Source: Desulfobaculum xiamenense (GTDB lineage Bacteria > Desulfobacterota > Desulfovibrionia > Desulfovibrionales > Desulfovibrionaceae). Taken from it: a stretch of DNA of 64,000 nt. This document shows, piece by piece, positions 1 through 64,000 of this stretch. The position numbers and the translations under genes are program-made. The DNA is taken from contig NZ_JAATJA010000001.1 of NCBI RefSeq assembly GCF_011927665.1, positions 539,019 through 603,018 on the forward strand, in the 5' to 3' direction. The notes beneath the pieces are model-generated. The model made no database searches and was not told the origin of the DNA. It was given only the letters and a program-made list of their open reading frames with translations. Numbering within the stretch: the stretch's first letter is position 1; each line of letters opens with the position of its first letter.

Positions 1-285
1 TTGGCGGCTGCGACATCGCCGGAAAATGACGTCGCCGTTGGTCTGCCCTTTTGCGCGCCCTGATGCGTAACTCCGGCGGCATCGAAGAGGGAGGACACCC
101 TCTTCCTGGATGACGACCTCTTCCCCGGCGGCTGAGCGGGTGCGACTTTTTCCAACGTTTCCGCATCCGGCGCTTCCTTTCCGTCATTGACGCAAAGCTC
201 GTGGCCGCCAAGCGCCTTTTGGGATACATTCTGCCGGTGGTCCGAATGTCGGATTGGAAAGCGAAGGGACGGGAGCAACTCGACC
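1..285. other. Window edge, no gene recognised
   Basis: All three plus frames are closed by stops at 27-29, 61-63 and 68-70, so no upstream coding sequence can be followed in. A perfect hairpin with 8-bp arms (gaagaggg at 84-91, ccctcttc at 98-105) and a 6-nt loop could be the terminator of an upstream gene, but no T-run follows it. The rest is the leader of the antiporter. Confidence 0.4.
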
Positions 286-2088
286 ATGCACGGCGCAACG
301 CTTCTCCTGATCATTCTCGCCGCCGGAATGGCGAGCCAGTGGGTGGCATGGCGCATCCGAATTCCGGCCATCGTCATCATGATTGGCGCGGGGCTGACGC
401 TTGGCCCAGTCGCCGGGATAATCAGGATCGACCTTCCCCAGCGTGAGCTGACCGATCTGATCGGGCTTGGCGTGGCCATCATTCTCTTCGAAGGCGGCAT
501 GGACCTGAAGTTCGGCGAGTTTCGGCGCGTCGGCCGGGGCATTGGCCGCCTTACCGTCCTCTGCCCTCCGCTGGCATGGCTGTTCGGCGCGCTTGCGGCG
601 CGCCATGTGGCGGGATTGAGCTGGCCCGTGGCCTGTGTGCTGGGGGCCATTCTCGTCGTCACCGGGCCTACCGTCATCCAGCCGCTCCTACGCCAGAGTC
701 GGTTGCGCAAAAAATCCACGCTCCTCCTGAAATGGGAAAGCATCGTCAACGACCCCATCGGCGTGCTGTTTGCGGTGCTCACCTTCCAGTATTTCACCAC
801 CGTCGGCGGCGGATGGGGCGACACGCTCGTCCGCATCGGCGTGGCGCTTGTCGTTGCGGCGGTGCTTGGCGGTCTGGGCGGGTGGCTCATCGCCGGACTC
901 TACCGACGCGGGCTGGTGCCGGAGCATCTGAAGCCCCCGGCACTCATGCTGCTTGTTCTGCTCGTCTATGCGATCAGCAACATGTTCCAGCACGAAGCCG
1001 GACTTCTGAGCGTGACGGTCATGGGCCTCGTCATCGGCAACGTGCGGCTTGTCGAGCGTAACGCCTTGCAGCGTTTCAAGGAAAACCTCACCGTCATCCT
1101 GCTGGCCATCCTGTTCATCGTCATCCCTTCGCAGCTCGAAGTTCGGCATCTGCAAATGCTCGACTGGCGCAGTGTGCTCTTTGTGCTGGCGATTCTCCTG
1201 ATCGTGCGTCCCGCCTCCATCGCTCTGGCGACCATTGGCGCACCCATCCAGCGCGAGGACAAGCTGCTGCTCGCATGGGTTGCCCCACGCGGCATCGTCG
1301 CCGCCGCAACGGCGGGCATCCTCGGGCCGGAACTCGTGGCTGCGGGGTTTCCCGACGCGCAACGGCTGTTGCCCATCATGTTTCTGGTCATCATTTCCAC
1401 GGTGCTGCTGCATGGGCTGACCATTGGCGGTCTGGCCAGACGCCTCGGCCTTGCCGCGGCGGCGCAGAACGGCCTACTCATCGTGGGGGCTTCGCCTTGG
1501 GCCAGGGCCCTTGCGAGCGCCCTTCACGATCTTGGCATCAACGTCATGCTGGCCGATGGCGCGTTACCCCGGCTCATGGCCGCCCGCGTGGACGGCGTGG
1601 AGGTCTATTTCGGCGAAGTGCTTTCCGAACACGCCGAGCACTCCCTTGAAACGCAGCACCTGAGCTACCTGCTCTGCGCCACCGACAACGATTTCTACAA
1701 CGCGCTGGTCTGCAAGGCTCGCGGGCGCGGCTTTGGCCTGCACCGGACCTTCCAGTTGGCCATCCATCAGGAAATCGGCCCGGAACTGCACCGCGTGCCG
1801 GTGCAGCAGCGCGGACACACCGCCTTTGACGAACGGGCAACATTCGAAGCCCTGCACCAGTACCTTGATGCCGGATGGACAATCCGTGCCGTCGGCCTGC
1901 GGCAGAAGGACGATTTTGCGCTGCTTTCCGAGAGCCTCGGGGTTGCGGGACGTGATTGGTTTCTGCTTGGCGGCGTCTCGCCCAGCGGACAATTCCGGCT
2001 GTACTCACGGGAGCTGGCTTTCAACCCCGATGCGGGATGGACGCTTCTGATCTTTGCGCCGGAGCGCGCACCGCGAGCACAGGGCTGA
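286..2088 (+). CDS. Na+/H+ (NhaP-type, CPA1-like) antiporter with C-terminal TrkA-N domain
   Basis: This 600-residue inner-membrane protein probably exchanges cytoplasmic Na+ or K+ for protons. Residues 1 to about 385 form a chain of roughly twelve hydrophobic segments of the Na_H_exchanger type, including GVAIILFEGGMDLKF and the repeat-end motif VAPRGIVAAATAGIL. From about residue 395 a Rossmann-like TrkA-N domain begins (NGLLIVGASPWARALASAL), which could sense a nucleotide. The frame is open back to a TTG at 187. ATG 286 is preferred because GGGAG lies at 271-275 and the next residues begin the first membrane segment. The gene stands alone and converges on the autotransporter across a shared terminator. 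Ion specificity cannot be read from sequence. Confidence 0.85.
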   Translation: MHGATLLLIILAAGMASQWVAWRIRIPAIVIMIGAGLTLGPVAGIIRIDLPQRELTDLIGLGVAIILFEGGMDLKFGEFRRVGRGIGRLTVLCPPLAWLFGALAARHVAGLSWPVACVLGAILVVTGPTVIQPLLRQSRLRKKSTLLLKWESIVNDPIGVLFAVLTFQYFTTVGGGWGDTLVRIGVALVVAAVLGGLGGWLIAGLYRRGLVPEHLKPPALMLLVLLVYAISNMFQHEAGLLSVTVMGLVIGNVRLVERNALQRFKENLTVILLAILFIVIPSQLEVRHLQMLDWRSVLFVLAILLIVRPASIALATIGAPIQREDKLLLAWVAPRGIVAAATAGILGPELVAAGFPDAQRLLPIMFLVIISTVLLHGLTIGGLARRLGLAAAAQNGLLIVGASPWARALASALHDLGINVMLADGALPRLMAARVDGVEVYFGEVLSEHAEHSLETQHLSYLLCATDNDFYNALVCKARGRGFGLHRTFQLAIHQEIGPELHRVPVQQRGHTAFDERATFEALHQYLDAGWTIRAVGLRQKDDFALLSESLGVAGRDWFLLGGVSPSGQFRLYSRELAFNPDAGWTLLIFAPERAPRAQG

Positions 2089-2131
2089 CGAACGGGCGGG
2101 ACGCGTTCGCTCCGTACGGAAAAGCAAGAAG

Positions 2132-2176
2132 AAGGCCCGTCATGAACGGCGAAATACGCCGAACATGACGGGCCTT
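2132..2176. terminator. Bidirectional rho-independent terminator
   Basis: The 13-bp perfect arms aaggcccgtcatg (2132-2144) and catgacgggcctt (2164-2176) enclose a second small stem. T-rich tracts follow on both strands. It lies between the convergent antiporter and autotransporter genes and can serve both. Confidence 0.85.
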
Positions 2177-2247
2177 GTGTTGTCCGTGTGAGAGATGAAA
2201 GCTTTCGCGTCCAGCGTTCAGACGGAAGCGAAAACCGTTGGGGTCAG

Positions 2248-4734
2248 CTAGAAGTTCACCTGCACTTGTAGCCATCCGCTCTGCTGGATACGATCCCCAT
2301 TTTCCTCTCTGGAATAGCCGAGTTCGAGGGATGTGTCGCCGTTGGTGACGGTGCAGCTGGCCTGCGCGCCAAAGCTCATATCGTCATTGGTGTCCGTCAT
2401 GTCCTTGCGGGAGCCGAGCAGTTCCATGTAGCTTGCAGTCTCTCCGTCCGTTAGGACCTGATCAGCGAAGATGCGCAGGCTGGGCAGAATCGAGACGTCG
2501 CCGAAGGCCAGACGTCGCATCAGACGAAGGCTTGCCGTGGCGTAAAGCTCGTTCTCGTCAACATCGCCGTAGGTGGTGGACGGACCAGCGACGTTGGAAG
2601 TCGTGAAGCCGTCCTGATGAATCCATTCGTGCCGCAGGCTGAGTTCCGGGGCCAGAAGCGTGTGCTCGGTGGGCCTGCATTCGTAGCTTCCGGTCAGCAT
2701 GGTCGAGGCTCCACGGCTGCCGTAGGTGGCGTGCTCCCGGTTTGCGGGGGCGTCGTCGCGGAATTCGTTCTGCGAGATGAACAGTGTGGACGAGGCGCGA
2801 AGGGCGAGGCTCTGCGAGAAGCGGTGCAGACCCTGAACGCCCAGCGAGAAATTGGAGATGTCGACCTTGCGGTCCTGATTGGCGAGCGAGGCGAAGTTGA
2901 TGTCGCCGCTGCCCACGCCGACATGGAAGCCGACGACGTCGTCGCTACTCACGGCGCGGTTATAGCCTGCGGAAATGCCACGAGCCGTGCCGGTATAGTC
3001 ATCGTCGTCGGTGCGGATCACGTAGGGCATGAGGAAGACGGAATGGGACTTGTCGTCGGTGTCGAGCGCGCCATGTCGTTCGCCGGGGACGACCCCTCCC
3101 GCGGAGGCCAGCATGGTCCCTTCCGCATCGTTTTGCGCGTAGAAGTCGCCTATTCTGAACGCGGCGTTGACGAGAGCCTGATCGGAGATGTCTACGCACT
3201 TGCTCACGATCATGTTGGAGCTTTCGACGGCCTTGAGCGCCGGAGCGGATTTCGGATTGTAGTTCAGCCGCACGGCTTCGTTTGCACCGATCACTTCGAG
3301 GTCCACATCCGCCGGGGTGTCGCAGACGATGCTTTCGAAGGCGTTGGCCTCGCCCGCGACGAACTCGTCCACCTTGTACGGCGTGTTTAGAAGTGTCTGC
3401 GGGCTCACGTGGACATGCAGCGTGGAGTCGGCGAGGTCGAAGGTGCCGGTGCTCCCGTGTCTCCACCTGCCGATGAAGGCATCGGGGTCGTGCGCAAGGA
3501 GGATGGCGTATTCCCTAACCGCGAAGGTGCCGTCAGTGGCGTAGACGTCGTAGGCTGTCGTCGTTCCGGTGTCGGTGGAGGCGGAGGCGTTGATAAAACC
3601 TGTGGAATGCAGGGTGCAATTGTTTCCGCCCATGATGCCGTAGGCTTTGGCATGTCCGATTGCCGAGACGGCGGAGGCATTGATGGTTCCGCTGTTCACT
3701 ATTGTCGAGCCAGAGCCAGCCTCAATGCCGAAGGCCTGAGCATTCAGAGAACTTTCAGTTGTTCCGGCGTATGCCGTTGACGTCAACATTCCGGAATTGT
3801 TGATGGTGCTATCTGTGATGACAGCGATGCCCGTGGCGGAGGTCAGCATCATAGATCCGCCCGTATCCGGCACGGATGTGGCTGGAGTCTGTGCGTTGTC
3901 GCCATGGGCCGTAACAGCGATGGTCCCGGTGTTACTGCACAGCACCCTTCGGTTTCCGTAGATGCCAGTGGCAATAACGACTGTGGGAGCTGTTCCAGTA
4001 TGCGTATCGCCCTGCAAACCACCTGCCGCATCAACCAAGATTTGGCCGGAGTTGAAGCAGTGACTGTCCTCGCCACACCCGATGCCTGCGGCGAGGGATT
4101 GCGCTTTGAACGATGTGGCTGCCGCATAGTCCGAAAGTTTGGTGGAAACGGCAATGGTGCCGTTGTTGACGGCCACGCATTCGGAATAACCCGGCAACGG
4201 CGCTTCAGGGCCGTCACTGAATGGCGTGAGGCCGGAGCGTGTGACCCACATGCCGTAGGAGATGGCCTTGGGGTTGCCGGTGCCGATGCCATCAAGCTCG
4301 CTCACACCCGAATACGTGTAGAGTGAACCGTTGTTGACGGCGACTCCGCCGTTGATGACCGCCTGACCAAAGGTCAAGGCCCTATCGCCAAATACTCCGA
4401 TGCCAAAGGCGCTTGGCGTTTCGGCCAGGATGGTTGCTGATCCGTTGTTGACGCTGAACATGGCATCGCCGCCTGCACAAAAGCCAGCTGCGAGGGTGGC
4501 GCCTGCGGTTTCGCCACACGGCGGCATGGGCGGGGCGGTGTTCAACATGTCGGTCACGAAGACTTCGTCATGAATGGCCAGTCGCCCGAAGTAGGCTTCG
4601 AGGTCATCCTGATAGTCCTGTTGCGTGTACTCATCCTGAAAGCCGAGGAGGTCGCCGCTTTTCGCTTGTGCCGGGAATCCGGCCGTCATGATGAGTGCGA
4701 AAGCCAAGGTAACAATCATGTGCTGTCGAATCAT
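2248..4734 (-). CDS. Autotransporter (type Va secretion), beta-helix passenger
   Basis: This 828-residue protein starts with a signal peptide (MIRQHMIVTLAFALIMTAG, cut near AQA). A long passenger with many short repeats of the type VNNGTIAVS, NTGTIAV, VNSGTINAS follows, typical of a right-handed beta-helix. About the last 280 residues form the autotransporter beta barrel, ending in the outer-membrane signature VQVNF. It should insert in the outer membrane and display the passenger. ATG 4734 is chosen because GGAG sits 8 nt upstream and the signal peptide begins there; the frame runs open to 4806. The passenger holds about nine cysteines, which is unusual for this class. No protease motif was seen, so an adhesin-like role is only a guess. 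Confidence 0.88.
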   Translation of the reverse strand: MIRQHMIVTLAFALIMTAGFPAQAKSGDLLGFQDEYTQQDYQDDLEAYFGRLAIHDEVFVTDMLNTAPPMPPCGETAGATLAAGFCAGGDAMFSVNNGSATILAETPSAFGIGVFGDRALTFGQAVINGGVAVNNGSLYTYSGVSELDGIGTGNPKAISYGMWVTRSGLTPFSDGPEAPLPGYSECVAVNNGTIAVSTKLSDYAAATSFKAQSLAAGIGCGEDSHCFNSGQILVDAAGGLQGDTHTGTAPTVVIATGIYGNRRVLCSNTGTIAVTAHGDNAQTPATSVPDTGGSMMLTSATGIAVITDSTINNSGMLTSTAYAGTTESSLNAQAFGIEAGSGSTIVNSGTINASAVSAIGHAKAYGIMGGNNCTLHSTGFINASASTDTGTTTAYDVYATDGTFAVREYAILLAHDPDAFIGRWRHGSTGTFDLADSTLHVHVSPQTLLNTPYKVDEFVAGEANAFESIVCDTPADVDLEVIGANEAVRLNYNPKSAPALKAVESSNMIVSKCVDISDQALVNAAFRIGDFYAQNDAEGTMLASAGGVVPGERHGALDTDDKSHSVFLMPYVIRTDDDDYTGTARGISAGYNRAVSSDDVVGFHVGVGSGDINFASLANQDRKVDISNFSLGVQGLHRFSQSLALRASSTLFISQNEFRDDAPANREHATYGSRGASTMLTGSYECRPTEHTLLAPELSLRHEWIHQDGFTTSNVAGPSTTYGDVDENELYATASLRLMRRLAFGDVSILPSLRIFADQVLTDGETASYMELLGSRKDMTDTNDDMSFGAQASCTVTNGDTSLELGYSREENGDRIQQSGWLQVQVNF

Positions 4735-5161
4735 TTGAACTCCAAATCCGGTCTGATGAAATGCTTTGCATATATAACCAGTAGACATGCAACAATGTGC
4801 TCGCACATTACAATGAGGATATTGCTAAAAGATATGTCAGCGTCGTCTATTGTGGCCTCTCACATATCAATGCAAAAAGTGTAGACAGCGCAAGTGTGTG
4901 GTATGTATCATACAACCTGATGCCGCGTTTGATTGCATTATTTTTGTCATCGATGCATCATCAATATGTGGCGCTTATTGTTTTGCTATATTCTTCTGAG
5001 TGTAGATGAATTTCAAAACAGCAAAATTTCGAACATATGGGCATCGATGTCAAACATAACATGAATATGCGTACGCTACTTCTGATATGAACACGTTTTC
5101 GAGTTGATCCGTCACATGACCGAACATGCTTTCGCCTCAACAACGAGGCAATGGAGAAACG
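4735..5161. other. AT-rich intergenic island between divergent genes
   Basis: These 427 bases are visibly richer in A and T than the flanking GC-rich genes. They hold the leader and control region of the autotransporter (minus strand) and the leader of the cyclotransferase-like gene (plus strand). Short ORFs here lack a ribosome binding site and show no family likeness. A 16-bp palindrome is listed separately. Confidence 0.6.
4794..4809. promoter_or_regulatory. Operator-like palindrome upstream of the autotransporter
   Basis: The perfect 7-bp arms aatgtgc and gcacatt are separated by tc. The site lies 60-75 bp upstream of the autotransporter ATG, just ahead of a TATATA sequence at about 4770-4775. 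No good -35 box accompanies that TATATA, which would fit activator control. The regulator is unknown. Confidence 0.4.
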
Positions 5162-5650
5162 ATGACTGACCGGATGGAGCCGTTTAGGCTGTTCGTTTAT
5201 GGAACGCTGATGCGCGGCGAGAGGAACCATGCGCGATTCTGTGGCGGTGGCGTGGGATTTCGGGAGGCCGCCATTTGGGGCAGGCTTTTCGATTTGCCAG
5301 CGGGCTACCCCGCCCTGTTGATTCCGCAGCAGTCGATCATGGCGACAGGGACGCTCGACCCTGTCGCGGACGCGCAGCGGCAGGCCGAGGTGGGATGTGA
5401 CTGGCCACAGCGGCCGGAGGGCGATTGGGATATCGTGCATGGCGAGTTGGTCGAATTCGCCACGCCCTCGCGCGACATGCCGCCCATCGACGAGCTTGAG
5501 GAATTCGTCCCGGACGGGAGCGGGCTGTATCGGCGCGTGCTGGTGTCGGTGATGGTCGGGGCGGAGTGTGCCGCCGCGTGGGTGTATTGCATGGATGCCA
5601 CGCCGCAAGGCGTGCGCCTGCCGGATGGGCGCTGGTTGGGGTGTCGATGA
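5162..5650 (+). CDS. Gamma-glutamylcyclotransferase-like (AIG2/GGCT family) protein
   Basis: The 162-residue protein carries the family signature FVYGTLMRG at residues 11-19, then a GRLFDLPAGYPAL segment, an acidic DELEEF stretch where the family keeps its catalytic Glu, and a C-terminal AWVYCMD strand. Members cyclise gamma-glutamyl amines or dipeptides to 5-oxoproline, but many bacterial ones have no proven substrate. ATG 5162 follows GGAG at a spacing of 5 nt; an in-frame ATG at 5126 lacks a site. The gene stands alone with a shared terminator downstream. Confidence 0.78.
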   Translation: MTDRMEPFRLFVYGTLMRGERNHARFCGGGVGFREAAIWGRLFDLPAGYPALLIPQQSIMATGTLDPVADAQRQAEVGCDWPQRPEGDWDIVHGELVEFATPSRDMPPIDELEEFVPDGSGLYRRVLVSVMVGAECAAAWVYCMDATPQGVRLPDGRWLGCR

Positions 5651-5705
5651 CGTGAGGCCCCCTGCCCTTTCGGAAATGACGTTCGCCATTCTCGCGAATG
5701 CAAGA

Positions 5706-5751
5706 AAAGGCCGAGGCCACTTCGGATGAACCCGATGTGACCTCGGCCTTT
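5706..5751. terminator. Bidirectional rho-independent terminator
   Basis: The 11-bp arms aaaggccgagg (5706-5716) and cctcggccttt (5741-5751) form a stem with T-rich sequence on both strands. It sits between the convergent cyclotransferase-like and KefB-like genes. Confidence 0.85.
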
Positions 5752-5785
5752 CAATCTTTCATGATGGCTGGGGTGTGGGGGATGC

Positions 5786-7756
5786 CTAGCCTTCGCTGGC
5801 TGCCATGAGGGTGCGCAGGGCGTCCACCTGCTCCGCCATGCCGATGACACCGAGTAGGTCCCCTGCCCGCAGCGTCTTCTCCGGTCCGGGATTGACGTCC
5901 ACGTTTTCGCCCCGGAGGATGGCCACGACGGATGCGCCTGTGCGGGTGCGGATTTCCGTATCGCGAATGGCTCTGTCTCCAAGTGGGGAGCCTGCTGGCA
6001 GCTCTATCCAGTGCAGATCGAACAGGCGCTGGGAGATTCGAAGCGCCCCGCCGACGCCGTTGGCGGACATTTCCTCATGGAACGGGGCATACAGATCGCG
6101 GTGTACCTCATCCGCGAAGCGCATGATGTCCGCAGCCGATACGCCAAGGCGCGACAGTGTCTGGCGGATGAATTCGAGACTGGCTTCAAGGCCCGGCTCA
6201 ACGACAATGTCGGCCCCATCCTGCGCCAGTGCCCGCATTTCCTCGCCCGTGTGCGCGCGCCCGATGACGACCAGTTCCGGTGCGGCCTTGCGAGCCATCT
6301 TCGTGACCATCTGGACGACCGCGTAGGCCGGTGGCGTGACGAGCATGATTCTGGCCTGCGCCACATGCGCCGCCTCCAGCACCACATCGTTGCCCGCATC
6401 GCCGAAGATCACGGGCATTCCGGCCTTGCTGAGCTTTTCCATGGCGCGGTAGTCGTCCTCGATGACGACGAAGGGGTGCCCGAAGCGCCGCAGGATGCCC
6501 GCGATCATGCCGCCAATGGTTCCGCCGCCCACGATGACCACGTGGTCGCGCATGGCGTCACTCGGCGGGAGGTTCTTGGTTTGCAGGGGGCCATGCCCCA
6601 CCAGCCGCTTGCGCAGGCCGTACAGCGGCCCGGTGATCCGTGCGGCCAACGGCGTAAGCATCATGCTCAAGACCGCCGTGGTAAGGATGAGGGAATATTC
6701 CCGATGTCCCAGCGCACCGGAGGCCGCGCCCGCGCTCGCCAGCAGGAACGAAAGTTCGCCTATCTGGGACATGGTCAGCGCCGTGGCCAGCGGAATAACG
6801 TTGCCGTAGCGGAATATCCGCGAAAGGATGGCGAAGATCGCCCCCTTGCCGATCATGAGGAAGGCCAGAAGCGTCAGCACCTCGCCGGGGTGGTCGATGA
6901 TCACGGACGGATCGAGCAGCATACCGATGGAGGCGAAGAACAGCAGGCCGAAGAGGTCGCGCAGGGGCAGCATGTTGCCGAGCGTCTGGTATGCGAAGTC
7001 GGATTCGCTGAGAATCATGCCCGCCACGAAAGCGCCGAACGCGAAGGACAGGCCGGTCAGGTAGGTCGCGTATCCGATGCCCAGCCCCAGTGCGCAGGTG
7101 CTCAGGAGAAACAGCTCGCGCGAGCCGCAACGGGCGATGCGGGCAAGGACCGCCGGGATGATCTTCCTGCCGAGGGCGACCATGGCGACGAGGAATATGC
7201 CCGCCTTGGCGCAGGCCCAGACCAGCGCGCCCAGCTCCGACCCGATGGTCTGTATCTTCGGCACCACGATGAGCAGCGGGACGATGGCCATGTCCTGAAC
7301 AATGAGCATGCCGATCATGACCCGGCTCGACAGTGTGCCCATGAGGCCCTGACTTTCCAGCGTTTTCAGCACGACCATGGTGCTCGATAGCGACATGACC
7401 GCGCCGAGCCACAGAGAAGCATTCCAGTCCCAGCCAAGATGCAGGCCAACGCCATACCCGAAGGCCATGGTCAAAAGTATCTGGATGGGCGTTCCGATGA
7501 GGGCTATGCCCTTCACCGGCTTCAATTCCTTGAACGAGAACTCGATGCCGAGCACGAACAGCAGGAGTGCCACGCCGATTTCGGCCAGCAGTTCGATTTC
7601 GTGGACGGACGAGACGGTTACGCCGCCGGTGTGCGGGCCAAGCAGGATTCCCGCAACAATGTAGGCGAGAATGAGCGGCTGGCCCAGCTTGCGCGCAAAA
7701 ACGGCGCATATGAGCGAAAGGACGATGATGAGAACGAGATCCGAAGCGATGCCCAT
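5786..7756 (-). CDS. KefB/RosB-type monovalent cation:proton antiporter (CPA2) with TrkA-N and TrkA-C
   Basis: This 656-residue inner-membrane protein has about twelve membrane segments in residues 1-385 ([20 protein letters not shown] near the start). A TrkA-N nucleotide-binding domain follows ([17 protein letters not shown], near residue 405), then a C-terminal TrkA-C domain ([20 protein letters not shown]). The layout matches glutathione- or nucleotide-gated K+ efflux systems and related Na+/H+ exchangers. ATG 7756 is preferred over the frame's first start at 7801 because AGGGA lies about 9 nt upstream and the first helix follows at once. It is one of three antiporters in the window. Which ion it moves is not visible. 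Confidence 0.85.
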
Positions 7757-8371
7757 GATTTTCCCTGTTCTTCGAAAATGTGATGCGGGAGCCAAAAACA
7801 CCGTTTGGCGGCTGTGCCGGGCGGTGTCGCCTCAACTATCCCCGAATGCCCTTTCGGCTGTCAATGCGTGGGTATGCAGACGTGCCGGGTGCGACCGACA
7901 TGAACCCTTGCGCGTTCCATATGGGACAAGGTCTTTCGCTCTTCCGAATTCGAAAAACACATATCCCTGTATTTTCGGGCATCAGGAAAGGCTGGCCTCC
8001 CGCTGAAAATTCTGTTAGAAGTCTTGTCAGCCTTCCTAACAAATCCTCCCCACAGAAATTGTTCTTTGCACGCTTTGGCGCGCAAGGGCATTTCTTTTAC
8101 ATTTGGCGGACTGTTGGGAAAGCTCCGGAAACTGCGAGGTTCATGCATGAAGCCCCCGCAGGTATCCGGAAGGCCAGCGGAATGTCGGGTCCAGCATGTT
8201 TTTATGGACAGAGCTTCCGCATGTTGTTCCGCAGAGGCATGGGGAAGGCCCTTTGTGCCTTGACCGGGTGGCGGACATGGCTTGGCCGTGTCCTTCATCG
8301 TGCCGCCCAGCCACGGCTAGGCTGCATTTTTTGTTGGCAAATACAGATGTGAGAGTAGTTAAGGATTAATG
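7757..8371. other. Intergenic region upstream of kefB-like and greA genes
   Basis: These 615 bases separate two divergent genes. Besides the promoter noted, they hold an imperfect hairpin (tgttagaag 8013-8021, cttcctaaca 8032-8041). Overlapping ORFs exist on both strands (7780-8352 plus, 7861-8298 minus), but neither has a ribosome binding site or a family likeness, so no gene is called. Confidence 0.45.
7835..7864 (-). promoter_or_regulatory. Candidate sigma-70 promoter of the KefB-like gene
   Basis: Reading the minus strand, TTGACA (7864-7859) is followed after 18 nt by GATAGT (7840-7835). This would start transcription about 70 bp upstream of the ATG at 7756. Confidence 0.45.
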
Positions 8372-8854
8372 ATGAGCACCATTCCGATTTCTGTCGAAGG
8401 TTTTGAGCGGGTCAAAAAGGAACTCGAGGAACTCAAGAAGGAGCGGCCCGAGGTGATCGATGCGATCGCCAAGGCTCGCGAGGAAGGCGACCTGCGTGAG
8501 AACGCCGGATACGACGCCGCCCGCGAGCGCCAGGGTATGCTCGAAGCGCGTATCAATTACATCGAGTCGCGCATTCCTCGTTTCAACGTCATCGACTTAA
8601 ACACGTTGCATGGTCCCCGCGTCACCTTCGGCGCCACCGTTGAGATCGAAGATCTGGATACCGCCGAGGTGCGCAAGTACACCCTGCTCGGTCCGGACGA
8701 GACCGATACGGCGAACGGAAAGATTTCCGTGCTTTCTCCCGTTGCCCGTGCCCTTCTGGGCAAGGAAGAGGGAGACGAGATCGTTGTCGACGCCCCGCGC
8801 GGCAAGATCGAGTACGAAATCGTTTCCGTGACCTTCCCCGGCTTGAAGAATTAA
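8372..8854 (+). CDS. greA: Transcription elongation factor GreA
   Basis: GreA binds the secondary channel of RNA polymerase and stimulates cleavage of backtracked RNA so that stalled elongation can resume. The 160-residue length is normal. The N-terminal coiled coil carries the tip acids in EEGDLRENAGYDAARERQ (about residues 38-55), and the C-terminal globular domain contains the PVARALLGKEEGDEI motif. Two ATGs are adjacent (8369 and 8372). AAGGA at 8361-8365 leaves only 3 nt to the first and 6 nt to the second, so the second is preferred. It is monocistronic, with a strong terminator downstream. Confidence 0.95.
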   Translation: MSTIPISVEGFERVKKELEELKKERPEVIDAIAKAREEGDLRENAGYDAARERQGMLEARINYIESRIPRFNVIDLNTLHGPRVTFGATVEIEDLDTAEVRKYTLLGPDETDTANGKISVLSPVARALLGKEEGDEIVVDAPRGKIEYEIVSVTFPGLKN

Positions 8855-8928
8855 CCGCGTAGTGCGTCGGGCCTGCGCGTTGGCAGGCCCACAAGTGCCC
8901 ACCACGCGTAGAGCCACGAGAAAATCGC

Positions 8929-8960
8929 AAGGCCTGCATCCACGTTCGGATGCAGGCCTT
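8929..8960 (+). terminator. Terminator of greA
   Basis: The 13-bp perfect arms aaggcctgcatcc (8929-8941) and ggatgcaggcctt (8948-8960) flank a 6-nt loop and are followed by tcttgcg. A weaker 8-bp hairpin without a T-run lies just before it at 8869-8890. Confidence 0.8.
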
Positions 8961-9210
8961 TCTTGCGTGGCGTTGCGCCGGAAGTTCACGGCGTTCGGCC
9001 ATGCCCCCCTGCCCTGCGATTGGTATCGGGGCTGATTCGACAGGTTGGCTGCGGACGTCCGGCAGCGCGCTACGCCTTGGCGTATCGGGCGCTCGCTGAC
9101 GGCGGCGGCGTTCCGTTGCTTCGAGCTACCCCCTTCACCATGCCGTTAGGGTGTGAATTCCGATTCGCCTTCTCCCCCTCTCCGTTCATTCTCACGTCGC
9201 TTCAACGACA
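8961..9210. other. Gap with no recognisable gene
   Basis: The 250 bases between the greA and ribB terminators hold no ORF with a ribosome binding site. A stretch at about 9028-9050 (ggggctgattcgacaggtt) resembles the 5' end of tmRNA genes, but no matching 3' end, tag reading frame or length is present, so no RNA gene is called. Confidence 0.4.
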
Positions 9211-9245
9211 GAAAACCCCGCACCGGGAATGTTCCCGGTACGGGG
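9211..9245 (-). terminator. Terminator of ribB
   Basis: On the minus strand a GC-rich stem (plus-strand arms ccccg-caccggga at 9216-9228 and tcccggta-cgggg ending at 9245) is followed by ttttc. It sits 85 bp past the ribB stop codon. Confidence 0.8.
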
Positions 9246-9329
9246 CGTTCACTATGCCCACGCGGTGTTGATCGACTCAACGCGGCGAGGGTGCATTGCG
9301 CGGTCGGCGGACCTCGCAGTGTCGGCTGA

Positions 9330-9983
9330 TCAGCAGGCCTCGCGCTGTGCGGCGAGGCGATAGGTCACGATGTCCTGCACGGTGAGCACGGGAATGTCGT
9401 GCCGTTTGCCGAGCTCGACGATCTCCGGCAGGCGGGCCATGGTGCCGTCCTCGTTGGTTACTTCGCACAGCACGCCGTAGGGCTTGAGACCGGCAAGACG
9501 CATGAGGTCCACGGTGGCCTCAGTGTGTCCGCCACGCTCCAGCACGCCGCCCTGACGGGCGCGCAGCGGGAAGACGTGGCCGGGGCTGTTGATGCTGGCG
9601 GGGGTGGCGTCGTCGGCAATGGCTGCCTTGATGGTGGTTACGCGGTCAGCGGCGGAGACGCCGGTGGTCACACCCTCCGCCGCCTCGATGGAGACGGTGA
9701 AGGCGGTCTGGTACTGGCTGCGATTGTGCTCCACCATCATGGGCAGGCCCAGTGCGCGGACCTTGTCCTCCGGCAGGCAGAGACAGACGATGCCGCTGCA
9801 CTGGCGGATGAGCATGGCCATCTGCGGCGGAGTCAGGGTCTGCGCGGCGAAGATGAGATCACCTTCGTTTTCGCGGTCCTCGTTGTCAGTAACGAGAACG
9901 CCCTGACCACGGCGAAGGGCTTCCAGCGCGTTTTCCACGCGCTCTGCGGGGGTACCGAAAAGAGAAACGGAATTCTGATTCAT
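9330..9983 (-). CDS. ribB: 3,4-dihydroxy-2-butanone 4-phosphate synthase
   Basis: RibB converts ribulose 5-phosphate to formate and the four-carbon unit used to build lumazine on the way to riboflavin. The 217-residue protein matches the stand-alone E. coli-type enzyme. It carries the metal- and substrate-binding motif [15 protein letters not shown] (about residues 32-46), the [13 protein letters not shown] segment and the [14 protein letters not shown] active-site region. No GTP cyclohydrolase II domain is fused. ATG 9983 follows CAGGAG at 9 nt. An FMN riboswitch in the leader shows feedback control by the pathway product. No other rib gene is in the window. Confidence 0.95.
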
Positions 9984-10105
9984 GGCAATACTCCTGAAAT
10001 CACTATGGATTACCAGAATCAGGGCGATGAGACAGACAGCTGTACGCAGGTGCGGACAGCCCCGAACCCGATGGGCCAAGGGGGCAGGTGCATTGGCTGT
10101 CTTAT

Positions 10106-10245
10106 CCTCTTACATCCGGACTATGACCGTCGGCTCTGGCATTTCACCAGATCTGCTGACCTTTTCCCCCGATGGGAAAAGCGCTCGCGGGCTTCCCGAA
10201 AGAATGGGTTACCGCCGGTGGGGAATTTCACCCCGCCCTGAGAAT
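10106..10245 (-). promoter_or_regulatory. FMN riboswitch (RFN element) controlling ribB
   Basis: The minus strand carries the conserved RFN segments in order: a closing helix start TTCTCAGGGC, GGGGTGAAATTCCCC, CCGGCGGT, AGCCCGCGAGCG, GGTCAGCAGATCTGGTGA, GCCGACGGT and AGTCCGGATG with AAGAG closing the outer helix. It ends about 120 nt before the ribB ATG. The expression platform is probably translational: on the minus strand TCAGG within the ribosome binding site (9997-9993) can pair with CCTGA (10023-10019). A GACAGCC...GGCTGTC pair between the aptamer and this hairpin may be the alternative stem. Confidence 0.95.
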
Positions 10246-10256
10246 AAGATGGGTTC

Positions 10257-10285
10257 TTGATGCTCCCCTTCTCCAATCTTGTCAA
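10257..10285 (-). promoter_or_regulatory. Candidate promoter of the ribB riboswitch transcript
   Basis: On the minus strand TTGACA (10285-10280) lies 17 nt from CATCAA (10262-10257). The -35 is perfect and the -10 poor. The implied start falls within a few bases of the aptamer's outer helix, which supports it. The remaining bases 10286-10497 hold nothing recognisable. Confidence 0.5.
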
Positions 10286-10497
10286 CGGCTTTGTGCAGCC
10301 GGTCCCCTTTTTGCGGCCAGTGGCGGCAGTTTCGGAGAGCATGCAGTCCCACAGCAATGCAGCGCCGAGCTATGAAGCCATGCCATATCGACGCATCGTT
10401 TCAAATAGGATATGACAAATTGGGGTGTTCCAGAAAAATCATGATGCATGCCGTTGAGTTGAAGCCTTCTGGCCGCTGACGAATGCATGGAGGTGTC

Positions 10498-10950
10498 ATG
10501 TCCGAAACGAACGAGAACATGATCCGTATCGTCTATCGCTACGTCTGGTTCGCTTTCTGGATCGCTGGTGCCGTGTTCGCCTTCATTGCCGTCGTCGACT
10601 TCGAGTTGAACGCGTTCACCTTCGTGGTGTGCGCATTGCTTGGCGCGGCCTGGGCCATGTTCGTCTGCGGGGCATTGAGTTTGCTCCTTGGCGTCATCAT
10701 CCCTCTGGACCCGCTGGGAGCCCGGCTGACCGAACGCGAGAAGGCCTACGCGAGCATAGGCTCACTCATCGGACTGGGGCTGTTCCTCCTGTTCTTCTTC
10801 ACCGAGTATCAGATCAAGCGCGACCTTCCGGATGCCCAGAACCTTTTCTACCTGAGCCTTGGTGGGGCCATCGTCACCGGATTGTCCGGCCTGATCGTTA
10901 GCGCATTTCTCAAGAATCTCTTCGATCAGAAGCACAGGCGCAGAAAGTAG
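10498..10950 (+). CDS. Four-helix inner-membrane protein of unknown function
   Basis: I do not recognise this 150-residue protein. It has four hydrophobic segments, at about residues 13-33, 38-67, 84-104 and 118-142. A basic tail (KHRRRK) should lie in the cytoplasm. ATG 10498 follows GGAGG at 10489-10493; an earlier in-frame ATG at 10483 lacks a site. It stands alone between the ribB leader and a Cys-rich protein gene, which is 181 bp downstream. No catalytic motif is visible. Confidence 0.7.
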   Translation: MSETNENMIRIVYRYVWFAFWIAGAVFAFIAVVDFELNAFTFVVCALLGAAWAMFVCGALSLLLGVIIPLDPLGARLTEREKAYASIGSLIGLGLFLLFFFTEYQIKRDLPDAQNLFYLSLGGAIVTGLSGLIVSAFLKNLFDQKHRRRK

Positions 10951-11048
10951 GAGGTCTTTCGCATGATTTCGTTGGTACTCAAGATTGCGTTGCAGCAAGT
11001 GACGGACGAGTTTCCAGTGTTGGATGTCAATGAACAGTTCGCATACCC

Positions 11049-11075
11049 TTTACTCATTCATGTATGAATGATAAT
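11049..11075 (+). promoter_or_regulatory. Candidate promoter with an inverted repeat in its spacer
   Basis: TTTACT (11049-11054) and GATAAT (11070-11075) are separated by 15 nt, shorter than usual. The spacer holds the inverted repeat cattca (11055-11060) / tgaatg (11065-11070). It lies about 57 bp upstream of the Cys-rich protein ATG. A regulator binding in the spacer is possible but unproven. Confidence 0.3.
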
Positions 11076-11131
11076 ATTCCCGGCAGTCTGATATGTCCCC
11101 GGTATCAAATACAACTTAAAGGAGGCCTGAC

Positions 11132-11497
11132 ATGCCGAACATGGATTATCCAGGACCTTGCCCAAGCTGTGCGCTTGTCGAGAACTGCGACACCGAGGCG
11201 CAGCGCAAGCAGCGCATCGAGCATTACTGCAAGGGCTTGGAGATGGAACTCAATTCCTGGAAGGCCCGGCTTTTCGACATCTTCGCCGACGACAAACGCA
11301 AGACGGACGTCGAGGACACCCTGCAGCTCATCCGCTCCACCCTGCGCGAAATCGAGATGCAGATGGAGAAGATGCGCTTCGAGTGCCCCATGAACATCAC
11401 CGGCACCGAAACCGCCATCGGGCGTAAGTTCGAGGATCTGCGCGTCCATTACAGCAAGGCGCTTTCAGTACTGAGCCCCGGATATTTCGGCGGCTGA
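11132..11497 (+). CDS. Small Cys-rich helical protein of unknown function
   Basis: This 121-residue soluble protein is not one I can name. Its N-terminus has CPSCALVENC (Cys 10, 13 and 19), with further cysteines at 33 and 85, so a zinc or iron-sulfur site is conceivable. Residues 35-85 are strongly helical and probably a coiled coil (IRSTLREIEMQMEKMRFEC). ATG 11132 follows an ideal AAAGGAGG site, suggesting good expression. It is monocistronic, with a large hairpin downstream. No homologous function is claimed. Confidence 0.75.
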   Translation: MPNMDYPGPCPSCALVENCDTEAQRKQRIEHYCKGLEMELNSWKARLFDIFADDKRKTDVEDTLQLIRSTLREIEMQMEKMRFECPMNITGTETAIGRKFEDLRVHYSKALSVLSPGYFGG

Positions 11498-11573
11498 GCC
11501 GCGCTTTTTCCTCCGTGCGTTCCATTGGTGGCCGGTGGGCATGCGATGCGTGTCCACCGGCCGCAAACGTTCG

Positions 11574-11606
11574 ACGGCCCCCGCACCTGCATGGTGTGGG
11601 GGCCGT
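11574..11606. terminator. Strong hairpin, likely shared terminator
   Basis: The 14-bp arms (acggcccccgcacc 11574-11587, ggtgtgggggccgt 11593-11606) have one mismatch and a 5-nt loop. Neither strand has a real T-run, so it may work with Rho or protect mRNA ends. It lies between convergent genes. A second stem, ggccggtgg/ccaccggcc, lies just upstream near 11530-11562. Confidence 0.6.
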
Positions 11607-11640
11607 CGTCGCGATTTCGGAAAGCGTGGAATGCGTGCGC

Positions 11641-12084
11641 CTAGGCGGGATCGTCCAGCCTGTAGCGGATGCGGAGCACCCCATCTTCGAAAGTGTGGGA
11701 AATGACGCGAAACGCGCCGATTTCCGCCGTGTTGTCGACATGCTCGCCTATGCACGGGCAGGCGTCGTAATCGCCGATCAGCACGATGCGTAGCGCTTCC
11801 CCAGCGTCCTCGGGGAGTCTGGACAGGTTGAAGGTGCGTTCAGCCTCGCTGCGGGGCATCATTTCGGCCCGCACGTCGAGTTTGCCGTCGATCACGGCAT
11901 TGACGCGAGCCTCAATGTCGGAAATTTCGGCGTCCGTGAGCGGACGGGCAAAGTGGTAGTCACACTTTGATTTTTTCTTGTTGATATGCGCGCTGAATGA
12001 GCGCTCGCAGCCGAAGACCCGAACCATGGTTCCGTTCAGGATATGCTCTGCGGAGTGCATTCTGGGGGCGTAATCCTTGCTCAT
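11641..12084 (-). CDS. AlaX-type alanyl-tRNA editing protein
   Basis: The 147-residue protein is a free-standing copy of the editing domain found in alanyl- and threonyl-tRNA synthetases (tRNA_SAD). Such proteins remove wrongly attached Ser or Gly from tRNA-Ala. The zinc ligands are in place: HSAEH (His10, His14) and CIGEH (Cys111, His115). The length fits the small AlaX-S/M type without a C-terminal extension. ATG 12084 follows GGAG at about 8 nt. The gene stands alone. Substrate choice (Ala versus Thr tRNA) cannot be fixed from the sequence. Confidence 0.85.
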   Translation of the reverse strand: MSKDYAPRMHSAEHILNGTMVRVFGCERSFSAHINKKKSKCDYHFARPLTDAEISDIEARVNAVIDGKLDVRAEMMPRSEAERTFNLSRLPEDAGEALRIVLIGDYDACPCIGEHVDNTAEIGAFRVISHTFEDGVLRIRYRLDDPA

Positions 12085-12310
12085 CGTCTCTCCTCTCGGT
12101 GTTTTTCGGCGCAAAGACTACGTCAGCCGGTGCGTTGCGTAAAGTCCGCAATGTCGTACGCATTCGGCTCCCCGCCGGGTTTGCGGCCCATGCGGCAATG
12201 CTCGTGCTGGCGTGTCCATTCACGAGTTTCATGCATCTTGTGTCTGCGCGGGATGTTATGTACCATCGCGGCGGAGTCAGGGATGGATCTTCACTACGGA
12301 GGTCGAAGCG

Positions 12311-12931
12311 ATGAAAGCCCGCAGAATGCGCAGCGTTCTCCATGTCGGCTGCGGCATGCCGAAACCGGATCGGCTGCATGCCATGTTCCGCACTCCGGGA
12401 TGGCGCGAGATACGGCTCGACATCAACCCCGACGTCCGTCCGGATTATGTCGCCTCCATCACCGACATGCGTATTGTCGTCACATCCAGCATGGATGCCA
12501 TCTATTCCTCCCATAATCTGGAGCATCTCTACCCGCACGAAGTTTCGCTGGCCCTGTCGGAATTCCGGCGGGTTCTCCGCGCGGATGGATTCGCCCTTGT
12601 CACAGTTCCGGACGTCCAGTCCGTCGCAGAGGCCATTCTGCGCGACGGGCTAGATGATGCCCTGTACAATTCGTCCCTCGGCCCCGTCGCCCCGCTCGAT
12701 ATTCTGTATGGACACCGCGTCGCGCTGGCACAGGGGCGCCTGTACATGGCCCACCATACGGGATTCACGCAGAAGACACTTGCCGTGGCGCTCCAATCCG
12801 CAGGTTTCACGCATGTGGAGGTGCGACGCGATCCCCAGACCTACAGCATTTGGGCAAAGGCGACGGTGAACAGGCCAGCCAGCACTGCCAAGGCATCGCA
12901 TGCCGGGGCCGAGGAAGCCCCCACCCCATGA
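12311..12931 (+). CDS. Class I SAM-dependent methyltransferase
   Basis: The 206-residue protein has motif I VLHVGCG (residues 8-14), an acidic residue after strand 2 (IRLDINP), the motif SSHNLEHLYPHE typical of Methyltransf_11 proteins, and the strand EFRRVLRADGFALVTVPD. The substrate is unknown. A low-complexity Ala/Thr-rich tail of about 20 residues follows the domain. ATG 12311 is chosen because CGGAGG lies about 8 nt upstream; the open frame extends to 12212 without a site. Neighbours give no hint of the target. Confidence 0.78.
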   Translation: MKARRMRSVLHVGCGMPKPDRLHAMFRTPGWREIRLDINPDVRPDYVASITDMRIVVTSSMDAIYSSHNLEHLYPHEVSLALSEFRRVLRADGFALVTVPDVQSVAEAILRDGLDDALYNSSLGPVAPLDILYGHRVALAQGRLYMAHHTGFTQKTLAVALQSAGFTHVEVRRDPQTYSIWAKATVNRPASTAKASHAGAEEAPTP

Positions 12932-13108
12932 GCGCCGACCGGATCGTTAGGGTCAAGTGCTGGAAATGCGGCACGTTGTCGCCGATCGGCCGCCCCTCGC
13001 GCGGAGTCGGGCTTTTGTCTTCGTGGCGGAACGCGTTTGCCTTTTCCATGTGTGGGCATATCATGCCAGACAGGATTCAATGCACCAGCAACCCATACGG
13101 AGGTCATC

Positions 13109-13270
13109 ATGGCTGGAGAAAAATGGGAATGCCCCTGCGGCTACGTCTACGATCCGGCGGAAGGCGATCCTGAACACGGCATTGCGCCCGGCACCGAGTG
13201 GGCCGACGTGCCCGAGGATTGGGTCTGCCCCAAGTGCGGAGCCGAAAAAGAATACTTCGAGATGATCTAG
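13109..13270 (+). CDS. Rubredoxin with CxC first knuckle
   Basis: Rubredoxins carry one electron on a single iron held by four cysteines, serving oxygen-reducing and superoxide-detoxifying enzymes in anaerobes. This 53-residue protein has the usual fold signature [19 protein letters not shown] and the second knuckle CPKCG (Cys40, Cys43). The first knuckle reads WECPCGY (Cys8, Cys10), so one residue is missing compared with the canonical CxxCG. ATG 13109 follows GGAGG at 6 nt; the reading is clean in the DNA. A terminator follows 66 bp downstream. It is monocistronic. Confidence 0.93.
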
Positions 13271-13336
13271 ACGGGTGATGTGTCCCCCGCGTCGGCGTGA
13301 CGCGGATGCGGACGCCCCGCCGCAGCTTTCATGCGC

Positions 13337-13369
13337 AAAAGCCCTCCTGCCTCTGGCTGGAGGGCTTTT
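13337..13369 (+). terminator. Terminator of the rubredoxin gene
   Basis: The 11-bp perfect arms aaaagccctcc (13337-13347) and ggagggctttt (13359-13369) form a stem ending in a T-run, with A-run symmetry on the other side. Confidence 0.88.
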
Positions 13370-13568
13370 CTCGTGTGGGCAAGCCGTACGCGGGTGTCAA
13401 AGCATCGACGATCATCGCCCCCGTTTTCTCGTCCCTAAACGAGAACATGATGTGCCATCGCGCATGGTTCCGGCATGCTGCCGTGTTTGGCCTCCGAGTT
13501 GCAAAGCACATCCCCGAGGCGAATTCGCCGTCAAACCGCAAACGCCGGCCACGGGTTCGGGGGACGAT

Positions 13569-14057
13569 ATGCGTTCAATAGCGATCATCATGACTTTTCT
13601 GTTCTGCGTTGTTTCCTCACTTGTCGCACTGGGGCTCGTTCCCGAGATGCCGCAGGCCGGAAAGGCGCTCGGCGTGGCTCCGGCTGCCGAGGCCGCCCAT
13701 GCGGTACGCCCCATTGGCTCACATGTCGTGCGGCTTCGGGTGACGCAGGATGTCTACCCCAATCCTGCCGCCCTTTCCCCTGAAGAAATCTATACGCCGT
13801 CGCGCTTTGGGGCCGGACCGTCAATCACGCCCACCAGTTACGGCGAAGGCCATGGTGCGCCCTCGAACGAAGCCATGGCTCAGGAGCCCTCGCCGGACCA
13901 TCGCCTCGCCGCCAAGGCCGCATCTCAACGGCTCATCAGCCTCGCCGAGGCCGCCATTCACCGCGTGGCGCAGGATTGCGAGACGCAGCACGGCGTGGTG
14001 GTGCCTGGCGGGCGCGCGGTCATCACTGCTCCCGCGCCGGGTTGTCTGCTGGTCTAA
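13569..14057 (+). CDS. Secreted or membrane-anchored protein of unknown function
   Basis: The 162-residue product starts with a signal peptide or anchor (MRSIAIIMTFLFCVVSSLVA, residues 1-20). The rest is low in recognisable structure, rich in Ala and Pro, with a helical stretch near residues 115-145 and two Cys (QDCETQ and the C-terminal PGCLLV). ATG 13569 is preferred because a G-rich site (ggggggacg) precedes it and the hydrophobic segment begins there. The same frame is open from 13275, but that extension is not protein-like. A short hairpin without T-run follows at 14181-14199. Function unknown. Confidence 0.55.
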   Translation: MRSIAIIMTFLFCVVSSLVALGLVPEMPQAGKALGVAPAAEAAHAVRPIGSHVVRLRVTQDVYPNPAALSPEEIYTPSRFGAGPSITPTSYGEGHGAPSNEAMAQEPSPDHRLAAKAASQRLISLAEAAIHRVAQDCETQHGVVVPGGRAVITAPAPGCLLV

Positions 14058-14238
14058 GTCGTCACGTATCCCGCAACGGGCGACCACGCCCAACCATCTG
14101 ACTTCACCTGCTTTTTGACTGGCGATTCGGGCATACCGCCCTGCGCGTGAAGCGCCGCCTTCTTCCCTGTCCCCTCGTGAGCCTTGCGCCCCGCAAGGCG
14201 CGCCCACGGCCACATCCCACGGTTCAGCCCCTCTTTTC

Positions 14239-14266
14239 TTGACTTTGCGGGAGACTTGGTTACTTT
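14239..14266 (+). promoter_or_regulatory. Candidate sigma-70 promoter of ileS
   Basis: TTGACT (14239-14244) and TACTTT (14261-14266) are spaced by 16 nt in a locally AT-rich stretch about 55 bp upstream of the ileS start codon. No T-box leader was seen. Confidence 0.5.
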
Positions 14267-14319
14267 TGTCATCTTTATTTTGCTTGCCTGTTTAATTTCC
14301 GTGGAGGACACGCACATCC

Positions 14320-17142
14320 ATGAGCGATTATAAGAAGACCCTGCACCTGCCCCAGACCAGTTTCCCCATGAAGGCCAATCTGACCCAGAACGAGCCGAAA
14401 ATGCTCAAGTTTTGGGAAGAGACCAACGCCTACGAGACCATGGTCAAGGCCAACGAAGGCCATGAGCGCTACGTGCTTCATGACGGTCCGCCCTACGCCA
14501 ACGGGCACATTCATCTCGGCACCGCCATGAACAAGGTGCTCAAGGACATCATCGTCAAGCACCGGAACATGCAGGGCTACGAGGCCGAATACGTCCCCGG
14601 CTGGGACTGTCACGGCCTGCCCATCGAGCACAAGGTGGGTCAGGAACTCAAGGCCAAGGGCAAGACCGACCTGCCCGCCGCCGCCATCCGTAAAATCTGC
14701 CGCAGCTATGCGGAAAAGTGGATGAACGTCCAGCGCGGCGAGTTCAAGCGCCTTGGCGTCATGGGTGCCTGGGACGAACCGTACCTGACCATGAACCCCA
14801 GCTACGAGGCCGCCACGGCCCGTGAGCTTGGCAATTTCATGGCCAAGGGTTCCGTCGTCCGCAACAAGAAGCCCATCTACTGGTGCAACGACTGCAAGAC
14901 GGCCCTCGCCGAGGCCGAGGTGGAATACGCCGACCACACCTCCCCCTCCGTGTTCGTCCGCTTCCCGCTCACCGACGAGCGTGTGAAGGAAATCATCCCC
15001 GCCGTCGATCCCGCCCGTACCTTTGTGTGCATCTGGACGACCACCCCGTGGACGCTGCCGTCCAACATGGCCATCGCCTTCCACGCCGAGTATGATTACG
15101 CCTGCGTGGAGCATGAGGGCAATTTCTACATCCTCGCCGAGGAACTGCTGGAGAGCTGCGCCGCCAAGTTCGGCTGGAGCGGCTACAGCGTGGTGGCCAC
15201 GATCAAGGGTGCCCAGATGGACCGCCTCAAGGCCCGTCACTGCTTCTACGACAGGGAATCCCTGCTCGTGCTGGCCGATTACGTCACCCTTGAGAGCGGC
15301 ACCGGCTGCGTTCACACCGCCCCCGGTCACGGTCCCGATGACTACATGACCGGCTACCGCTACGGTCTCGAAATCTACTCCCCGCTTGACGACGAGGGCC
15401 GTTTCCTGCCCACCGTCGAGTTCTTCGGCGGCAAGACCGTCAACGAGGCCAACCCGCTCGTTATCGCCAAGCTGCGCGAGGTGGGTAACCTGCTGGCCGA
15501 GGAGAAGATCACCCACTCGTACCCGCACTGCTGGCGCTGCAAGCAGCCCGTCATCTACCGGGCAACCACCCAGTGGTTCATCTCCATGGAGAAGAACGAC
15601 CTGCGCGCCAACGCACTCAAGGCCATCGCCAGCGACGTGCAGTGGATTCCGGCCTGGGGCCGCGAGCGCATCCACAACATGATCGAATTCCGTCCCGACT
15701 GGTGCATCTCGCGCCAGCGCACGTGGGGCGTGCCCATCGTGGCCCTGCTCTGCAAGGACTGCGGCGAGGCGTGGTTCGACTCCAAATGGGTCATGGACAT
15801 CGTGTCCCGCTTCGAGAAGCACCCCACCGGCTGCGACTACTGGTTCGAGGCTCCGCTCGACGAGATCATCCCCGCCGACCTCGTGTGCCCCCACTGCGGT
15901 GGCCGCCACTGGGAGAAGGAAGACGACATCCTCGACGTGTGGTTTGACTCCGGCACCAGCTTTGCCGCCGTTGTCGAGCAGCGCGACGAATGCCGCTTCC
16001 CGGCTGACATCTACCTCGAAGGTTCCGACCAGCACCGCGGCTGGTTCCATAGCTCGCTTCTGGCGTCCATGGGCACCCGCGGCGTGGCTCCGTACAAGTC
16101 CGTGCTGACCCACGGCTACGTCGTCGATGGCGAGGGCAAGAAGATGTCCAAGTCCATCGGCAACGTCGTGGCTCCGCAGGAAATCATCGACAAGTACGGC
16201 GCGGATATCCTGCGCATGTGGGTGTCGTCCGAGAACTACCAGTCCGACGTGCGCATCTCCGATGACATTCTGAATCGACTGGTCGACGCCTACCGGCGCA
16301 TCCGCAACACCATGCGCTTCATCCTCGGCAACCTCGGCGATTTCGACCCCGCCGTCCACGCCGTTCCCGCCGACAGGATGCTGCCGCTCGACCGCTACGC
16401 CATGGACCTCATCAACTCGATCCATGCAAAGATCGAGCGCTCCTACAACGAGTACGAGTTCCACCGCGTGTTCCATGCGCTGCACAACATGTGCGTGACG
16501 GACCTGTCGTCCTTCTATCTCGACATCCTGAAGGACCGCCTCTACGTCTCCGCGCAGGATTCGCCGGAGCGCCGCTCCGCTCAGACCGCCCTGTGGCAGA
16601 TCCTCATGGTCTTCCTGAGCGACATCGCGCCGGTCCTCTCCTTCACCGCGGAAGAGGCCTTCCAGAGCCTGCCCGAGGCGCTGCATCCTGGCGTTCCCAC
16701 CGTGTTCGCCATGCGCTTCAAGATGGACGAGAGCTACCTCCTTTCCGAGGAGGAGCGTCACCGCTGGGATACCATCTCCGCCGTGCGCGGCGAGATCATC
16801 CGCGCCATCGAGCCGGTGCGTAAGGCCGGAACCGTGGGCCACAGCCTCGATACCGCCATCACGGTCTTCGCCCGCGAGGACCTGCTGGAGGATCTTTCCA
16901 TCGAGGGGCTGGACCTGCGCGAGCTGTGCATCATCTCCAGCCTGACGCTCGCTCCGCTGGCCGAGGCTCCCGCCGATGCCTTCACCAGCGAAGAAGTCGA
17001 GGAACTGCGCATCACCGTTGCTCCCGCCAAGGGAGACAAGTGCGAGCGCTGCTGGGTGCATTCCGAGGAGCTTGGCACCGATGCCACGCATCCCACGCTG
17101 TGCCCCCGCTGCGCCGCAGTGATGGCTGCCGAGGCCGAATAG
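14320..17142 (+). CDS. ileS: Isoleucine--tRNA ligase
   Basis: IleS charges tRNA-Ile with isoleucine and edits mischarged valine. The 940-residue length is typical for a bacterial type I enzyme. HIHLG, the HIGH signature, is at residues 63-67 within [18 protein letters not shown], and KKMSKS is near residue 607. The editing domain lies between ([12 protein letters not shown] at its start). The C-terminal zinc finger has Cys at 908, 911, 928 and 931 (CERCW...CPRC). ATG 14320 follows GTGGAGGA at about 10 nt. It is followed by lspA after a hairpin, a pairing common in bacteria. Confidence 0.98.
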
Positions 17143-17172
17143 CCTCACGCGCAGCCCCATTACCGCCTGAAT

Positions 17173-17204
17173 GGCCCGGGTGCGGCGCAGACCGTGCCCG
17201 GGCC
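17173..17204 (+). terminator. Hairpin between ileS and lspA
   Basis: The perfect 8-bp arms ggcccggg (17173-17180) and cccgggcc (17197-17204) are followed only by tttgaa. It could be a partial terminator that lowers lspA expression relative to ileS. Confidence 0.5.
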
Positions 17205-17233
17205 TTTGAACATGGAGGATACACAACAACCCC

Positions 17234-17728
17234 ATGCGCGCGCGTTACACCACCGCACTCGGCATTGCCGGGTTCGTTCTCGCCCTCGATCAGGTCACCA
17301 AGGCCCGGGTCGCCGCATCCATCCCGCTCTGGGAAGGATTTCCGGTCGTGCCCGGGTTCTTCAACATGGTGCACGTGCTCAACCGGGGCGCGGCCTTCGG
17401 GTTCCTGAACCGGACCGACATCGAGTGGCAGACGACGTTCTTCATCGTCACGGCACTCGCGGCTGTCGGGCTGATTCTCTATCTGCTGCGCGGCTCCCAC
17501 TGCGCGGACCGGCTGTCCGTATGCGGACTCGGCCTCGTTTTGGGCGGCGCGCTCGGCAATCTGGTCGATCGCATCCGCATCGGCGCGGTGATCGACTTTC
17601 TCGATTTCCACGTGGGGGCATGGCACTGGCCCGCCTTCAACGTGGCTGACATCGCCATCTGTCTTGGGGTTTGCGCACTCACGCTCACCCTTCTGAAAAC
17701 CGGCAACAGCGGCGAAACGAACGAATAG
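17234..17728 (+). CDS. lspA: Lipoprotein signal peptidase (signal peptidase II)
   Basis: LspA is an inner-membrane aspartyl protease that cuts signal peptides of prolipoproteins before the acylated cysteine. The 164-residue protein has four membrane helices and the family boxes DQVTK, NRGAAFGF, GNLVDR with the first catalytic Asp, and FNVADI with the second. ATG 17234 is 15 nt past GGAGGA, a long spacing, so translation may be modest. Its substrates are present in this window: the cpoB, bamD, DUF1499 and 58.8-kb lipoproteins. Confidence 0.96.
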   Translation: MRARYTTALGIAGFVLALDQVTKARVAASIPLWEGFPVVPGFFNMVHVLNRGAAFGFLNRTDIEWQTTFFIVTALAAVGLILYLLRGSHCADRLSVCGLGLVLGGALGNLVDRIRIGAVIDFLDFHVGAWHWPAFNVADIAICLGVCALTLTLLKTGNSGETNE

Positions 17729-17751
17729 CCGCACAGGAGAGTTCACAGACG

Positions 17752-17982
17752 ATGCTCGTTGACATCTCCACATTCTCCCCTGCACTTTTGGCCATCATCG
17801 CAGCCATGGTCGCCGTTTGCCTTTCCTTGAGTTTCTGGGCAATCTGGCACGCGTTCTGGCGCGAATTCCCTTCGCATCAGGAAAAGATGGTCTGGTTGGC
17901 CTTGGCTGTCTTTATTCCGTTTATCGGAGGAATCGTCTATCTTGTCTGTGGAAGGAATAGAGGACGGAGATACGCATCATGA
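17752..17982 (+). CDS. Small PLDc_N-domain membrane protein
   Basis: The 76-residue protein has two membrane helices and matches the PLDc_N (phospholipase D-nuclease N-terminal) type: a WAIWHAFWREF link, then VWLALAVFIPFIGGIVYLV and a basic end GRNRGRR. No catalytic part is present, as is normal for these stand-alone versions. ATG 17752 follows GGAG. Its stop overlaps the cpoB start by 4 bp (ATGA at 17979-17982), so the two are translationally coupled. The role is unknown; the coupling suggests an envelope function. Confidence 0.72.
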   Translation: MLVDISTFSPALLAIIAAMVAVCLSLSFWAIWHAFWREFPSHQEKMVWLALAVFIPFIGGIVYLVCGRNRGRRYAS

Positions 17983-18920
17983 AACGAATGCTCGCGCTGG
18001 GAATCATGAGTCTCACGCTGACCGCATGCGTGAATCCCGACGACATCAGAACCCTCGACGACCGCGTATACGCGCAGAAGGTTCGCATCGACGGCATCGA
18101 ACAGAAGGTCACGGACCTCTCCACGCCCGACCCGCAGCAGGCGGACACCTGGTCGCAGGTGCAGAGCATGCGCCTTGAGCTGGCGTCGTTGCAGGGCGAG
18201 GTGGAAAGCCTGCGCCGTGCGCTGGACGAACAGCAGGCCGCCACGGATGCCAACCGCAAGTCCGTGAATGCCCTTTCCGGCGACATGCGCGACGTGCACT
18301 CCGCATGGCAGCAGATGACCTCGCAGCTTGGCGTGGATGTCGATCTCGCGGCCATGCGCGCAGAGCGTCAGGCCGCCGAGCAGGCCGCTGGCGCGCCTGC
18401 GGCCAATGCAACCGCCACCGACGGTGCGGCTGCGGCCGATGCCGCCAATGCCACCGCAGAGGCTCCGGCCAATGGTGACATGGAACCGGCCACCCCCGCG
18501 GCGCAGCCCGAAAAGCCCGCTGCCCCGGCCGTCGCCGCCAATGCGGACCCGGCCAAGGCGCTCTACGATTCGGGCCGCAAGTTCTTTGAGGAGCGCAAGT
18601 ACGCCGAGGGCCAGGCCCGCTGGGAGGAGTTTGTGGAGAACTTCCCCAAGCATGAACTGGTGGCCAACGCTCTGTTCTGGCAGGGCGAATGCTACTACCA
18701 GCTCAAGGACTACGCCCGCGCCGTGCTCAAGTATCAGGAAGTGCTGGACGGCCACAAGAAAAGCCCCAAGTACCCCACTGCCCTGCTCAAACAGGGTCTG
18801 TCCTTCATGCGCCTTGGCCGTGTGAAGGCGGGACGCCTGCTGCTGCACGACGTGGTCGAGAAGTTCCCCAAGTCCCCCGAGGCACGGCGCGCAACGGCCC
18901 TGCTCAAGGGACAGCAGTAA
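17979..18920 (+). CDS. cpoB: CpoB/YbgF-like TPR lipoprotein of the Tol-Pal system
   Basis: The 313-residue protein has a lipoprotein signal MKRMLALGIMSLTLTAC with the acylated Cys at 17. A coiled coil follows (about 25-110, with SLQGEVESLRRALDEQQ), then an Ala/Pro-rich linker (120-185) and C-terminal tetratricopeptide repeats (ALYDSGRKFFEERKYAEGQA onward). In E. coli CpoB links Tol-mediated outer-membrane constriction with peptidoglycan synthesis. The same coiled-coil/linker/TPR order supports that assignment, although no tol or pal gene is nearby and the lipid anchor differs from the soluble E. coli protein. Confidence 0.82.
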   Translation: MKRMLALGIMSLTLTACVNPDDIRTLDDRVYAQKVRIDGIEQKVTDLSTPDPQQADTWSQVQSMRLELASLQGEVESLRRALDEQQAATDANRKSVNALSGDMRDVHSAWQQMTSQLGVDVDLAAMRAERQAAEQAAGAPAANATATDGAAAADAANATAEAPANGDMEPATPAAQPEKPAAPAVAANADPAKALYDSGRKFFEERKYAEGQARWEEFVENFPKHELVANALFWQGECYYQLKDYARAVLKYQEVLDGHKKSPKYPTALLKQGLSFMRLGRVKAGRLLLHDVVEKFPKSPEARRATALLKGQQ

Positions 18921-18966
18921 CATCTGCTCCGGCTGCCGACGGCACCGGACGATTGACGGATACATC

Positions 18967-19404
18967 ATGCAAGACGTCATCAAGGCTCATCGCAAGATCG
19001 TTCACCTCTCCTTCCCCCCGGAAAGCTCCGGCCGCCCCGTGGTCTGCAATCTGACCCGGCTGTTCGACCTCACCTTCAACATCCTTCAGGCGTCCATCTC
19101 GCCCCGGCAGGAGGGTTCGCTGACCCTCGAACTGACCGGCAGTGAGGAGAACTACACCAAGGGCATCGCCTACCTCTCCGAGCAGGGCATCAAGGTGCAG
19201 GTGGTGGCGCAGAAGATATTCCGCGACGAGGAAGCCTGCATCGACTGTGGCATGTGCACCGCGCTGTGCGCGTCCAAGGCTTTGCACCTCGACCGCGCCA
19301 CCCGGCGTATCCAGTTCGATTCCGAGAAGTGCACCGCCTGCGGCATGTGTACCCGCGTCTGCCCCGTCAACGCCATGAATGTGCAACTCGACGAAGACTG
19401 GTAG
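18967..19404 (+). CDS. NIL-domain 2x[4Fe-4S] ferredoxin
   Basis: The 145-residue protein joins an N-terminal NIL domain (about 10-80), better known as the ligand-sensing end of MetN ABC proteins, to two iron-sulfur motifs. The first has Cys 91, 94, 97 and 101, and the second has Cys 122, 125, 128 and 132 followed by Pro. The first motif has Ala instead of Pro after its last Cys. This fusion is known in anaerobes and methanogens, where it is linked to sulfur-amino-acid metabolism, but its role here is not shown. It is followed 20 bp later by the PilZ-like gene, probably in one transcript. Confidence 0.85.
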   Translation: MQDVIKAHRKIVHLSFPPESSGRPVVCNLTRLFDLTFNILQASISPRQEGSLTLELTGSEENYTKGIAYLSEQGIKVQVVAQKIFRDEEACIDCGMCTALCASKALHLDRATRRIQFDSEKCTACGMCTRVCPVNAMNVQLDEDW

Positions 19405-19424
19405 CATAGGTTCGGAGGCCGAAG

Positions 19425-19949
19425 ATGAACACACGGGAATTTTCCAGCGTTCCGACCAGAATTCGCGGCTATGTCCGCCGGATGGATTCGGCCTCCGATC
19501 TGCCCATGCTTCAGGAGCAGCTTTCCGCAGCCGAAGACGACGCCCTCGACCTGTCCGGGGTGAAGCTTCAGGAACCGCTTGTGCGTTTTCTTGAGGCCGT
19601 CAACGCCAAGCTCGACACCCTGCTTGGGCTCATGAGCGTGGAACGGCTCGAAAGCGAGTTCGACAGCCGCATCGAGATCGTGGAAATCTCCGGCTCCGGT
19701 CTCGGCTTCACCTGCGCGGACTGCGCCTTCGCCGTTGGCGACAGGCTGGAGTTCGCGCTGCTTCTGGCTCAGTTTCCCTTCCGTGTCGCCGCTGCCGTGG
19801 GCAAGGTCACGCAGGTGCGCACCGTCAACGAGCGCCCCGTATGGAACGTGACCTTCACCAGCGTGCGCGAAAGTGATCAGGAGGCCATCGTCAGGTTCGT
19901 GTTCAGGGAGGAACGCGAGCGTATCCGTGAAAAGAAATGGGCGGAGTAG
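19425..19949 (+). CDS. PilZ-like (cyclic-di-GMP binding) domain protein
   Basis: The 174-residue cytoplasmic protein has an N-terminal helical part (about 20-75) and a C-terminal beta-barrel-like part whose strand EIVEISGSGLGFTC (85-98) resembles the PilZ motif [D/N]xSxxG, with Glu in the first position. The domain ends in the usual helix, RFVFREERERIREK. An RGYVR sequence at 14-18 could be the RxxxR loop but is far from the barrel. PilZ domains bind cyclic di-GMP. Direct binding is uncertain because of the changed motif. The gene lies between a ferredoxin gene and cheZ. Confidence 0.62.
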   Translation: MNTREFSSVPTRIRGYVRRMDSASDLPMLQEQLSAAEDDALDLSGVKLQEPLVRFLEAVNAKLDTLLGLMSVERLESEFDSRIEIVEISGSGLGFTCADCAFAVGDRLEFALLLAQFPFRVAAAVGKVTQVRTVNERPVWNVTFTSVRESDQEAIVRFVFREERERIREKKWAE

Positions 19950-19980
19950 CCGGAAGCGCCAACCGTCCGGAGGGAACAGC

Positions 19981-20736
19981 ATGACCCCCAAGATCGACAA
20001 GCAGCTGGATCAACTGGTCGAGCAGGTGACGCAGAGCGTCGTTGCCGGGCTGGATGCCGTCATCAAGGACGCCATCGTCAAGGAGGTCACCAACGTCCTG
20101 ACGAAGAGCCTCAACAAGGAGATCAAGGACGGCGAGTTCTTCCGCAAGGTCAACGACGACATGCGTCACGGTCTTGAGGAAATCTACAAGGAGATCAAGA
20201 AGGCCAAGCAGAACGATTCTGCCGCCTCCCTGTCTTCCGGCTCTCGCAGCGAGACCGATCAGCTCATCACCGAGGCCTCGGACCAGCTGGACGAGATTCT
20301 CAAGTCCACCGAGGACGCCACTGTGCGCATCATGGACATCGTGGAGAAGCATCAGGAGATGATCGCCCAGTCCGGCAAGCTGCTGCGCGAATTCCGCAGC
20401 GGCGGAGCCAGCAAGGACAGCGTGAACCGCCTTATCGAACTCAACGACACCCACACCTCGGACCTCATCGACGTGATGACCGCCCTCTCCTTTCAGGACC
20501 TTACCGGGCAGCGCATCAAGCGCATCGTCTCCGCGCTCAAGCGCATCGAGGAAGTCGTGTTCAGCCTCTACGTGTCCACTGGCCTTGCCGTGAAGAAGCG
20601 CGACGAGGAGCCGGAGCGCGACACCGAGGAAATCGCTAAAGAAGCGCGCCAGACGGCATCTGAACTCAAGGGCCCGCAGGGCGGCACCTCGCAGGGCGAC
20701 GTGGACGACCTGCTCAAGCAGCTCGGTCTGGAATAG
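19981..20736 (+). CDS. cheZ: CheZ-type CheY-P phosphatase
   Basis: CheZ speeds dephosphorylation of CheY-P and so resets flagellar switching. The 251-residue protein is almost all helix. The conserved catalytic segment LSFQDLTGQRIKRIV (169-183) holds the Asp and Gln that act on CheY-P. The C-terminus, DVDDLLKQLGLE, matches the CheY-tethering peptide of the family. ATG 19981 follows GGAGG at about 8 nt. It is not next to cheA or cheY here but in a run with a PilZ-like protein 31 bp upstream. A strong terminator follows. Confidence 0.88.
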   Translation: MTPKIDKQLDQLVEQVTQSVVAGLDAVIKDAIVKEVTNVLTKSLNKEIKDGEFFRKVNDDMRHGLEEIYKEIKKAKQNDSAASLSSGSRSETDQLITEASDQLDEILKSTEDATVRIMDIVEKHQEMIAQSGKLLREFRSGGASKDSVNRLIELNDTHTSDLIDVMTALSFQDLTGQRIKRIVSALKRIEEVVFSLYVSTGLAVKKRDEEPERDTEEIAKEARQTASELKGPQGGTSQGDVDDLLKQLGLE

Positions 20737-20756
20737 ATTTCATCGCGATACACACA

Positions 20757-20790
20757 AAAGGGCCGCACCGGAATTCCGGTGCGGCCCTTT
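20757..20790. terminator. Bidirectional terminator between cheZ and mgtE
   Basis: The 15-bp perfect arms aaagggccgcaccgg (20757-20771) and ccggtgcggcccttt (20776-20790) are followed by gttttgtgg on the plus strand and ttgtgtgta on the minus strand. Confidence 0.9.
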
Positions 20791-20813
20791 GTTTTGTGGT
20801 ATGATGATTCGTT

Positions 20814-22172
20814 TCAGAACAACAGCAGCGACGACAACCCGAGGAAGGTCAGGAAGCCCGCGCTGTCCGTCAGGGCGGTCAGGAAGATGCTCGACGCCTG
20901 CGCGGGGTCGCGGCCGAGTTCCTTGAACACGACCGGGATGGACGCGCCGGCGACATTGCCGATGCACATGTCCACTCCGAGTGCGAGGCTCATCACGAAG
21001 GCGAGTTCGATCTTGTGAGTCAGCAGGGACACGCCGACCATGACCAGTATGCCCACGATAATGCCGTTGAGCAGGCCGATTCTGGCCTCGCGCGCAACGG
21101 CGAGCCATGCGCGCTTGCGGTCGAAGGCCTCCATGGCCAACTGGCGGATGATGACCGCCAGCGACTGCTGGCCGGAGTTTCCGGCCTGATTGGCCACGAT
21201 GGGCATGAGCGCCGCAAGGATGGCCATCTGGGTGATGGTTCCCTCGAAAAGGTGCACCACCCACGCGGAGACCGCGGAATTGAGGACGTTGACCAGAAGC
21301 CACGGCAGGCGCATGCGCACGGACTGCAACCACGGGGTATCCGTGGTCTCGTCCTGACCGGCGCCGACCATGCCCAGCATGTCCTCGCTAGCCTCTTCGT
21401 GGATGATGTCGATGACGTCGTCGTGGGTGACCACGCCGAGCAGGCGCATCTCCCGGTCCACGATAGGCAGCGCGAGGAAGTTGTAGTGCGTGAGCTTCTG
21501 GGCCACTTCCTCCTTGTCCACATCGAAGTACGAATAGACGAGGTGCTGCTTTCCCAGCACGTCGCGCAGGCGTTGGCCGGGGCGGCTGAGCATGAGATTG
21601 CGCAGCGAAAGCACGCCGATGAGGTGGTCCGCTTCATCGACGATATAGGCGTAGTAGGGAATCTCGGATTCTTCTGCGGCGCTTCGGATGAGTTGGATGG
21701 CCTGATCCGCGGTGAGGTTCTGGTCAAGGACCGTCACCTCGGTGTTCATGACCCCACCGGCGGTGTCGGGGTCGAATGTCAGCAGGGTTTCGATTTCCAG
21801 CGCTTCTTCCTGCTCGACCCGTTGCAGCAGTCGCTGCTGGTGGGCATCGTCGAGGTCGTCCAGAATGTCCGCCGCATCGTCGGGCGACATCTGTCCGAGC
21901 AGGTCGGCTGCGTAGTCCGGAGGCAGATCCTTCATGAGCCGGGCGCGATCATGCCGTTCCATTTCGGCAATGAATTCGGCCGCGTCCTCAGGCTCAAGTG
22001 TGGTGATCACCTCCACCTGTTCTTCGAGCGGCAGACTCTCCAGCAGTTCCGCACCGTCCGCCGGATGCGCGAATTCGAATTCGGCGGCGGGGTTTTCCTG
22101 CGGCTGCGGGACAGCCTGCCCGTCCGGCCCTTGCGGACCGAACTGCGAGGTGATTCTTTCCTTTTCCGTCAT
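20814..22172 (-). CDS. mgtE: Magnesium transporter MgtE
   Basis: MgtE is a dimeric, Mg2+-gated channel of the inner membrane. The 452-residue protein shows the three family parts. The acidic N domain (about 25-150) holds repeats such as LPPDYAADLLGQMSPDDAAD. A CBS pair follows (about 155-275, with YYAYIVDEADHLIGVLSLRN). Five membrane helices make up the C-terminal third (PIVANQAGNSGQQSLAVIIR is the pore signature). The start is uncertain: ATG 22172 and ATG 22235 are both in frame and neither has a good ribosome binding site. The shorter one fits the domain start better. It diverges from nadC. Confidence 0.92.
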   Translation of the reverse strand: MTEKERITSQFGPQGPDGQAVPQPQENPAAEFEFAHPADGAELLESLPLEEQVEVITTLEPEDAAEFIAEMERHDRARLMKDLPPDYAADLLGQMSPDDAADILDDLDDAHQQRLLQRVEQEEALEIETLLTFDPDTAGGVMNTEVTVLDQNLTADQAIQLIRSAAEESEIPYYAYIVDEADHLIGVLSLRNLMLSRPGQRLRDVLGKQHLVYSYFDVDKEEVAQKLTHYNFLALPIVDREMRLLGVVTHDDVIDIIHEEASEDMLGMVGAGQDETTDTPWLQSVRMRLPWLLVNVLNSAVSAWVVHLFEGTITQMAILAALMPIVANQAGNSGQQSLAVIIRQLAMEAFDRKRAWLAVAREARIGLLNGIIVGILVMVGVSLLTHKIELAFVMSLALGVDMCIGNVAGASIPVVFKELGRDPAQASSIFLTALTDSAGFLTFLGLSSLLLF

Positions 22173-22224
22173 AGCCGTTGTGGGGTACCCCAAATGCTGT
22201 TCAAGGTCAAAAGAATCGGGGAAC

Positions 22225-22253
22225 TTGACTCGCATTGGCCCATACCGTACGAG
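22225..22253 (+). promoter_or_regulatory. Candidate promoter of the nadC-nadA-nadB genes
   Basis: TTGACT (22225-22230) and TACGAG (22248-22253) are spaced by 17 nt, about 40 bp upstream of the nadC ATG. The -10 box is weak. Confidence 0.4.
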
Positions 22254-22291
22254 CCGTGTACAGACACAACTCCAACCCTCGCGGGTACGCC

Positions 22292-23170
22292 ATGAACCAT
22301 ACGCCATTCGATGCATTTTTCCAGGGGGTAGCAGGTGACTATCTGCGGCGGGCAATCATTTTCGCGCTTGATGAAGATGGTGCGGACCTCACGTCGCATG
22401 CCGTTTTCACCGGAAACGAAGTGGCGCATTGCGTCATCCTCGCCAAGGAGGAAACCATCTGTGCCGGACTGCCCGTCATCGACCTCGTTCTGGACGCCCT
22501 CGGCCTCGAAAGGCCACACGACGTCACCTTCCACCACGCCGATGGCGACACCGTTTCCGCCGGCACCGTGGTCGCCGAATTCGCCTGCTCGCCCATCGTC
22601 GCCTTCAAGGCGGAACGCGTCATCCTGAATTTCGTCTGTCATCTCTCGGGGATAGCCAATCTCACCCGCCGCTACGTCGATGCGCTGGCGGGAACGCGCA
22701 CCGTGCTCCTCGACACGCGAAAGACTCTCCCCTGCCTCAGATATCCGGAAAAATACGCAGTCTTGCTGGGTGGCGGCAAAAACCATAGGATGGATCTTGC
22801 CGAGATGCTCATGCTCAAGGACAACCACATCGATCAGGCGGGCGGCATCAGTCCGGCGGTTCAGGCCCTGCGAAGAGCCTACACCCCCTGCCCCCCCATA
22901 GAGGTCGAGTGCCGCACGCTCGATGACGTGTCGGAAGCCGTTGCCCTTGGCGTCGATCGCATCATGCTCGACAACATGGACCCCGCAACGCTGCGCGATG
23001 CTCTGGCCCGCATACCCGAGGGTATCGAATCCGAAGTAAGCGGCGGGGTGAATCTTTCCACCATTGCGGACATTGGTCGAATCGGTCCGGATTTCGTGTC
23101 GGTGGGCAGGCTGACCCACTCGGCCCCGGCAGCGGATTTCAGCATGCGTGTCCGCATAACGAATGGATGA
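22292..23170 (+). CDS. nadC: Nicotinate-nucleotide pyrophosphorylase (quinolinate phosphoribosyltransferase)
   Basis: NadC joins quinolinate and PRPP to give nicotinate mononucleotide, the third step in making NAD. The 292-residue length is typical. Visible motifs are the substrate loop TVLLDTRKTLPCLR (about 141-154), the GGGKNHRMDLAEMLMLKDNH segment and the C-terminal barrel motif SGGVNLSTI. ATG 22292 is preferred to the frame's earlier ATG at 22235, which overlaps the promoter. Neither has a strong site. nadA follows at once, and with nadB the de novo pathway from aspartate is complete here. Confidence 0.96.
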   Translation: MNHTPFDAFFQGVAGDYLRRAIIFALDEDGADLTSHAVFTGNEVAHCVILAKEETICAGLPVIDLVLDALGLERPHDVTFHHADGDTVSAGTVVAEFACSPIVAFKAERVILNFVCHLSGIANLTRRYVDALAGTRTVLLDTRKTLPCLRYPEKYAVLLGGGKNHRMDLAEMLMLKDNHIDQAGGISPAVQALRRAYTPCPPIEVECRTLDDVSEAVALGVDRIMLDNMDPATLRDALARIPEGIESEVSGGVNLSTIADIGRIGPDFVSVGRLTHSAPAADFSMRVRITNG

Positions 23171-23174
23171 GACA

Positions 23175-24206
23175 ATGAGCTCCAACCACACGCAGATCAT
23201 CACTGACATCAGGAAGCAGCGCGGATCAGATCTCGTAATCATGGCGCACCACTACCAGCACGAGCGCGTCATCCTGCATGCCGATCTCAAGGGAGATTCA
23301 CTGGAGCTGGCACGGCACGTTCCGTCGCTTAAGGCGGAATACATCGTTTTTTGCGGCGTGAGCTTCATGGCCGAGACGGCGGCAATGCTCGCAGGTGAGG
23401 ACCAGAAGGTCATCATCCCCGCGCCTTCGGCCGGATGCACCATGTCCGGCATGGCTCCCGCCCACCTGCTTGATTGCGTCATGCGCCGCCTCACCGAGGA
23501 CGGCGCGAGCGTCATCCCGCTGGCCTACGTCAACACCTCCGCCGCCGTGAAGGGCATTGTGGGACGCTACGGCGGTTCCGTGTGTACCTCGGCCAACGCG
23601 AAAACCATGCTGGCGTGGGCACTCAAGCGCGGCGAGACGGTCCTTTTCCTCCCGGATCGCAACCTCGGCAACAACACAGCCGATCAGCTCGGCGTGCCCG
23701 CCAACCGGCGCATGCAGCTCGACATCCGCGGCAACGGTTCCCACATCGACGTGAAGAGCGCCACGGCGGCGCGGCTCCTCCTGTGGCCCGGCCTGTGCTC
23801 CATCCACGAGCGCTTCCGCGAGGGGCAGATCGACGAAATCCGCCAGCGCGACCCCGATGCGTTGATTGTGGTGCATCCCGAGTGTCGCCCCGGCGTGGTC
23901 CGCAAGGCCGACGCCGCAGGCTCCACGTCCTTCATCATTAAGTATGTGGCCAACGCACCTGCGGAGGCGACCATCTACGTCGGCACGGAGATCAATCTCG
24001 TGGAGCGCCTTGCCAAGCAGTACCGGGGCGACAAGCGCATCCGGCCGCTGGTCCCCAGCTCCTGCGCCAACATGGCACTGACCACCGAGCGCCTGCTGGC
24101 GGAAACCCTTGAAAATCTGGAGAACTCCGAGCCGGTGCGCGTGCCGGACGATACGGTGCACTACGCCCGCATCGCCTTGGAGCGCATGCTCGAAGCCTGT
24201 GCCTAG
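23175..24206 (+). CDS. nadA: Quinolinate synthase
   Basis: NadA condenses iminoaspartate with dihydroxyacetone phosphate to quinolinate, using an oxygen-sensitive [4Fe-4S] cluster. The 343-residue protein keeps the three expected cluster ligands: Cys60 in VFCGVSFMAETA, Cys208 in LWPGLCSIHERF and Cys297 in PSSCANMALTT. The substrate motifs MAHHYQ and HPEC are also present. ATG 23175 is chosen with GGATGAG just upstream; an ATG at 23163 overlaps nadC by 8 bp and has no site. Either way the gene is coupled tightly to nadC. Confidence 0.96.
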   Translation: MSSNHTQIITDIRKQRGSDLVIMAHHYQHERVILHADLKGDSLELARHVPSLKAEYIVFCGVSFMAETAAMLAGEDQKVIIPAPSAGCTMSGMAPAHLLDCVMRRLTEDGASVIPLAYVNTSAAVKGIVGRYGGSVCTSANAKTMLAWALKRGETVLFLPDRNLGNNTADQLGVPANRRMQLDIRGNGSHIDVKSATAARLLLWPGLCSIHERFREGQIDEIRQRDPDALIVVHPECRPGVVRKADAAGSTSFIIKYVANAPAEATIYVGTEINLVERLAKQYRGDKRIRPLVPSSCANMALTTERLLAETLENLENSEPVRVPDDTVHYARIALERMLEACA

Positions 24207-24272
24207 CCGATTGGAAACATCAACCCTTTCCGTGCAGACCGCTTGAACGGCTCCGGGCCGCTTACGGGAACA

Positions 24273-24313
24273 GGGCATGGCAGACGCGCTTTCGGCAGGC
24301 GTGCGCCATGCCC
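24273..24313 (+). other. Hairpin in the nadA-nadB gap
   Basis: The perfect 9-bp arms gggcatggc (24273-24281) and gccatgccc (24305-24313) extend inward with further pairs. A C-run rather than a T-run follows, so it is not a classic terminator. It lies in the 177-bp gap between nadA and nadB and could adjust nadB levels. Confidence 0.4.
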
Positions 24314-24383
24314 CCCCGCAACGGGTGCGGCCCGAAGTCCGTTTTCCGGCCTGTCGGCATTGCGAACGTCATCGAGCAGGAAC

Positions 24384-25964
24384 ATGCACAGTTATCGCTA
24401 CAAGACCGAGGCTTTGATCATCGGTTCCGGCATCGCCGGTTCCGCCTGCGCCCTCACCCTTGCCGACGCAGGCATACAGGTAACGCTCCTCACGGCGGAC
24501 GACGCGCCGGACAAGGGCAACTCCGCCCTCGCGCAGGGCGGCATCGTCTACAAGGCCCACGACGAGAACCCCCGCGATCTCGAAGAGGACATCTACACGG
24601 CTGGCTGGCGGATCAACAATCCCCGCGCCGTACGCTTCCTCGCCCGCAAGGGACCGGAGGCTGTCCGAAGCGTGCTGGTGGAGAAGCTCGACGTCGCCTT
24701 CGCTCGCGACCCGGATGGCGAATTGGAGCTCATCCGTGAGGGCGGACACGGCAAGCCGCGCATCGCCCACTGCGCGGACTATTCCGGCCGGGCCATCATG
24801 GACCGCATGGTGGAGGCGGTGCGCAAGCATCCAAACATCACCCTGCTCACCGGCCGGACCGCCATTGACCTGCTTACCAGCCATCACCACGCCAATTCCC
24901 TCGAATTCAAGTATCATCTGGTCAATCAGTGCTGCGGCGCGTACGTCTTCAACCAGGAACTCAACCAGGTCGAGACGGTGCTCGCGGACTACACGATACT
25001 CGCCACGGGCGGCATCGGACAGGTCTACCTGCACACCACGAATACCGCGTCGTCCATCGGCTCCGGCATGGTCATGGCCTCGCGCGCCAAGGCCAAGACC
25101 ATCAACGCAGAGTACGTGCAGTTCCACCCCACCGCCCTCTTCCACCGCGCCCCGAGGCGCTTCCTCATTTCGGAGGCCGTTCGCGGAGCCGGAGCGCGGC
25201 TCCTGAACGACAAGGGCGAGGCCTTCATGTCGCGCTACGATCCGCGCGCGGACCTCGCCCCGCGCGACATCGTCACCCGCGCCATTCAGGAAGAGATGCT
25301 CGCCACCGGGGCGGACTGCGTCTACCTTGACGCCGCCAACTACGTCTCGCGCGACATCCATGCGTATTTCCCCACCATCTGCAAGAAATGTAGCGAGATC
25401 GGCGTTGACGTCACGCGGGAGCCGATTCCCGTCGTCCCCGCCGCCCACTACTTCTGCGGCGGCGTGCTCACGGACACCCGCGCCCGGACCACGCTCTCGC
25501 GCCTTTACGCCGTGGGTGAATGCGCCTGCACCGGCGTGCACGGCGCGAACCGCCTTGCCAGCACCTCGCTGCTGGAAGGCCTGCTGTGGGGCGTTTCCGC
25601 CGCGCACGACATCGCGTCCCGCCATTCGCACAAGAACGCCCTGCCCAAACGGCTGGCGGAGTCCATGCCCGACTGGGTGGCCGCAGGAGACACCGAGAAC
25701 GAGGACCCGGCCCTCATCGCGCAGGACTGGGCCACCATACGCTCCACCATGTGGAACTACGTGGGCATCACGCGCACCACGCAGCGCCTCAAGCGCGCCT
25801 TCGACGACATGCGCAACCTCTACCGCCACCTGCAGGACTTCTACCGCGAAACGCCCATTTCCCGCCCGCTGGTGGACCTCTTCCACGGGTGCTACGCCGC
25901 GTACATCGTGACCCTTGCCTCCATGCGCAACAAGGAAAGCAAGGGCTGTCATTACCGCAAGTGA
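24384..25964 (+). CDS. nadB: L-aspartate oxidase
   Basis: NadB is an FAD enzyme that oxidises aspartate to iminoaspartate, the substrate of NadA. In anaerobes fumarate can be the electron acceptor. The 526-residue protein has the dinucleotide motif IIGSGIAGSACALTLADAG (residues 12-30), GNSALAQGGI, the catalytic HYFCGGVLTD region and ANRLASTSLLEGL. The helical C-terminal domain (SIMWNY-like TMWNYVGI segment) is complete. ATG 24384 follows AGG at a short distance; an open frame to 24243 has no site. It ends the nadC-nadA-nadB set and is followed by a strong terminator. Confidence 0.96.
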   Translation: MHSYRYKTEALIIGSGIAGSACALTLADAGIQVTLLTADDAPDKGNSALAQGGIVYKAHDENPRDLEEDIYTAGWRINNPRAVRFLARKGPEAVRSVLVEKLDVAFARDPDGELELIREGGHGKPRIAHCADYSGRAIMDRMVEAVRKHPNITLLTGRTAIDLLTSHHHANSLEFKYHLVNQCCGAYVFNQELNQVETVLADYTILATGGIGQVYLHTTNTASSIGSGMVMASRAKAKTINAEYVQFHPTALFHRAPRRFLISEAVRGAGARLLNDKGEAFMSRYDPRADLAPRDIVTRAIQEEMLATGADCVYLDAANYVSRDIHAYFPTICKKCSEIGVDVTREPIPVVPAAHYFCGGVLTDTRARTTLSRLYAVGECACTGVHGANRLASTSLLEGLLWGVSAAHDIASRHSHKNALPKRLAESMPDWVAAGDTENEDPALIAQDWATIRSTMWNYVGITRTTQRLKRAFDDMRNLYRHLQDFYRETPISRPLVDLFHGCYAAYIVTLASMRNKESKGCHYRK

Positions 25965-26053
25965 TCACTGCATGAGCGATAATTTCATGCAACGATGGGC
26001 ACTGCGAACGCGCCTGTCAGCCCTTGTAAAACAAAGGCCCATGCCTTGAATTT

Positions 26054-26089
26054 AGGAACGCCTTTCGCTTCACCGCGAAAGGCGTTCCT
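26054..26089 (+). terminator. Terminator of the nad genes
   Basis: The 15-bp perfect arms aggaacgcctttcgc (26054-26068) and gcgaaaggcgttcct (26075-26089) with a 6-nt loop are followed by gtttgtgttgt. Confidence 0.9.
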
Positions 26090-26156
26090 GTTTGTGTTGT
26101 CATTTGCGAATCTATTTTGTAAGGCACCTGAAAGGACACTTTCAAGGAGGTTTCGC

Positions 26157-26528
26157 ATGTTCGACAATTCTTCGCTCACGCCCTTCTCCGTCAAAGTGCT
26201 CAACACGCTCCTCTACCATCAGCGGCGCGTCAGAAAGCCCCGCGTCACCGCGGACGACGTGCCGCCCCGAATGCTCTCCTACGGTGACCTCTGCGAGATG
26301 CTCGACAGGGAAAAGCGCCATGCCATCTGCCTGTGCGAGCCGCTGGCCCGCATCGAGGAGTGGTGCGTAGCCAACGACCGCCCGAACCTGAGCGCGCTGG
26401 TGGTCAGCGAGGCGACGCGTCGCCCCGGCGAATGCTACGGCCGTAGTCCCCAGTTCAGCCGCGACAGTTGGGAACAGGACATTCTGGACTGTCTCGGCAC
26501 CATCAACTATCCACTCCATATCTGCTAG
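26157..26528 (+). CDS. Small protein of unknown function
   Basis: I do not recognise this 123-residue protein with confidence. It has a helical N-terminal half (SVKVLNTLLYHQRRV, then MLSYGDLCEMLDRE) and a C-terminal segment LSALVVSEATRRPGECYGR. The latter resembles a short motif (L-ALVV---T--PG) seen in various small mobile or restriction-linked hypothetical proteins, though no catalytic site is visible. ATG 26157 follows an excellent AAGGAGG site at 6 nt; the open frame back to 25995 crosses a terminator, so it is excluded. It stands alone. Confidence 0.65.
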   Translation: MFDNSSLTPFSVKVLNTLLYHQRRVRKPRVTADDVPPRMLSYGDLCEMLDREKRHAICLCEPLARIEEWCVANDRPNLSALVVSEATRRPGECYGRSPQFSRDSWEQDILDCLGTINYPLHIC

Positions 26529-26881
26529 CGCCGAATTTCGGCTGGGCATGCCATTCTGCGGCGTTTTGCGACTCCGACGCCCGCCAATCGCCAGCACGCG
26601 ATTCCGTGCGTCTCTGGGTGTGTCTGCGCCATTTGCCGGGGGATAGGCGGGACGAGCCGACTTCCTGAGTCGGCGAATGCGACTTCGCGCGTTTCGTTCG
26701 AAGCGAAAGACTTTGCGGCGCGCTTTGAGGTGGCGGCATTTCGTTGGCAACATGCCGAGCGATTCGCGCATCCGGCGTCGCATGCCGTTTCGCCTTTCGA
26801 CACCTCGATCAGGGCATAGAAGAAGCCCCCGGCTCCTTTCGGAACCGGGGGCTTTTCATTGCGTATCGTCCGACGAAACGG
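26529..26881. other. Gap before secF, mostly featureless
   Basis: The 353 bases contain a small hairpin (gccgact 26656-26662, agtcggc 26668-26674) without a T-run and, at the far end, the terminator listed separately. No ORF here has a ribosome binding site. Confidence 0.45.
26823..26854. terminator. Terminator downstream of secF, probably bidirectional
   Basis: The 14-bp arms (aagcccccggctcc 26823-26836, ggaaccgggggctt 26841-26854) have one mismatch and a tttc loop. T-rich tracts follow on both strands. Confidence 0.85.
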
Positions 26882-27952
26882 CTAGGCCGCCGCGCCTTCC
26901 TCCTCGACGGGCTGCGCCGAGGGGCCGATGCCCATCAGGATGGGGCTGGCCACGAAGATGGACGAGTAGGTACCGATAACCACGCCGATGAGCAGCGCGA
27001 AGGCGAAGTCGTGGATGACGCCGCCACCCAGCACGTACAGGGCTGCGACAACCAGCAGGGTCGTGCCGGAGGTCAGAAGCGTACGGGACAGGGTCTGGTT
27101 GATGGACCTATTGATGGTGTCGGCGAAGGTGTCGCCGAGGCCATTACGAAGGTTCTCGCGGATTCGGTCGAACACGATGATGGTGTCGTTCAGCGAGTAG
27201 CCGATGATGGTCAGGAGCGCGGCGACGATGGTCAGGTCGAACTCCTTGCCCAGAAGCGAGAACACGCCGACGGTGATGATGACGTCATGAATGAGCGCCA
27301 CGACCGCGCCGAGGGCGTAGTTGAGCTTCAGGTACCAGCACAGGCCGATGGTGATGAACATGGCTGCCACGATGAGCAGGCTCATGGGCAGGTTGACCAG
27401 CTCCAGCAGGTAGATGCCGCCAGCCAGAGCCGCCGCCATGATGCCCGCCACGATCCAGCGCGCCTCGAAGCGGCCGGAGATGTAGATGGCGATGAGCAGC
27501 ACGGCGTAGAACATGGCCTCCAGGGCCTTTTCGCGCAGGTCCGCGCCGACCTTGGGGCCGACCATTTCCTGACGCTGGATCTTGTAGCCGGAGTTGCCCA
27601 TGTCGGCGTTCAGCGTGGTCTCGACCTTGGTCCGCACCTCGTCGGTGGTGACGTTCAGTGCGGAGACGCGGATGATGAACTCGTTGTCCTGCGGCAGGCC
27701 GAAGGTCTGCACGGTGGTGTCGGCAAGGCCGCCGTCGCGCAGGATCGTCTTCAGGTGGTCGATTTCGATTTCCTTGTCGAACTTCACCTGCACGTTGATG
27801 CCGCCCGCGAAGTCGATGCCGTAGCGGGGGCCGCCATGCATGATGAGCGAGCCAACGCCCAGCAGGATCAGCGCAAGCGAGATCATGAAGGCGAACTTGC
27901 GGATGCCGACGAAATCGATATGCGTATCAGACTTGATGATTTGCAGTCCCAT
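26882..27952 (-). CDS. secF: Protein translocase subunit SecF
   Basis: SecF works with SecD to pull exported proteins across the inner membrane, using the proton or sodium gradient. The 356-residue protein has six membrane helices, with one near residues 18-38, the short periplasmic domain opened by RYGIDFAGGINVQVKF, and five more after about residue 150. The conserved SLNDTIIVFDRIRENLR segment is present. The C-terminus is acidic and Ala-rich (EEEGAAA). It lies 13 bp after secD, with yajC first, the usual yajC-secD-secF order. Confidence 0.96.
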   Translation of the reverse strand: MGLQIIKSDTHIDFVGIRKFAFMISLALILLGVGSLIMHGGPRYGIDFAGGINVQVKFDKEIEIDHLKTILRDGGLADTTVQTFGLPQDNEFIIRVSALNVTTDEVRTKVETTLNADMGNSGYKIQRQEMVGPKVGADLREKALEAMFYAVLLIAIYISGRFEARWIVAGIMAAALAGGIYLLELVNLPMSLLIVAAMFITIGLCWYLKLNYALGAVVALIHDVIITVGVFSLLGKEFDLTIVAALLTIIGYSLNDTIIVFDRIRENLRNGLGDTFADTINRSINQTLSRTLLTSGTTLLVVAALYVLGGGVIHDFAFALLIGVVIGTYSSIFVASPILMGIGPSAQPVEEEGAAA

Positions 27953-27965
27953 CTCAGTAACTCCC

Positions 27966-29564
27966 CTAGATGCTCAGGCTGGCGCCGGGTTTGGCCTTGG
28001 CGGCCCACATGTCGAACAGGATGCGGGTCACGAAGATGGCCGTGAACATGGAGGCCAGGATACCCAGGGTCAGAGTGACCGCGAAGCCGCGAATGGGGCC
28101 GGTACCGAACTGGTACAGGATCACGGCGGCGAGGATGGTGGTCACGTTGGCATCGAGAATGGTCAGGGTGGCCTTGGAATAGCCTTCGTCAATGGCCGCA
28201 CGCGGGGTAAGGCCGCGGCGCAGTTCCTCGCGGATGCGCTCGAAGATGATGACGTTGGCGTCCACGGCCATGCCGATGGTCAGGATGATGCCCGCGATGC
28301 CCGGCAGGGTCAGCGTGGCACCGAAACCGGCCAGACCGGCCATGATCAGCACGATGTTGAACACGAGGGCGAGGTCGGCCACGATGCCGCCGAAGCCGTA
28401 GTACACGGCCATGAAGCCGAGCACGAGGATGAATCCGGCGAATGCGGCGGTAACGCCCTTGTCGATGGATTCCTGTCCGAGGGACGGGCCAACGCTTCTT
28501 TCCTCAAGCACCTTGACCGGAGCGGGCAGCGCGCCGGAGCGCAGCACCAGCGCGAGGTCGGCGGCCTCGGTGTCGGAGAAGGAGCCGGTGATCTGGGCGC
28601 GTCCGCCGACGATCTTGTCCTGAATGCTCGGCGCGGAGTAGACTTCGCCGTCGAGCACGATGGCCAGACGCTTCTTGACGTTCTCGCCGGTGACGCGTGC
28701 GAAGATGCGTGCGCCGCGGGGGTTGAAGGTCATGCTGACGTAGGGCTGGCCGAAGTTGTCGTAGCTCACGTGGGCATCGGTGATGTACTCGCCGGACAGC
28801 ACGGCATCCTTCTTGAGGACGATGGGCTGCTGGCCGTAGGTACCGTCGGCGCGGAGCTTCTTAAGTGCGGCCAGTTCGCGGCCCGGAGCGATGATGCCCT
28901 TCTCCGCCTTGGTCAGATCGGCAGCGTCGTCCACGAGCTTGAACTCGAGGTGCGCGGTGCGGCCGATGATGTCGATGGCGCGCTGGGGGTCATCGAGACC
29001 GGGCAGCTGGACCTGAATGCGGTCGTCCTGCTGGCGGCGGATGTCGGGCTCGGCCACGCCGAACTGGTCGATGCGGGTACGGATGGTCTTGAGCACCTGA
29101 TCGACGGTCAGCTTCGCAACGTCGCGCCGATACTCGGGGGTCATTTCCATCGTGTAGCGCACCTTACCATCGGCGTCGGCCTCGCGGGCATCGACCTTAA
29201 GCACGCGGTAGTGCTGCTTCAGAAGCTCATCAAGAGCCTTCTGCTGCTCGGACTTGAGCAGCGTGAAGTCGAGCTTCTCTCCGGCTCTCACGGCGGGCTT
29301 GAGGACGGCGATGCCTTCCTCGCGTGCCGCGGAACGGATGTCCTGCCCCAGCTGGTTCAGGTTGTACTCGATGGCCTTGGGGATATCCACGCCCAGAGTC
29401 AGGTGCACGCCACCTTTCAGGTCGAGGCCGAGACTGATCTCATCAGCGGGCAGCACGTTCTTCAGCGGAGAATCCTTGCCGACGAACGAGGGCAGCACGT
29501 AGACGAGTCCGAGCACGCCCACGAACAGGGCGAGAATGATGCGGTAACGCAGGCTCCCTTTCAT
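27966..29564 (-). CDS. secD: Protein translocase subunit SecD
   Basis: SecD is the larger partner of SecF in post-initiation protein export. The 532-residue protein has an N-terminal helix (RIILALFVGVLGLVYVLPSF), the motif LGLDLKGGVHLTLGVD (about 48-63), a large periplasmic domain to about residue 360, and five C-terminal membrane helices with GMAVDANVIIFERIREEL. ATG 29564 follows GAGGAG at 6 nt, and the frame's earlier start at 29588 is not needed. It follows yajC by 185 bp and precedes secF by 13 bp. Confidence 0.97.
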   Translation of the reverse strand: MKGSLRYRIILALFVGVLGLVYVLPSFVGKDSPLKNVLPADEISLGLDLKGGVHLTLGVDIPKAIEYNLNQLGQDIRSAAREEGIAVLKPAVRAGEKLDFTLLKSEQQKALDELLKQHYRVLKVDAREADADGKVRYTMEMTPEYRRDVAKLTVDQVLKTIRTRIDQFGVAEPDIRRQQDDRIQVQLPGLDDPQRAIDIIGRTAHLEFKLVDDAADLTKAEKGIIAPGRELAALKKLRADGTYGQQPIVLKKDAVLSGEYITDAHVSYDNFGQPYVSMTFNPRGARIFARVTGENVKKRLAIVLDGEVYSAPSIQDKIVGGRAQITGSFSDTEAADLALVLRSGALPAPVKVLEERSVGPSLGQESIDKGVTAAFAGFILVLGFMAVYYGFGGIVADLALVFNIVLIMAGLAGFGATLTLPGIAGIILTIGMAVDANVIIFERIREELRRGLTPRAAIDEGYSKATLTILDANVTTILAAVILYQFGTGPIRGFAVTLTLGILASMFTAIFVTRILFDMWAAKAKPGASLSI

Positions 29565-29749
29565 TGTTTCTCCTCGGGGTCCAGACAAAACACGGCGCGC
29601 ACGGGAATCCGACGCGCCAACTGCCAGTGAAAAGCCTTAAATAAATACGTCTTATCAATAGCAAAGGCAAGCGGTTGACCGAACTGAACAGCCAGCTCGG
29701 CGTCTCGCTTGCCTTACATGCATGGAGGCGGACAATGGCCGCGTCTCCG

Positions 29750-30115
29750 TTACTTTTTCTTCTTGTCGTTCTTGGCGCCGGAGAAGCTCTTGGGGGCATT
29801 CTCCAGAACGCTGGAAACGAAGGCGCGATTCATGATGACTTCGTTCTCGTCGCCGAGTTCGACAACGAGCTCGTCTTCCCGAATCTCAACGATACGGCCG
29901 TAGAAACCGCCGCCGGTGAGAACCCAGTCGCCCTTCTTGAGGGCGGCGAGCATTTCCTTGTGCTGCTTGGCCTTCTTCTGCTGCGGGCGAATGAGAAGGA
30001 AGTAGAAGATGACGAACATCAGGATGAGGGGCATCATTCCCATGATGGGATTGGCCGCGCCCTCTGCGCCCTGCGCACCGGCGCCCATGGCGTAGGCTAC
30101 GTCAGCGAAAAACAT
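29750..30115 (-). CDS. yajC: Sec translocon accessory protein YajC
   Basis: YajC associates with SecDF in the inner membrane. The 121-residue protein has one membrane helix with the family signature MGMMPLILMFVIFYFLLIRP followed by QQKKAK. A small beta domain comes next (LKKGDWVLTGGGFYGRIVEI) and a Lys-rich tail (KNDKKKK). ATG 30115 is chosen because AGGAGG lies 4 nt upstream, slightly close; the open frame to 30154 adds residues not seen in the family. It is first of yajC-secD-secF. Confidence 0.95.
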   Translation of the reverse strand: MFFADVAYAMGAGAQGAEGAANPIMGMMPLILMFVIFYFLLIRPQQKKAKQHKEMLAALKKGDWVLTGGGFYGRIVEIREDELVVELGDENEVIMNRAFVSSVLENAPKSFSGAKNDKKKK

Positions 30116-30225
30116 TTGGCCTCCTAGTGAAGTGTTGGCAATCATCGCCACCATCGGGACACCCCGGGGCGGACGTATGGAGCTTGTATCATGCAGCTAC
30201 GTAAATGAACAGGCTGCAACGAATC

Positions 30226-30254
30226 CTGATAAGGCCTCGGCTGGTTTTCGTCAA
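30226..30254 (-). promoter_or_regulatory. Candidate sigma-70 promoter of yajC-secD-secF
   Basis: On the minus strand TTGACG (30254-30249) and TATCAG (30231-30226) are spaced by exactly 17 nt, giving a leader of about 100 nt. The rest of the 366-base gap 30116-30481 holds the leaders of yajC and the divergent antiporter gene and no other recognisable feature. Confidence 0.6.
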
Positions 30255-30481
30255 CCGTAACCCGCCCGGGAAACGTTGCTTTGTCTGTATTGCGCCCGCT
30301 TTTGGCCCATCGCGCCTCCCTCGGCCCTGCGCATGGTGAACGCGTGCCCACGCCCCGCCCATCCCGGCGCGGCACGTCCTCTTTCCACAATCGCATCCCT
30401 TTGGAACCCCTGCCCTTTCCCTTCGCAACCGGACGGTGTAGCATCCTCCAAACCGCCGGATCTCGGCATGGGGTGCCTGCA

Positions 30482-31711
30482 ATGGATTACACATCCATCT
30501 ATGTCACGCTCTTCTTCATCATCGTTGCAGCCCGTCTGTTCGGGGAAATAGCCTCGCGATTCGGCATGCCGTCTGTACTCGGCGAGATGCTCGCGGGCAT
30601 CCTGCTTGGTCCGAGCCTGCTCGACATCGTCCACGTCAACGAGATCATTTCATTTCTCGCGGAACTCGGCATCATGCTGTTCATTTTCCGCATCGGTCTC
30701 GAATCCGACATTGGCAAGCTGGTCCGCGCCGGACGTAGCGCCGTGGCGGTGGCCTTTGCCGGGGCCATGCTGCCCCTGTTTCTCGTCTATTGGGGACTTT
30801 CCGGCCTGCTCGGCGTGCCCGCTCCTGTCGCGCTTTTCGCTGGTGGCACAATGGCCGCCACAAGCATCGGTGTGACGGTGCGCGTGCTTGAGGACATAGG
30901 CCACGGCTCGCACGACTATGCCCGCGTCATCGTCGGCGCGGCCATCGTGGACGATGTGATCGGCGTCGTCCTGCTCGCCTTTCTGTACGACTTCGCCGTG
31001 ACGGGAAGTGTGGACGGGATGCGCATACTGACCATCACCGGCTCCGTGGCGCTTCTTCTGGCCCTCGTACCGCTTGCGGCGGGGCACGTGTCGCACCTCG
31101 TCATGATCCTGCGCCAGCGGCGCAAGGTGCCGGGGCTGCTTCCGGCAATCCATGTGGCCAGCCTGCTCCTCTTCGCCGCCCTCTGCCGCAGGTTCGGCGT
31201 GCCGGAAATCCTCGGGGCCTTCGCGGCGGGATGCGTGCTTTCGCAGGACACGACTTTCTTCTTCGGCCGCACGGTCCGCACGGACAAGGTCTTCATCGAA
31301 CTTCTGCATGATCGCATCCGGCCCATCATGCAGCTTCTTACGCCCATCTTCTTCGTCACGGTCGGGCTTTCCGTGGACATGCGCGCCATCGACTGGGGCG
31401 ATTCGGGATTCTGGCTTCCCGCCCTGCTCCTGCTTGGTGCGGGAATCATCGGCAAGTACGCGGCCGGTTTTCTCGCCGGGGGCTTCTCCATTCGCGAGAA
31501 GCGGCTCATCGGCATTTCGATGGTTCCGCGTGCCGAGGTGGGCCTCGTTTTCGCCGAGGTCGGGCATCGGACCGGGCTTTTTCCGCCCGAAACCCACGCC
31601 GCGCTGATCTTCGTCATCATCGTAACCACCGTACTCCCGCCCCTGTGGCTCAAGGTGCTGACCACTAGATGGAACGGCCCGACTCCGGCCCGCGCGCGAG
31701 GGACATCATGA
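30482..31711 (+). CDS. CPA2-type cation/proton antiporter, no regulatory domain
   Basis: The 409-residue protein is almost entirely hydrophobic, with about twelve membrane segments. It carries the Na_H_exchanger N-terminal motif FGMPSVLGEMLAGILLGPSLL (about 22-42 in shortened form) and the helix pair MAATSIGVTVRVLEDIG. The antiport core motif MVPRAEVGLVFAEVG lies near residues 343-357. Unlike the KefB-like protein at 5.8 kb it lacks a TrkA domain. ATG 30482 starts the first helix, with only a weak G-rich site upstream; the frame is open to 30281 but that extension is not hydrophobic or protein-like. It probably exchanges Na+ for H+. Confidence 0.82.
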   Translation: MDYTSIYVTLFFIIVAARLFGEIASRFGMPSVLGEMLAGILLGPSLLDIVHVNEIISFLAELGIMLFIFRIGLESDIGKLVRAGRSAVAVAFAGAMLPLFLVYWGLSGLLGVPAPVALFAGGTMAATSIGVTVRVLEDIGHGSHDYARVIVGAAIVDDVIGVVLLAFLYDFAVTGSVDGMRILTITGSVALLLALVPLAAGHVSHLVMILRQRRKVPGLLPAIHVASLLLFAALCRRFGVPEILGAFAAGCVLSQDTTFFFGRTVRTDKVFIELLHDRIRPIMQLLTPIFFVTVGLSVDMRAIDWGDSGFWLPALLLLGAGIIGKYAAGFLAGGFSIREKRLIGISMVPRAEVGLVFAEVGHRTGLFPPETHAALIFVIIVTTVLPPLWLKVLTTRWNGPTPARARGTS

Positions 31712-31767
31712 GGCGTTCGCTGCATGCCGAACTTCCTGCGCGTGGTCTTTTCCTTTACAATGGACGC

Positions 31768-32208
31768 ATGATGATCAGACGCATGCTTATGACGGCCCTT
31801 GCCGGAACGCTCGCCCTTGCGGCCTGCTCCGGCTGTTCCGGTGGCGCTGACGCCCTGCGCGAACGACTTGCTCCATGCCCCGGCAGCCCCAACTGTGTGT
31901 CGTCGCTGGCGGATGACCGCCACGGCATCGCGCCCTTGCGGATGAGCGGAAACACGGTGTCCGTAATGAATCGACTAAAAGCGGTGATCGAATCCATGCC
32001 CGGCGTCGATATCGTTTCCGTGGATGGCGCGTATCTTCACGCGGTGTTCAGCAGCAGAATCTTCGGATTCAGAGACGATCTCGAATGCCTGTACGTGGAA
32101 TCCGAAGGGCGCGTCCATATCCGCAGCGCTTCCCGCTTGGGATACTGGGATTTTGGCGTGAATCGGCGACGAATCGAGCTTTTGCGCGAGCGTATCGCGG
32201 AACGCTGA
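31768..32208 (+). CDS. DUF1499 lipoprotein
   Basis: The 146-residue product starts with a lipoprotein signal (MTALAGTLALAACSGC, Cys after LAA) and carries the DUF1499 opening PCPGSPNCVSSLADD followed by IAPL. The later FGFRDDLECLYVESEGRVHIRSASRLGYWDFGVNR stretch, split across the domain, matches the family end. The function of DUF1499 is unknown. Adjacent ATGs at 31768 and 31771 cannot be told apart; another at 31708 is less likely. It begins 57 bp after the antiporter and may be cotranscribed. It converges on the CBM9-like gene with only 16 bp between. Confidence 0.8.
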   Translation: MMIRRMLMTALAGTLALAACSGCSGGADALRERLAPCPGSPNCVSSLADDRHGIAPLRMSGNTVSVMNRLKAVIESMPGVDIVSVDGAYLHAVFSSRIFGFRDDLECLYVESEGRVHIRSASRLGYWDFGVNRRRIELLRERIAER

Positions 32209-32224
32209 CGCGCCGTGTCTGCAT

Positions 32225-33073
32225 TCAGGGCGCGCAGATCACGCGGGCGAATTTCTCCGGCATGTGCGAATCGAACTGCCCATGCGGCCCAAGCGCCCAG
32301 CCGTTCGGCGGGTCGATGCGTCGCCCTGCACTGTCGCGATGCCTGAACCGCGAGCAGTCGGCACGGAAGGTCCACCCCGGCTGCGGCGACATGGGGGCAT
32401 CCGGAAGAATACGGCGCAATCCCGTCCACGGGATGGCCACCTCCACCGTCCAGCCTTCGTCGACGTCAGTATCGTCGTTCACGGTTCCCTGAATCCGTAC
32501 GGCCGTCACGAGCCCCGGCAAATCCCAATCCAGAAAGCCCGTGCGCATCCCCCGTGGATGTCGGTGGCTTCCGATTCCGGCCAGCCGCATGGTGCGCCCC
32601 GAGAATTCCGCCCCGGCGTGCGCACCCTGCGGGTCGAAGGCGTCGTCCCATATCCACAGCACTTCGTAGACGGTGCCGAAGGCGTTGATTTCCAGCTCGT
32701 AATATGCATCGGGACCGGCGATGAAAACCTCCGCGTCATCATCCATATATATGGGTGCGTCGCGCTCTGTCAGGTTCGCCGTCACATTCGGTTCCTCGAA
32801 ACGGAAGGCGATGTAGAGCGCGCGCTCGTCCCACTCCATGGCGCAGCGCGAATCGAGCCATGCGGGGGTTCCGTGGACGAGATCGACGAAGATGTCGGAC
32901 CAGTGAGCCTCGTGCCAGCACACATCGTCGAGTTGGCCGTCAACGACTGGGGGAGCGGAGATGTAGTGACTGGAAAGAACTGGATATTCCGCCGCGATGA
33001 CCGGTGGAATCCACAGGTTCAGGAAAAGGTTGAGACAGGCGAACAGGGCAACAAAAGGGATCCGACGCCGCAT
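32225..33073 (-). CDS. Secreted CBM9/DOMON-like domain protein
   Basis: The 282-residue protein has a signal peptide (about 1-27, ending VIAAEYP) and one beta-sandwich domain of the carbohydrate-binding family 9 type: VDGQLDDVCWHEAHWSD (residues 46-62), YIAFRFEEPN, DDDAEVFIAG, YYELEINAFGTVYE and WTVEVAIPWTGL. These domains bind sugars, or haem in the related DOMON group. No enzyme domain is attached. ATG 33073 is preferred with a GGGG site about 7 nt upstream; a GTG at 33079 is possible. It is monocistronic. Confidence 0.8.
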   Translation of the reverse strand: MRRRIPFVALFACLNLFLNLWIPPVIAAEYPVLSSHYISAPPVVDGQLDDVCWHEAHWSDIFVDLVHGTPAWLDSRCAMEWDERALYIAFRFEEPNVTANLTERDAPIYMDDDAEVFIAGPDAYYELEINAFGTVYEVLWIWDDAFDPQGAHAGAEFSGRTMRLAGIGSHRHPRGMRTGFLDWDLPGLVTAVRIQGTVNDDTDVDEGWTVEVAIPWTGLRRILPDAPMSPQPGWTFRADCSRFRHRDSAGRRIDPPNGWALGPHGQFDSHMPEKFARVICAP

Positions 33074-33717
33074 GACCACCCCGCTTATTCTTCATGACTT
33101 TTTCACGAAAATCCCATGAGAAACTCTACACTTTGATATTGCTCATCATTTTTGCAGCGCCTCGCGGTGAGCGAGCAATCAGGAAAATATTACCGGAAAT
33201 CGGGATGATAGCAGATTCGGTGGGCGGATGCACGAAATCGTGCGGGGGAAGGAGGCCACGAGGTCCGAATGCCAACTGGAATCAACGCCCCCATGAGGGG
33301 ACATGGCATGCCTCGGATTCGGTGGAAACCATGGACGGCCGGATACTTTTGGATGCCCTGCCGGATGGATGTCATCGAGTATGCGTCATTGAAAAGGCAC
33401 ACGCGCTGAAGGACAATAACGCGTCGTACCAACTCACGACGTTCACGTAGATCTCATTGAAACGAGGCGAAAAACATTGAAGGACCGGCAGCGAAGGTGG
33501 GCGAGATCGCCTAGGCGGGTTCTTTGAACAGGGGAAGAAGCAAGAGCTTTTCGATGGCGAAGCGGACAGCACAAACCATCTCGGCCTGTCCGCAAGGCGG
33601 ATAGGCTTCATAAAACAAAAGAAGCCCAACATTGGTGACGCCACGCTCGCGGCGTCACCAATGAAAGCTTACAAAAAAGCCCGCCTTGCGGCGGGCTTCG
33701 TGGTGCCATTGTCTCCG
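33074..33717. other. Intergenic region with a cluster of hairpins
   Basis: These 644 bases hold the leader of the CBM9-like gene and three hairpins next to the RRM-gene end. They are gcctgtccgc/gcggataggc (33584-33606, one G-T pair), a perfect 12-bp-arm stem attggtgacgcc/ggcgtcaccaat (33631-33662), and the terminator listed next. A further segment gcggacag (33562-33569) can pair with ctgtccgc (33586-33593), competing with the first stem. Short ORFs here look spurious. Confidence 0.5.
33677..33698 (-). terminator. Terminator of the RRM protein gene
   Basis: On the minus strand the 9-bp arms around a gcaa loop (plus-strand aagcccgcc 33677-33685, ggcgggctt 33690-33698) lead into TTTTTT. It is a textbook terminator 20 bp after the stop codon. 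Confidence 0.92.
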
Positions 33718-33981
33718 CTAGTAGCGGGGGCGGCGCTCACGGGGCTGGGCTTCGTTGACACGAAGGTCACGGCCCATGTAGTTGTTGCCGTTCAGGGCCT
33801 CAATGGCCTGAAGAGCGCCTTCGTCATCCATTTCGACAAATCCGAAGCCACGGGAGCGACCAGTCTCACGGTCCATGACGACACGTGCGGAAATCACTTC
33901 ACCGAACTCGGAAAAGAGAGAATGAAGGTCTTCGTCAGAAGCGCCCCAGGCCAGGTTGCCGACATAAATGTTCTTAGACAA
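33718..33981 (-). CDS. RRM-type RNA-binding protein (TTG start)
   Basis: The 87-residue protein is a single RNA-recognition motif with RNP2 IYVGNL (residues 5-10) and RNP1 RGFGFVEM (44-51), ending in a short basic tail RERRPRY. Such proteins bind single-stranded RNA and in several bacteria respond to cold. No ATG fits the family start. TTG 33981 gives MSKNIYVGNL, the usual beginning, and GGAG lies 8 nt upstream, so TTG is the likely start. A strong promoter lies about 140-170 bp upstream, leaving a leader of about 130 nt that may be regulatory. Confidence 0.9.
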   Translation of the reverse strand: MSKNIYVGNLAWGASDEDLHSLFSEFGEVISARVVMDRETGRSRGFGFVEMDDEGALQAIEALNGNNYMGRDLRVNEAQPRERRPRY

Positions 33982-34122
33982 GGAAATAACTCCAAAAGGA
34001 AAAAAAGGGAATAACATGTGCCGCGACGGTTGTATGCCATTTATCAACCACCCTGGCACGAACACCGCGTCTTGGCACGCCATGTACCAACATCCGCCTG
34101 CGTTCTGTCAAACGAATGCCCT

Positions 34123-34150
34123 TTTATATACGAACTACGGATCAGGTCAA
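34123..34150 (-). promoter_or_regulatory. Strong sigma-70 promoter of the RRM gene
   Basis: On the minus strand TTGACC (34150-34145) and TATAAA (34128-34123) are spaced by 16 nt, with an eight-T tract (eight A on plus) about 20 bp upstream like an UP element. The expected start is near 34116. Confidence 0.75.
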
Positions 34151-34351
34151 TACTTTCTTTCACCAAAAAAAACGGTTCGATGAAAAATTCTGAGTGGATG
34201 CGGGCAATGTATCGCCACACGACACTTTTTGTTGCGAGCGCATCCCTGCGTTGCCCTTCTCCACCGTCCACGCATAGGCCACAAGGAATGGAAATTTCAC
34301 GGCCCACATCGGCTAAACCGCTCACCCAGCTTTCCGCGCCTTCCAAAAGAA

Positions 34352-34375
34352 GAGGCTCCGGCGAACCGGAGCCTC
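34352..34375 (-). terminator. Terminator of gltB
   Basis: The 10-bp perfect arms gaggctccgg (34352-34361) and ccggagcctc (34366-34375) with a tetraloop are followed on the minus strand by ttcttttgg, 50 bp after the gltB stop. Confidence 0.85.
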
Positions 34376-34425
34376 CCTCCCTACAAGCACGGAAGGTGTG
34401 TCTATGCGAAGCCGCCAGGCCGGGG

Positions 34426-37400
34426 TTATTCTGCCTTTGGCGGATGCTTGTGGGCAGGTGCGATTGCGACGAAACGGTCGCCCGCCTCGCGAAGTAGGCC
34501 GAGCACGGCCTCGGCTTCGTCGTTCTGGAAGCTGCGCCGCAGTTCCTCGACATATCGGGTGAGCAGGCACTTCACGTCGGCAAGCCCCTCCTCGTCCACG
34601 GGGTGAATCTCCACGTCCGCGCCGGTCGCGAGGCGGCGGTTCAGCGATGCCCGCGTAAAGCCGTATTCCGGATACAGGCACTGATAGATGACGCCGCCGG
34701 TCATGCCAGCGCACATCCACGGACCGGGGTCGCCCAGTACGACGGCGCGGCCGCCGGTCATGTACTCGAAGGCAAAGCCCTTGAGATGTGCGCGCGTGGC
34801 CAGATTACCGAGATCGTCATTCACGGGCTCGGTGATGCGGGCGCCGAAGATGGCATCCGCTCCGGACATGCGCACGCAGGCGCGGGAGTCAGCGTAGTTC
34901 TGGATCATGAGCGTGCCGCCGATGGCTCCGTAGGCGAAGCTCTTGCCCGTGGACCCGTCGATGCGCTTGCCCTGCCAGTTCGCGCCCTTGAACACGCCGA
35001 GCGTGCCGCCGAAGCAGCCCTTGGCCGTGCCGTCCTGCGCTCCGCCGCCCACGATGCATTCGATGCCGGGGACGTTGAAGGCACACAGGCCGTTGCCAGG
35101 GACAGAGGCGTCGAGCCGCAGGAAGGCCTTGCGATCGGAGGCGGGGCCGAATTCACGGCTCATGGCTCCGGCGAGGAAGGTGCCCACGGCCCTGTCCACG
35201 CTGCGCACGCCTTCGTCTGTGTAGCGCACGTTTCTGGTCTCGTTCTTCCTGAAGGAGGTCATCGCCATGTCGGAAATGAGTCGGGTCAGATAGTCCAAAG
35301 GCTTGCGCGTGGTACGCACGCTCGCGGCGATGGGGGCCGGAGTGTCGGCCAGTTGCGCGTCGAGCAGTTCGCGAAGGGAGATGTCCTCCCGCATGCGGAT
35401 CTGTTCCAGCAGGTCCGTGCGGCCAACAACATCGGCAAGCCTACGCACGCCGAGCCGGGCGAGGATGCTGCGCATCTCCTCACCGATGTAGCCGAGAAGC
35501 CGGACGAGGTTGCCGGTTTCCTCGGCCACCTGCACAGGGTGGAATCCCTTCACGCCGCGCTCCGCAGCCTGCTCCTTGGTGCGCAATTGCGTGGATATGC
35601 CACGGGGGCAGAGGTCCAGGTGGCAGCGCTGGCAGCTAATGCAGCCAAGGCCCATGAGACTCACGGTGCCAAGCCCCACGCGGTTCGCGCCAAGCATGAT
35701 CATCTTGAGCACGTCCGCGCCGGAGCGCATGCCGCCGTCGCACCACAGTTCCACGCCATCGCGCAGGCCGGACTCGATGAGCGCCCGATGCGCCAACGAC
35801 ACGCCGATTTCCGCAGGCAGGCCCACGTACTTCTTGGCGTGCTCGCGCGCAGCGCCGGTGCCGCCATCGAAGCCGGAGATGTTCACAATGTCCGCTCCGG
35901 CCTTGGCCACACCCACGGCAATGGTGCCGACGCCGCTGGTGACCGGAATCTTGACGCTGATGCGCGCCTCGGGATTGGCGGTCTTCAGTTCGGCGATGAT
36001 CTGGGCAAGGTCCTCGATGGAGTAGATGTCATGATGGTTCGAGGGCGAGATGAGCGCGATGCCGGGCTTGCAATGCCGCGCCCCGGCCACCATCTCGGTA
36101 ACCTTCTGACCGGGCAGGTGTCCGCCCTCGCCGGGCTTTGCGCCCTGACCGACCTTGATTTCGAGGAAGTCTGCGGAATTGAGGAAGTCCATGTGCACGC
36201 CGAACCGGCCGGACGCAATCTGCTGACCGCGATTGTGCCGGTAGCGGCCGAGCATGTCGGGAATCTCGCCGCCCTCTCCGTTCATGCACACGATGTTCAG
36301 TTCGCGCGCGGTTTCGGCGTAGGTGCGAAACGAGTTCTCGCCCTGCGACCCAAAGGACATGGCCGGGATGACCAGCGGCATGGAGTGGTTGCCGCAGGTG
36401 ATGTCCACATCGCTCATGGCGAGGGACGCGCCCTTCTCCACCTTACGGAAGCTCAAGAGGTGGCGCAGAGCCACCGGCGCTTCGGCCTCGATCTCTTCGA
36501 GACTGCGGGCCATCTCGCGGTATCCGGTGCGGCCTTCGGCGGCGGCGCGCAGAACGCGCCCCACCTTGGCGTTGCGCTGCGGATCACGCCAGAGCTGGGC
36601 GTCTTCATTCTCTGCGAAGCGCTCAAGGCGACGGATGGCCATGCGCTGGAGCCGCGCGAAGGACAGGCCCTGCTCCTGGCTGGCGCAGAAGTTGGGGCAG
36701 CCGAACGCGGCGGCCAGATCATCCGCAAGGCCGATGGAGGCGAAAATGCGTCCGTAGCCGCAGATTTCATGGATGCCCATGGTGGACATCACCTTCTCCA
36801 TGCCCTTTTGCAGCACGTCCATGGTCACGCGGATGACCTCCTCCGCAGGACGGGACTCTGTGGCATGCTCGCGCGCCATGCGCCAGATGAGGTACGGATT
36901 GAGCGCATCCGCGCCAAGGCCCATGAGGAACATGAGATCGTGCAGATTGCGGATGGCTGCCGAACGCACGATGATGGAGCACTCGCGGCGCAGACCGGCG
37001 GCATTGAGTGCAGCGCCAAGGCTGGCCACGGCAAGGCCGGGATCGATGAATACACGGCTGTCGGTAAAGGTCGCCGAATCGTCCACAAGCAGCAGCACGG
37101 CCCCGTTGCGCACGGCCTCGCAGGCCTCATCGCACAGAATGGCCATGCGGGCCGCAAGGGATTCATCCGCCGGGGCGAAGGTCGCGTCCAGCACGCGCAC
37201 ACGGGCCGTGTCGCGCCGCTGGGCGGTGAAGAACGACAGAACTTCCTCAAGCGTCTGCGTGCCGAAGGACGCGGCTATCTCCGCCATGTTCGCGTGCGGA
37301 ACGGCATTGCCAAGGCACCCGCCAAGCAGGATGGGCGACTTGAGAATGAGGCCAACGGCGGAGGGGGATTTCTCGCCCCAGGCGTCCGGCCTGTCACCGA

Positions 37401-38997
37401 GGATGACCCGCGTGGAAAAGTGGTCAGCCTCGCGCTCGCGGTCGATGGCCGGATTGGTGACCACCGCCACGTTTTCCTTGAAGAATTCGGAGATGCCCGG
37501 CAACGCCTGCTCATTGAGGCAAGCCAGCGGTCCCATGTGCCCCATGGACCCGATGACGGCGCGCCCGGTCGTGGCGACCTTGTGACGCATATCCACGTCG
37601 TACTTCTGCCAGCCAAGGGCCGCCAGAGCGTTCTGCCGCACCAATTCGTCCTCGGAAAGGCCGGATGCGGCGGACTGGCCAAGGAAATCCGCAAGCGCCG
37701 GGACCGCGTCCTTCTGGGGCGGGATTTCCTGATACAGCGAATGGATGGAACCGAGCGCCTTCTTGCGGGACTTCATAAGCGTGACAAGACGACGCTGGAA
37801 GGTGGAGCAGTCAAGGACGACGCCCCTTCGGCCCTGCCCGGAAATGATGGCGATCTTTTCGCCGGGGGCCAGCGGCTTGGGGTCCGTGGCGTTGAATTCG
37901 ATGTCCACCACGCCCTTTTCCGAGGACAGGAAGAAATCGTAATCCGATTCGCCGAACCACAGCGGGCGCAGGCCCAGCGCATCGACGCTGCCCATCACCA
38001 CATGACCATGGCGGGCGATGACGGCGGCCGGTCCCTGTGCCGACGGGGGGAAGAACCAGCGGTAGAAGGAATAGACGTCCTGCAAATCCTTGTGATAGCG
38101 GGCGACCTCGGAATGGACCGCCGGAAAGACCATGGCGAAGGCTTCCATGGGATCAAACCCGTAGAGGTTGATCAGACCTTCGAGAATGCGGTTGAGATCC
38201 TGCGAATCGCTGCCGCCGGGGACAGGCTCGATGCCGAGTGTGCGGCCGGTGCTGCGCAGGCGCTCGATGGTGTTGATCTCGCCGTTGTGCCCAAGCAGGG
38301 AGAACGGTTGCGAACGCTCCACCGTGGGCAGGGTGTTGGTGGAATAGCGGCTGTGGCCAAGGGTCATCACGGAGCGGGTGTCGGGGTTCTGCAATTCGGG
38401 GTACACCCGCGCCAGCAGATCCGGAACGCCGCGCACCTTGTACACGACGCTGTCGCCGGACAGGGAGGCGATGTGCATGTCCGGGAATACGACCTCCAGC
38501 TCCATCTGGATGCCGAAAAGCAGTTCCGGCCCCCGTGCGAGGTCGGCCTCGGAGATCATACCCGCCACCTGCCAGAACAGCGGAGCCTCGGCATGGGCCA
38601 TGGGGCCAAGCTCCTCGTCGCGCGTGGCACCCACCACCTCGTGCAGCAGCTCAATGCCCTTGGCCGCAAAGGTGGCCCGAATGCCGGACATGATGGTGTC
38701 CGCGTCGCTCCTGATGGCGTGGGGCAGCAGGAAATGCCCAACGAAAAATCCACGGCTTTCGGCAAGATGGCGCGACAGGCCAGCCTTCTCAAGGCGAGCG
38801 GCCCACACTTCGCGCGGGATGTCCGTCATTATGCCGCAGCCGTCGCCCTCGTCGTTGATGTCACCTGAACGGTGCGCCATTTTCTTGAGGGCTTCGATGG
38901 TCTTGACGATATTTGCGTGTGAGGAATGGCCGCGCTTATCAACGAAGGCGATAATTGCGCAGGCATCATTTTCCTTGGCTATTGGTGCGCGATTCAT
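34426..38997 (-). CDS. gltB: Glutamate synthase large subunit
   Basis: GltB makes two glutamates from glutamine and 2-oxoglutarate. The 1523-residue protein has the full domain order: class II glutamine amidotransferase (about 13-390, nucleophile Cys13 after a 12-residue propeptide), central domain, FMN-binding synthase barrel (about 790-1170), and the GXGXG helix at the C-terminus (AYGAIGGTLMIQNYADSRAC). Iron-sulfur ligands are Cys1119, Cys1125 and Cys1130, with an extra Cys at 1122. ATG 38997 is chosen with GAGGA about 10 nt upstream; 39018 is less likely. No small subunit gltD is adjacent. Confidence 0.96.
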   Translation of the reverse strand: MNRAPIAKENDACAIIAFVDKRGHSSHANIVKTIEALKKMAHRSGDINDEGDGCGIMTDIPREVWAARLEKAGLSRHLAESRGFFVGHFLLPHAIRSDADTIMSGIRATFAAKGIELLHEVVGATRDEELGPMAHAEAPLFWQVAGMISEADLARGPELLFGIQMELEVVFPDMHIASLSGDSVVYKVRGVPDLLARVYPELQNPDTRSVMTLGHSRYSTNTLPTVERSQPFSLLGHNGEINTIERLRSTGRTLGIEPVPGGSDSQDLNRILEGLINLYGFDPMEAFAMVFPAVHSEVARYHKDLQDVYSFYRWFFPPSAQGPAAVIARHGHVVMGSVDALGLRPLWFGESDYDFFLSSEKGVVDIEFNATDPKPLAPGEKIAIISGQGRRGVVLDCSTFQRRLVTLMKSRKKALGSIHSLYQEIPPQKDAVPALADFLGQSAASGLSEDELVRQNALAALGWQKYDVDMRHKVATTGRAVIGSMGHMGPLACLNEQALPGISEFFKENVAVVTNPAIDREREADHFSTRVILGDRPDAWGEKSPSAVGLILKSPILLGGCLGNAVPHANMAEIAASFGTQTLEEVLSFFTAQRRDTARVRVLDATFAPADESLAARMAILCDEACEAVRNGAVLLLVDDSATFTDSRVFIDPGLAVASLGAALNAAGLRRECSIIVRSAAIRNLHDLMFLMGLGADALNPYLIWRMAREHATESRPAEEVIRVTMDVLQKGMEKVMSTMGIHEICGYGRIFASIGLADDLAAAFGCPNFCASQEQGLSFARLQRMAIRRLERFAENEDAQLWRDPQRNAKVGRVLRAAAEGRTGYREMARSLEEIEAEAPVALRHLLSFRKVEKGASLAMSDVDITCGNHSMPLVIPAMSFGSQGENSFRTYAETARELNIVCMNGEGGEIPDMLGRYRHNRGQQIASGRFGVHMDFLNSADFLEIKVGQGAKPGEGGHLPGQKVTEMVAGARHCKPGIALISPSNHHDIYSIEDLAQIIAELKTANPEARISVKIPVTSGVGTIAVGVAKAGADIVNISGFDGGTGAAREHAKKYVGLPAEIGVSLAHRALIESGLRDGVELWCDGGMRSGADVLKMIMLGANRVGLGTVSLMGLGCISCQRCHLDLCPRGISTQLRTKEQAAERGVKGFHPVQVAEETGNLVRLLGYIGEEMRSILARLGVRRLADVVGRTDLLEQIRMREDISLRELLDAQLADTPAPIAASVRTTRKPLDYLTRLISDMAMTSFRKNETRNVRYTDEGVRSVDRAVGTFLAGAMSREFGPASDRKAFLRLDASVPGNGLCAFNVPGIECIVGGGAQDGTAKGCFGGTLGVFKGANWQGKRIDGSTGKSFAYGAIGGTLMIQNYADSRACVRMSGADAIFGARITEPVNDDLGNLATRAHLKGFAFEYMTGGRAVVLGDPGPWMCAGMTGGVIYQCLYPEYGFTRASLNRRLATGADVEIHPVDEEGLADVKCLLTRYVEELRRSFQNDEAEAVLGLLREAGDRFVAIAPAHKHPPKAE

Positions 38998-39136
38998 GCG
39001 TGCGTGTCCTCTTTGCATGTGTCCATGAGCACGGGCTGGTCTTCGCGTCGATTCGCGACCGGATTGGTGCCGACCGCCACGTCCCCTTGCGAAGACCGAT
39101 AGCGCCCCTTCCCTTATATCTCACATTGGGCTGACC

Positions 39137-39165
39137 AGAATACGGCTTTCACCCAACACCGTCAA
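39137..39165 (-). promoter_or_regulatory. Sigma-70 promoter of gltB
   Basis: On the minus strand TTGACG (39165-39160) and TATTCT (39142-39137) are spaced by 17 nt. The expected start near 39130 gives a leader of about 130 nt before the ATG. Confidence 0.7.
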
Positions 39166-39185
39166 ACTAAAAACACTCTTTTTGC

Positions 39186-39216
39186 CAATTATGAAACTAT
39201 TCGATTTTCATAATTG
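39186..39216. promoter_or_regulatory. Perfect 11-bp inverted repeat upstream of gltB promoter
   Basis: The arms caattatgaaa (39186-39196) and tttcataattg (39206-39216) are exact inverted copies around a 9-nt spacer, centred about 39 bp upstream of the gltB -35 box. Being AT-rich and lacking a T-run at the right side, it looks like an operator or activator site rather than a terminator. Confidence 0.55.
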
Positions 39217-39280
39217 TAACAAGACAAGTATTTCAACATATTGTGTTTTCAAGCCCAAAGCGATGGCTCGACGCAAAAAA

Positions 39281-39324
39281 ACGCGGGAATGGCGGCCATT
39301 TCGAGCCTGTTGCCATTCCCGCGT
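39281..39324 (-). terminator. Terminator of the secreted nuclease gene
   Basis: The 13-bp perfect arms acgcgggaatggc (39281-39293) and gccattcccgcgt (39312-39324) lead on the minus strand into a T-run (A-run 39275-39280 on plus). Confidence 0.88.
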
Positions 39325-39370
39325 CTGTTCGGATTTCCCTCACTTCGCGAAAGCCATGCAGCTTTGTCCC

Positions 39371-40066
39371 TCACTGGGCAAAGGGCGAATACTTCCGCGC
39401 CGGACTGTAGCCCTGTTCGAGCGCCTCGCGCAGGTTGTCGAACTCGACCTGATTTTTGCGGCGGATATCCTTGGCCGCCGAGGAGCCTTTCGGAAAGGCG
39501 CGGCGCGAGTGGGCGTTGCCTATCCATTTGCGCTTTGCGTGACGCGTGTCGAGTACCTTTGGCCAGAAGCCTCGTTCCCCGGCAATGGCAGCGCTCTGGA
39601 GCGCCGTGTAGCGCTTGACCATGGAATCCGGCTGTCCGGAAAACCAGTAGTGAAAGGCCAGTCCGACGCGCAGCAGTTCCTCGTTGCACACCCGGCCGTC
39701 CCGAAGCCGGACGGTGCCGAGCAGGCGACCGTGCCTGTCCTTGTGTGGTTGCACGGTGTTGATGGTGACGCTGTCCCTACCGATGAGCGAACGGAGCATG
39801 GCGCGGGCATCGGCCGCACCCGTCTGGTCTGGATCGCCGTCCTTTCCGGTTTCCGGCGTATCGATGCCCACCAGACGCACCCAGCGTCCGTCGGCGAGGC
39901 GGATGGTATCGCCGTCTGGAATCCAACGGACGCGAGCCGTGAACGTGGCGGCTCCCGCCATATCAACGCACAGGACGAGCGCCAGTAACAGGCACAGGGC
40001 ACAATGGCGCGCAATGGCATGGAACGAATCGGTAATGATGGATTTGTGGGAGAGGAACGTATTCAT
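39371..40066 (-). CDS. Secreted thermonuclease-like (SNase) protein
   Basis: The 231-residue protein has a signal peptide (hydrophobic 22-39, ending near AGAA) and a staphylococcal-nuclease domain: WIPDGDTIRLADG (about 48-60) with the metal-binding Asp, RLVGIDTPE with the catalytic Arg and Glu region, and KDRHGRLLGTVRL with the second Arg. A basic C-terminal tail of about 40 residues follows. It should act on nucleic acid outside the inner membrane. ATG 40066 lacks a good ribosome binding site, so the start is not firm. It lies between rpoD and gltB, all on the minus strand, with its own terminator. Confidence 0.85.
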   Translation of the reverse strand: MNTFLSHKSIITDSFHAIARHCALCLLLALVLCVDMAGAATFTARVRWIPDGDTIRLADGRWVRLVGIDTPETGKDGDPDQTGAADARAMLRSLIGRDSVTINTVQPHKDRHGRLLGTVRLRDGRVCNEELLRVGLAFHYWFSGQPDSMVKRYTALQSAAIAGERGFWPKVLDTRHAKRKWIGNAHSRRAFPKGSSAAKDIRRKNQVEFDNLREALEQGYSPARKYSPFAQ

Positions 40067-40219
40067 GAGCGGGGTGTCTATCCCGCCCCGAGTGCGGAGT
40101 CAAAGCCCTGCACACATACACGACAAGAAGCGGCACTACGCGGCGGATCGGGACCGACTCCCCGGAAGATGAAATAGGTCCGTTCACCCGCCCCACTCCA
40201 CCGAATCTGCCACAGAAAG

Positions 40220-40257
40220 AAGACGGCCCGCATGGCTGATGCCATGCGGGCCGTCTT
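40220..40257 (-). terminator. Terminator of the rpsU-rpoD operon
   Basis: The 17-bp perfect arms aagacggcccgcatggc (40220-40236) and gccatgcgggccgtctt (40241-40257) around tgat are followed on the minus strand by ctttctg. Confidence 0.9.
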
Positions 40258-40280
40258 TGGACCGGAATGCGTTCGCGGGT

Positions 40281-42039
<1,759 letters not shown>

Positions 42040-42053
<14 letters not shown>

Positions 42054-43788
42054 CTAGCCTCCCTAAGATCTCCTGCTGCAGCCTCAAAAGCCGCTCCACT
42101 TCCGTCTGGTCGCCGTTCATCTGGGCCCTTCGCAGGGCGTCGATGGTGAACCGCTTCTGGCAATTGAGCCGCACGCGTTCGAGATGTTCGCACACCTCGC
42201 ACCATTCCCGCTCCACCTGCTCGTCGCTTTCGTGGGTCTTGAGACGGCATTCAACCCAATACCTCTTTTCCGGCTCGGTAAGCAACGGAAAGACATCGAT
42301 ATCGGGCTGTGCGGCCATCTTGTCCCACAGTCCACGCGCGAACGGAGTCGAGAGAGCTTCCCCCATGCCTCTGGCTTCAAGCTCCCGCACATAGCGGGTG
42401 TTGCGTACGGCAAACCGCATGAGCTGGCGGTCAAGCTTCTCGCCCCGTGAGAGCGGCGACGTGCGGCGCGTGCCCACAATCGCACCGGAGCCGACCTCGG
42501 GCGCTGGTCCGGCCGTCTGCCGGGCGTCCGCCTTCAGTCTGCTCCGCAAATCCTGCTCGTTCAGCCCTATATTCAGGGCCACTTCGGAAATGATGGCGGA
42601 CTTCCATTCTGGATTCTGCAAGGTGCCCAAAAACGTGTGCACCCAGTCCACCATTTCGCGCGTCGAGGCGTGCCCGACGGTGCGCAAACAATACTTAAGT
42701 CCATCTTCGGCGTTGTCCAGAAGCTCGCGAAAAGCTTCGGCTCCGTGCGTCTGGAGTAGGCTGTCCACGTCCTCGCCATCGGGGAGGATGACCACGCGAC
42801 ATTTCAGCCCCTGGCCGAGGATCATCTCGCACGAGCGCATGGCGGCCTTGCGTCCCGCCCTGTCGCCGTCGAAGACCAGCCGCAGGTCCGAACAGAATCC
42901 GCCAATCCGGCGCACCTGCTCGGTGGTGAGCGCCGTTCCGAGCACGCCGCAGGCATTCGTGAAGCCGAACTGATGCAGCGAGAGAACGTCGATGTATCCC
43001 TCGGTCAGAAGCGCGGTCTTCTCGTGCGCGATGGTCCGGCGCGCCTGAAACAGTCCGTAAAGATGCTCTCCCTTCGTGTAGATGGGAGATTCTCCGCTGT
43101 TCAGGTACTTGGGATCGTCACCGGTGAGCGTCCGCGCGCCAAAGGCGATGACCTGTCCCGAAAGGTTGTTGATGGGGAACATCAGCCGCCCGCGGAAGCG
43201 GTCGTAGATGTTGCCTCGCTCGTTGCGAATGAGCAGCCCCGCCGCAGCGGCGTTCTCCGGGGAGAATCCGCGGCTACGCAGGGCGGTTTCCAGCGCGTGC
43301 CAGTCGTCCGGGCTGTAGCCGAGGCCGAAAGCGTTCACAACCTCGGGCGAGAGTCCGCGCTTGGCGATGTACTCGCGGGCGATGCTCCCGGACGGGGCGT
43401 CAAGGCTCGCACGGTAGAACTGCTCGGCGAGGGCGTGCATCTTGATGCTGTCGCCCCGCAGCTTGCGCCGCTCGTCCATCACCGGGTCCGGGCGCGCGTT
43501 CTCCAGCTGGATGCCGAGTTCATCGGCCAATTGCGCGAGTCCCTCGCGAAAATCCAGCCCGTTGATCTGGCAGTAGAAATCTATCACATCTCCGGAGGCT
43601 CGGCATCCAAAACAATAGTAGTAGCCATCCGGATGAACGGTGAACGAGGGTTTGGTTTCCTGATGGAAGGGGCAGGGAGCCATAAAACGGCCGCCAGCGC
43701 GTTTGAGGTCCACATACCTGCGGACCAGCTCGACGATGTCGAGCCGCGCCTTGATCGCCGCTATCGCTCCGGAATCTATCTTCGCCAT
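42040..43788 (-). CDS. dnaG: DNA primase
   Basis: DnaG lays down RNA primers for replication. The 582-residue protein has the CHC2 zinc-binding domain at its start (Cys39, His42, Cys59, Cys62 in CPFH...CFGC), a Toprim domain near residues 255-335 ([27 protein letters not shown] with the catalytic Asp residues), and a divergent C-terminal DnaB-binding region. ATG 43788 begins [20 protein letters not shown], the usual start. It lies 17 bp after mutS2 and overlaps rpoD. Confidence 0.97.
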
Positions 43789-43805
43789 GCCCTACTCCAC
43801 CATTC

Positions 43806-46124
43806 TTACTTCAACTCCACGATCGTCATGCCATCGCCGCCCTGATCTTCCGGTGCAAGACTATAACTGTCAACCGGCGGGAATGTCCGCAGAAATTCGT
43901 GAACTTCACGCCGAAGCGCTCCCGTTCCCCGCCCATGCACGATTTCCACGCGATGGTGGCCGGAGAGCACAGCTCCGTCGATGTAGCGCGCCAGTTCGGC
44001 CAAGGCCGCATCGGCCCGCATGCCGCGAAGATCCAGCGACAGCGACGCGCTCTTGCGCACGTTTGCCGTCCCCGTCGCAGCCGGACGCACTGTGCCGCCC
44101 TGCTTCGCCTGCGGTGCAATCTCGGAGAGGCCGACCCAGACGGCGACGCCGCCCATGTCCAGCTTCACGCGCTGGCGACGGTCGTCCTTCTCCTGCACCA
44201 CGCCGTTCTTGCCCCATGCCGCGTAGCCATAGGTGCCGCCGACGGTCACGTCTGTCCATGCCAGTTCATCGGAGACGGCCGGAGCGATCGGAGTCTCCGC
44301 CGCAACGCCGCTGCCGGTCCCGGCCAGAGACTGTCTGGCCTCGGCGAGCTTGCGGCGGGCTTCCTTGTGCCCGATACGGCCCTTGTTCCACTCTTGCAGA
44401 ACGCTCTGGGCCTGTGCGCGAATCTCGTCCATGAGCACCTTCTTCTCACGCTCGTAGCGCTCGGAGAACCGCAGCCGCTTGTCATGCAGCTTGTGGCGCT
44501 CCTCTTCGAGGGCACTCAACTCGTTCGCGCGGGCAACGGCAAGCTCGTTCAAACGTTCGACGATACGCGAGGTATCGGAACCGTCGAGCAGCAGATACTG
44601 CTCGGCGCGCTGAAGAATCTCCTCGGGCAGGCCGTGCTCGCGGGCAACGTCCAGCGCCTGACTCGCGCCGACCTGATCGTAGGCCAGCTGATACAGGGGC
44701 TTCTTGCTCACGGGGTGGAACAGCACGGAGGCCGCGCGCACACCTTCCCTGCTCAGGGCATAGGCCTTGAGCGCCGGGAAATGGGTAGCCACGCCGAGCC
44801 ACGCGCCCTTGTCCAGCACGCTGTCGACAACGGCCTGCGCAAGCGCCGCGCCCTGGCTCGGGTCGGTACCAGCGCCGAATTCGTCCATGATCACCAGCGT
44901 GCGGTCGTCGATGGCCGCGAACGCGCCGGACAGATGTTTGATCTGCGCGGTGAAGGTGGACAGCGAATCCTCGATGCTCTGCTCGTCGCCAAGCACAACG
45001 AAAATGCGGCCCCATGCGGGCATGGAGCTTCCCTCGTCCGCACTGACCGGCAGTGCCGAAAGCGCCATCAGCGCAGCAAGGCCCATGGTCTTCAGGCACA
45101 CGGTCTTGCCACCGGCGTTGCCGCCACTGATGATCAGCGCCCGCTGCCCCTCATGCAGGACAATGTCCACGGGGATGGCGTGACCGCCAGTCTTCATGAG
45201 CAGCGGATGGCGCACGGTACGCAGATTCAGCGGGCTTCCCTCGCCGATTTCGATGGTCCGGGCGTCGTAGTCACCGGCGAAAGAGGTCTTGGCGGCGAGC
45301 ATGTCGCTCGTGATGAGGAATTCGTACGCGCCCTCAAGCTCGTCGTACTCCTGCCGGGCAAGGTCCGTAAGGAAGCGCAGCACCTCGCGTTCGGCCTCGC
45401 GCTCCTCCTGCTTGAAGTCCTGCAACTGGTTGTTCATATCGACGAGGAACAACGGCTCGCAGTAGCAGGTTTCGCCGGTCTGCGAATAGTCGTGGATGAC
45501 GCCGCGCACGCGTCCCTTCGCGCCCGTCTTCAGGGGAATGACGTAGCGATCGGACGAGATGGTAACGAAGTCGTCCTGAAGGAAATTCGACAGGCCTTCG
45601 TTCTCGATGAATTCCTTGACACGCTTGTAGCAGCGGCTGTGAATCTGGCGGATTTCCTGCCGCACGGAGAAGAGTTCCGGCGAGGCTTCGTCACGGATAT
45701 TGCCGTCGCGCCCGAGGCAACGCCGCAGGGCGGACCAGAGCTTCTGCGGCCAGTTGCGCCCCACCAGAGCGGCCAGAAGCGGAAAACGCTCCTCGTCGAT
45801 CCGCTCCAGCACCTCGCGGGCTTCGCGGGCGGTGCCAAGCACTTCGGAAACGGCCCACAAGGCGTCGAGATCAAGCACGGCAGAGGGCTGCCCGAGATGT
45901 TCGAACAGCCCGTCAAGCGGGGGAAAGGTGCCGAGCTTGAAACGCGTTTCCGCATTCCATGTCAGCCACTGCCTCAGAAGATCGAGTTCATGCGCAAGCG
46001 TAAGAGAGTCCTCGAACGGACGGATGGCCAAAACACGTTGTGCGCCCGATTCGGATGCGCAGTATCCGGCCACCAGTTCGAGAACCTTGGGGAACTCGAG
46101 AAGCTGGAGAGTTCGCGATTCCAT
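43806..46124 (-). CDS. mutS2: MutS2 family ATPase/endonuclease
   Basis: MutS2 proteins bind branched DNA and in some bacteria act on colliding ribosomes; they are not core mismatch-repair enzymes. The 772-residue protein has the MutS core, a Walker A motif SGGNAGGKTVCLKTMGL near residue 331, the Walker B region TLVIMDEFGAGTDPSQGAAL, a long coiled coil (about 510-600) and a C-terminal Smr nuclease domain (LDLRGMRADAALAEL, HGRGTGALRREV). ATG 46124 lacks a clear ribosome binding site but begins the family start MESRTLQLLEF. It lies inside the rpsU-dnaG-rpoD run. Confidence 0.93.
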   Translation of the reverse strand: MESRTLQLLEFPKVLELVAGYCASESGAQRVLAIRPFEDSLTLAHELDLLRQWLTWNAETRFKLGTFPPLDGLFEHLGQPSAVLDLDALWAVSEVLGTAREAREVLERIDEERFPLLAALVGRNWPQKLWSALRRCLGRDGNIRDEASPELFSVRQEIRQIHSRCYKRVKEFIENEGLSNFLQDDFVTISSDRYVIPLKTGAKGRVRGVIHDYSQTGETCYCEPLFLVDMNNQLQDFKQEEREAEREVLRFLTDLARQEYDELEGAYEFLITSDMLAAKTSFAGDYDARTIEIGEGSPLNLRTVRHPLLMKTGGHAIPVDIVLHEGQRALIISGGNAGGKTVCLKTMGLAALMALSALPVSADEGSSMPAWGRIFVVLGDEQSIEDSLSTFTAQIKHLSGAFAAIDDRTLVIMDEFGAGTDPSQGAALAQAVVDSVLDKGAWLGVATHFPALKAYALSREGVRAASVLFHPVSKKPLYQLAYDQVGASQALDVAREHGLPEEILQRAEQYLLLDGSDTSRIVERLNELAVARANELSALEEERHKLHDKRLRFSERYEREKKVLMDEIRAQAQSVLQEWNKGRIGHKEARRKLAEARQSLAGTGSGVAAETPIAPAVSDELAWTDVTVGGTYGYAAWGKNGVVQEKDDRRQRVKLDMGGVAVWVGLSEIAPQAKQGGTVRPAATGTANVRKSASLSLDLRGMRADAALAELARYIDGAVLSGHHRVEIVHGRGTGALRREVHEFLRTFPPVDSYSLAPEDQGGDGMTIVELK

Positions 46125-46155
46125 ATGATGATGCTGTAGAAAAATGCGTTCGCGA

Positions 46156-46605
46156 CTAGGCGGAAAGCCTTGCGCGCACGATGGATGACAGCTCCTTGCC
46201 GTCGATTCTGCCCTTGTAGGCTGCGGTGATAGCACCCATGACGCGTCCCATGTCCTTCATGCCCTGTGCGCCGAGTTCCGTGATGGTTTCGGCGATTACG
46301 CGCTCGATCTCTTCGGTGGAGAGAGGCTCGGGCAGGTACTCCTTGAGGATGGCCATTTCGGCCGCTTCCTTGTCGGCAAGTTCGGTGCGTCCGGCGCTGG
46401 TGAACTGGTCGATGGATTCCTGACGCTGCTTGACCTGCTTGGCAACGAGATCGAGTGCCTCGTCGTCGGTCGGCTCGCGCATCAGTTCGACCTGCTTGTT
46501 CTTGAGGGAGGTCTTGAGCATGCGCAGAACAGAGACGCGATCCTGGTCCTTGGCCTTGTAGGCGGTAACGAAGTCAGATTCGATTTTCTTGATGAGGCTG
46601 CTCAT
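46156..46605 (-). CDS. yqeY: GatB/YqeY domain protein
   Basis: The 149-residue protein is a stand-alone YqeY, related to the tail domain of the GatB amidotransferase. Motifs visible are KAKDQDRVSVLRMLKTSLKN, KQVKQRQESIDQF and the C-terminal MKDMGRVMGAITAAYKGRIDG, which resembles the tRNA-contacting GatB tail. No catalytic function is known. ATG 46605 follows GGAG at about 7 nt. It is second in the operon after rpsU, the usual neighbour of this family, and 31 bp before mutS2. Confidence 0.93.
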   Translation of the reverse strand: MSSLIKKIESDFVTAYKAKDQDRVSVLRMLKTSLKNKQVELMREPTDDEALDLVAKQVKQRQESIDQFTSAGRTELADKEAAEMAILKEYLPEPLSTEEIERVIAETITELGAQGMKDMGRVMGAITAAYKGRIDGKELSSIVRARLSA

Positions 46606-46664
46606 GACGTTTGCTCCGCGGCGGGCATCCGTGGGGATGCGCCTTGCTTGGTGAATAAAGGAAT

Positions 46665-46690
46665 GCGGGGCGGCGTTCACGCCGCCCCGC
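46665..46690 (-). terminator. Hairpin between rpsU and yqeY
   Basis: The 11-bp perfect arms gcggggcggcg (46665-46675) and cgccgccccgc (46680-46690) with a ttca loop are followed on the minus strand by attcctttatt, a weak T tract. It probably ends many rpsU transcripts so that S21 is made in excess over the downstream products. Confidence 0.7.
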
Positions 46691-46763
46691 ACAACTTGAG
46701 GGATCGGTAATGGTGCCCACCTTGCGGCAGGCCGCCAACCGCACTCCGTAGAACGGAAGGCGA

Positions 46764-46964
46764 TTAACCCATATTGATCTTGCGCATCTTCTTGACAAGC
46801 CTCTTGCGGGCGGCAGCCATCTTCTTCTTGCGCTGCACGCTGGGCTTCTCGAAGTGCTGACGCTTCTTCAGCTCGGACAGGAGGCCGGACTTTTCGACCT
46901 GCTTCTTGAAACGGCGAAGAGCGGCATCAAAGTTTTCGTTATCCTCGAGGATTACACCGGGCAT
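46764..46964 (-). CDS. rpsU: 30S ribosomal protein S21
   Basis: S21 helps the small ribosomal subunit bind mRNA leaders. The 66-residue sequence is complete, with [19 protein letters not shown] (9-27) and the basic tail [21 protein letters not shown] 46964 follows GGGGGAGG at about 8 nt, a strong site. It is the first gene of the macromolecular-synthesis operon with its own promoter. Confidence 0.98.
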
Positions 46965-47024
46965 TAAAAATCACCTCCCCCTGAGTGCACGGCTCAAAAA
47001 GGCCGCGCCAAAGTAAAGACAGAA

Positions 47025-47053
47025 CTTGTATGCCATCATTACACGCTTGGCAA
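47025..47053 (-). promoter_or_regulatory. Candidate sigma-70 promoter of rpsU operon
   Basis: On the minus strand TTGCCA (47053-47048) and TACAAG (47030-47025) are spaced by 17 nt, about 60 bp upstream of the rpsU start codon. Confidence 0.6.
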
Positions 47054-47125
47054 GAAAAAATCCAGGAGAATTGGCCTTCGACGGACATCCCCTTCCCTTC
47101 CGACATTGGCCCATGGGACAAAAGA

Positions 47126-47157
47126 CGGCCCGACCCGCATATGTGCGGATCGGGCCG
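47126..47157 (-). terminator. Terminator of the hup transcript
   Basis: The 14-bp arms (cggcccgacccgca 47126-47139, tgcggatcgggccg 47144-47157) have one mismatch. On the minus strand they lead into tcttttgt. Confidence 0.85.
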
Positions 47158-47181
47158 AACAAGTCGTCATGAGGCCGGGGA

Positions 47182-47370
47182 CTAATGAGAATTAGCGCCG
47201 GACTTCGGGTTGGCGACAGTGTCGATGTAGGCTTTCACAGCGGCGTAGCCCACGGCGAGACCGAGGATGCCCAACACGAGATAGAGCGTTCCAAAGAAAA
47301 CGACATGGTCAGGAGCCCACCAGGGGAGATCCCAGGGCAGGGCGCTGTGAAGAGTTTCTCCATGGATCAT
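47182..47370 (-). CDS. Small single-helix membrane protein
   Basis: The 62-residue protein has one or two closely spaced hydrophobic stretches (FFGTLYLVLGILGLAVGYAAV, about 25-45) after a Trp- and Pro-rich start (WDLPWWAPDH). I do not know its function. ATG 47370 follows GGGAGG at 5 nt, a strong site. It lies 19 bp after hup and before a terminator, so it is probably cotranscribed with the HU gene. Confidence 0.75.
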   Translation of the reverse strand: MIHGETLHSALPWDLPWWAPDHVVFFGTLYLVLGILGLAVGYAAVKAYIDTVANPKSGANSH

Positions 47371-47389
47371 ACTGTCCTCCCTTGAGACT

Positions 47390-47662
47390 TTACTTTACGG
47401 CGTCTTTCAGGAGCTTGCCAGGACGGAACTTGACAACCTTGGAAGAGGGAATCTCGATCTGCTCGCCGGTGCGGGGGTTGCGACCGGTGCGGGACTTGCG
47501 CTCCTCAACAACGAAGGTACCGAAGCCGGTAAGGGTCAGCTTGCCGTCTTTCACGAGGGTAGCCTCGACGGTATCCAGAAAAGCATTCAGGGAACGCTCA
47601 GCATTGGCCTTGGTGATGTTGGCCTTCTCAGCAATCTTAACAACCAGATCAGCCTTAGTCAT
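47390..47662 (-). CDS. hup: HU family DNA-binding protein
   Basis: HU bends and compacts DNA in the nucleoid. The 90-residue sequence is full length, with the DNA-binding arm GFGTFVVEERKSRTGRNPRT (46-65) and the closing strand KVVKFRPGKLLKDAVK. IHF shares the fold, but the arm and N-terminus (MTKADLVVKIAEKANITKAN) fit HU better. ATG 47662 follows GAGGAGGAAGG. A small membrane protein follows in the same transcript. Confidence 0.95.
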   Translation of the reverse strand: MTKADLVVKIAEKANITKANAERSLNAFLDTVEATLVKDGKLTLTGFGTFVVEERKSRTGRNPRTGEQIEIPSSKVVKFRPGKLLKDAVK

Positions 47663-47968
47663 CAGTCCTTCCTCCTCATAGAAGTTTGTCTCTATCTCCC
47701 CAAAAACAACTTTCCTATCACCATGTCCGCCTTCGGCGAGGCAACTTCGCTTTCACTGAAGCTTGTGGCCCATTGTGCCGTTGTGGACCAGTGCAGCCCT
47801 ACTCGCATGCGTTTGCACGCTTTTCAATGCCCCATAAAGCAAAAGAAGGTTCGTGTCCAGTGGTTTACGGGATTTACCCTTCCCCTTTAGTGAGGCATAC
47901 GGCTGAAACCCGCCCATGGCGCGGCCCCAGCCGTCGCATTGAACATTGGCAACAGAATCTCAATCATG
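47663..47968. other. Leader region of hup
   Basis: The 306 bases between rsmA and hup hold no gene. A possible promoter for hup (TTGCCT, 18-nt gap, TGATAG on the minus strand, about 47705-47740) is too weak to call. No clear rsmA terminator with T-run was found. Confidence 0.4.
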
Positions 47969-48778
47969 TCAAGCCATAAAATGCACATTAACCAGTGCTG
48001 ACAAGGCCTGGAAGTGGGTCGGGGCCAATTCCTCAGGCCGTGTCCGGGGTGTATGACCAAGGGAAGCCAGAAGGGCTTCGACATCGTCATTCCACAATGT
48101 TTTCAGTATCTTACCAAGCTGCTTGCGCCTATTCTGGAAGCAGAGTTTCACCAGCCCGGACAAGGCCTCGGGGTCGAAGACTTTTTCTTCCGAAAGTGGC
48201 TCGAACGAGAGCACGGAAGAGTCCACCTTGGGCCTTGGCGTGAACACGTTGGGGCCAACGGTGAACTCGTGGCGTGGCCTGACGTAGCTCTGCACCCATA
48301 CGGTCAGCGCGCCATAGGCTTTGGTGCCCGGTTCGGCGGTGAGGCGCTGCCCCACTTCCTTCTGGATCATGAACACCGCGCGGCGCAGCCCCTTCGCCCG
48401 GCTGAAGATGTCCCACATGAGCGGCGAGGCGACATTGTACGGAAGATTGCCGATGATCTTCCACGGCACATCCGCCGACAGCGCCTCCCAGCGCACGCAC
48501 AGCGCGTCCGCGGCCAGCGGCTGGACCTCCGGACACTTCTCGCGCAACTCCAGCGCGAGGTCGAGATCGCGCTCCACGGCGGCGTAGAGTGCCGGGGCGG
48601 CCTCGGCTATATGACAGGACAGCGCGCCGTGGCCCGGACCGATCTCGATGACACGATCATCGGGTTCGATACGCAAGGCCGCGACGATCTTGCGGCAGAT
48701 GTTGGCATCGTGCAGAAAATTCTGGCCGAAGCGCTTCTTGGCGAAGCGGCCGTAGCGGGGAGTCTCGATCTTATTCAC
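47969..48778 (-). CDS. rsmA: 16S rRNA (adenine1518-N6/adenine1519-N6)-dimethyltransferase
   Basis: RsmA (KsgA) dimethylates two adenines near the 3' end of 16S rRNA late in small-subunit assembly. The 269-residue protein begins with the family motif KKRFGQNFLHDANI (14-27), has the SAM-binding EIGPGHG (45-51) and the catalytic NLPYNV (111-116), and ends in the usual helical domain (LCFQNRRKQLGKIL). ATG 48778 has a poor ribosome binding site but the right start. It lies 78 bp after otsA on the same strand and may share its transcript. Confidence 0.96.
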   Translation of the reverse strand: MNKIETPRYGRFAKKRFGQNFLHDANICRKIVAALRIEPDDRVIEIGPGHGALSCHIAEAAPALYAAVERDLDLALELREKCPEVQPLAADALCVRWEALSADVPWKIIGNLPYNVASPLMWDIFSRAKGLRRAVFMIQKEVGQRLTAEPGTKAYGALTVWVQSYVRPRHEFTVGPNVFTPRPKVDSSVLSFEPLSEEKVFDPEALSGLVKLCFQNRRKQLGKILKTLWNDDVEALLASLGHTPRTRPEELAPTHFQALSALVNVHFMA

Positions 48779-48856
48779 GTTGTCACTTCGTTTTCGACGC
48801 GTGGGCGTCGGATGGTGGATGCCGCCCTATGCACGTGGATGCCGGGCAGTTCGGGG

Positions 48857-50329
48857 TCACGCCCCGTGGTAATCCACGACCTCCTGCGGCGGGAAGTCGT
48901 CGAGTTGTCTGTCAAAGGCCGCCTTGAGAAACGAATCGACCCACCAGTAGATGTCGTACTTGCGAATCGCGGTCTGCATCTTGTGCATGCGCGCCCGCTT
49001 CTCGTCAAGAACCATGTGGTACGCCTCGAAAATGGCATCAGCCACGCCCTCGGTGTCGTAGGGGTTGACGAGCAGCGCCCCACGCTGGAGTTGCGCCGCC
49101 GCGCCCGCGAATTCGGAGAGCACCAATACGCCGTCCCCGGACAGGTTGCAGGCGCAGTACTCCTTGGCCACGAGGTTCATGCCGTCGCGCAGCGGGGTAA
49201 CCAGCGCCATGCGCGACGCGCGGTAATAGGCCACAAGCTCCGCCCTGTCGAGATTCCGGTACTGATAGTGGATGGGCGACCAGCCCGGCACCGCGAACTG
49301 CCCATTGATCTCGCTGACGAGGCTTTCGATGCGCTGCTTCATCGTCTGATATTCCTGCACGGTTTCCCTGCTGGGAACGACGATCTGGACGAGGGACAGT
49401 TTCTCGCGCAGTTCCGGATACTTGAGGAGCAGCGTGCGCATGGCTTCGAGGCGTTCGGGAATGCCCTTGCTATAGTCGAGCCTGTCCGCCCCGATGATGA
49501 GGAATCTGCGCCGGAACGCCGCATGGACCTGATCGGCCTGCTCCGCCGCCGCGCGGGTGCGGGCCTGATTCGAGAACTCGCGATAGTCGATGCTGATGGG
49601 GAAATAGCCCACCTTCACCTGCCTGCCCTGCCCGTTCAGGTGCACCACGGGGCCGCGCCCGGAGGGCTTGAGGTCCCGGCACAGGGTAACGGCACATTGC
49701 AGGAAATTCCGCCTGTCGCGAAAGGTCTGGAATCCCACGAGATCGAACTCCAAAAGTGCCCGGATGATTTCCTGACGCCATGGCAGCTTGAGGAAAATGT
49801 CCTGCGGCGGGAAAGGGATATGCAGGAAGAATCCGGTCCGCCGAGCGTGCCCGAGTATGCGCAGCATCTGCGCCGCATGCATGAGGTGATAGTCATGCAC
49901 CCAGACGTAATCGTCCCCCGTGGAATGGGCGGCGATGACCTCGGCGAACTTGCGGTTCACGTCGAGGTAGCTGCGAAAGTAGTCGGGGACGAAGTTGCAG
50001 CGGGATTGGAAGTCGTGAAACAGCGGCCAGATGATTTCGTTGGAAAAGCCTTGATAGAAGCCCTGCACCTCGTCTTCGGTGAGGTTGACCCCGTGCAGGT
50101 TGTAGCCGGCCTTCTTCGAGAATGCGGACAGATAGGGGGTAAGGTCGTCATCGCATCCAGACCCCGGCCAGCCTATCCAATCGCCCCCCCTGTTGCGAAG
50201 CACGGGAGCCAACGCGGTGACCAGTCCGCCCTTGCCCTGCTCCACGCTCCAGCCCTCGCCGCAACGGGAGAGGCTAATGGGAAGCCGATTGGAAACGACG
50301 AGCAGCCGGACTGAATTTCTATGCATCAT
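48857..50329 (-). CDS. otsA: Trehalose-6-phosphate synthase
   Basis: OtsA joins UDP-glucose (or another NDP-glucose) and glucose 6-phosphate to trehalose 6-phosphate, a GT20 glycosyltransferase. The 490-residue protein shows [11 protein letters not shown] (9-19), [28 protein letters not shown], the [10 protein letters not shown] motif and the donor site [16 protein letters not shown] 50329 follows AGGGCGG; the ATG three bases later is equally possible. It follows otsB on the same strand with a 155-bp gap containing inverted repeats. Trehalose is probably a compatible solute here. Confidence 0.96.
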
Positions 50330-50370
50330 ACCGCCCTGAATGGAGTGAACAAATCCGGAATATTGGCACA

Positions 50371-50386
50371 GTCCTTCCGGAAGGAC
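50371..50386. promoter_or_regulatory. Perfect 16-bp palindrome upstream of otsA
   Basis: The sequence gtccttccggaaggac is self-complementary over all 16 bases and lies 42-57 bp upstream of the otsA ATG. A second inverted repeat (gcaaca 50434-50439, tgttgc 50445-50450) lies 50 bp further up. These look like regulator sites in the otsB-otsA gap; the regulator is unknown. Confidence 0.45.
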
Positions 50387-50484
50387 ACCTCATTGTGTAC
50401 AGAATGGATGATGGCATTGCAAGAAATTCTCAAGCAACATGCGCTGTTGCGTGATATACACACAAATCCGCGCCACGTGCCTTT

Positions 50485-51282
50485 TCATGTCCTACCAACT
50501 AAAACATCCGTCAGGCGCTGAAAAAACGCGATGAGCTCCATCGGCGGGTGGAGTATCCATTGCGCAAGGCTCGGCCGCTCGCATTGCGCGCGAACAATAA
50601 TTCCCGTTCCATGCCCCGCAAGTGCCGCAAAGGCGTCCTCGTCAGTCAGATCGTCGCCAAGGTAGAAGATCGCCGCCCCGTCCGGTGCTTCTTCCACAAT
50701 GGTTCGGACCGCCCGATCCTTTCCAAATCCGGCGCAGCGCAGTTCGAGCCCACCGTCAAAGGCATGCAGGACGAGGCCGTCCCGTCCGTCCAACTCGCCC
50801 CACGCTCCACGCGCCCATTCCGACGCCTTCGCCCTCTCCTGCTCCGGGAGTGACCGGAGGTGAAACGCGATACAGCCCGGTTTGCGCTCAAGGTTATGGC
50901 TATAGCCCGCCGCATTGGCCATGCCTGCCGCACGGGCGAGGGCTTCGCGCGTTTCGTCCTGCATGGCTGGTGGAATGCAACGACCATCGGAAAGCAGCCG
51001 CTCCCCGCCGTGACTGCCCCATATCTCCGGCGTGCGCGGCAACGCCAAAAGCGGAAGCAGATCGTCAATGGCCCGGCCCGTCACGAAAACCACACGGCAC
51101 CGTTCGCCGTCCATCAACCGCGTCACGGCTTCGCACACGCCCGGATACGGAACGGCCTCGGCAGGGTTCGCCACGAATGGCGCGAGAGTTCCGTCGTAGT
51201 CGAGGACAAGCACCACTGCGGGAGCCGAGGCCACCCCGGCCCAGAATCCGGAATCCGTCTCCACCTCACTCCATGTGCGCAT
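50485..51282 (-). CDS. otsB: Trehalose-6-phosphate phosphatase
   Basis: OtsB removes the phosphate from trehalose 6-phosphate. The 265-residue HAD-family protein has motif I LVLDYDGTLAPF (about 25-36, nucleophile and acid Asp), motif II in VVFVTGR, the conserved GSHGGE, and the motif FYLGDDLTDEDAF near residue 205. ATG 51282 follows GGGAGGA at 5 nt; the frame is open to 51393 but crosses no better site. It precedes otsA, completing the pathway. Confidence 0.94.
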   Translation of the reverse strand: MRTWSEVETDSGFWAGVASAPAVVLVLDYDGTLAPFVANPAEAVPYPGVCEAVTRLMDGERCRVVFVTGRAIDDLLPLLALPRTPEIWGSHGGERLLSDGRCIPPAMQDETREALARAAGMANAAGYSHNLERKPGCIAFHLRSLPEQERAKASEWARGAWGELDGRDGLVLHAFDGGLELRCAGFGKDRAVRTIVEEAPDGAAIFYLGDDLTDEDAFAALAGHGTGIIVRAQCERPSLAQWILHPPMELIAFFQRLTDVLVGRT

Positions 51283-51397
51283 GGTTCCTCCCGTATCGAC
51301 GCCGCGCTGGCAACGCGTTGAAATCATGAACAGGTTTCGGTCCGTCATAGCACGCTTGGGGCCGGGAATGAAGTGAGGATCGTTGCGGAGCATCCCG

Positions 51398-51450
51398 CCA
51401 ACACGAAGGCCCCCGCAGGAATAACGATCCTGTGGGGGCCTTCGTGTTGG
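51398..51450 (-). terminator. Very long hairpin, likely end of the fusA-DUF2062 transcript
   Basis: The arms are 23 bp each (51398-51420 and 51428-51450) with a single G-T pair and a 7-nt loop. No T-run follows on either strand, so termination may need Rho, or the stem may protect mRNA. It lies 16 bp after the DUF2062 stop codon. Confidence 0.6.
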
Positions 51451-51465
51451 AAATAGTAATCGGGG

Positions 51466-51969
51466 TCAGCCGATGTGGGTGCGCTTCTTGAGCATGCGCA
51501 GCATGCGGCGCTTGCGGTAGACCGAAACGGCCTTGCTGGTGGCGAAGTAGGTGATGACGGACGCCGGAATGCCGAGGATGAGGCCACCGGTCAGCATCAT
51601 GGCGAAGAGTTCCCAGCCCGCCTCAATGAGTTGCTTCATTTCGAGGTGATGCGGATCGAAACCCGGACCGGCGAACGGCAGGACAAGGCTGCCTACGAGA
51701 TACAGGCCGTAATAGAAAAACGGCAGGTCCACGGGGTTTGAAATCCATGTTCCGAGCGCCGCGGCGATCTTGTTCCCGCGAAAGACGAACGCCAGTGCGA
51801 GCACGACGATGGTCTGAAACGGGATGATGGGCAAAAAGCCGACGAAGATACCGAGGGCGAGGCCCATGGCGATGGAGTGCGGCGTCGCCGCAAGACGCAT
51901 GATGCGCAGGTAATGGTAGCGGGTCCAGCGCTTGAGCCGGACCCACCGTGACGTACGATTCTTGTTCAT
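51466..51969 (-). CDS. DUF2062 membrane protein
   Basis: The 167-residue protein has three hydrophobic segments and the DUF2062 pattern: TPHSIAMGLALGIFVGFLPI (about 29-48), PFQTIVVLALAFVFRGNKI, and NPVDLPFFYYGLYLVGS. The C-terminus is very basic (YRKRRMLRMLKKR). Its function is unknown; relatives are often fused or linked to glycosyltransferases. ATG 51969 is the likely start, with a weak AGG upstream. It lies 34 bp after fusA and probably shares its transcript. Confidence 0.83.
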   Translation of the reverse strand: MNKNRTSRWVRLKRWTRYHYLRIMRLAATPHSIAMGLALGIFVGFLPIIPFQTIVVLALAFVFRGNKIAAALGTWISNPVDLPFFYYGLYLVGSLVLPFAGPGFDPHHLEMKQLIEAGWELFAMMLTGGLILGIPASVITYFATSKAVSVYRKRRMLRMLKKRTHIG

Positions 51970-52003
51970 CGGAAGTCTGTGACCTGAGGAAAGTGGTTGC
52001 ACA

Positions 52004-54055
52004 CTAGCCAAGGACGTCGAAGCGGGCGAACTTCATGATCAGCCCTGCCCTACCCTGGGTGACGGAACGCAGCTGGGTGGAGAACCCGAACAGCTGTCGC
52101 AGAGGCGTAAGCGCCTGCACGATCTTCTGGCCGTTCACGTCGAACATGTTGCCGATTCTGGCACCCTTGGTGCCGAAAAGACCTATCACCTCGCCCACGA
52201 ATTCGTCCGGGACGTTGACCTCCACATTCATGATGGGTTCGAGCAGTTTCGGAGTCGCCTGTGCCAGCGCCTGCTTCAGGGCCAATGCGGCGGCCATGCG
52301 ATAGCCCACGGTGCTGGACTTGCCGTCCACCCGGCGAAGCTCGCGCACGATCACGCGAACATCCTGCACGGGATACCCGCGCACCACACCGCTCTGCAAC
52401 CCGTCCTCGATACCTTCGGCCACGGCGTCGAGCCAGTCGGTCGGCCACGCCTCGGGATCGACCTCAAGAACAATGTCCCGCCCAGCCTGCCGAGGAAGCG
52501 GCTCCACGGTAAGACTCACGAAGCCGTAATGCTCCACGTCGCCAAGCTCGCGGTCGAACTCGCCCTCTCCCGGCGCACACTGGCCCACGGTTTCCTGATA
52601 GACCACCTGCGGCTTGCCGACGCGCGGGTCCACATTGAACTCGCGACGCACACGGTCCAGCACCACATCGAGGTGCAGCTCGCCCATGCCGGACAGCACC
52701 AACTGTTCCGTCTCCTCGTCGATCTTCACGTCGAGGGTGGGATCTTCGAGCAGCAGCTTGCGCATGACTTCTTCCAGCCGTTCGGCCTCGGCGCTGCTGC
52801 GCGGCTCCAGAGCCAGCGAGATGACCGGCTTGTAGCCTTCGATATGCTCAAGGATGACCGGATGCTCGCGCGTGCACAGCGTGTCTCCGGTGCGAGCGAA
52901 CTTCATGCCAGCGGCAGCGACGATCTCGCCCGCCACGGCACGTTCGATCTTCTCCCGGTGCCCTGCGTGGACGCGATAGAGGTGCGCCACGCGCTCCTCC
53001 TGCTGCTGGGTGGCATTCCAGACGACCTGCCCGGATTCGAGCACGCCGGAGTAGACGCGCATGAGCACGAGCTTGTGCCCGGAATCGAGATTCACCTTGA
53101 ACGCGAGGACCGACAGCGGTTCCTGCGGTGAAGGCTCCATCGTGATGCGCTTTTTCGTCAGCGCGTCCGTGCCGGTCTGGGGCACCACTTCGAGGGGGCT
53201 GGGCAGATAGGCACACACGGCGTCGAGCAGCGGCTGAACGCCGATATTTCGCAGTGCGGAACCGGCGTAGACCGGAACGATCTTCAGACCAACGGTCAGC
53301 TCGCGCACGGTGGCGTCGATCAGTTCACGCGCGGGGTCCTCGCCGGAAAGAGCCGCTTCGAGAATAGCGTCGTTGGCTTCCGAGACCACGTCGATGAGCC
53401 GGTCGCGCCACGGCGCGGCCAGTTCGGCCTGCTCCGGCGTCAGGTCGAAAGCCTCGTAGCTTCCGCCACGCTTGTCCTCGTCGAAGACGAGATAGCGCAT
53501 GCCCACGATGTCAATGACGCCCGTAAATTCCGGTCCCGCGCCCACGGGAATCTGCATGGCCAGTGGCGACGCGCCGAGGCGCTCGCGCATGGCGTCGAGC
53601 ACGGCCTCGAAGTTCGCGCCGATGCGGTCCATCTTGTTCACAAAGGCCAGCTTGGGAACGTGGTATTTCTCGGACTGCCGCCACACGGTTTCGGACTGCG
53701 GCTCCACGCCGCCCACGGCGCAGAATACGCCGACCGCGCCGTCAAGCACACGCAGCGAGCGTTCGACCTCGATGGTGAAGTCCACGTGGCCGGGCGTGTC
53801 GATGACGTTGATGGTGTGCGGCCCCCACGTGCAGGTAGTGCATGCCGAGCCGATGGTGATCCCGCGCTCCTGCTCCTCGGGCATGAAGTCCATGGTGGCC
53901 GTGCCTTCGTGCACCTCGCCCATGCGATGGATCTTACCGGTGAAATAGAGGATGCGCTCGGAGAGCGTCGTCTTTCCGGCGTCGATGTGGGCGATGATGC
54001 CAATGTTGCGCAGCGACTGGATGTAGCCCTTGGGGACGATGGGAGTATTCGGCAT
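52004..54055 (-). CDS. fusA: Elongation factor G (second-copy type)
   Basis: EF-G is the GTPase that moves tRNAs and mRNA through the ribosome. The 683-residue protein has G1 AHIDAGKT (22-29), the switch region EERGITIGSACTTC, G3 DTPGHVDF, G4 NKMDRIGA and domains II-V to the end. It is not next to rpsL, rpsG or tuf, so it is likely a paralogue rather than the str-operon copy, and a ribosome-recycling or stress role is possible. ATG 54055 is chosen over 54064 because CAGG directly abuts the first ATG but is well spaced (about 9 nt) for the second. Confidence 0.92.
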   Translation of the reverse strand: MPNTPIVPKGYIQSLRNIGIIAHIDAGKTTLSERILYFTGKIHRMGEVHEGTATMDFMPEEQERGITIGSACTTCTWGPHTINVIDTPGHVDFTIEVERSLRVLDGAVGVFCAVGGVEPQSETVWRQSEKYHVPKLAFVNKMDRIGANFEAVLDAMRERLGASPLAMQIPVGAGPEFTGVIDIVGMRYLVFDEDKRGGSYEAFDLTPEQAELAAPWRDRLIDVVSEANDAILEAALSGEDPARELIDATVRELTVGLKIVPVYAGSALRNIGVQPLLDAVCAYLPSPLEVVPQTGTDALTKKRITMEPSPQEPLSVLAFKVNLDSGHKLVLMRVYSGVLESGQVVWNATQQQEERVAHLYRVHAGHREKIERAVAGEIVAAAGMKFARTGDTLCTREHPVILEHIEGYKPVISLALEPRSSAEAERLEEVMRKLLLEDPTLDVKIDEETEQLVLSGMGELHLDVVLDRVRREFNVDPRVGKPQVVYQETVGQCAPGEGEFDRELGDVEHYGFVSLTVEPLPRQAGRDIVLEVDPEAWPTDWLDAVAEGIEDGLQSGVVRGYPVQDVRVIVRELRRVDGKSSTVGYRMAAALALKQALAQATPKLLEPIMNVEVNVPDEFVGEVIGLFGTKGARIGNMFDVNGQKIVQALTPLRQLFGFSTQLRSVTQGRAGLIMKFARFDVLG

Positions 54056-54117
54056 GTTCGGCATCCTGTGCGAAAGTGTGGCGGTATGAGGACGAAACTC
54101 GTGCGTATCCAGTGTTT

Positions 54118-54993
54118 TTACTCGGAAACCACACTCAATGCCAAGCCGGAAACACGAAAATTTTCTGGTCGCAGATCAAGCCATGCCCAGCAGCCTTCCT
54201 GACCGGGACAAAGCACGAGACCAGAGCGGGAAAGCGCCTGCTCGGCGAGTTCCTGCGAAACGAAGACGGCATCGTACCCCTGCGCGAGGAAGTCCTCGAA
54301 TTCGCCAGCGCGCGGTGCAAAGCCATCCGCCTTGTCCTGCGCGTTCCACAGCTCGAACGCCACGTCGGGATGCGCCCAAGCGAGGGTCTCGAAATCCCAG
54401 TCGGAATCCGCGCCCCATACGCCGATGCGCGTGGCCGGCTGGTCCAACCACAGCCGCATGTTGCCGCACGCCCTGGCCGCCTGCGCCACCAGCGCGCCGC
54501 CAGCTTCGGCTCCGGCACGCACGACCAGCGCCCCACGGCCAAATCCGGCCAGATACTCGATGAAGCGCACGGCCTCGGCCTCGTTCATGGCCAGCACGGT
54601 CTCCATACCGCACAATTCCATTCCGGCCAGCACGGCATCGCAAGCGCCGCCCTCCTCGCCCACGCGGACAAGGCAGACGTTGCGCGCGCCGGACAGCACC
54701 GCCGGAAGCGCCGCGGCAACAGCCTGCGAGGCGGAGGTGCAATCCGCGCCAAGCACCACGGCGACATAGTCGGGCGTGGCGCTCACGGTACGCGATGAAA
54801 ATCCGGTACGCCAATCGGCACCGGCGAAAGCTTCGGACGTGCGCACGGGGCCGCTCATCTCGAAAATCTGGGCAATGAGCTTCTTCAGCCATGCCCTGCG
54901 CTCACCGGACTGTCCGTCATAGGCGGCGCCAAAGGTCTCATCATCCACAAGGCAGGACACGGCCCATTCGGGAACGAACGGCTTCTCGATCAT
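54118..54993 (-). CDS. Conserved protein of unknown function, possibly ALDH/histidinol-dehydrogenase-like fold
   Basis: The 291-residue soluble protein is not one I can name. The stretch SQAVAAALPAVLSGARNVCLVRV (about 88-110, shortened) and the alternating helix/strand pattern recall the Rossmann half of histidinol dehydrogenase and related ALDH-fold proteins, but the zinc and catalytic His residues are not recognisable. Several Cys are scattered along it. ATG 54993 follows AGGAG at about 7 nt. It lies 62 bp upstream of fusA on the same strand. Confidence 0.6.
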   Translation of the reverse strand: MIEKPFVPEWAVSCLVDDETFGAAYDGQSGERRAWLKKLIAQIFEMSGPVRTSEAFAGADWRTGFSSRTVSATPDYVAVVLGADCTSASQAVAAALPAVLSGARNVCLVRVGEEGGACDAVLAGMELCGMETVLAMNEAEAVRFIEYLAGFGRGALVVRAGAEAGGALVAQAARACGNMRLWLDQPATRIGVWGADSDWDFETLAWAHPDVAFELWNAQDKADGFAPRAGEFEDFLAQGYDAVFVSQELAEQALSRSGLVLCPGQEGCWAWLDLRPENFRVSGLALSVVSE

Positions 54994-55052
54994 GTCACTT
55001 CTCCTGAAAATGGCCCGTCCGACGCGTCAACGCCAATCCGGGCCACAATGAA

Positions 55053-55075
55053 AAACGGCCCGCGTGGGGCCGTTT
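55053..55075 (-). terminator. Terminator of bamD
   Basis: The 9-bp perfect arms aaacggccc (55053-55061) and gggccgttt (55067-55075) lead on the minus strand into five T residues. It lies 6 bp after the bamD stop. Confidence 0.9.
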
Positions 55076-55080
55076 GTTAT

Positions 55081-55809
55081 CTACAACCATTCAAACCACT
55101 GTTTCCAGCTTCCCTGTGCGCGTTCGCGTTCCAGTTCGGCAGAGTCCTTCTGGAAACGCATGTAGGCCAGTGTCGAGCGCTTCTGCGCGTACTGGGCCAC
55201 TTCGGGCAGATCCTGGAAATTCTGGGCGATGGCCGTATAGCGCTGCCATGCGGCCCGGAAGCGTTCCGTACGCCAGTAAAAGTCCGCGACATAGACTTCG
55301 TGGTCGGCCATGTACTGGCGGCAGGCGACGATGTACGCGGCGGATTCCTTGGCGTACTTGGTGTCGGGGTAGGTTTCCTGAACCCGCTGGAAGTACTCGA
55401 TGGCCTCGGAGACGTGCTCCAGCGGCTTGTCGATGGAGGTGAACTGCTTGTAACGGCTCTTTCCGATCTGGAAGAGGACGTAGGCAATCTCCTCGTGGCG
55501 GGGATGCAGGGACTCGAATTCGCTGTAGGCATCCGCTGCGAGCTCGTAATCCTCGTTCATGAAGTAGGCGTCGCCCAGGGCGAGTTCCGCGGCGGGCGTA
55601 TAGGGGCTGAACGGATAACGATCCTTGAGCTTCGCGAAGAATCCGGCGGCATCGGCATAATGCTTCTCGGTCATGGCATCCTTGCCAGCCTCGAAGAGCT
55701 CCTGCGCCGTGTCCTCCGGCGGCTCGATGAAGTAGGCGTCGAGATAGCCGCAACCCGTCAGCATGACGGTAAGGGACACAGCCGCGATGATGCGAAGTAT
55801 TGTCTTCAT
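55081..55809 (-). CDS. bamD: Outer membrane assembly lipoprotein BamD
   Basis: BamD is the essential lipoprotein partner of BamA in inserting outer-membrane beta barrels; the autotransporter in this window would be a client. The 242-residue protein has a lipoprotein signal ending LTGC (Cys20), followed by five TPR-like repeats: AQELFEAGKDAMTEKHYADAA, FSPYTPAAELALGDAYFMNE, and HPRHEEIAYVLFQIGKSRYK are clear. The motif KDRYPFSPY is typical. ATG 55809 follows GGACAGG. It is monocistronic. Confidence 0.94.
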   Translation of the reverse strand: MKTILRIIAAVSLTVMLTGCGYLDAYFIEPPEDTAQELFEAGKDAMTEKHYADAAGFFAKLKDRYPFSPYTPAAELALGDAYFMNEDYELAADAYSEFESLHPRHEEIAYVLFQIGKSRYKQFTSIDKPLEHVSEAIEYFQRVQETYPDTKYAKESAAYIVACRQYMADHEVYVADFYWRTERFRAAWQRYTAIAQNFQDLPEVAQYAQKRSTLAYMRFQKDSAELERERAQGSWKQWFEWL

Positions 55810-55902
55810 TTTCCTGTCCGGATTGTCGTTGATCTGTCACGCCCGGAAAAACGGACGATGCTGCGCTGATGGAGCGCCAAAGGAATGCGCCCCCTGTCAG
55901 GC

Positions 55903-55932
55903 TTCCTACAGGAGGCGGGGCTTGGCGGTCAA
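55903..55932 (-). promoter_or_regulatory. Candidate promoter of bamD
   Basis: On the minus strand TTGACC (55932-55927) and TAGGAA (55908-55903) are spaced by 18 nt, about 95 bp upstream of the bamD ATG. Confidence 0.4.
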
Positions 55933-55957
55933 GCCCGTCGTTCGCACGCGCAAAAAA

Positions 55958-55989
55958 AAGGGTGGCCGACGCACGGCCGGTCCACCCTT
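55958..55989 (-). terminator. Terminator of trxA
   Basis: The arms aagggtgg (55958-55965) and ccaccctt (55982-55989) enclose further ggcc/ggcc pairs. The minus strand continues with eight T residues. Confidence 0.92.
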
Positions 55990-56013
55990 CTCTAAAGCCG
56001 ATCAGGAATATCC

Positions 56014-56334
56014 CTAGGCGATCTTGGCGCTGATCATTTCCTTGATGCTGCTCTTGGAAACCGCACCGGTCACCTGCTCCAGAACTTCTCCGCCCTTGAA
56101 CAGGATCAGCGTGGGGATGGCACGGATGCCGTACTTGCTCGGGGTGCCCTGATTCTCGTCGACATTCATCTTCACGACCTTGATCTGGCCCGCGAACTCG
56201 TTGGCCAGCTCGTCGACAACGGGACCCATCGCACGGCAGGGGCCACACCAGGGGGCCCAAAAATCAACAAGCACCGGCAGATCGCACTGCAAAACTTCAG
56301 CTTCGAAATTGCCGTCAGTCACTTGCGCAGCCAT
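56014..56334 (-). CDS. trxA: Thioredoxin
   Basis: Thioredoxin reduces disulfides in cytoplasmic proteins. The 106-residue protein has the active site [14 protein letters not shown] (Cys30 and Cys33), the cis-Pro loop [14 protein letters not shown] and the usual length. ATG 56334 follows AAGGAG at about 8 nt; the open frame to 56451 adds unrelated residues. No reductase gene is adjacent. It has a leader of roughly 130 nt from the predicted promoter. Confidence 0.97.
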
Positions 56335-56469
56335 ATCGCTTCTCCTTTGCGTTTCAAGGTGATTTCGAAGTTCCGATTCCCGCGGCGCTACCGCGGGCTG
56401 CGCCCGGCTCAGGCCGGACCCACGCGATGTGCGGCATTCATGCGCAATCACGCGGCGATTCAGCTTTTC

Positions 56470-56498
56470 ACATTAAGTTGGCCCTTGCGGGCTGTCAA
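56470..56498 (-). promoter_or_regulatory. Candidate sigma-70 promoter of trxA
   Basis: On the minus strand a perfect TTGACA (56498-56493) is followed after 17 nt by TAATGT (56475-56470). Confidence 0.6.
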
Positions 56499-56528
56499 GG
56501 AACTCGAAGCTAGCACACAACCCGGAGG

Positions 56529-57623
56529 TTATTCAACTATTCTGCGGTAGTCCCACGGGACGGCCCTGCCGCGCGGAATGGCCTCCAGATCGAGATCATG
56601 GCACCAGCCCGCATTCACGAGCCGTTCACCCATGATGGCGATCATGGCGCCATTGTCGGTGCACAGCCGAAGCGGCGGCAGCACGCAGCGCAGTCCGTGC
56701 GTCTCGGCCAGTGTGGTCATGGTGGAACGTATCACGCTGTTGGCGGCCACGCCACCGGCAACCACAAGCGAGCGCACGCCCGCGTCCGCGACGGTCCTGA
56801 GTGCCCTTTCCACCTTGATGCGTAGCGCGTCGGCAATGCACCAGTTGTACGAGGAACACACGAGCGAGAATTCGTCCAGCACGCCAGCCTCAGTAAGGAT
56901 GGTCTCCACGTCCTCGCCCGGCTCCGGCATGCGGGGCAGGCGCAGATGCGGATGGGCCTCCACGTGATTGACCACGGCCGTCTTGACTCCGCTGAAGCTG
57001 AAATCAAGATTGTCGTTGTTCACGTAGGGGCGCGGAAACATGGAATGATCCGGCTGCGCGCGGCGACCGAGCATGTCGATGTACTTACCGCCGGGATACG
57101 GGAAATTGAACGTCTTGGCGGCCTTGTCGAAGGCCTCACCGGCTGCGTCGTCCAGCGTGCGGCCGAGGACTTCGAATTCCAGCGGCGAGCGGATGAGGTA
57201 GGTCTGCGTGTGGCCGCCGGAAACCAGCAGCCCGAGGGCCGGATATTCGAATTCCTGCTCCAGCGCGGGAGCGGTGAGATGCGCCCAAAGGTGATTCACG
57301 CCCACAAGGCGCGCTCCGGTGGCCAGCGCAAGCCCTTTGGCGAACGACAGGCCCACCAGCAGGCTGCCCAGCAGCCCCGGCCCGCGCGCCACGGCGATAT
57401 TGGCAATGTCGTCGGGTCCGATCCCGGCATCGGCCAGCAGTTCATCGAACAGCGGCGCAAGCACGCGCAAATGCTCGCGCGAGGCAAGCTCCGGCACCAC
57501 GCCACCGAACAGGGCGTGGGCGTCGATCTGCGTGGCTATGCGCTCCGCGACGAGACGGCCCCGGTCCACAAGGGCCAGAGCCGTTTCATCGCAGGACGTT
57601 TCAATGCCAAGCGTCAGGCTCAC
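56529..57623 (-). CDS. tsaD: tRNA threonylcarbamoyladenosine biosynthesis protein TsaD (GTG start)
   Basis: TsaD transfers threonylcarbamoyl to A37 of tRNAs that read ANN codons, working with TsaB, TsaC and TsaE. The 364-residue protein has the family start [16 protein letters not shown], the metal motif [37 protein letters not shown] and the ASKH-type [13 protein letters not shown] 57623 is the start: it gives the right N-terminus, follows GGAG at 6 nt, and forms a GTGA overlap with the stop codon of fbp. The longer ATG-started frame to 57803 lies inside fbp and is rejected. Confidence 0.96.
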
Positions 57624-58642
57624 TTCTTCTCCTGATGCTTGAGGTAGATCTGACGGACGGTCTCGACGTCGTTCTTTGAGCCGATGAACAGCGGCACGCG
57701 CTGGTGCAGCTCGGTGGGCTGGTAGTCGAGAATGCGGTTGATGCCGTCGGTGGCCATGCCGCCAGCCTGCTCGATGAGCATGGCCATGGGCGCGGCCTCG
57801 CACATCAGGCGCAGCTTGCCCTGCCGCTCCCCGTTGTCGAGGATGCGGGAGGGGTACATGAAGATGCCGCCGTAGAGGAGATTGCGGTGGAAATCCGCCA
57901 CGAGGGAACCGATGTAGCGCGAGGAGTACGGCTTGCCGAGCGCGTTTTCACGGCTCTTGAAGTAGGCCAGCACTTCCTTGGTCGCCGGGTCCCAGGAGTT
58001 CCAGTAGGCTTCGTTCACGGAATAGATGCGGCCCTGCTCGGGAATCTTCATGTCCTCGTGGGAGAGCAGGAATTCGCCGACGCTCGGGTCGAGGGTGAAG
58101 CCATGCACGCCCTCGCCGGTGGTGTAGACCATCATCGTGGACGAGCCGTAGATGAAGTAGCCGGAGCAGATCTGCTTGTCACAGGTCTGGAGCACTTCGC
58201 GCATGGAGGGCGTCTCGCCGTTCTTCTTGAGGGGACGGCGATAGATGGAGAAGATCGTGCCGATGGAGACGTTCACGTCAATGTTCGAGGAGCCGTCGAG
58301 CGGATCGAAGATGAGGATGTAGTCGCCACGCGGCAGGTCGCCGGAAATGTGGATGAGATCGCCATTTTCCTCGGAAGCCATGGCGCACAGCACGCCGGAG
58401 CGGCGCATGCGGTGGATGAGGACGTTGTTGGCAAATTCGTCGAGCTTGCGGACCTTTTCGCCCTGGACGTTGGTCTCGCCGGTGAAGCCCAGCACGTCCA
58501 CGAGTCCGGCCTTGGTCACCTCGCGGGAAATGATTTTGGCCGAGAGAATGAGTTCCGTAAGCAGGCTGGTGAACCGCCCCGTTGCCATGGGCGATTTCTT
58601 CTGATGCAGAAGCAGGTGTTCGGTAACTGTAACCTGGCTCAT
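57620..58642 (-). CDS. fbp: Fructose-1,6-bisphosphatase class I
   Basis: Fbp hydrolyses fructose 1,6-bisphosphate in gluconeogenesis. The 340-residue protein has the metal-binding [19 protein letters not shown] (about 112-130), the acid-rich ASEENGD, and the substrate site segments [15 protein letters not shown] and [23 protein letters not shown] 58642 follows AGGAGGG at about 6 nt. Its last codon overlaps the tsaD start, so the two are coupled. A sugar-storage link to otsAB is possible but not shown. Confidence 0.97.
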
Positions 58643-58687
58643 CGTAAGCCCTCCTGATGGAGTCGATCGGAATAGAGCGGCTCTTCA

Positions 58688-58716
58688 ATCATAGCTGAAT
58701 ATGTTTTTACAGGCAA
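58688..58716 (-). promoter_or_regulatory. Candidate sigma-70 promoter of fbp-tsaD
   Basis: On the minus strand TTGCCT (58716-58711) and TATGAT (58693-58688) are spaced by 17 nt, about 45 bp upstream of the fbp ATG. Confidence 0.65.
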
Positions 58717-58766
58717 AGCAAAGCGTTGTACGAGGCAAGCGCTCTCATTTGCGACCAAAAAGCGAA

Positions 58767-58793
58767 GGCCGGCATGCCATGCGGCATCCGGCC
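58767..58793 (-). terminator. Terminator of the Cache-like lipoprotein gene
   Basis: The stem ggccggcatgcc (58767-58778) with ggcatccggcc (58783-58793, one bulge) leads on the minus strand into ttcgcttttt. Confidence 0.75.
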
Positions 58794-58834
58794 CGGCGAC
58801 AGACCGCGGCCGTCGCATCGCATGCCTTTTCAGG

Positions 58835-59635
58835 CTAGAAAATTTTCCAGAAACTGCTGGTCTCCTCGTCTTCGCCGGAGATGTGCTCCACGGCGTATAT
58901 GACCTGACGGTCTCCGAGATAGCGTCCCAGCCAATCGAATTGACGTCCGTCGATGCGGATGGTGCCGGAGGACTGTTCCTTGAGCAGCGCATCCCACGGG
59001 CGGTCGAACAGCGCCTCGGCGATGCTGCGATCGCTCCCGGCCCACAGCAGGTTGTCCGGGGTGAAGATCATCAGCTCGTCGGGAGACGGGCAGAACTGGG
59101 CAAGATTGCGCATGTCGAAATGGACGGCCATGATGCCCGCCAGATCGTTGCCCTTGAACAGCGCCGTGCCAAGGTAGACCTCGGGGCCAAGCGGCGTGGA
59201 ATCCACGTAGGCACGCAGCTTCCTGTCACGCAGGGCCTCGCCCGTCTCCACGAGCGGAGCGATGTTCAGGGGCTTCATGCTCATGTCGGGACGGCGCATG
59301 ACAACCTCGCCATCGAGCGTTGCCGCAACGAAGCCGTCAACCCACGGATATTCCGAGAACAGGTTCTCCATCCACTTCTCGTCGGGCAGTCTGTCCTGAC
59401 GATTCAGGAATATGGAAAGGGATTCCATGTGCTTGTCCACCGGCGTGAAAAGGGCGGACATTTTCTCCTCGCTGGAGCTGTAGTCCTTCTTCTCAAGATC
59501 AACCTGGGGATCAACGTTGATGTATTCCTTGTAGTATACCTTGGTCGTCTTCCAGGTTCCCTTGAGCGTTTCACAGCCCTGAAGCATCATTGTGGCGGCA
59601 AGGACCGCGCAGGCAAGCACGAGTTTGCGTTTCAA
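58835..59635 (-). CDS. Lipoprotein with a PDC/Cache-like sensor domain (TTG start)
   Basis: The 266-residue product has a lipoprotein signal MKRKLVLACAVLAATMMLQGC (Cys21, written here from the TTG). A helical segment follows (about 35-80), then an alpha/beta part with SEYPWVDGFVAATLDGEVV, VYLGTALFKGNDLAGIMAVHFDM and ELMIFTPDNLLWAGS. This pattern resembles the extracellular PDC/Cache sensor fold, but no signalling domain is attached. TTG 59635 is preferred because AAGGGG lies 7 nt upstream and the signal peptide starts exactly there; ATG 59659 has no site. It is monocistronic. Confidence 0.7.
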   Translation of the reverse strand: MKRKLVLACAVLAATMMLQGCETLKGTWKTTKVYYKEYINVDPQVDLEKKDYSSSEEKMSALFTPVDKHMESLSIFLNRQDRLPDEKWMENLFSEYPWVDGFVAATLDGEVVMRRPDMSMKPLNIAPLVETGEALRDRKLRAYVDSTPLGPEVYLGTALFKGNDLAGIMAVHFDMRNLAQFCPSPDELMIFTPDNLLWAGSDRSIAEALFDRPWDALLKEQSSGTIRIDGRQFDWLGRYLGDRQVIYAVEHISGEDEETSSFWKIF

Positions 59636-59773
59636 GTTCCAACCCCTTGTAATCGTCATCAAAGCTTTCGGGCCGTGGCCCACATGTCGCCTTTGGGTGG
59701 TGTGACAGAAGATACGGCTTTCTTCAAGCGCTATCTGCCCTCCGGTCCGTCCCGGACCGCCCGGGCAAGACAA

Positions 59774-59804
59774 GGCCGCCTGATCCCACCGGACACAGGC
59801 GGCC
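59774..59804 (-). terminator. Terminator of the pilT-ftsB-TPR run
   Basis: The 9-bp perfect arms ggccgcctg (59774-59782) and caggcggcc (59796-59804) lead on the minus strand into ttgtcttgc. Confidence 0.7.
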
Positions 59805-59831
59805 GCAATTCTTTAGGAATCCGTCACAGCC

Positions 59832-60692
59832 CTACAGGGCTGCGCGCGCCTCCAGCCGTTCGGCGAGGGCTTCAAGCGTATGCAGCAATTTTTCCTTGCC
59901 GGGCAGACCGACCGGGGGCAGATCCTCCTCCGACTCGACCTCGGCAACGGGTTCGCTTTCGTCCGCCGTCGCCTGTCGCGCGGGGCCGCCTCGCAGCCTA
60001 CCCTTCAGATTGGCGATGATGCCTTCCAGCTCATCGACTTCCTCATCATCGGCGGCTTCGGCCAGCAGTTCATCGTAGATGTCGAGCGCGCCCCGATAGT
60101 CGCCCTGCTCCGCAAGCAGATCGGCCATGGTCCGCGTGCGCAGATTGGCCTCCTCCTCGTCACCGACAACCACGGCGGGTTCCGGCGAGACGAAATGAGC
60201 GGCTGGACGAGCGGCTGGCTTCGCATCGGCCTTCGGCGCGGGTGCGGCGTCAATGACGGACGGCTCCGCTTCGCCCACGGGAGCCTCGCCACGATAGAAG
60301 GAATCGAGGCCGCGTTCGATGACCTGCGACCACGAAATGCTGCGACCCTGAAAATTGGCGGCGAGGAAGGACAAGGCAAGCGCGGCATCCTTTGCCCGGG
60401 GGGCGCAGCTTTCAGCCCACACCTTCCAAAACGCGGGATAGCGCGAAAGCATGCCCGTTATCGACTCCACCTCGGCTGCGGCCTCGCTGCCGCGCCCGAG
60501 GGCGTGAAGAATCTCGACCAGCAGGAAGCGGGCTTCCACATGCTCGGGATTGCGCTCAAGCCCCTGTCGCAGGGCCGAGACGGCGTCTTCGAGTTTTCCG
60601 TCCTCGAAGTAGAGACGGGCAAGAGGAAAGAAGACCTTGGACGCGGGTTCCAGCTCCAGTACTTCCCTGAACCATTTAATCTTGGTTTGCAT
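59832..60692 (-). CDS. TPR-repeat protein of unknown function
   Basis: The 286-residue protein has TPR repeats near its start (ASKVFFPLARLYFEDGKLEDAV, HVEARFLLVEILHALGRGSEAA in shortened view), an Ala/Pro-rich linker (about 155-185), and another TPR-like unit (TMADLLAEQGDYRGALDIYDELL). It lacks a signal peptide, so it should be cytoplasmic. ATG 60692 follows GGAG at about 9 nt and overlaps the end of ftsB by 17 bp. It is the last gene of the run. Relatives are scaffold proteins; no partner is known here. Confidence 0.75.
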   Translation of the reverse strand: MQTKIKWFREVLELEPASKVFFPLARLYFEDGKLEDAVSALRQGLERNPEHVEARFLLVEILHALGRGSEAAAEVESITGMLSRYPAFWKVWAESCAPRAKDAALALSFLAANFQGRSISWSQVIERGLDSFYRGEAPVGEAEPSVIDAAPAPKADAKPAARPAAHFVSPEPAVVVGDEEEANLRTRTMADLLAEQGDYRGALDIYDELLAEAADDEEVDELEGIIANLKGRLRGGPARQATADESEPVAEVESEEDLPPVGLPGKEKLLHTLEALAERLEARAAL

Positions 60693-61005
60693 TCGTGGCG
60701 GCTCCTGCGTGCGGATCGGTCGAATCGGTTTTGGCATCCGGGAAGACGTACACGACTTCGTCCTGAGCCAGATAGTTCATTCGCTTGCGAATTGTGTCCT
60801 TGAGGTAGTCCCGGTCGAATTGAAGCAGACGGATTTCACGCGAAAGGTCGCGGGCGCGCCTATCGGCTTCGGCCAGCCGGTCCTGCATTCGCCCACACTC
60901 CTCCCGGAGCTTGACATAGGCAAAGACCCCCTGATCACTCGCGAGGAGGCGATAACCGAGGAAGGCATTGAGCACAAGAAGCAGGGCAAGAAAAATTACT
61001 CTCAC
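60676..61005 (-). CDS. ftsB: FtsB/DivIC-like septum formation protein
   Basis: FtsB is a small bitopic divisome protein that, with FtsL and FtsQ, activates septal cell-wall synthesis. The 109-residue protein has one N-terminal membrane helix (VIFLALLLVLNAFLGYRLL, 3-21), a periplasmic coiled coil (about 30-75, with LREECGRMQDRLAEADRRAR), and the family motif DYLKDTIRKRMNYLAQDEVVY (shortened). The C-terminal tail is disordered. It overlaps the TPR gene and lies 10 bp after a coiled-coil protein gene. Confidence 0.85.
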   Translation of the reverse strand: MRVIFLALLLVLNAFLGYRLLASDQGVFAYVKLREECGRMQDRLAEADRRARDLSREIRLLQFDRDYLKDTIRKRMNYLAQDEVVYVFPDAKTDSTDPHAGAATNANQD

Positions 61006-61015
61006 GGCACTGGAA

Positions 61016-61294
61016 TCATTGGACGAGCTTGGACGTCCGCTCGCTACCCAGGGCGGCGATCCCCATGGGAGCTTTCAGTTCCTCCAGAAAGTTGGACGTG
61101 GCGCGCTCGATGCGACGCACATCATCCTCGTCGACATTGACCTGATCAATGCGCTTCATGAACGCCTTGAGCTGGCTGAACTCGTCAAGCAGCACGTGCC
61201 CAAGCTCGAGGCGCTCGAGGTCCTGTTCCAGCTCGATGATCGTTTCCAGGCAATTCATCAGCCTGGTCTGCAGAACGGCAGTCTTGGAATCCAT
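61016..61294 (-). CDS. Small helical protein of unknown function
   Basis: The 92-residue protein is predicted to be mostly helix, with a coiled-coil-like MNCLETIIELEQDLERLELG (13-32). It has no signal peptide, membrane segment or known motif. ATG 61294 has only a weak site (gacgg). It lies 20 bp after the zinc-ribbon gene and 10 bp before ftsB, so it is probably translated as part of the run. Confidence 0.65.
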   Translation of the reverse strand: MDSKTAVLQTRLMNCLETIIELEQDLERLELGHVLLDEFSQLKAFMKRIDQVNVDEDDVRRIERATSNFLEELKAPMGIAALGSERTSKLVQ

Positions 61295-61314
61295 GGTTTT
61301 CCGTCTGGTTGAAG

Positions 61315-61962
61315 TCAGCTCCCGGCGCTTAGCGCCGCCTTCTTGTAGAATTGGTAATAAAGCTCGTAACCTCTGATGGCTCCATCGAGCAGATCACCAG
61401 CCTTATCCCTGTCGCCCGTGTTCATATAGAAATTCGCGCCGTTCTGGAAGGCCAAATTCGGGTCCAAACTCTTTGCGCGGGTTCCGAGCAGCACATAATT
61501 GATGGCGCGACGCTTGTGTCCTGGCCATCGGGAAATTTCGGAGAGCAGCCGCTTTGCGGCATCGCCTTCCTCGACGAGCACGATGTCGTAGCTGTTCAGA
61601 CGCAGCTTGGCAATGGCCTCCAGCTCGTCCGATGACGTGCTGACATGGTAGCCGTTCGCCCCGAACCATGCCTCAGCCGCCGAATGGAAGGCCCCGTCGG
61701 CCACATAGAGAAATGCGACCTTCGAGCCGGGAGGGAACATGTCCGGCTCCACAGTGGGCAGATCCAGAATGGGCTGCGCGGGTTCAGGGTACGGCGGGGG
61801 GGCGGCGTGTGTAGGCGGCGGCACCGAAGCGCCCGCTGCCGCGGCATCCACGACGATCTTCTGCCCACATTGGGGACATTTGACGGAAAAGCGCCCTCCG
61901 GCGGGAATCTTCTCGTCGGCTATGTTCAGCGTCTTGTGGCATTCCGAGCATGTCACCTGCAT
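61315..61962 (-). CDS. Zinc-ribbon (MJ0042-type) protein with a receiver-like domain
   Basis: The 215-residue protein opens with an MJ0042-type zinc ribbon (Cys5, Cys8, Cys29 and Cys32 in VTCSECHKTL and KCPQCGQKI), followed by a Pro/Ala-rich linker (about 40-75). A C-terminal alpha/beta domain follows (SKVAFLYVADGAFHSAAEAW, NSYDIVLVEEGD, AINYVLLGTRAKSLDPN) which resembles a degenerate response-regulator receiver. The phosphorylation Asp is not clearly placed. It lies 29 bp after the PilT-like gene. A role in pilus or motility control is an inference from context. Confidence 0.72.
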   Translation of the reverse strand: MQVTCSECHKTLNIADEKIPAGGRFSVKCPQCGQKIVVDAAAAGASVPPPTHAAPPPYPEPAQPILDLPTVEPDMFPPGSKVAFLYVADGAFHSAAEAWFGANGYHVSTSSDELEAIAKLRLNSYDIVLVEEGDAAKRLLSEISRWPGHKRRAINYVLLGTRAKSLDPNLAFQNGANFYMNTGDRDKAGDLLDGAIRGYELYYQFYKKAALSAGS

Positions 61963-61991
61963 GGTCGCCTCCTTGTGCGCCGCCGCGGCGG

Positions 61992-63155
61992 CTACTCCTT
62001 GCCGTAGTCTGCGTCGAGCTCCAACCCGGAAATGTCCGTGACCTTGTCACCGCGAAGCGTCTTGATGCGATCCAGCCGCTGCATGAGCGCGGACTTGTCG
62101 GACGCGTAGACCATGGCGGTTTCCTCGCTGACCTTGCCCTCCTCGAAGTGCTTCGTCAGGCACTGGTCGAAGGTCATCATGCCGAAGGTCTCGGACGTTT
62201 CGAGCACGTTGTAGATCGTCTTCTCCGGAGTCTCGCCGTTGACGACGAGATCCTTGATGCGCAGGTTGTTGCGCAGGATTTCGAAGGCCGCGATGCGCCC
62301 ACCGCCCTCCTTCGGGCACAGGCGCTGCGAAACGACGAATTTCAGGCTTTCGCCCAGCCGCTGCCGGACGAGATGCTCTTCCGTGGGGTCGAACATGCCG
62401 ATGATGCGGTTGATGGTCTGCCCCGTGTCGGAGGTGTGCAGCGTACCCAGCACAAGGTGCCCTGTCTCAGCCGCCTGCATGGCGATCTCGATGGTTTCCC
62501 GGTCGCGGATTTCGCCGACGAGGATAACCTTGGGCGCCTGCCGCAGCGCGGCCCGAAGCCCGGAGGCGAAGGCGTCGAAATCCTGCCCCATCTCGCGCTG
62601 ATTGACGGTGCCCATCTTGTGCGGATGAACGAACTCCACCGGGTCCTCAAGCGTGAGGATATGCACAGGGAACTGGGCGTTGATGGAGTCGATAAGCGCT
62701 GCGAGCGTGGTGGACTTGCCGCTGCCGGTTGCACCGGTGACGAGCACCAGCCCGAATTTCTCGTGCGCCATTTCGTGGAAGATGGCTGGCAGGCCGAGCT
62801 GCTCCACGGTGGGGACCTTCATGGACAGCTGACGCATGACGATGGAAAGCGCCCCGCGCTGGCTGAAGATGTTGACCCTGAAGCGCGCGCGCCCCAACAA
62901 TTCGTAGGACAGGTCGCAGGAACCATGCTGGACGAGATCGTCGAAGAGGCGCTGATTCTGCCCCATCATGCAGAAGGCGCACGACTCGGTCTGCGCGGGC
63001 GAGAACGGCCCCATCGCCGGATCGAGCGGCACGTTTTCGAGCTTGCCGTGCACCTCGGCCTGCAAGGGTTTCCCCGCCACGAAAAAGATGTCCGACGTGG
63101 AGGGGCTGTGGTCCAGCACCTGCCCGATAATGTGATCGAACTGCGAACGAAGCAT
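61992..63155 (-). CDS. PilT/PilU-type twitching motility ATPase
   Basis: PilT and PilU are hexameric ATPases that pull type IV pili back into the cell. The 387-residue protein has an N-terminal PAS-like domain, Walker A GATGSGKSTT (141-150), the Asp box TLEDPVEFVHPHK, Walker B VILVGEIRD, and the His box GHLVLGTLHTSD. The C-terminal extension past residue 350 is closer to PilU than PilT. ATG 63155 follows a strong GGGGGGAG site. It lies 15 bp after another PilT-family gene, which makes a PilT-PilU pair likely. Confidence 0.9.
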   Translation of the reverse strand: MLRSQFDHIIGQVLDHSPSTSDIFFVAGKPLQAEVHGKLENVPLDPAMGPFSPAQTESCAFCMMGQNQRLFDDLVQHGSCDLSYELLGRARFRVNIFSQRGALSIVMRQLSMKVPTVEQLGLPAIFHEMAHEKFGLVLVTGATGSGKSTTLAALIDSINAQFPVHILTLEDPVEFVHPHKMGTVNQREMGQDFDAFASGLRAALRQAPKVILVGEIRDRETIEIAMQAAETGHLVLGTLHTSDTGQTINRIIGMFDPTEEHLVRQRLGESLKFVVSQRLCPKEGGGRIAAFEILRNNLRIKDLVVNGETPEKTIYNVLETSETFGMMTFDQCLTKHFEEGKVSEETAMVYASDKSALMQRLDRIKTLRGDKVTDISGLELDADYGKE

Positions 63156-63170
63156 GACGCTCCCCCCGTG

Positions 63171-64000
63171 TTAGGCTTCGGTGAAGTCGTTGGGGTCCTT
63201 CGTGAGGAACTGCTTGAACTTGGCCTTGTCCACGGACTTCTCGTAGGCATCGTTGGGATCGATGATCTTTTTCTGGAGAAGCTTCATGATCTCGTCGTCG
63301 AGGGTCTGCATGCCGTACTTCTTGCCGGTTTCGATGACCGAGTTCAGCTGGAACGTCTTGTTCTCGCGGATGAGGTTTCGCACCGAAGGAATGCCGATGA
63401 GAATCTCCAGCGCGGCGACGCGGCCCTTGCGGTCGATGCGCTTGAAGAGGTTCTGCGCGACGACAGCCCGTAGCGCCTCGGACAAGCCCGCGCGAATCTG
63501 CGCCTGCAAGTCGCCCGGGAAGACCTCGATGATACGGTCGACGGTCTTGGCGGCGGAGATGGTATGCAGGGTCGAAAACACGAGGTGGCCGGTTTCCGCG
63601 GCTTCCAGCGCGAGCTGGATGGTTTCGAGGTCGCGCATTTCGCCGACGAGGATGATATCCGGGTCTTCGCGCAACGCACCGCGAAGTGCGGCGGAAAAGC
63701 TCTTGGTGTCACGCCCCAGCTCGCGCTGGTTGATGAGGCTCTGCCGGGGCTGGTGCACGAATTCGATGGGGTCCTCAATGGTGAGGATGTGCTGGCGGCG
63801 CATGGTGTTGCAGAAGTCCATCATGGCCGCAAGGGTGGTCGATTTGCCGCTACCCGTGGGACCGGTGACCAGCACCAGTCCCTTAGGCAGCATGCAGAGA
63901 TTCTTAAGGATGGGGGGAAGGTCCAGCTGTTCCACCGTGAGAATCGTCTGGGGGATTTCACGGAAGACGGCGGCGACGCCTCTGGCCTGATTGAAGAAGT
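63171..64000 (-). CDS. pilT: PilT-type retraction ATPase, 5' end beyond window
   Basis: The reading frame stays open to the window edge; its first visible residues (FFNQARGVAAVFREIP) match the family's N-terminal domain, so the true start is beyond 64000. About 276 residues are seen, with Walker A GPTGSGKSTT, TIEDPIEFVHQPRQS, Walker B IILVGEMRD and the His box GHLVFSTLHT. It should power pilus retraction together with the PilU-like protein downstream. The internal GTG at 63935 is not a start. Confidence 0.92.
   Translation of the reverse strand, partial: FFNQARGVAAVFREIPQTILTVEQLDLPPILKNLCMLPKGLVLVTGPTGSGKSTTLAAMMDFCNTMRRQHILTIEDPIEFVHQPRQSLINQRELGRDTKSFSAALRGALREDPDIILVGEMRDLETIQLALEAAETGHLVFSTLHTISAAKTVDRIIEVFPGDLQAQIRAGLSEALRAVVAQNLFKRIDRKGRVAALEILIGIPSVRNLIRENKTFQLNSVIETGKKYGMQTLDDEIMKLLQKKIIDPNDAYEKSVDKAKFKQFLTKDPNDFTEA

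Follow-up and report, generated by a model that had tools for sequence, protein, structure and literature searches.

In the window, by which we mean the whole stretch of 64,000 nucleotides of Desulfobaculum xiamenense DNA that was analysed, the minus strand carries in succession a staphylococcal-nuclease-like (SNase) gene, a G+C-rich hairpin with a T-run, an inverted repeat, an A/T-rich stretch, a promoter and gltB, the gene for the large subunit of glutamate synthase (Table 1). The genes upstream of gltB are those for the nuclease, rpoD, dnaG and mutS2, and this order recurs in G001, the one other genome of the genus that we compared (SNase by Pfam; the others read from their proteins), whose GltB is 78% identical over the 560 residues searched. 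Among NCBIfam models, GltB is best matched by NF008730 (glutamate synthase large subunit), with a score of 698 bits that does not reach the cut-off of 1047. The ATG at 38997 is better placed as the gltB start than 39018, since a preceding AGAGGA appears to mark it and since the homologous stretch in G001, and in G003 and G045 of a second genus, begins with ATG. The hairpin at 39276-39329 was not listed by our terminator scan, which considered loops of 3-8 only. Another hairpin, at 40220-40257, has 17-bp perfect arms and a 4-nt loop, lies 24 nt past the rpoD stop and looks like the rpoD terminator.

Table 1. Features of the gltB upstream region and its surroundings, in window coordinates
Feature	Position	Strand	Remarks
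gltB, glutamate synthase large subunit, 1523 aa	34426..38997	-	Pfam GATase_2, Glu_syn_central, Glu_synthase, GXGXG
Sigma-70-type promoter, TTGACG-17-TATTCT	39137..39165	-	in 4 genomes, unchanged TTTGACG and conserved 17-nt spacing
A/T-rich, UP-element-like stretch (GCAAAAAGAGTGTTTTTAG) separating dyad and promoter	39167..39185	-	4 genomes share an unchanged AAAAA
Dyad proposed as operator; its conserved form is CAWTTWTG-N15-CAWAAWTG	39186..39216		half-sites 39186-39193 and 39209-39216
G+C-rich hairpin and T-run that probably terminate the nuclease gene upstream	39276..39329	-	arms 89% complementary; function predicted
Staphylococcal-nuclease-like protein gene, upstream neighbour	39371..40066	-	same strand as gltB; SNase by Pfam

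The gltB promoter, which runs from 39165 to 39137 on the minus strand, matches 9 of 12 consensus letters, and transcription is predicted to start near 39130. Since the promoter scan found one site against a mean of 0.6 in shuffles and is weak alone, the support for this promoter is its conservation in the four genomes described below. Upstream of it, the inverted repeat reads CAATTATGAAA-CTATTCGAT-TTTCATAATTG, two 11-bp arms of 100% complementarity around a 9-nt spacer; both the promoter and the perfect repeat are as an earlier note on this DNA had described them. The repeat lies upstream and clear of the promoter, with 20 nt separating it from the -35 hexamer; counted from the predicted start, its centre lies near -71 and its half-sites are centred near -60 and -83. 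The A/T-rich stretch in between may serve as an UP element. With up to 3 mismatches allowed, the repeat is unique in the window and also genome-wide (3,641,914 bases). Of 20000 shuffles of the AT-rich 100 bp around it, 29 contained a perfect 11-bp repeat with a spacer of 3-20; of 5000 shuffles of the 352-bp intergenic region, 7 did. Such a repeat is therefore locally unusual, yet some per genome would be expected by chance, and given the 29 local shuffles that contained one, the repeat on its own is suggestive only; its conservation is stronger evidence than these chance statistics. The literature searched held no description of the repeat by title or abstract start among the matches listed.

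To follow the repeat in relatives, 99 family genomes, drawn from a larger group, were searched for GltB. Some match (E up to 0.001) was obtained in 59 of the 99, and a close GltB (64-100% identity) in seven: D. xiamenense itself (G000), G001, G003, G045, G044, G028 and G017. The long GltB type is patchy in the family, the remaining genomes having only proteins that are no more than about 35% identical, among them some long GltB-like frames. Four of the seven genomes with a close GltB, representing two of five genera, carry the dyad at a matching distance from the gltB promoter. In G001 it is exact, CAATTATG-N15-CATAATTG, and is followed after 19 nt by TTTGACG and, 17 nt further on, by TAGTCT. 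In the second genus it reads CAATTTTG-N15-CAAAAATG (G003) and CATTTTTG-N15-CAAAATTG (G045), each 18 nt from TTTGACG with TAATTA 17 nt on. Both keep 13 of 16 letters in the arms, and 7 of their 8 base pairs are intact. The spacing between dyad and TTTGACG is thus 18-19 nt in all four. Upstream comparison and a 31-nt profile (see below) showed the dyad to be absent from G044, G028 and G017, despite their close GltB type. Accordingly, a look upstream of gltB in relatives, as the earlier note had proposed, finds the dyad in the nearest ones and misses it in three of the seven genomes. The 11-bp arms that this note had taken as the unit are perfect in D. xiamenense, but in the relatives only the outermost 8 bp of the arms are kept, at a 15-bp gap, and the inner GAAA/TTTC is not conserved.

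The arms are better kept than the linker in all six genome pairs, with one-sided Fisher values of 0.0002-0.0502 for pairs that are not independent. Arm against linker identity was 16/16 vs 9/15 for D. xiamenense and G001 (0.0068), 13/16 vs 6/15 for D. xiamenense and G003 (0.0226), 13/16 vs 2/15 for D. xiamenense and G045 (0.0002), 13/16 vs 5/15 for G001 and G003 (0.009), 13/16 vs 7/15 for G001 and G045 (0.0502) and 14/16 vs 4/15 for G003 and G045 (0.0008). Shuffling the two second-genus regions gave at least 13/16 at offsets 17-20 from TTTGACG in 6 and 10 per 200000 cases. Positions 6 and 26 of the dyad change together, being A/T in our genus and T/A in both second-genus genomes; at positions 3 and 29 the second genus has mismatches (A-A and T-T), hence its 7 of 8 pairs. 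In the alignment of D. xiamenense with G001, identity averages 47% over the intergenic region and is 81% in the 31 nt of the repeat; the five windows of that length with the highest identity (84-87%) begin 14-26 nt promoter-ward of the dyad start. Since the best windows lie nearer the promoter, the conserved block extends beyond the dyad to include the UP-like stretch and the -35 box.

In G003 and G045, gltB stands among different neighbour genes. The gene divergent from gltB in these two genomes encodes a 170-183-residue protein without a Pfam or NCBIfam match and was found in them alone of the seven, being absent from G000 and G001. With neighbours that differ and a divergent gene that is missing from our genus, the dyad goes with gltB, the gene that all four share, as the proposal of an operator upstream of gltB would have it. 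This divergent gene (L117:8891-9439, plus-strand counterpart L118:10029-10538, the former on the minus strand) encodes two apparently membrane-spanning stretches. Conserved symmetry at a fixed spacing near the promoter of one gene, the pattern of a dyad-type operator, is found in four genomes of two genera. As no more than these four have it, part of the identity is explained by shared ancestry and incomplete divergence.

Further sites were sought with several forms of the motif. The exact 8-N15-8 form, with at most 1 mismatch, occurred in 5 of 348 genomes of the order, the matches outside the genus being in G066 (exact) and in G185 and G275 (1 mismatch each). The exact G066 match lies in an AT-rich stretch inside a reading frame that, by our own reading, resembles a solute-binding protein. 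An 87-nt profile scored the four sequences it was trained on at 71-76 bits and nothing else in the 348 genomes above 21 bits; at E up to 0.1 it matched in 99 of them, beyond the four only partially. This search used stricter filters and scored 12 candidates per genome (12 of 133 in D. xiamenense), which makes it a weak test for absence. A symmetrised 31-nt profile returned one site in each of the four dyad-bearing genomes, with all candidates scored in G000 (70 of 70), G003 (124 of 124), G044, G028 and G017, and 150 of 476 scored in G001 and 150 of 268 in G045. In D. xiamenense it otherwise yielded two overlapping half-matches (E=6.7 and 8.7) that we took as chance. With these profiles, and with candidates partly scored in some genomes, no second gene with the dyad was found, nitrogen-related or other. 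Similarly, the 31-nt profile had no match in 56 other gltB or gltB-like loci, some with little upstream DNA, in a search under default filters that was run without the four known sites as positive control. When consensus letters were counted in 49 upstream regions, the four sites from which the consensus was built scored 16/16 and the other 45 at most 13/16, a level that some shuffles also reached. The 49 regions comprised our own, six family loci and 42 of 80 gltB loci, the start codons of these 42 being unrefined; the 38 loci left out came from other phyla or had little or no upstream DNA.

A perfect repeat may also act as a transcription terminator or as an RNA hairpin (attenuator) instead of a DNA site, and the folds of the two strands, at -11.6 and -11.8 kcal/mol in D. 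xiamenense and -11.8 and -11.5 kcal/mol in G001, would suit this, each being better than 200 of 200 shuffles. In the second genus, however, the hairpin is not conserved, being absent in G003 (-3.5 kcal/mol, with 186 of 200 shuffles folding equally well) and replaced by a different fold in G045 (-10, equalled by 27 of 200), and this fits DNA recognition better than RNA or a terminator. Neither strand has a T-run after the repeat, which therefore lacks the combination of stable hairpin and T-run that makes an intrinsic terminator. The repeat is also upstream of the sole promoter-like site listed in 38950-39400, and the separate G+C-rich hairpin with its T-run lies nearer the nuclease gene. The single Rfam match, at E=3.1, scored 17.5 bits where the gathering score is 70 and was taken as chance. 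We thus rejected the repeat as a terminator or attenuator, as the earlier note had done for a terminator: with a hairpin that is not kept, no T-run and a position upstream of the promoter, RNA readings are very improbable, and a DNA-binding protein would explain the repeat most simply.

The repeat is, with good probability, an operator at which a putative gltB regulator would bind. A dimeric or tetrameric transcription factor may occupy the dyad with one DNA-reading head per 8-bp half-site, the half-sites near -60 and -83 being 23 bp, or about two helical turns, apart. It would then sit directly upstream of the UP-element-like stretch and the -35 box, from where it could exert class-I-type activation or tune the contact of the alpha-CTD, and glutamate synthase output would follow a metabolic signal. 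A centre near -71 is a usual place for an activator that touches the alpha subunit of RNA polymerase. Since the dyad lies upstream of the promoter hexamers without overlap, a class-I-type activator is the most likely form; judged on position alone, an activator is more likely, and we hold this with less confidence than the operator itself. Protein binding, activation and the sensed signal are all predictions of this model, which is weakened by the imperfect dyad of the second genus, by the three of seven genomes without a site and by the lack of an adjacent regulator gene or a second copy in the stretches and genomes searched.

The same conservation would also serve a repressor. Most repressor sites overlap the promoter, and against this the dyad stops 20 nt short of the -35 hexamer; a repressor bound there would have to block alpha-CTD or UP contact or loop the DNA, and would lower gltB expression when glutamate is plentiful. 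There is a precedent in E. coli gltBDF, where Crp centred at -65.5 represses and IHF occupies -75 to -113 (PMC1784095, in the part available), and an upstream position is therefore no proof of activation. We consider repression rather unlikely; it is a sub-case of the operator, with which its probability overlaps. It is less likely still that there is no dedicated regulator at all, and that an AT-rich UP element or nucleoid-protein site supports basal gltB transcription while the perfect dyad is partly accidental. The AAAAA between dyad and -35 box is invariant, the windows best kept in G001 (84-87%) lie promoter-ward of the dyad with its 81%, and 29 of 20000 local shuffles also held an 11-bp repeat by chance, all of which would agree with such a site. 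What it leaves unaccounted for is that the CA and TG ends are kept at a fixed 15-bp gap in four genomes when the linker is not, and that one difference between the genera is symmetric and two-sided.

As to which protein would read this candidate operator, we scanned for twelve operator consensuses, namely PhoB, Lrp, NtrC, Crp, ArgR, NikR, BirA, CIRCE, IHF, TnrA, NtcA and LysR-type, that of PhoB being taken from PMC3333781 and the others from general knowledge. None gave an unusual match across all four genomes. For Lrp (E. coli consensus, from which that of this lineage may differ) 11/15 was reached in each genome and in 216-276 of 300 shuffles. NtrC matched at 6 (D. xiamenense), 8 (G001), 7 (G003) and 8 (G045) of 12 letters, the two 8/12 matches lying at different places and being equalled in 22 of 300 (G001) and 39 of 300 (G045) shuffles. 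The Crp score was reached in 56 of 300 shuffles for D. xiamenense and 61 of 300 for G045, and the NikR score in D. xiamenense in 53 of 300. A BirA-like match of 11/18 appeared only in G003 and G045 (21 and 33 of 300 shuffles). The dyads of BirA, NikR and HrcA/CIRCE have two half-sites about 9-16 bp apart. They are long-spaced like the one described here, but their half-site letters have no unusual match in all four genomes.

Glutamate synthase promoters with upstream regulator sites are known from other bacteria. Bacillus subtilis gltAB is controlled by the LysR-type activator GltC, with a dyad upstream of the promoter. The D. xiamenense dyad likewise stands upstream of a glutamate synthase promoter at activator distance; unlike at gltAB, no LysR gene lies directly beside gltB and no divergent regulator gene adjoins it in the stretches read, and no T-N11-A dyad is common to the four genomes. 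In those stretches, no regulator gene of any kind was seen directly adjoining gltB. G001 does have a LysR-type gene (by Pfam) about 2 kb downstream of gltB; it adjoins a transporter-like gene, with which it probably belongs. E. coli gltBDF (Lrp, IHF, Crp, ArgR) likewise has upstream sites, but the consensuses of these four factors find no unusual match in all four genomes. In D. vulgaris, the DAP-chip targets of PhoB (DVU1083) include a glutamate synthase gene, and DVU3220, a proposed nitrogen regulator, binds the ammonium-transporter operon (PMC3333781, in the part available, where no binding motif of DVU3220 was seen). The PhoB box of that organism (same source) repeats the 6-bp unit (c/t)GT(n)AC across a 4-bp spacer and is not present here: its best matches in the four genomes have 7, 6, 7 and 5 of 10 letters, levels reached in at least 117 of 300 shuffles.

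Genes of the Lrp/AsnC type are present in all seven genomes and therefore do not discriminate between those with and without the dyad. The divergent gene of the second genus was rejected as the regulator, being without a Pfam or NCBIfam match and confined to G003 and G045 among the seven. As no second copy of the dyad was found in the profile searches, no autoregulatory copy was found either. A nitrogen or amino-acid signal, as had been suggested for the repeat, would follow solely from what gltB does. It is possible, though doubtful, that a dedicated regulator reading CAWTTWTG half-sites 23 bp apart acts on gltB alone in this lineage, and we would be equally tentative about such a regulator being a glutamate-synthase switch distinct from Lrp, GltC, NtrC, AmtR and PhoB. 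The dyad is an ordinary case in that it adds a new example to a familiar kind of element, with a putative partner regulator. It provides a defined 31-bp bait and a four-genome consensus toward the controller of ammonia assimilation via glutamate synthase in this lineage; beyond these it would be, if true, one more operator on a familiar list.

Some features were also observed in the gltB leaders, downstream of the promoter. The leader of the second genus (L086:1300-1480 and the matching part of L084, minus strand) is long and 87% identical over 149 bases between the two genomes. It contains stable hairpins, one of which (ATCCACC...GGTGGAT) is followed by TTTT in an attenuator-like manner, and a two-sided change occurs in only 1 of 53 predicted pairs. 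The L086 leader has no Rfam match, and a DNA search with the leader gave matches in 3 of 348 genomes of the order, namely these two and G123, whose 23-base match we took as chance. In D. xiamenense, the fold of the whole predicted gltB leader is no better than that of shuffles (135 of 200 as good), and at 39038-39097 this leader carries a perfect 9-bp repeat, GGTCTTCGC/GCGAAGACC, with its copies 42 nt apart.
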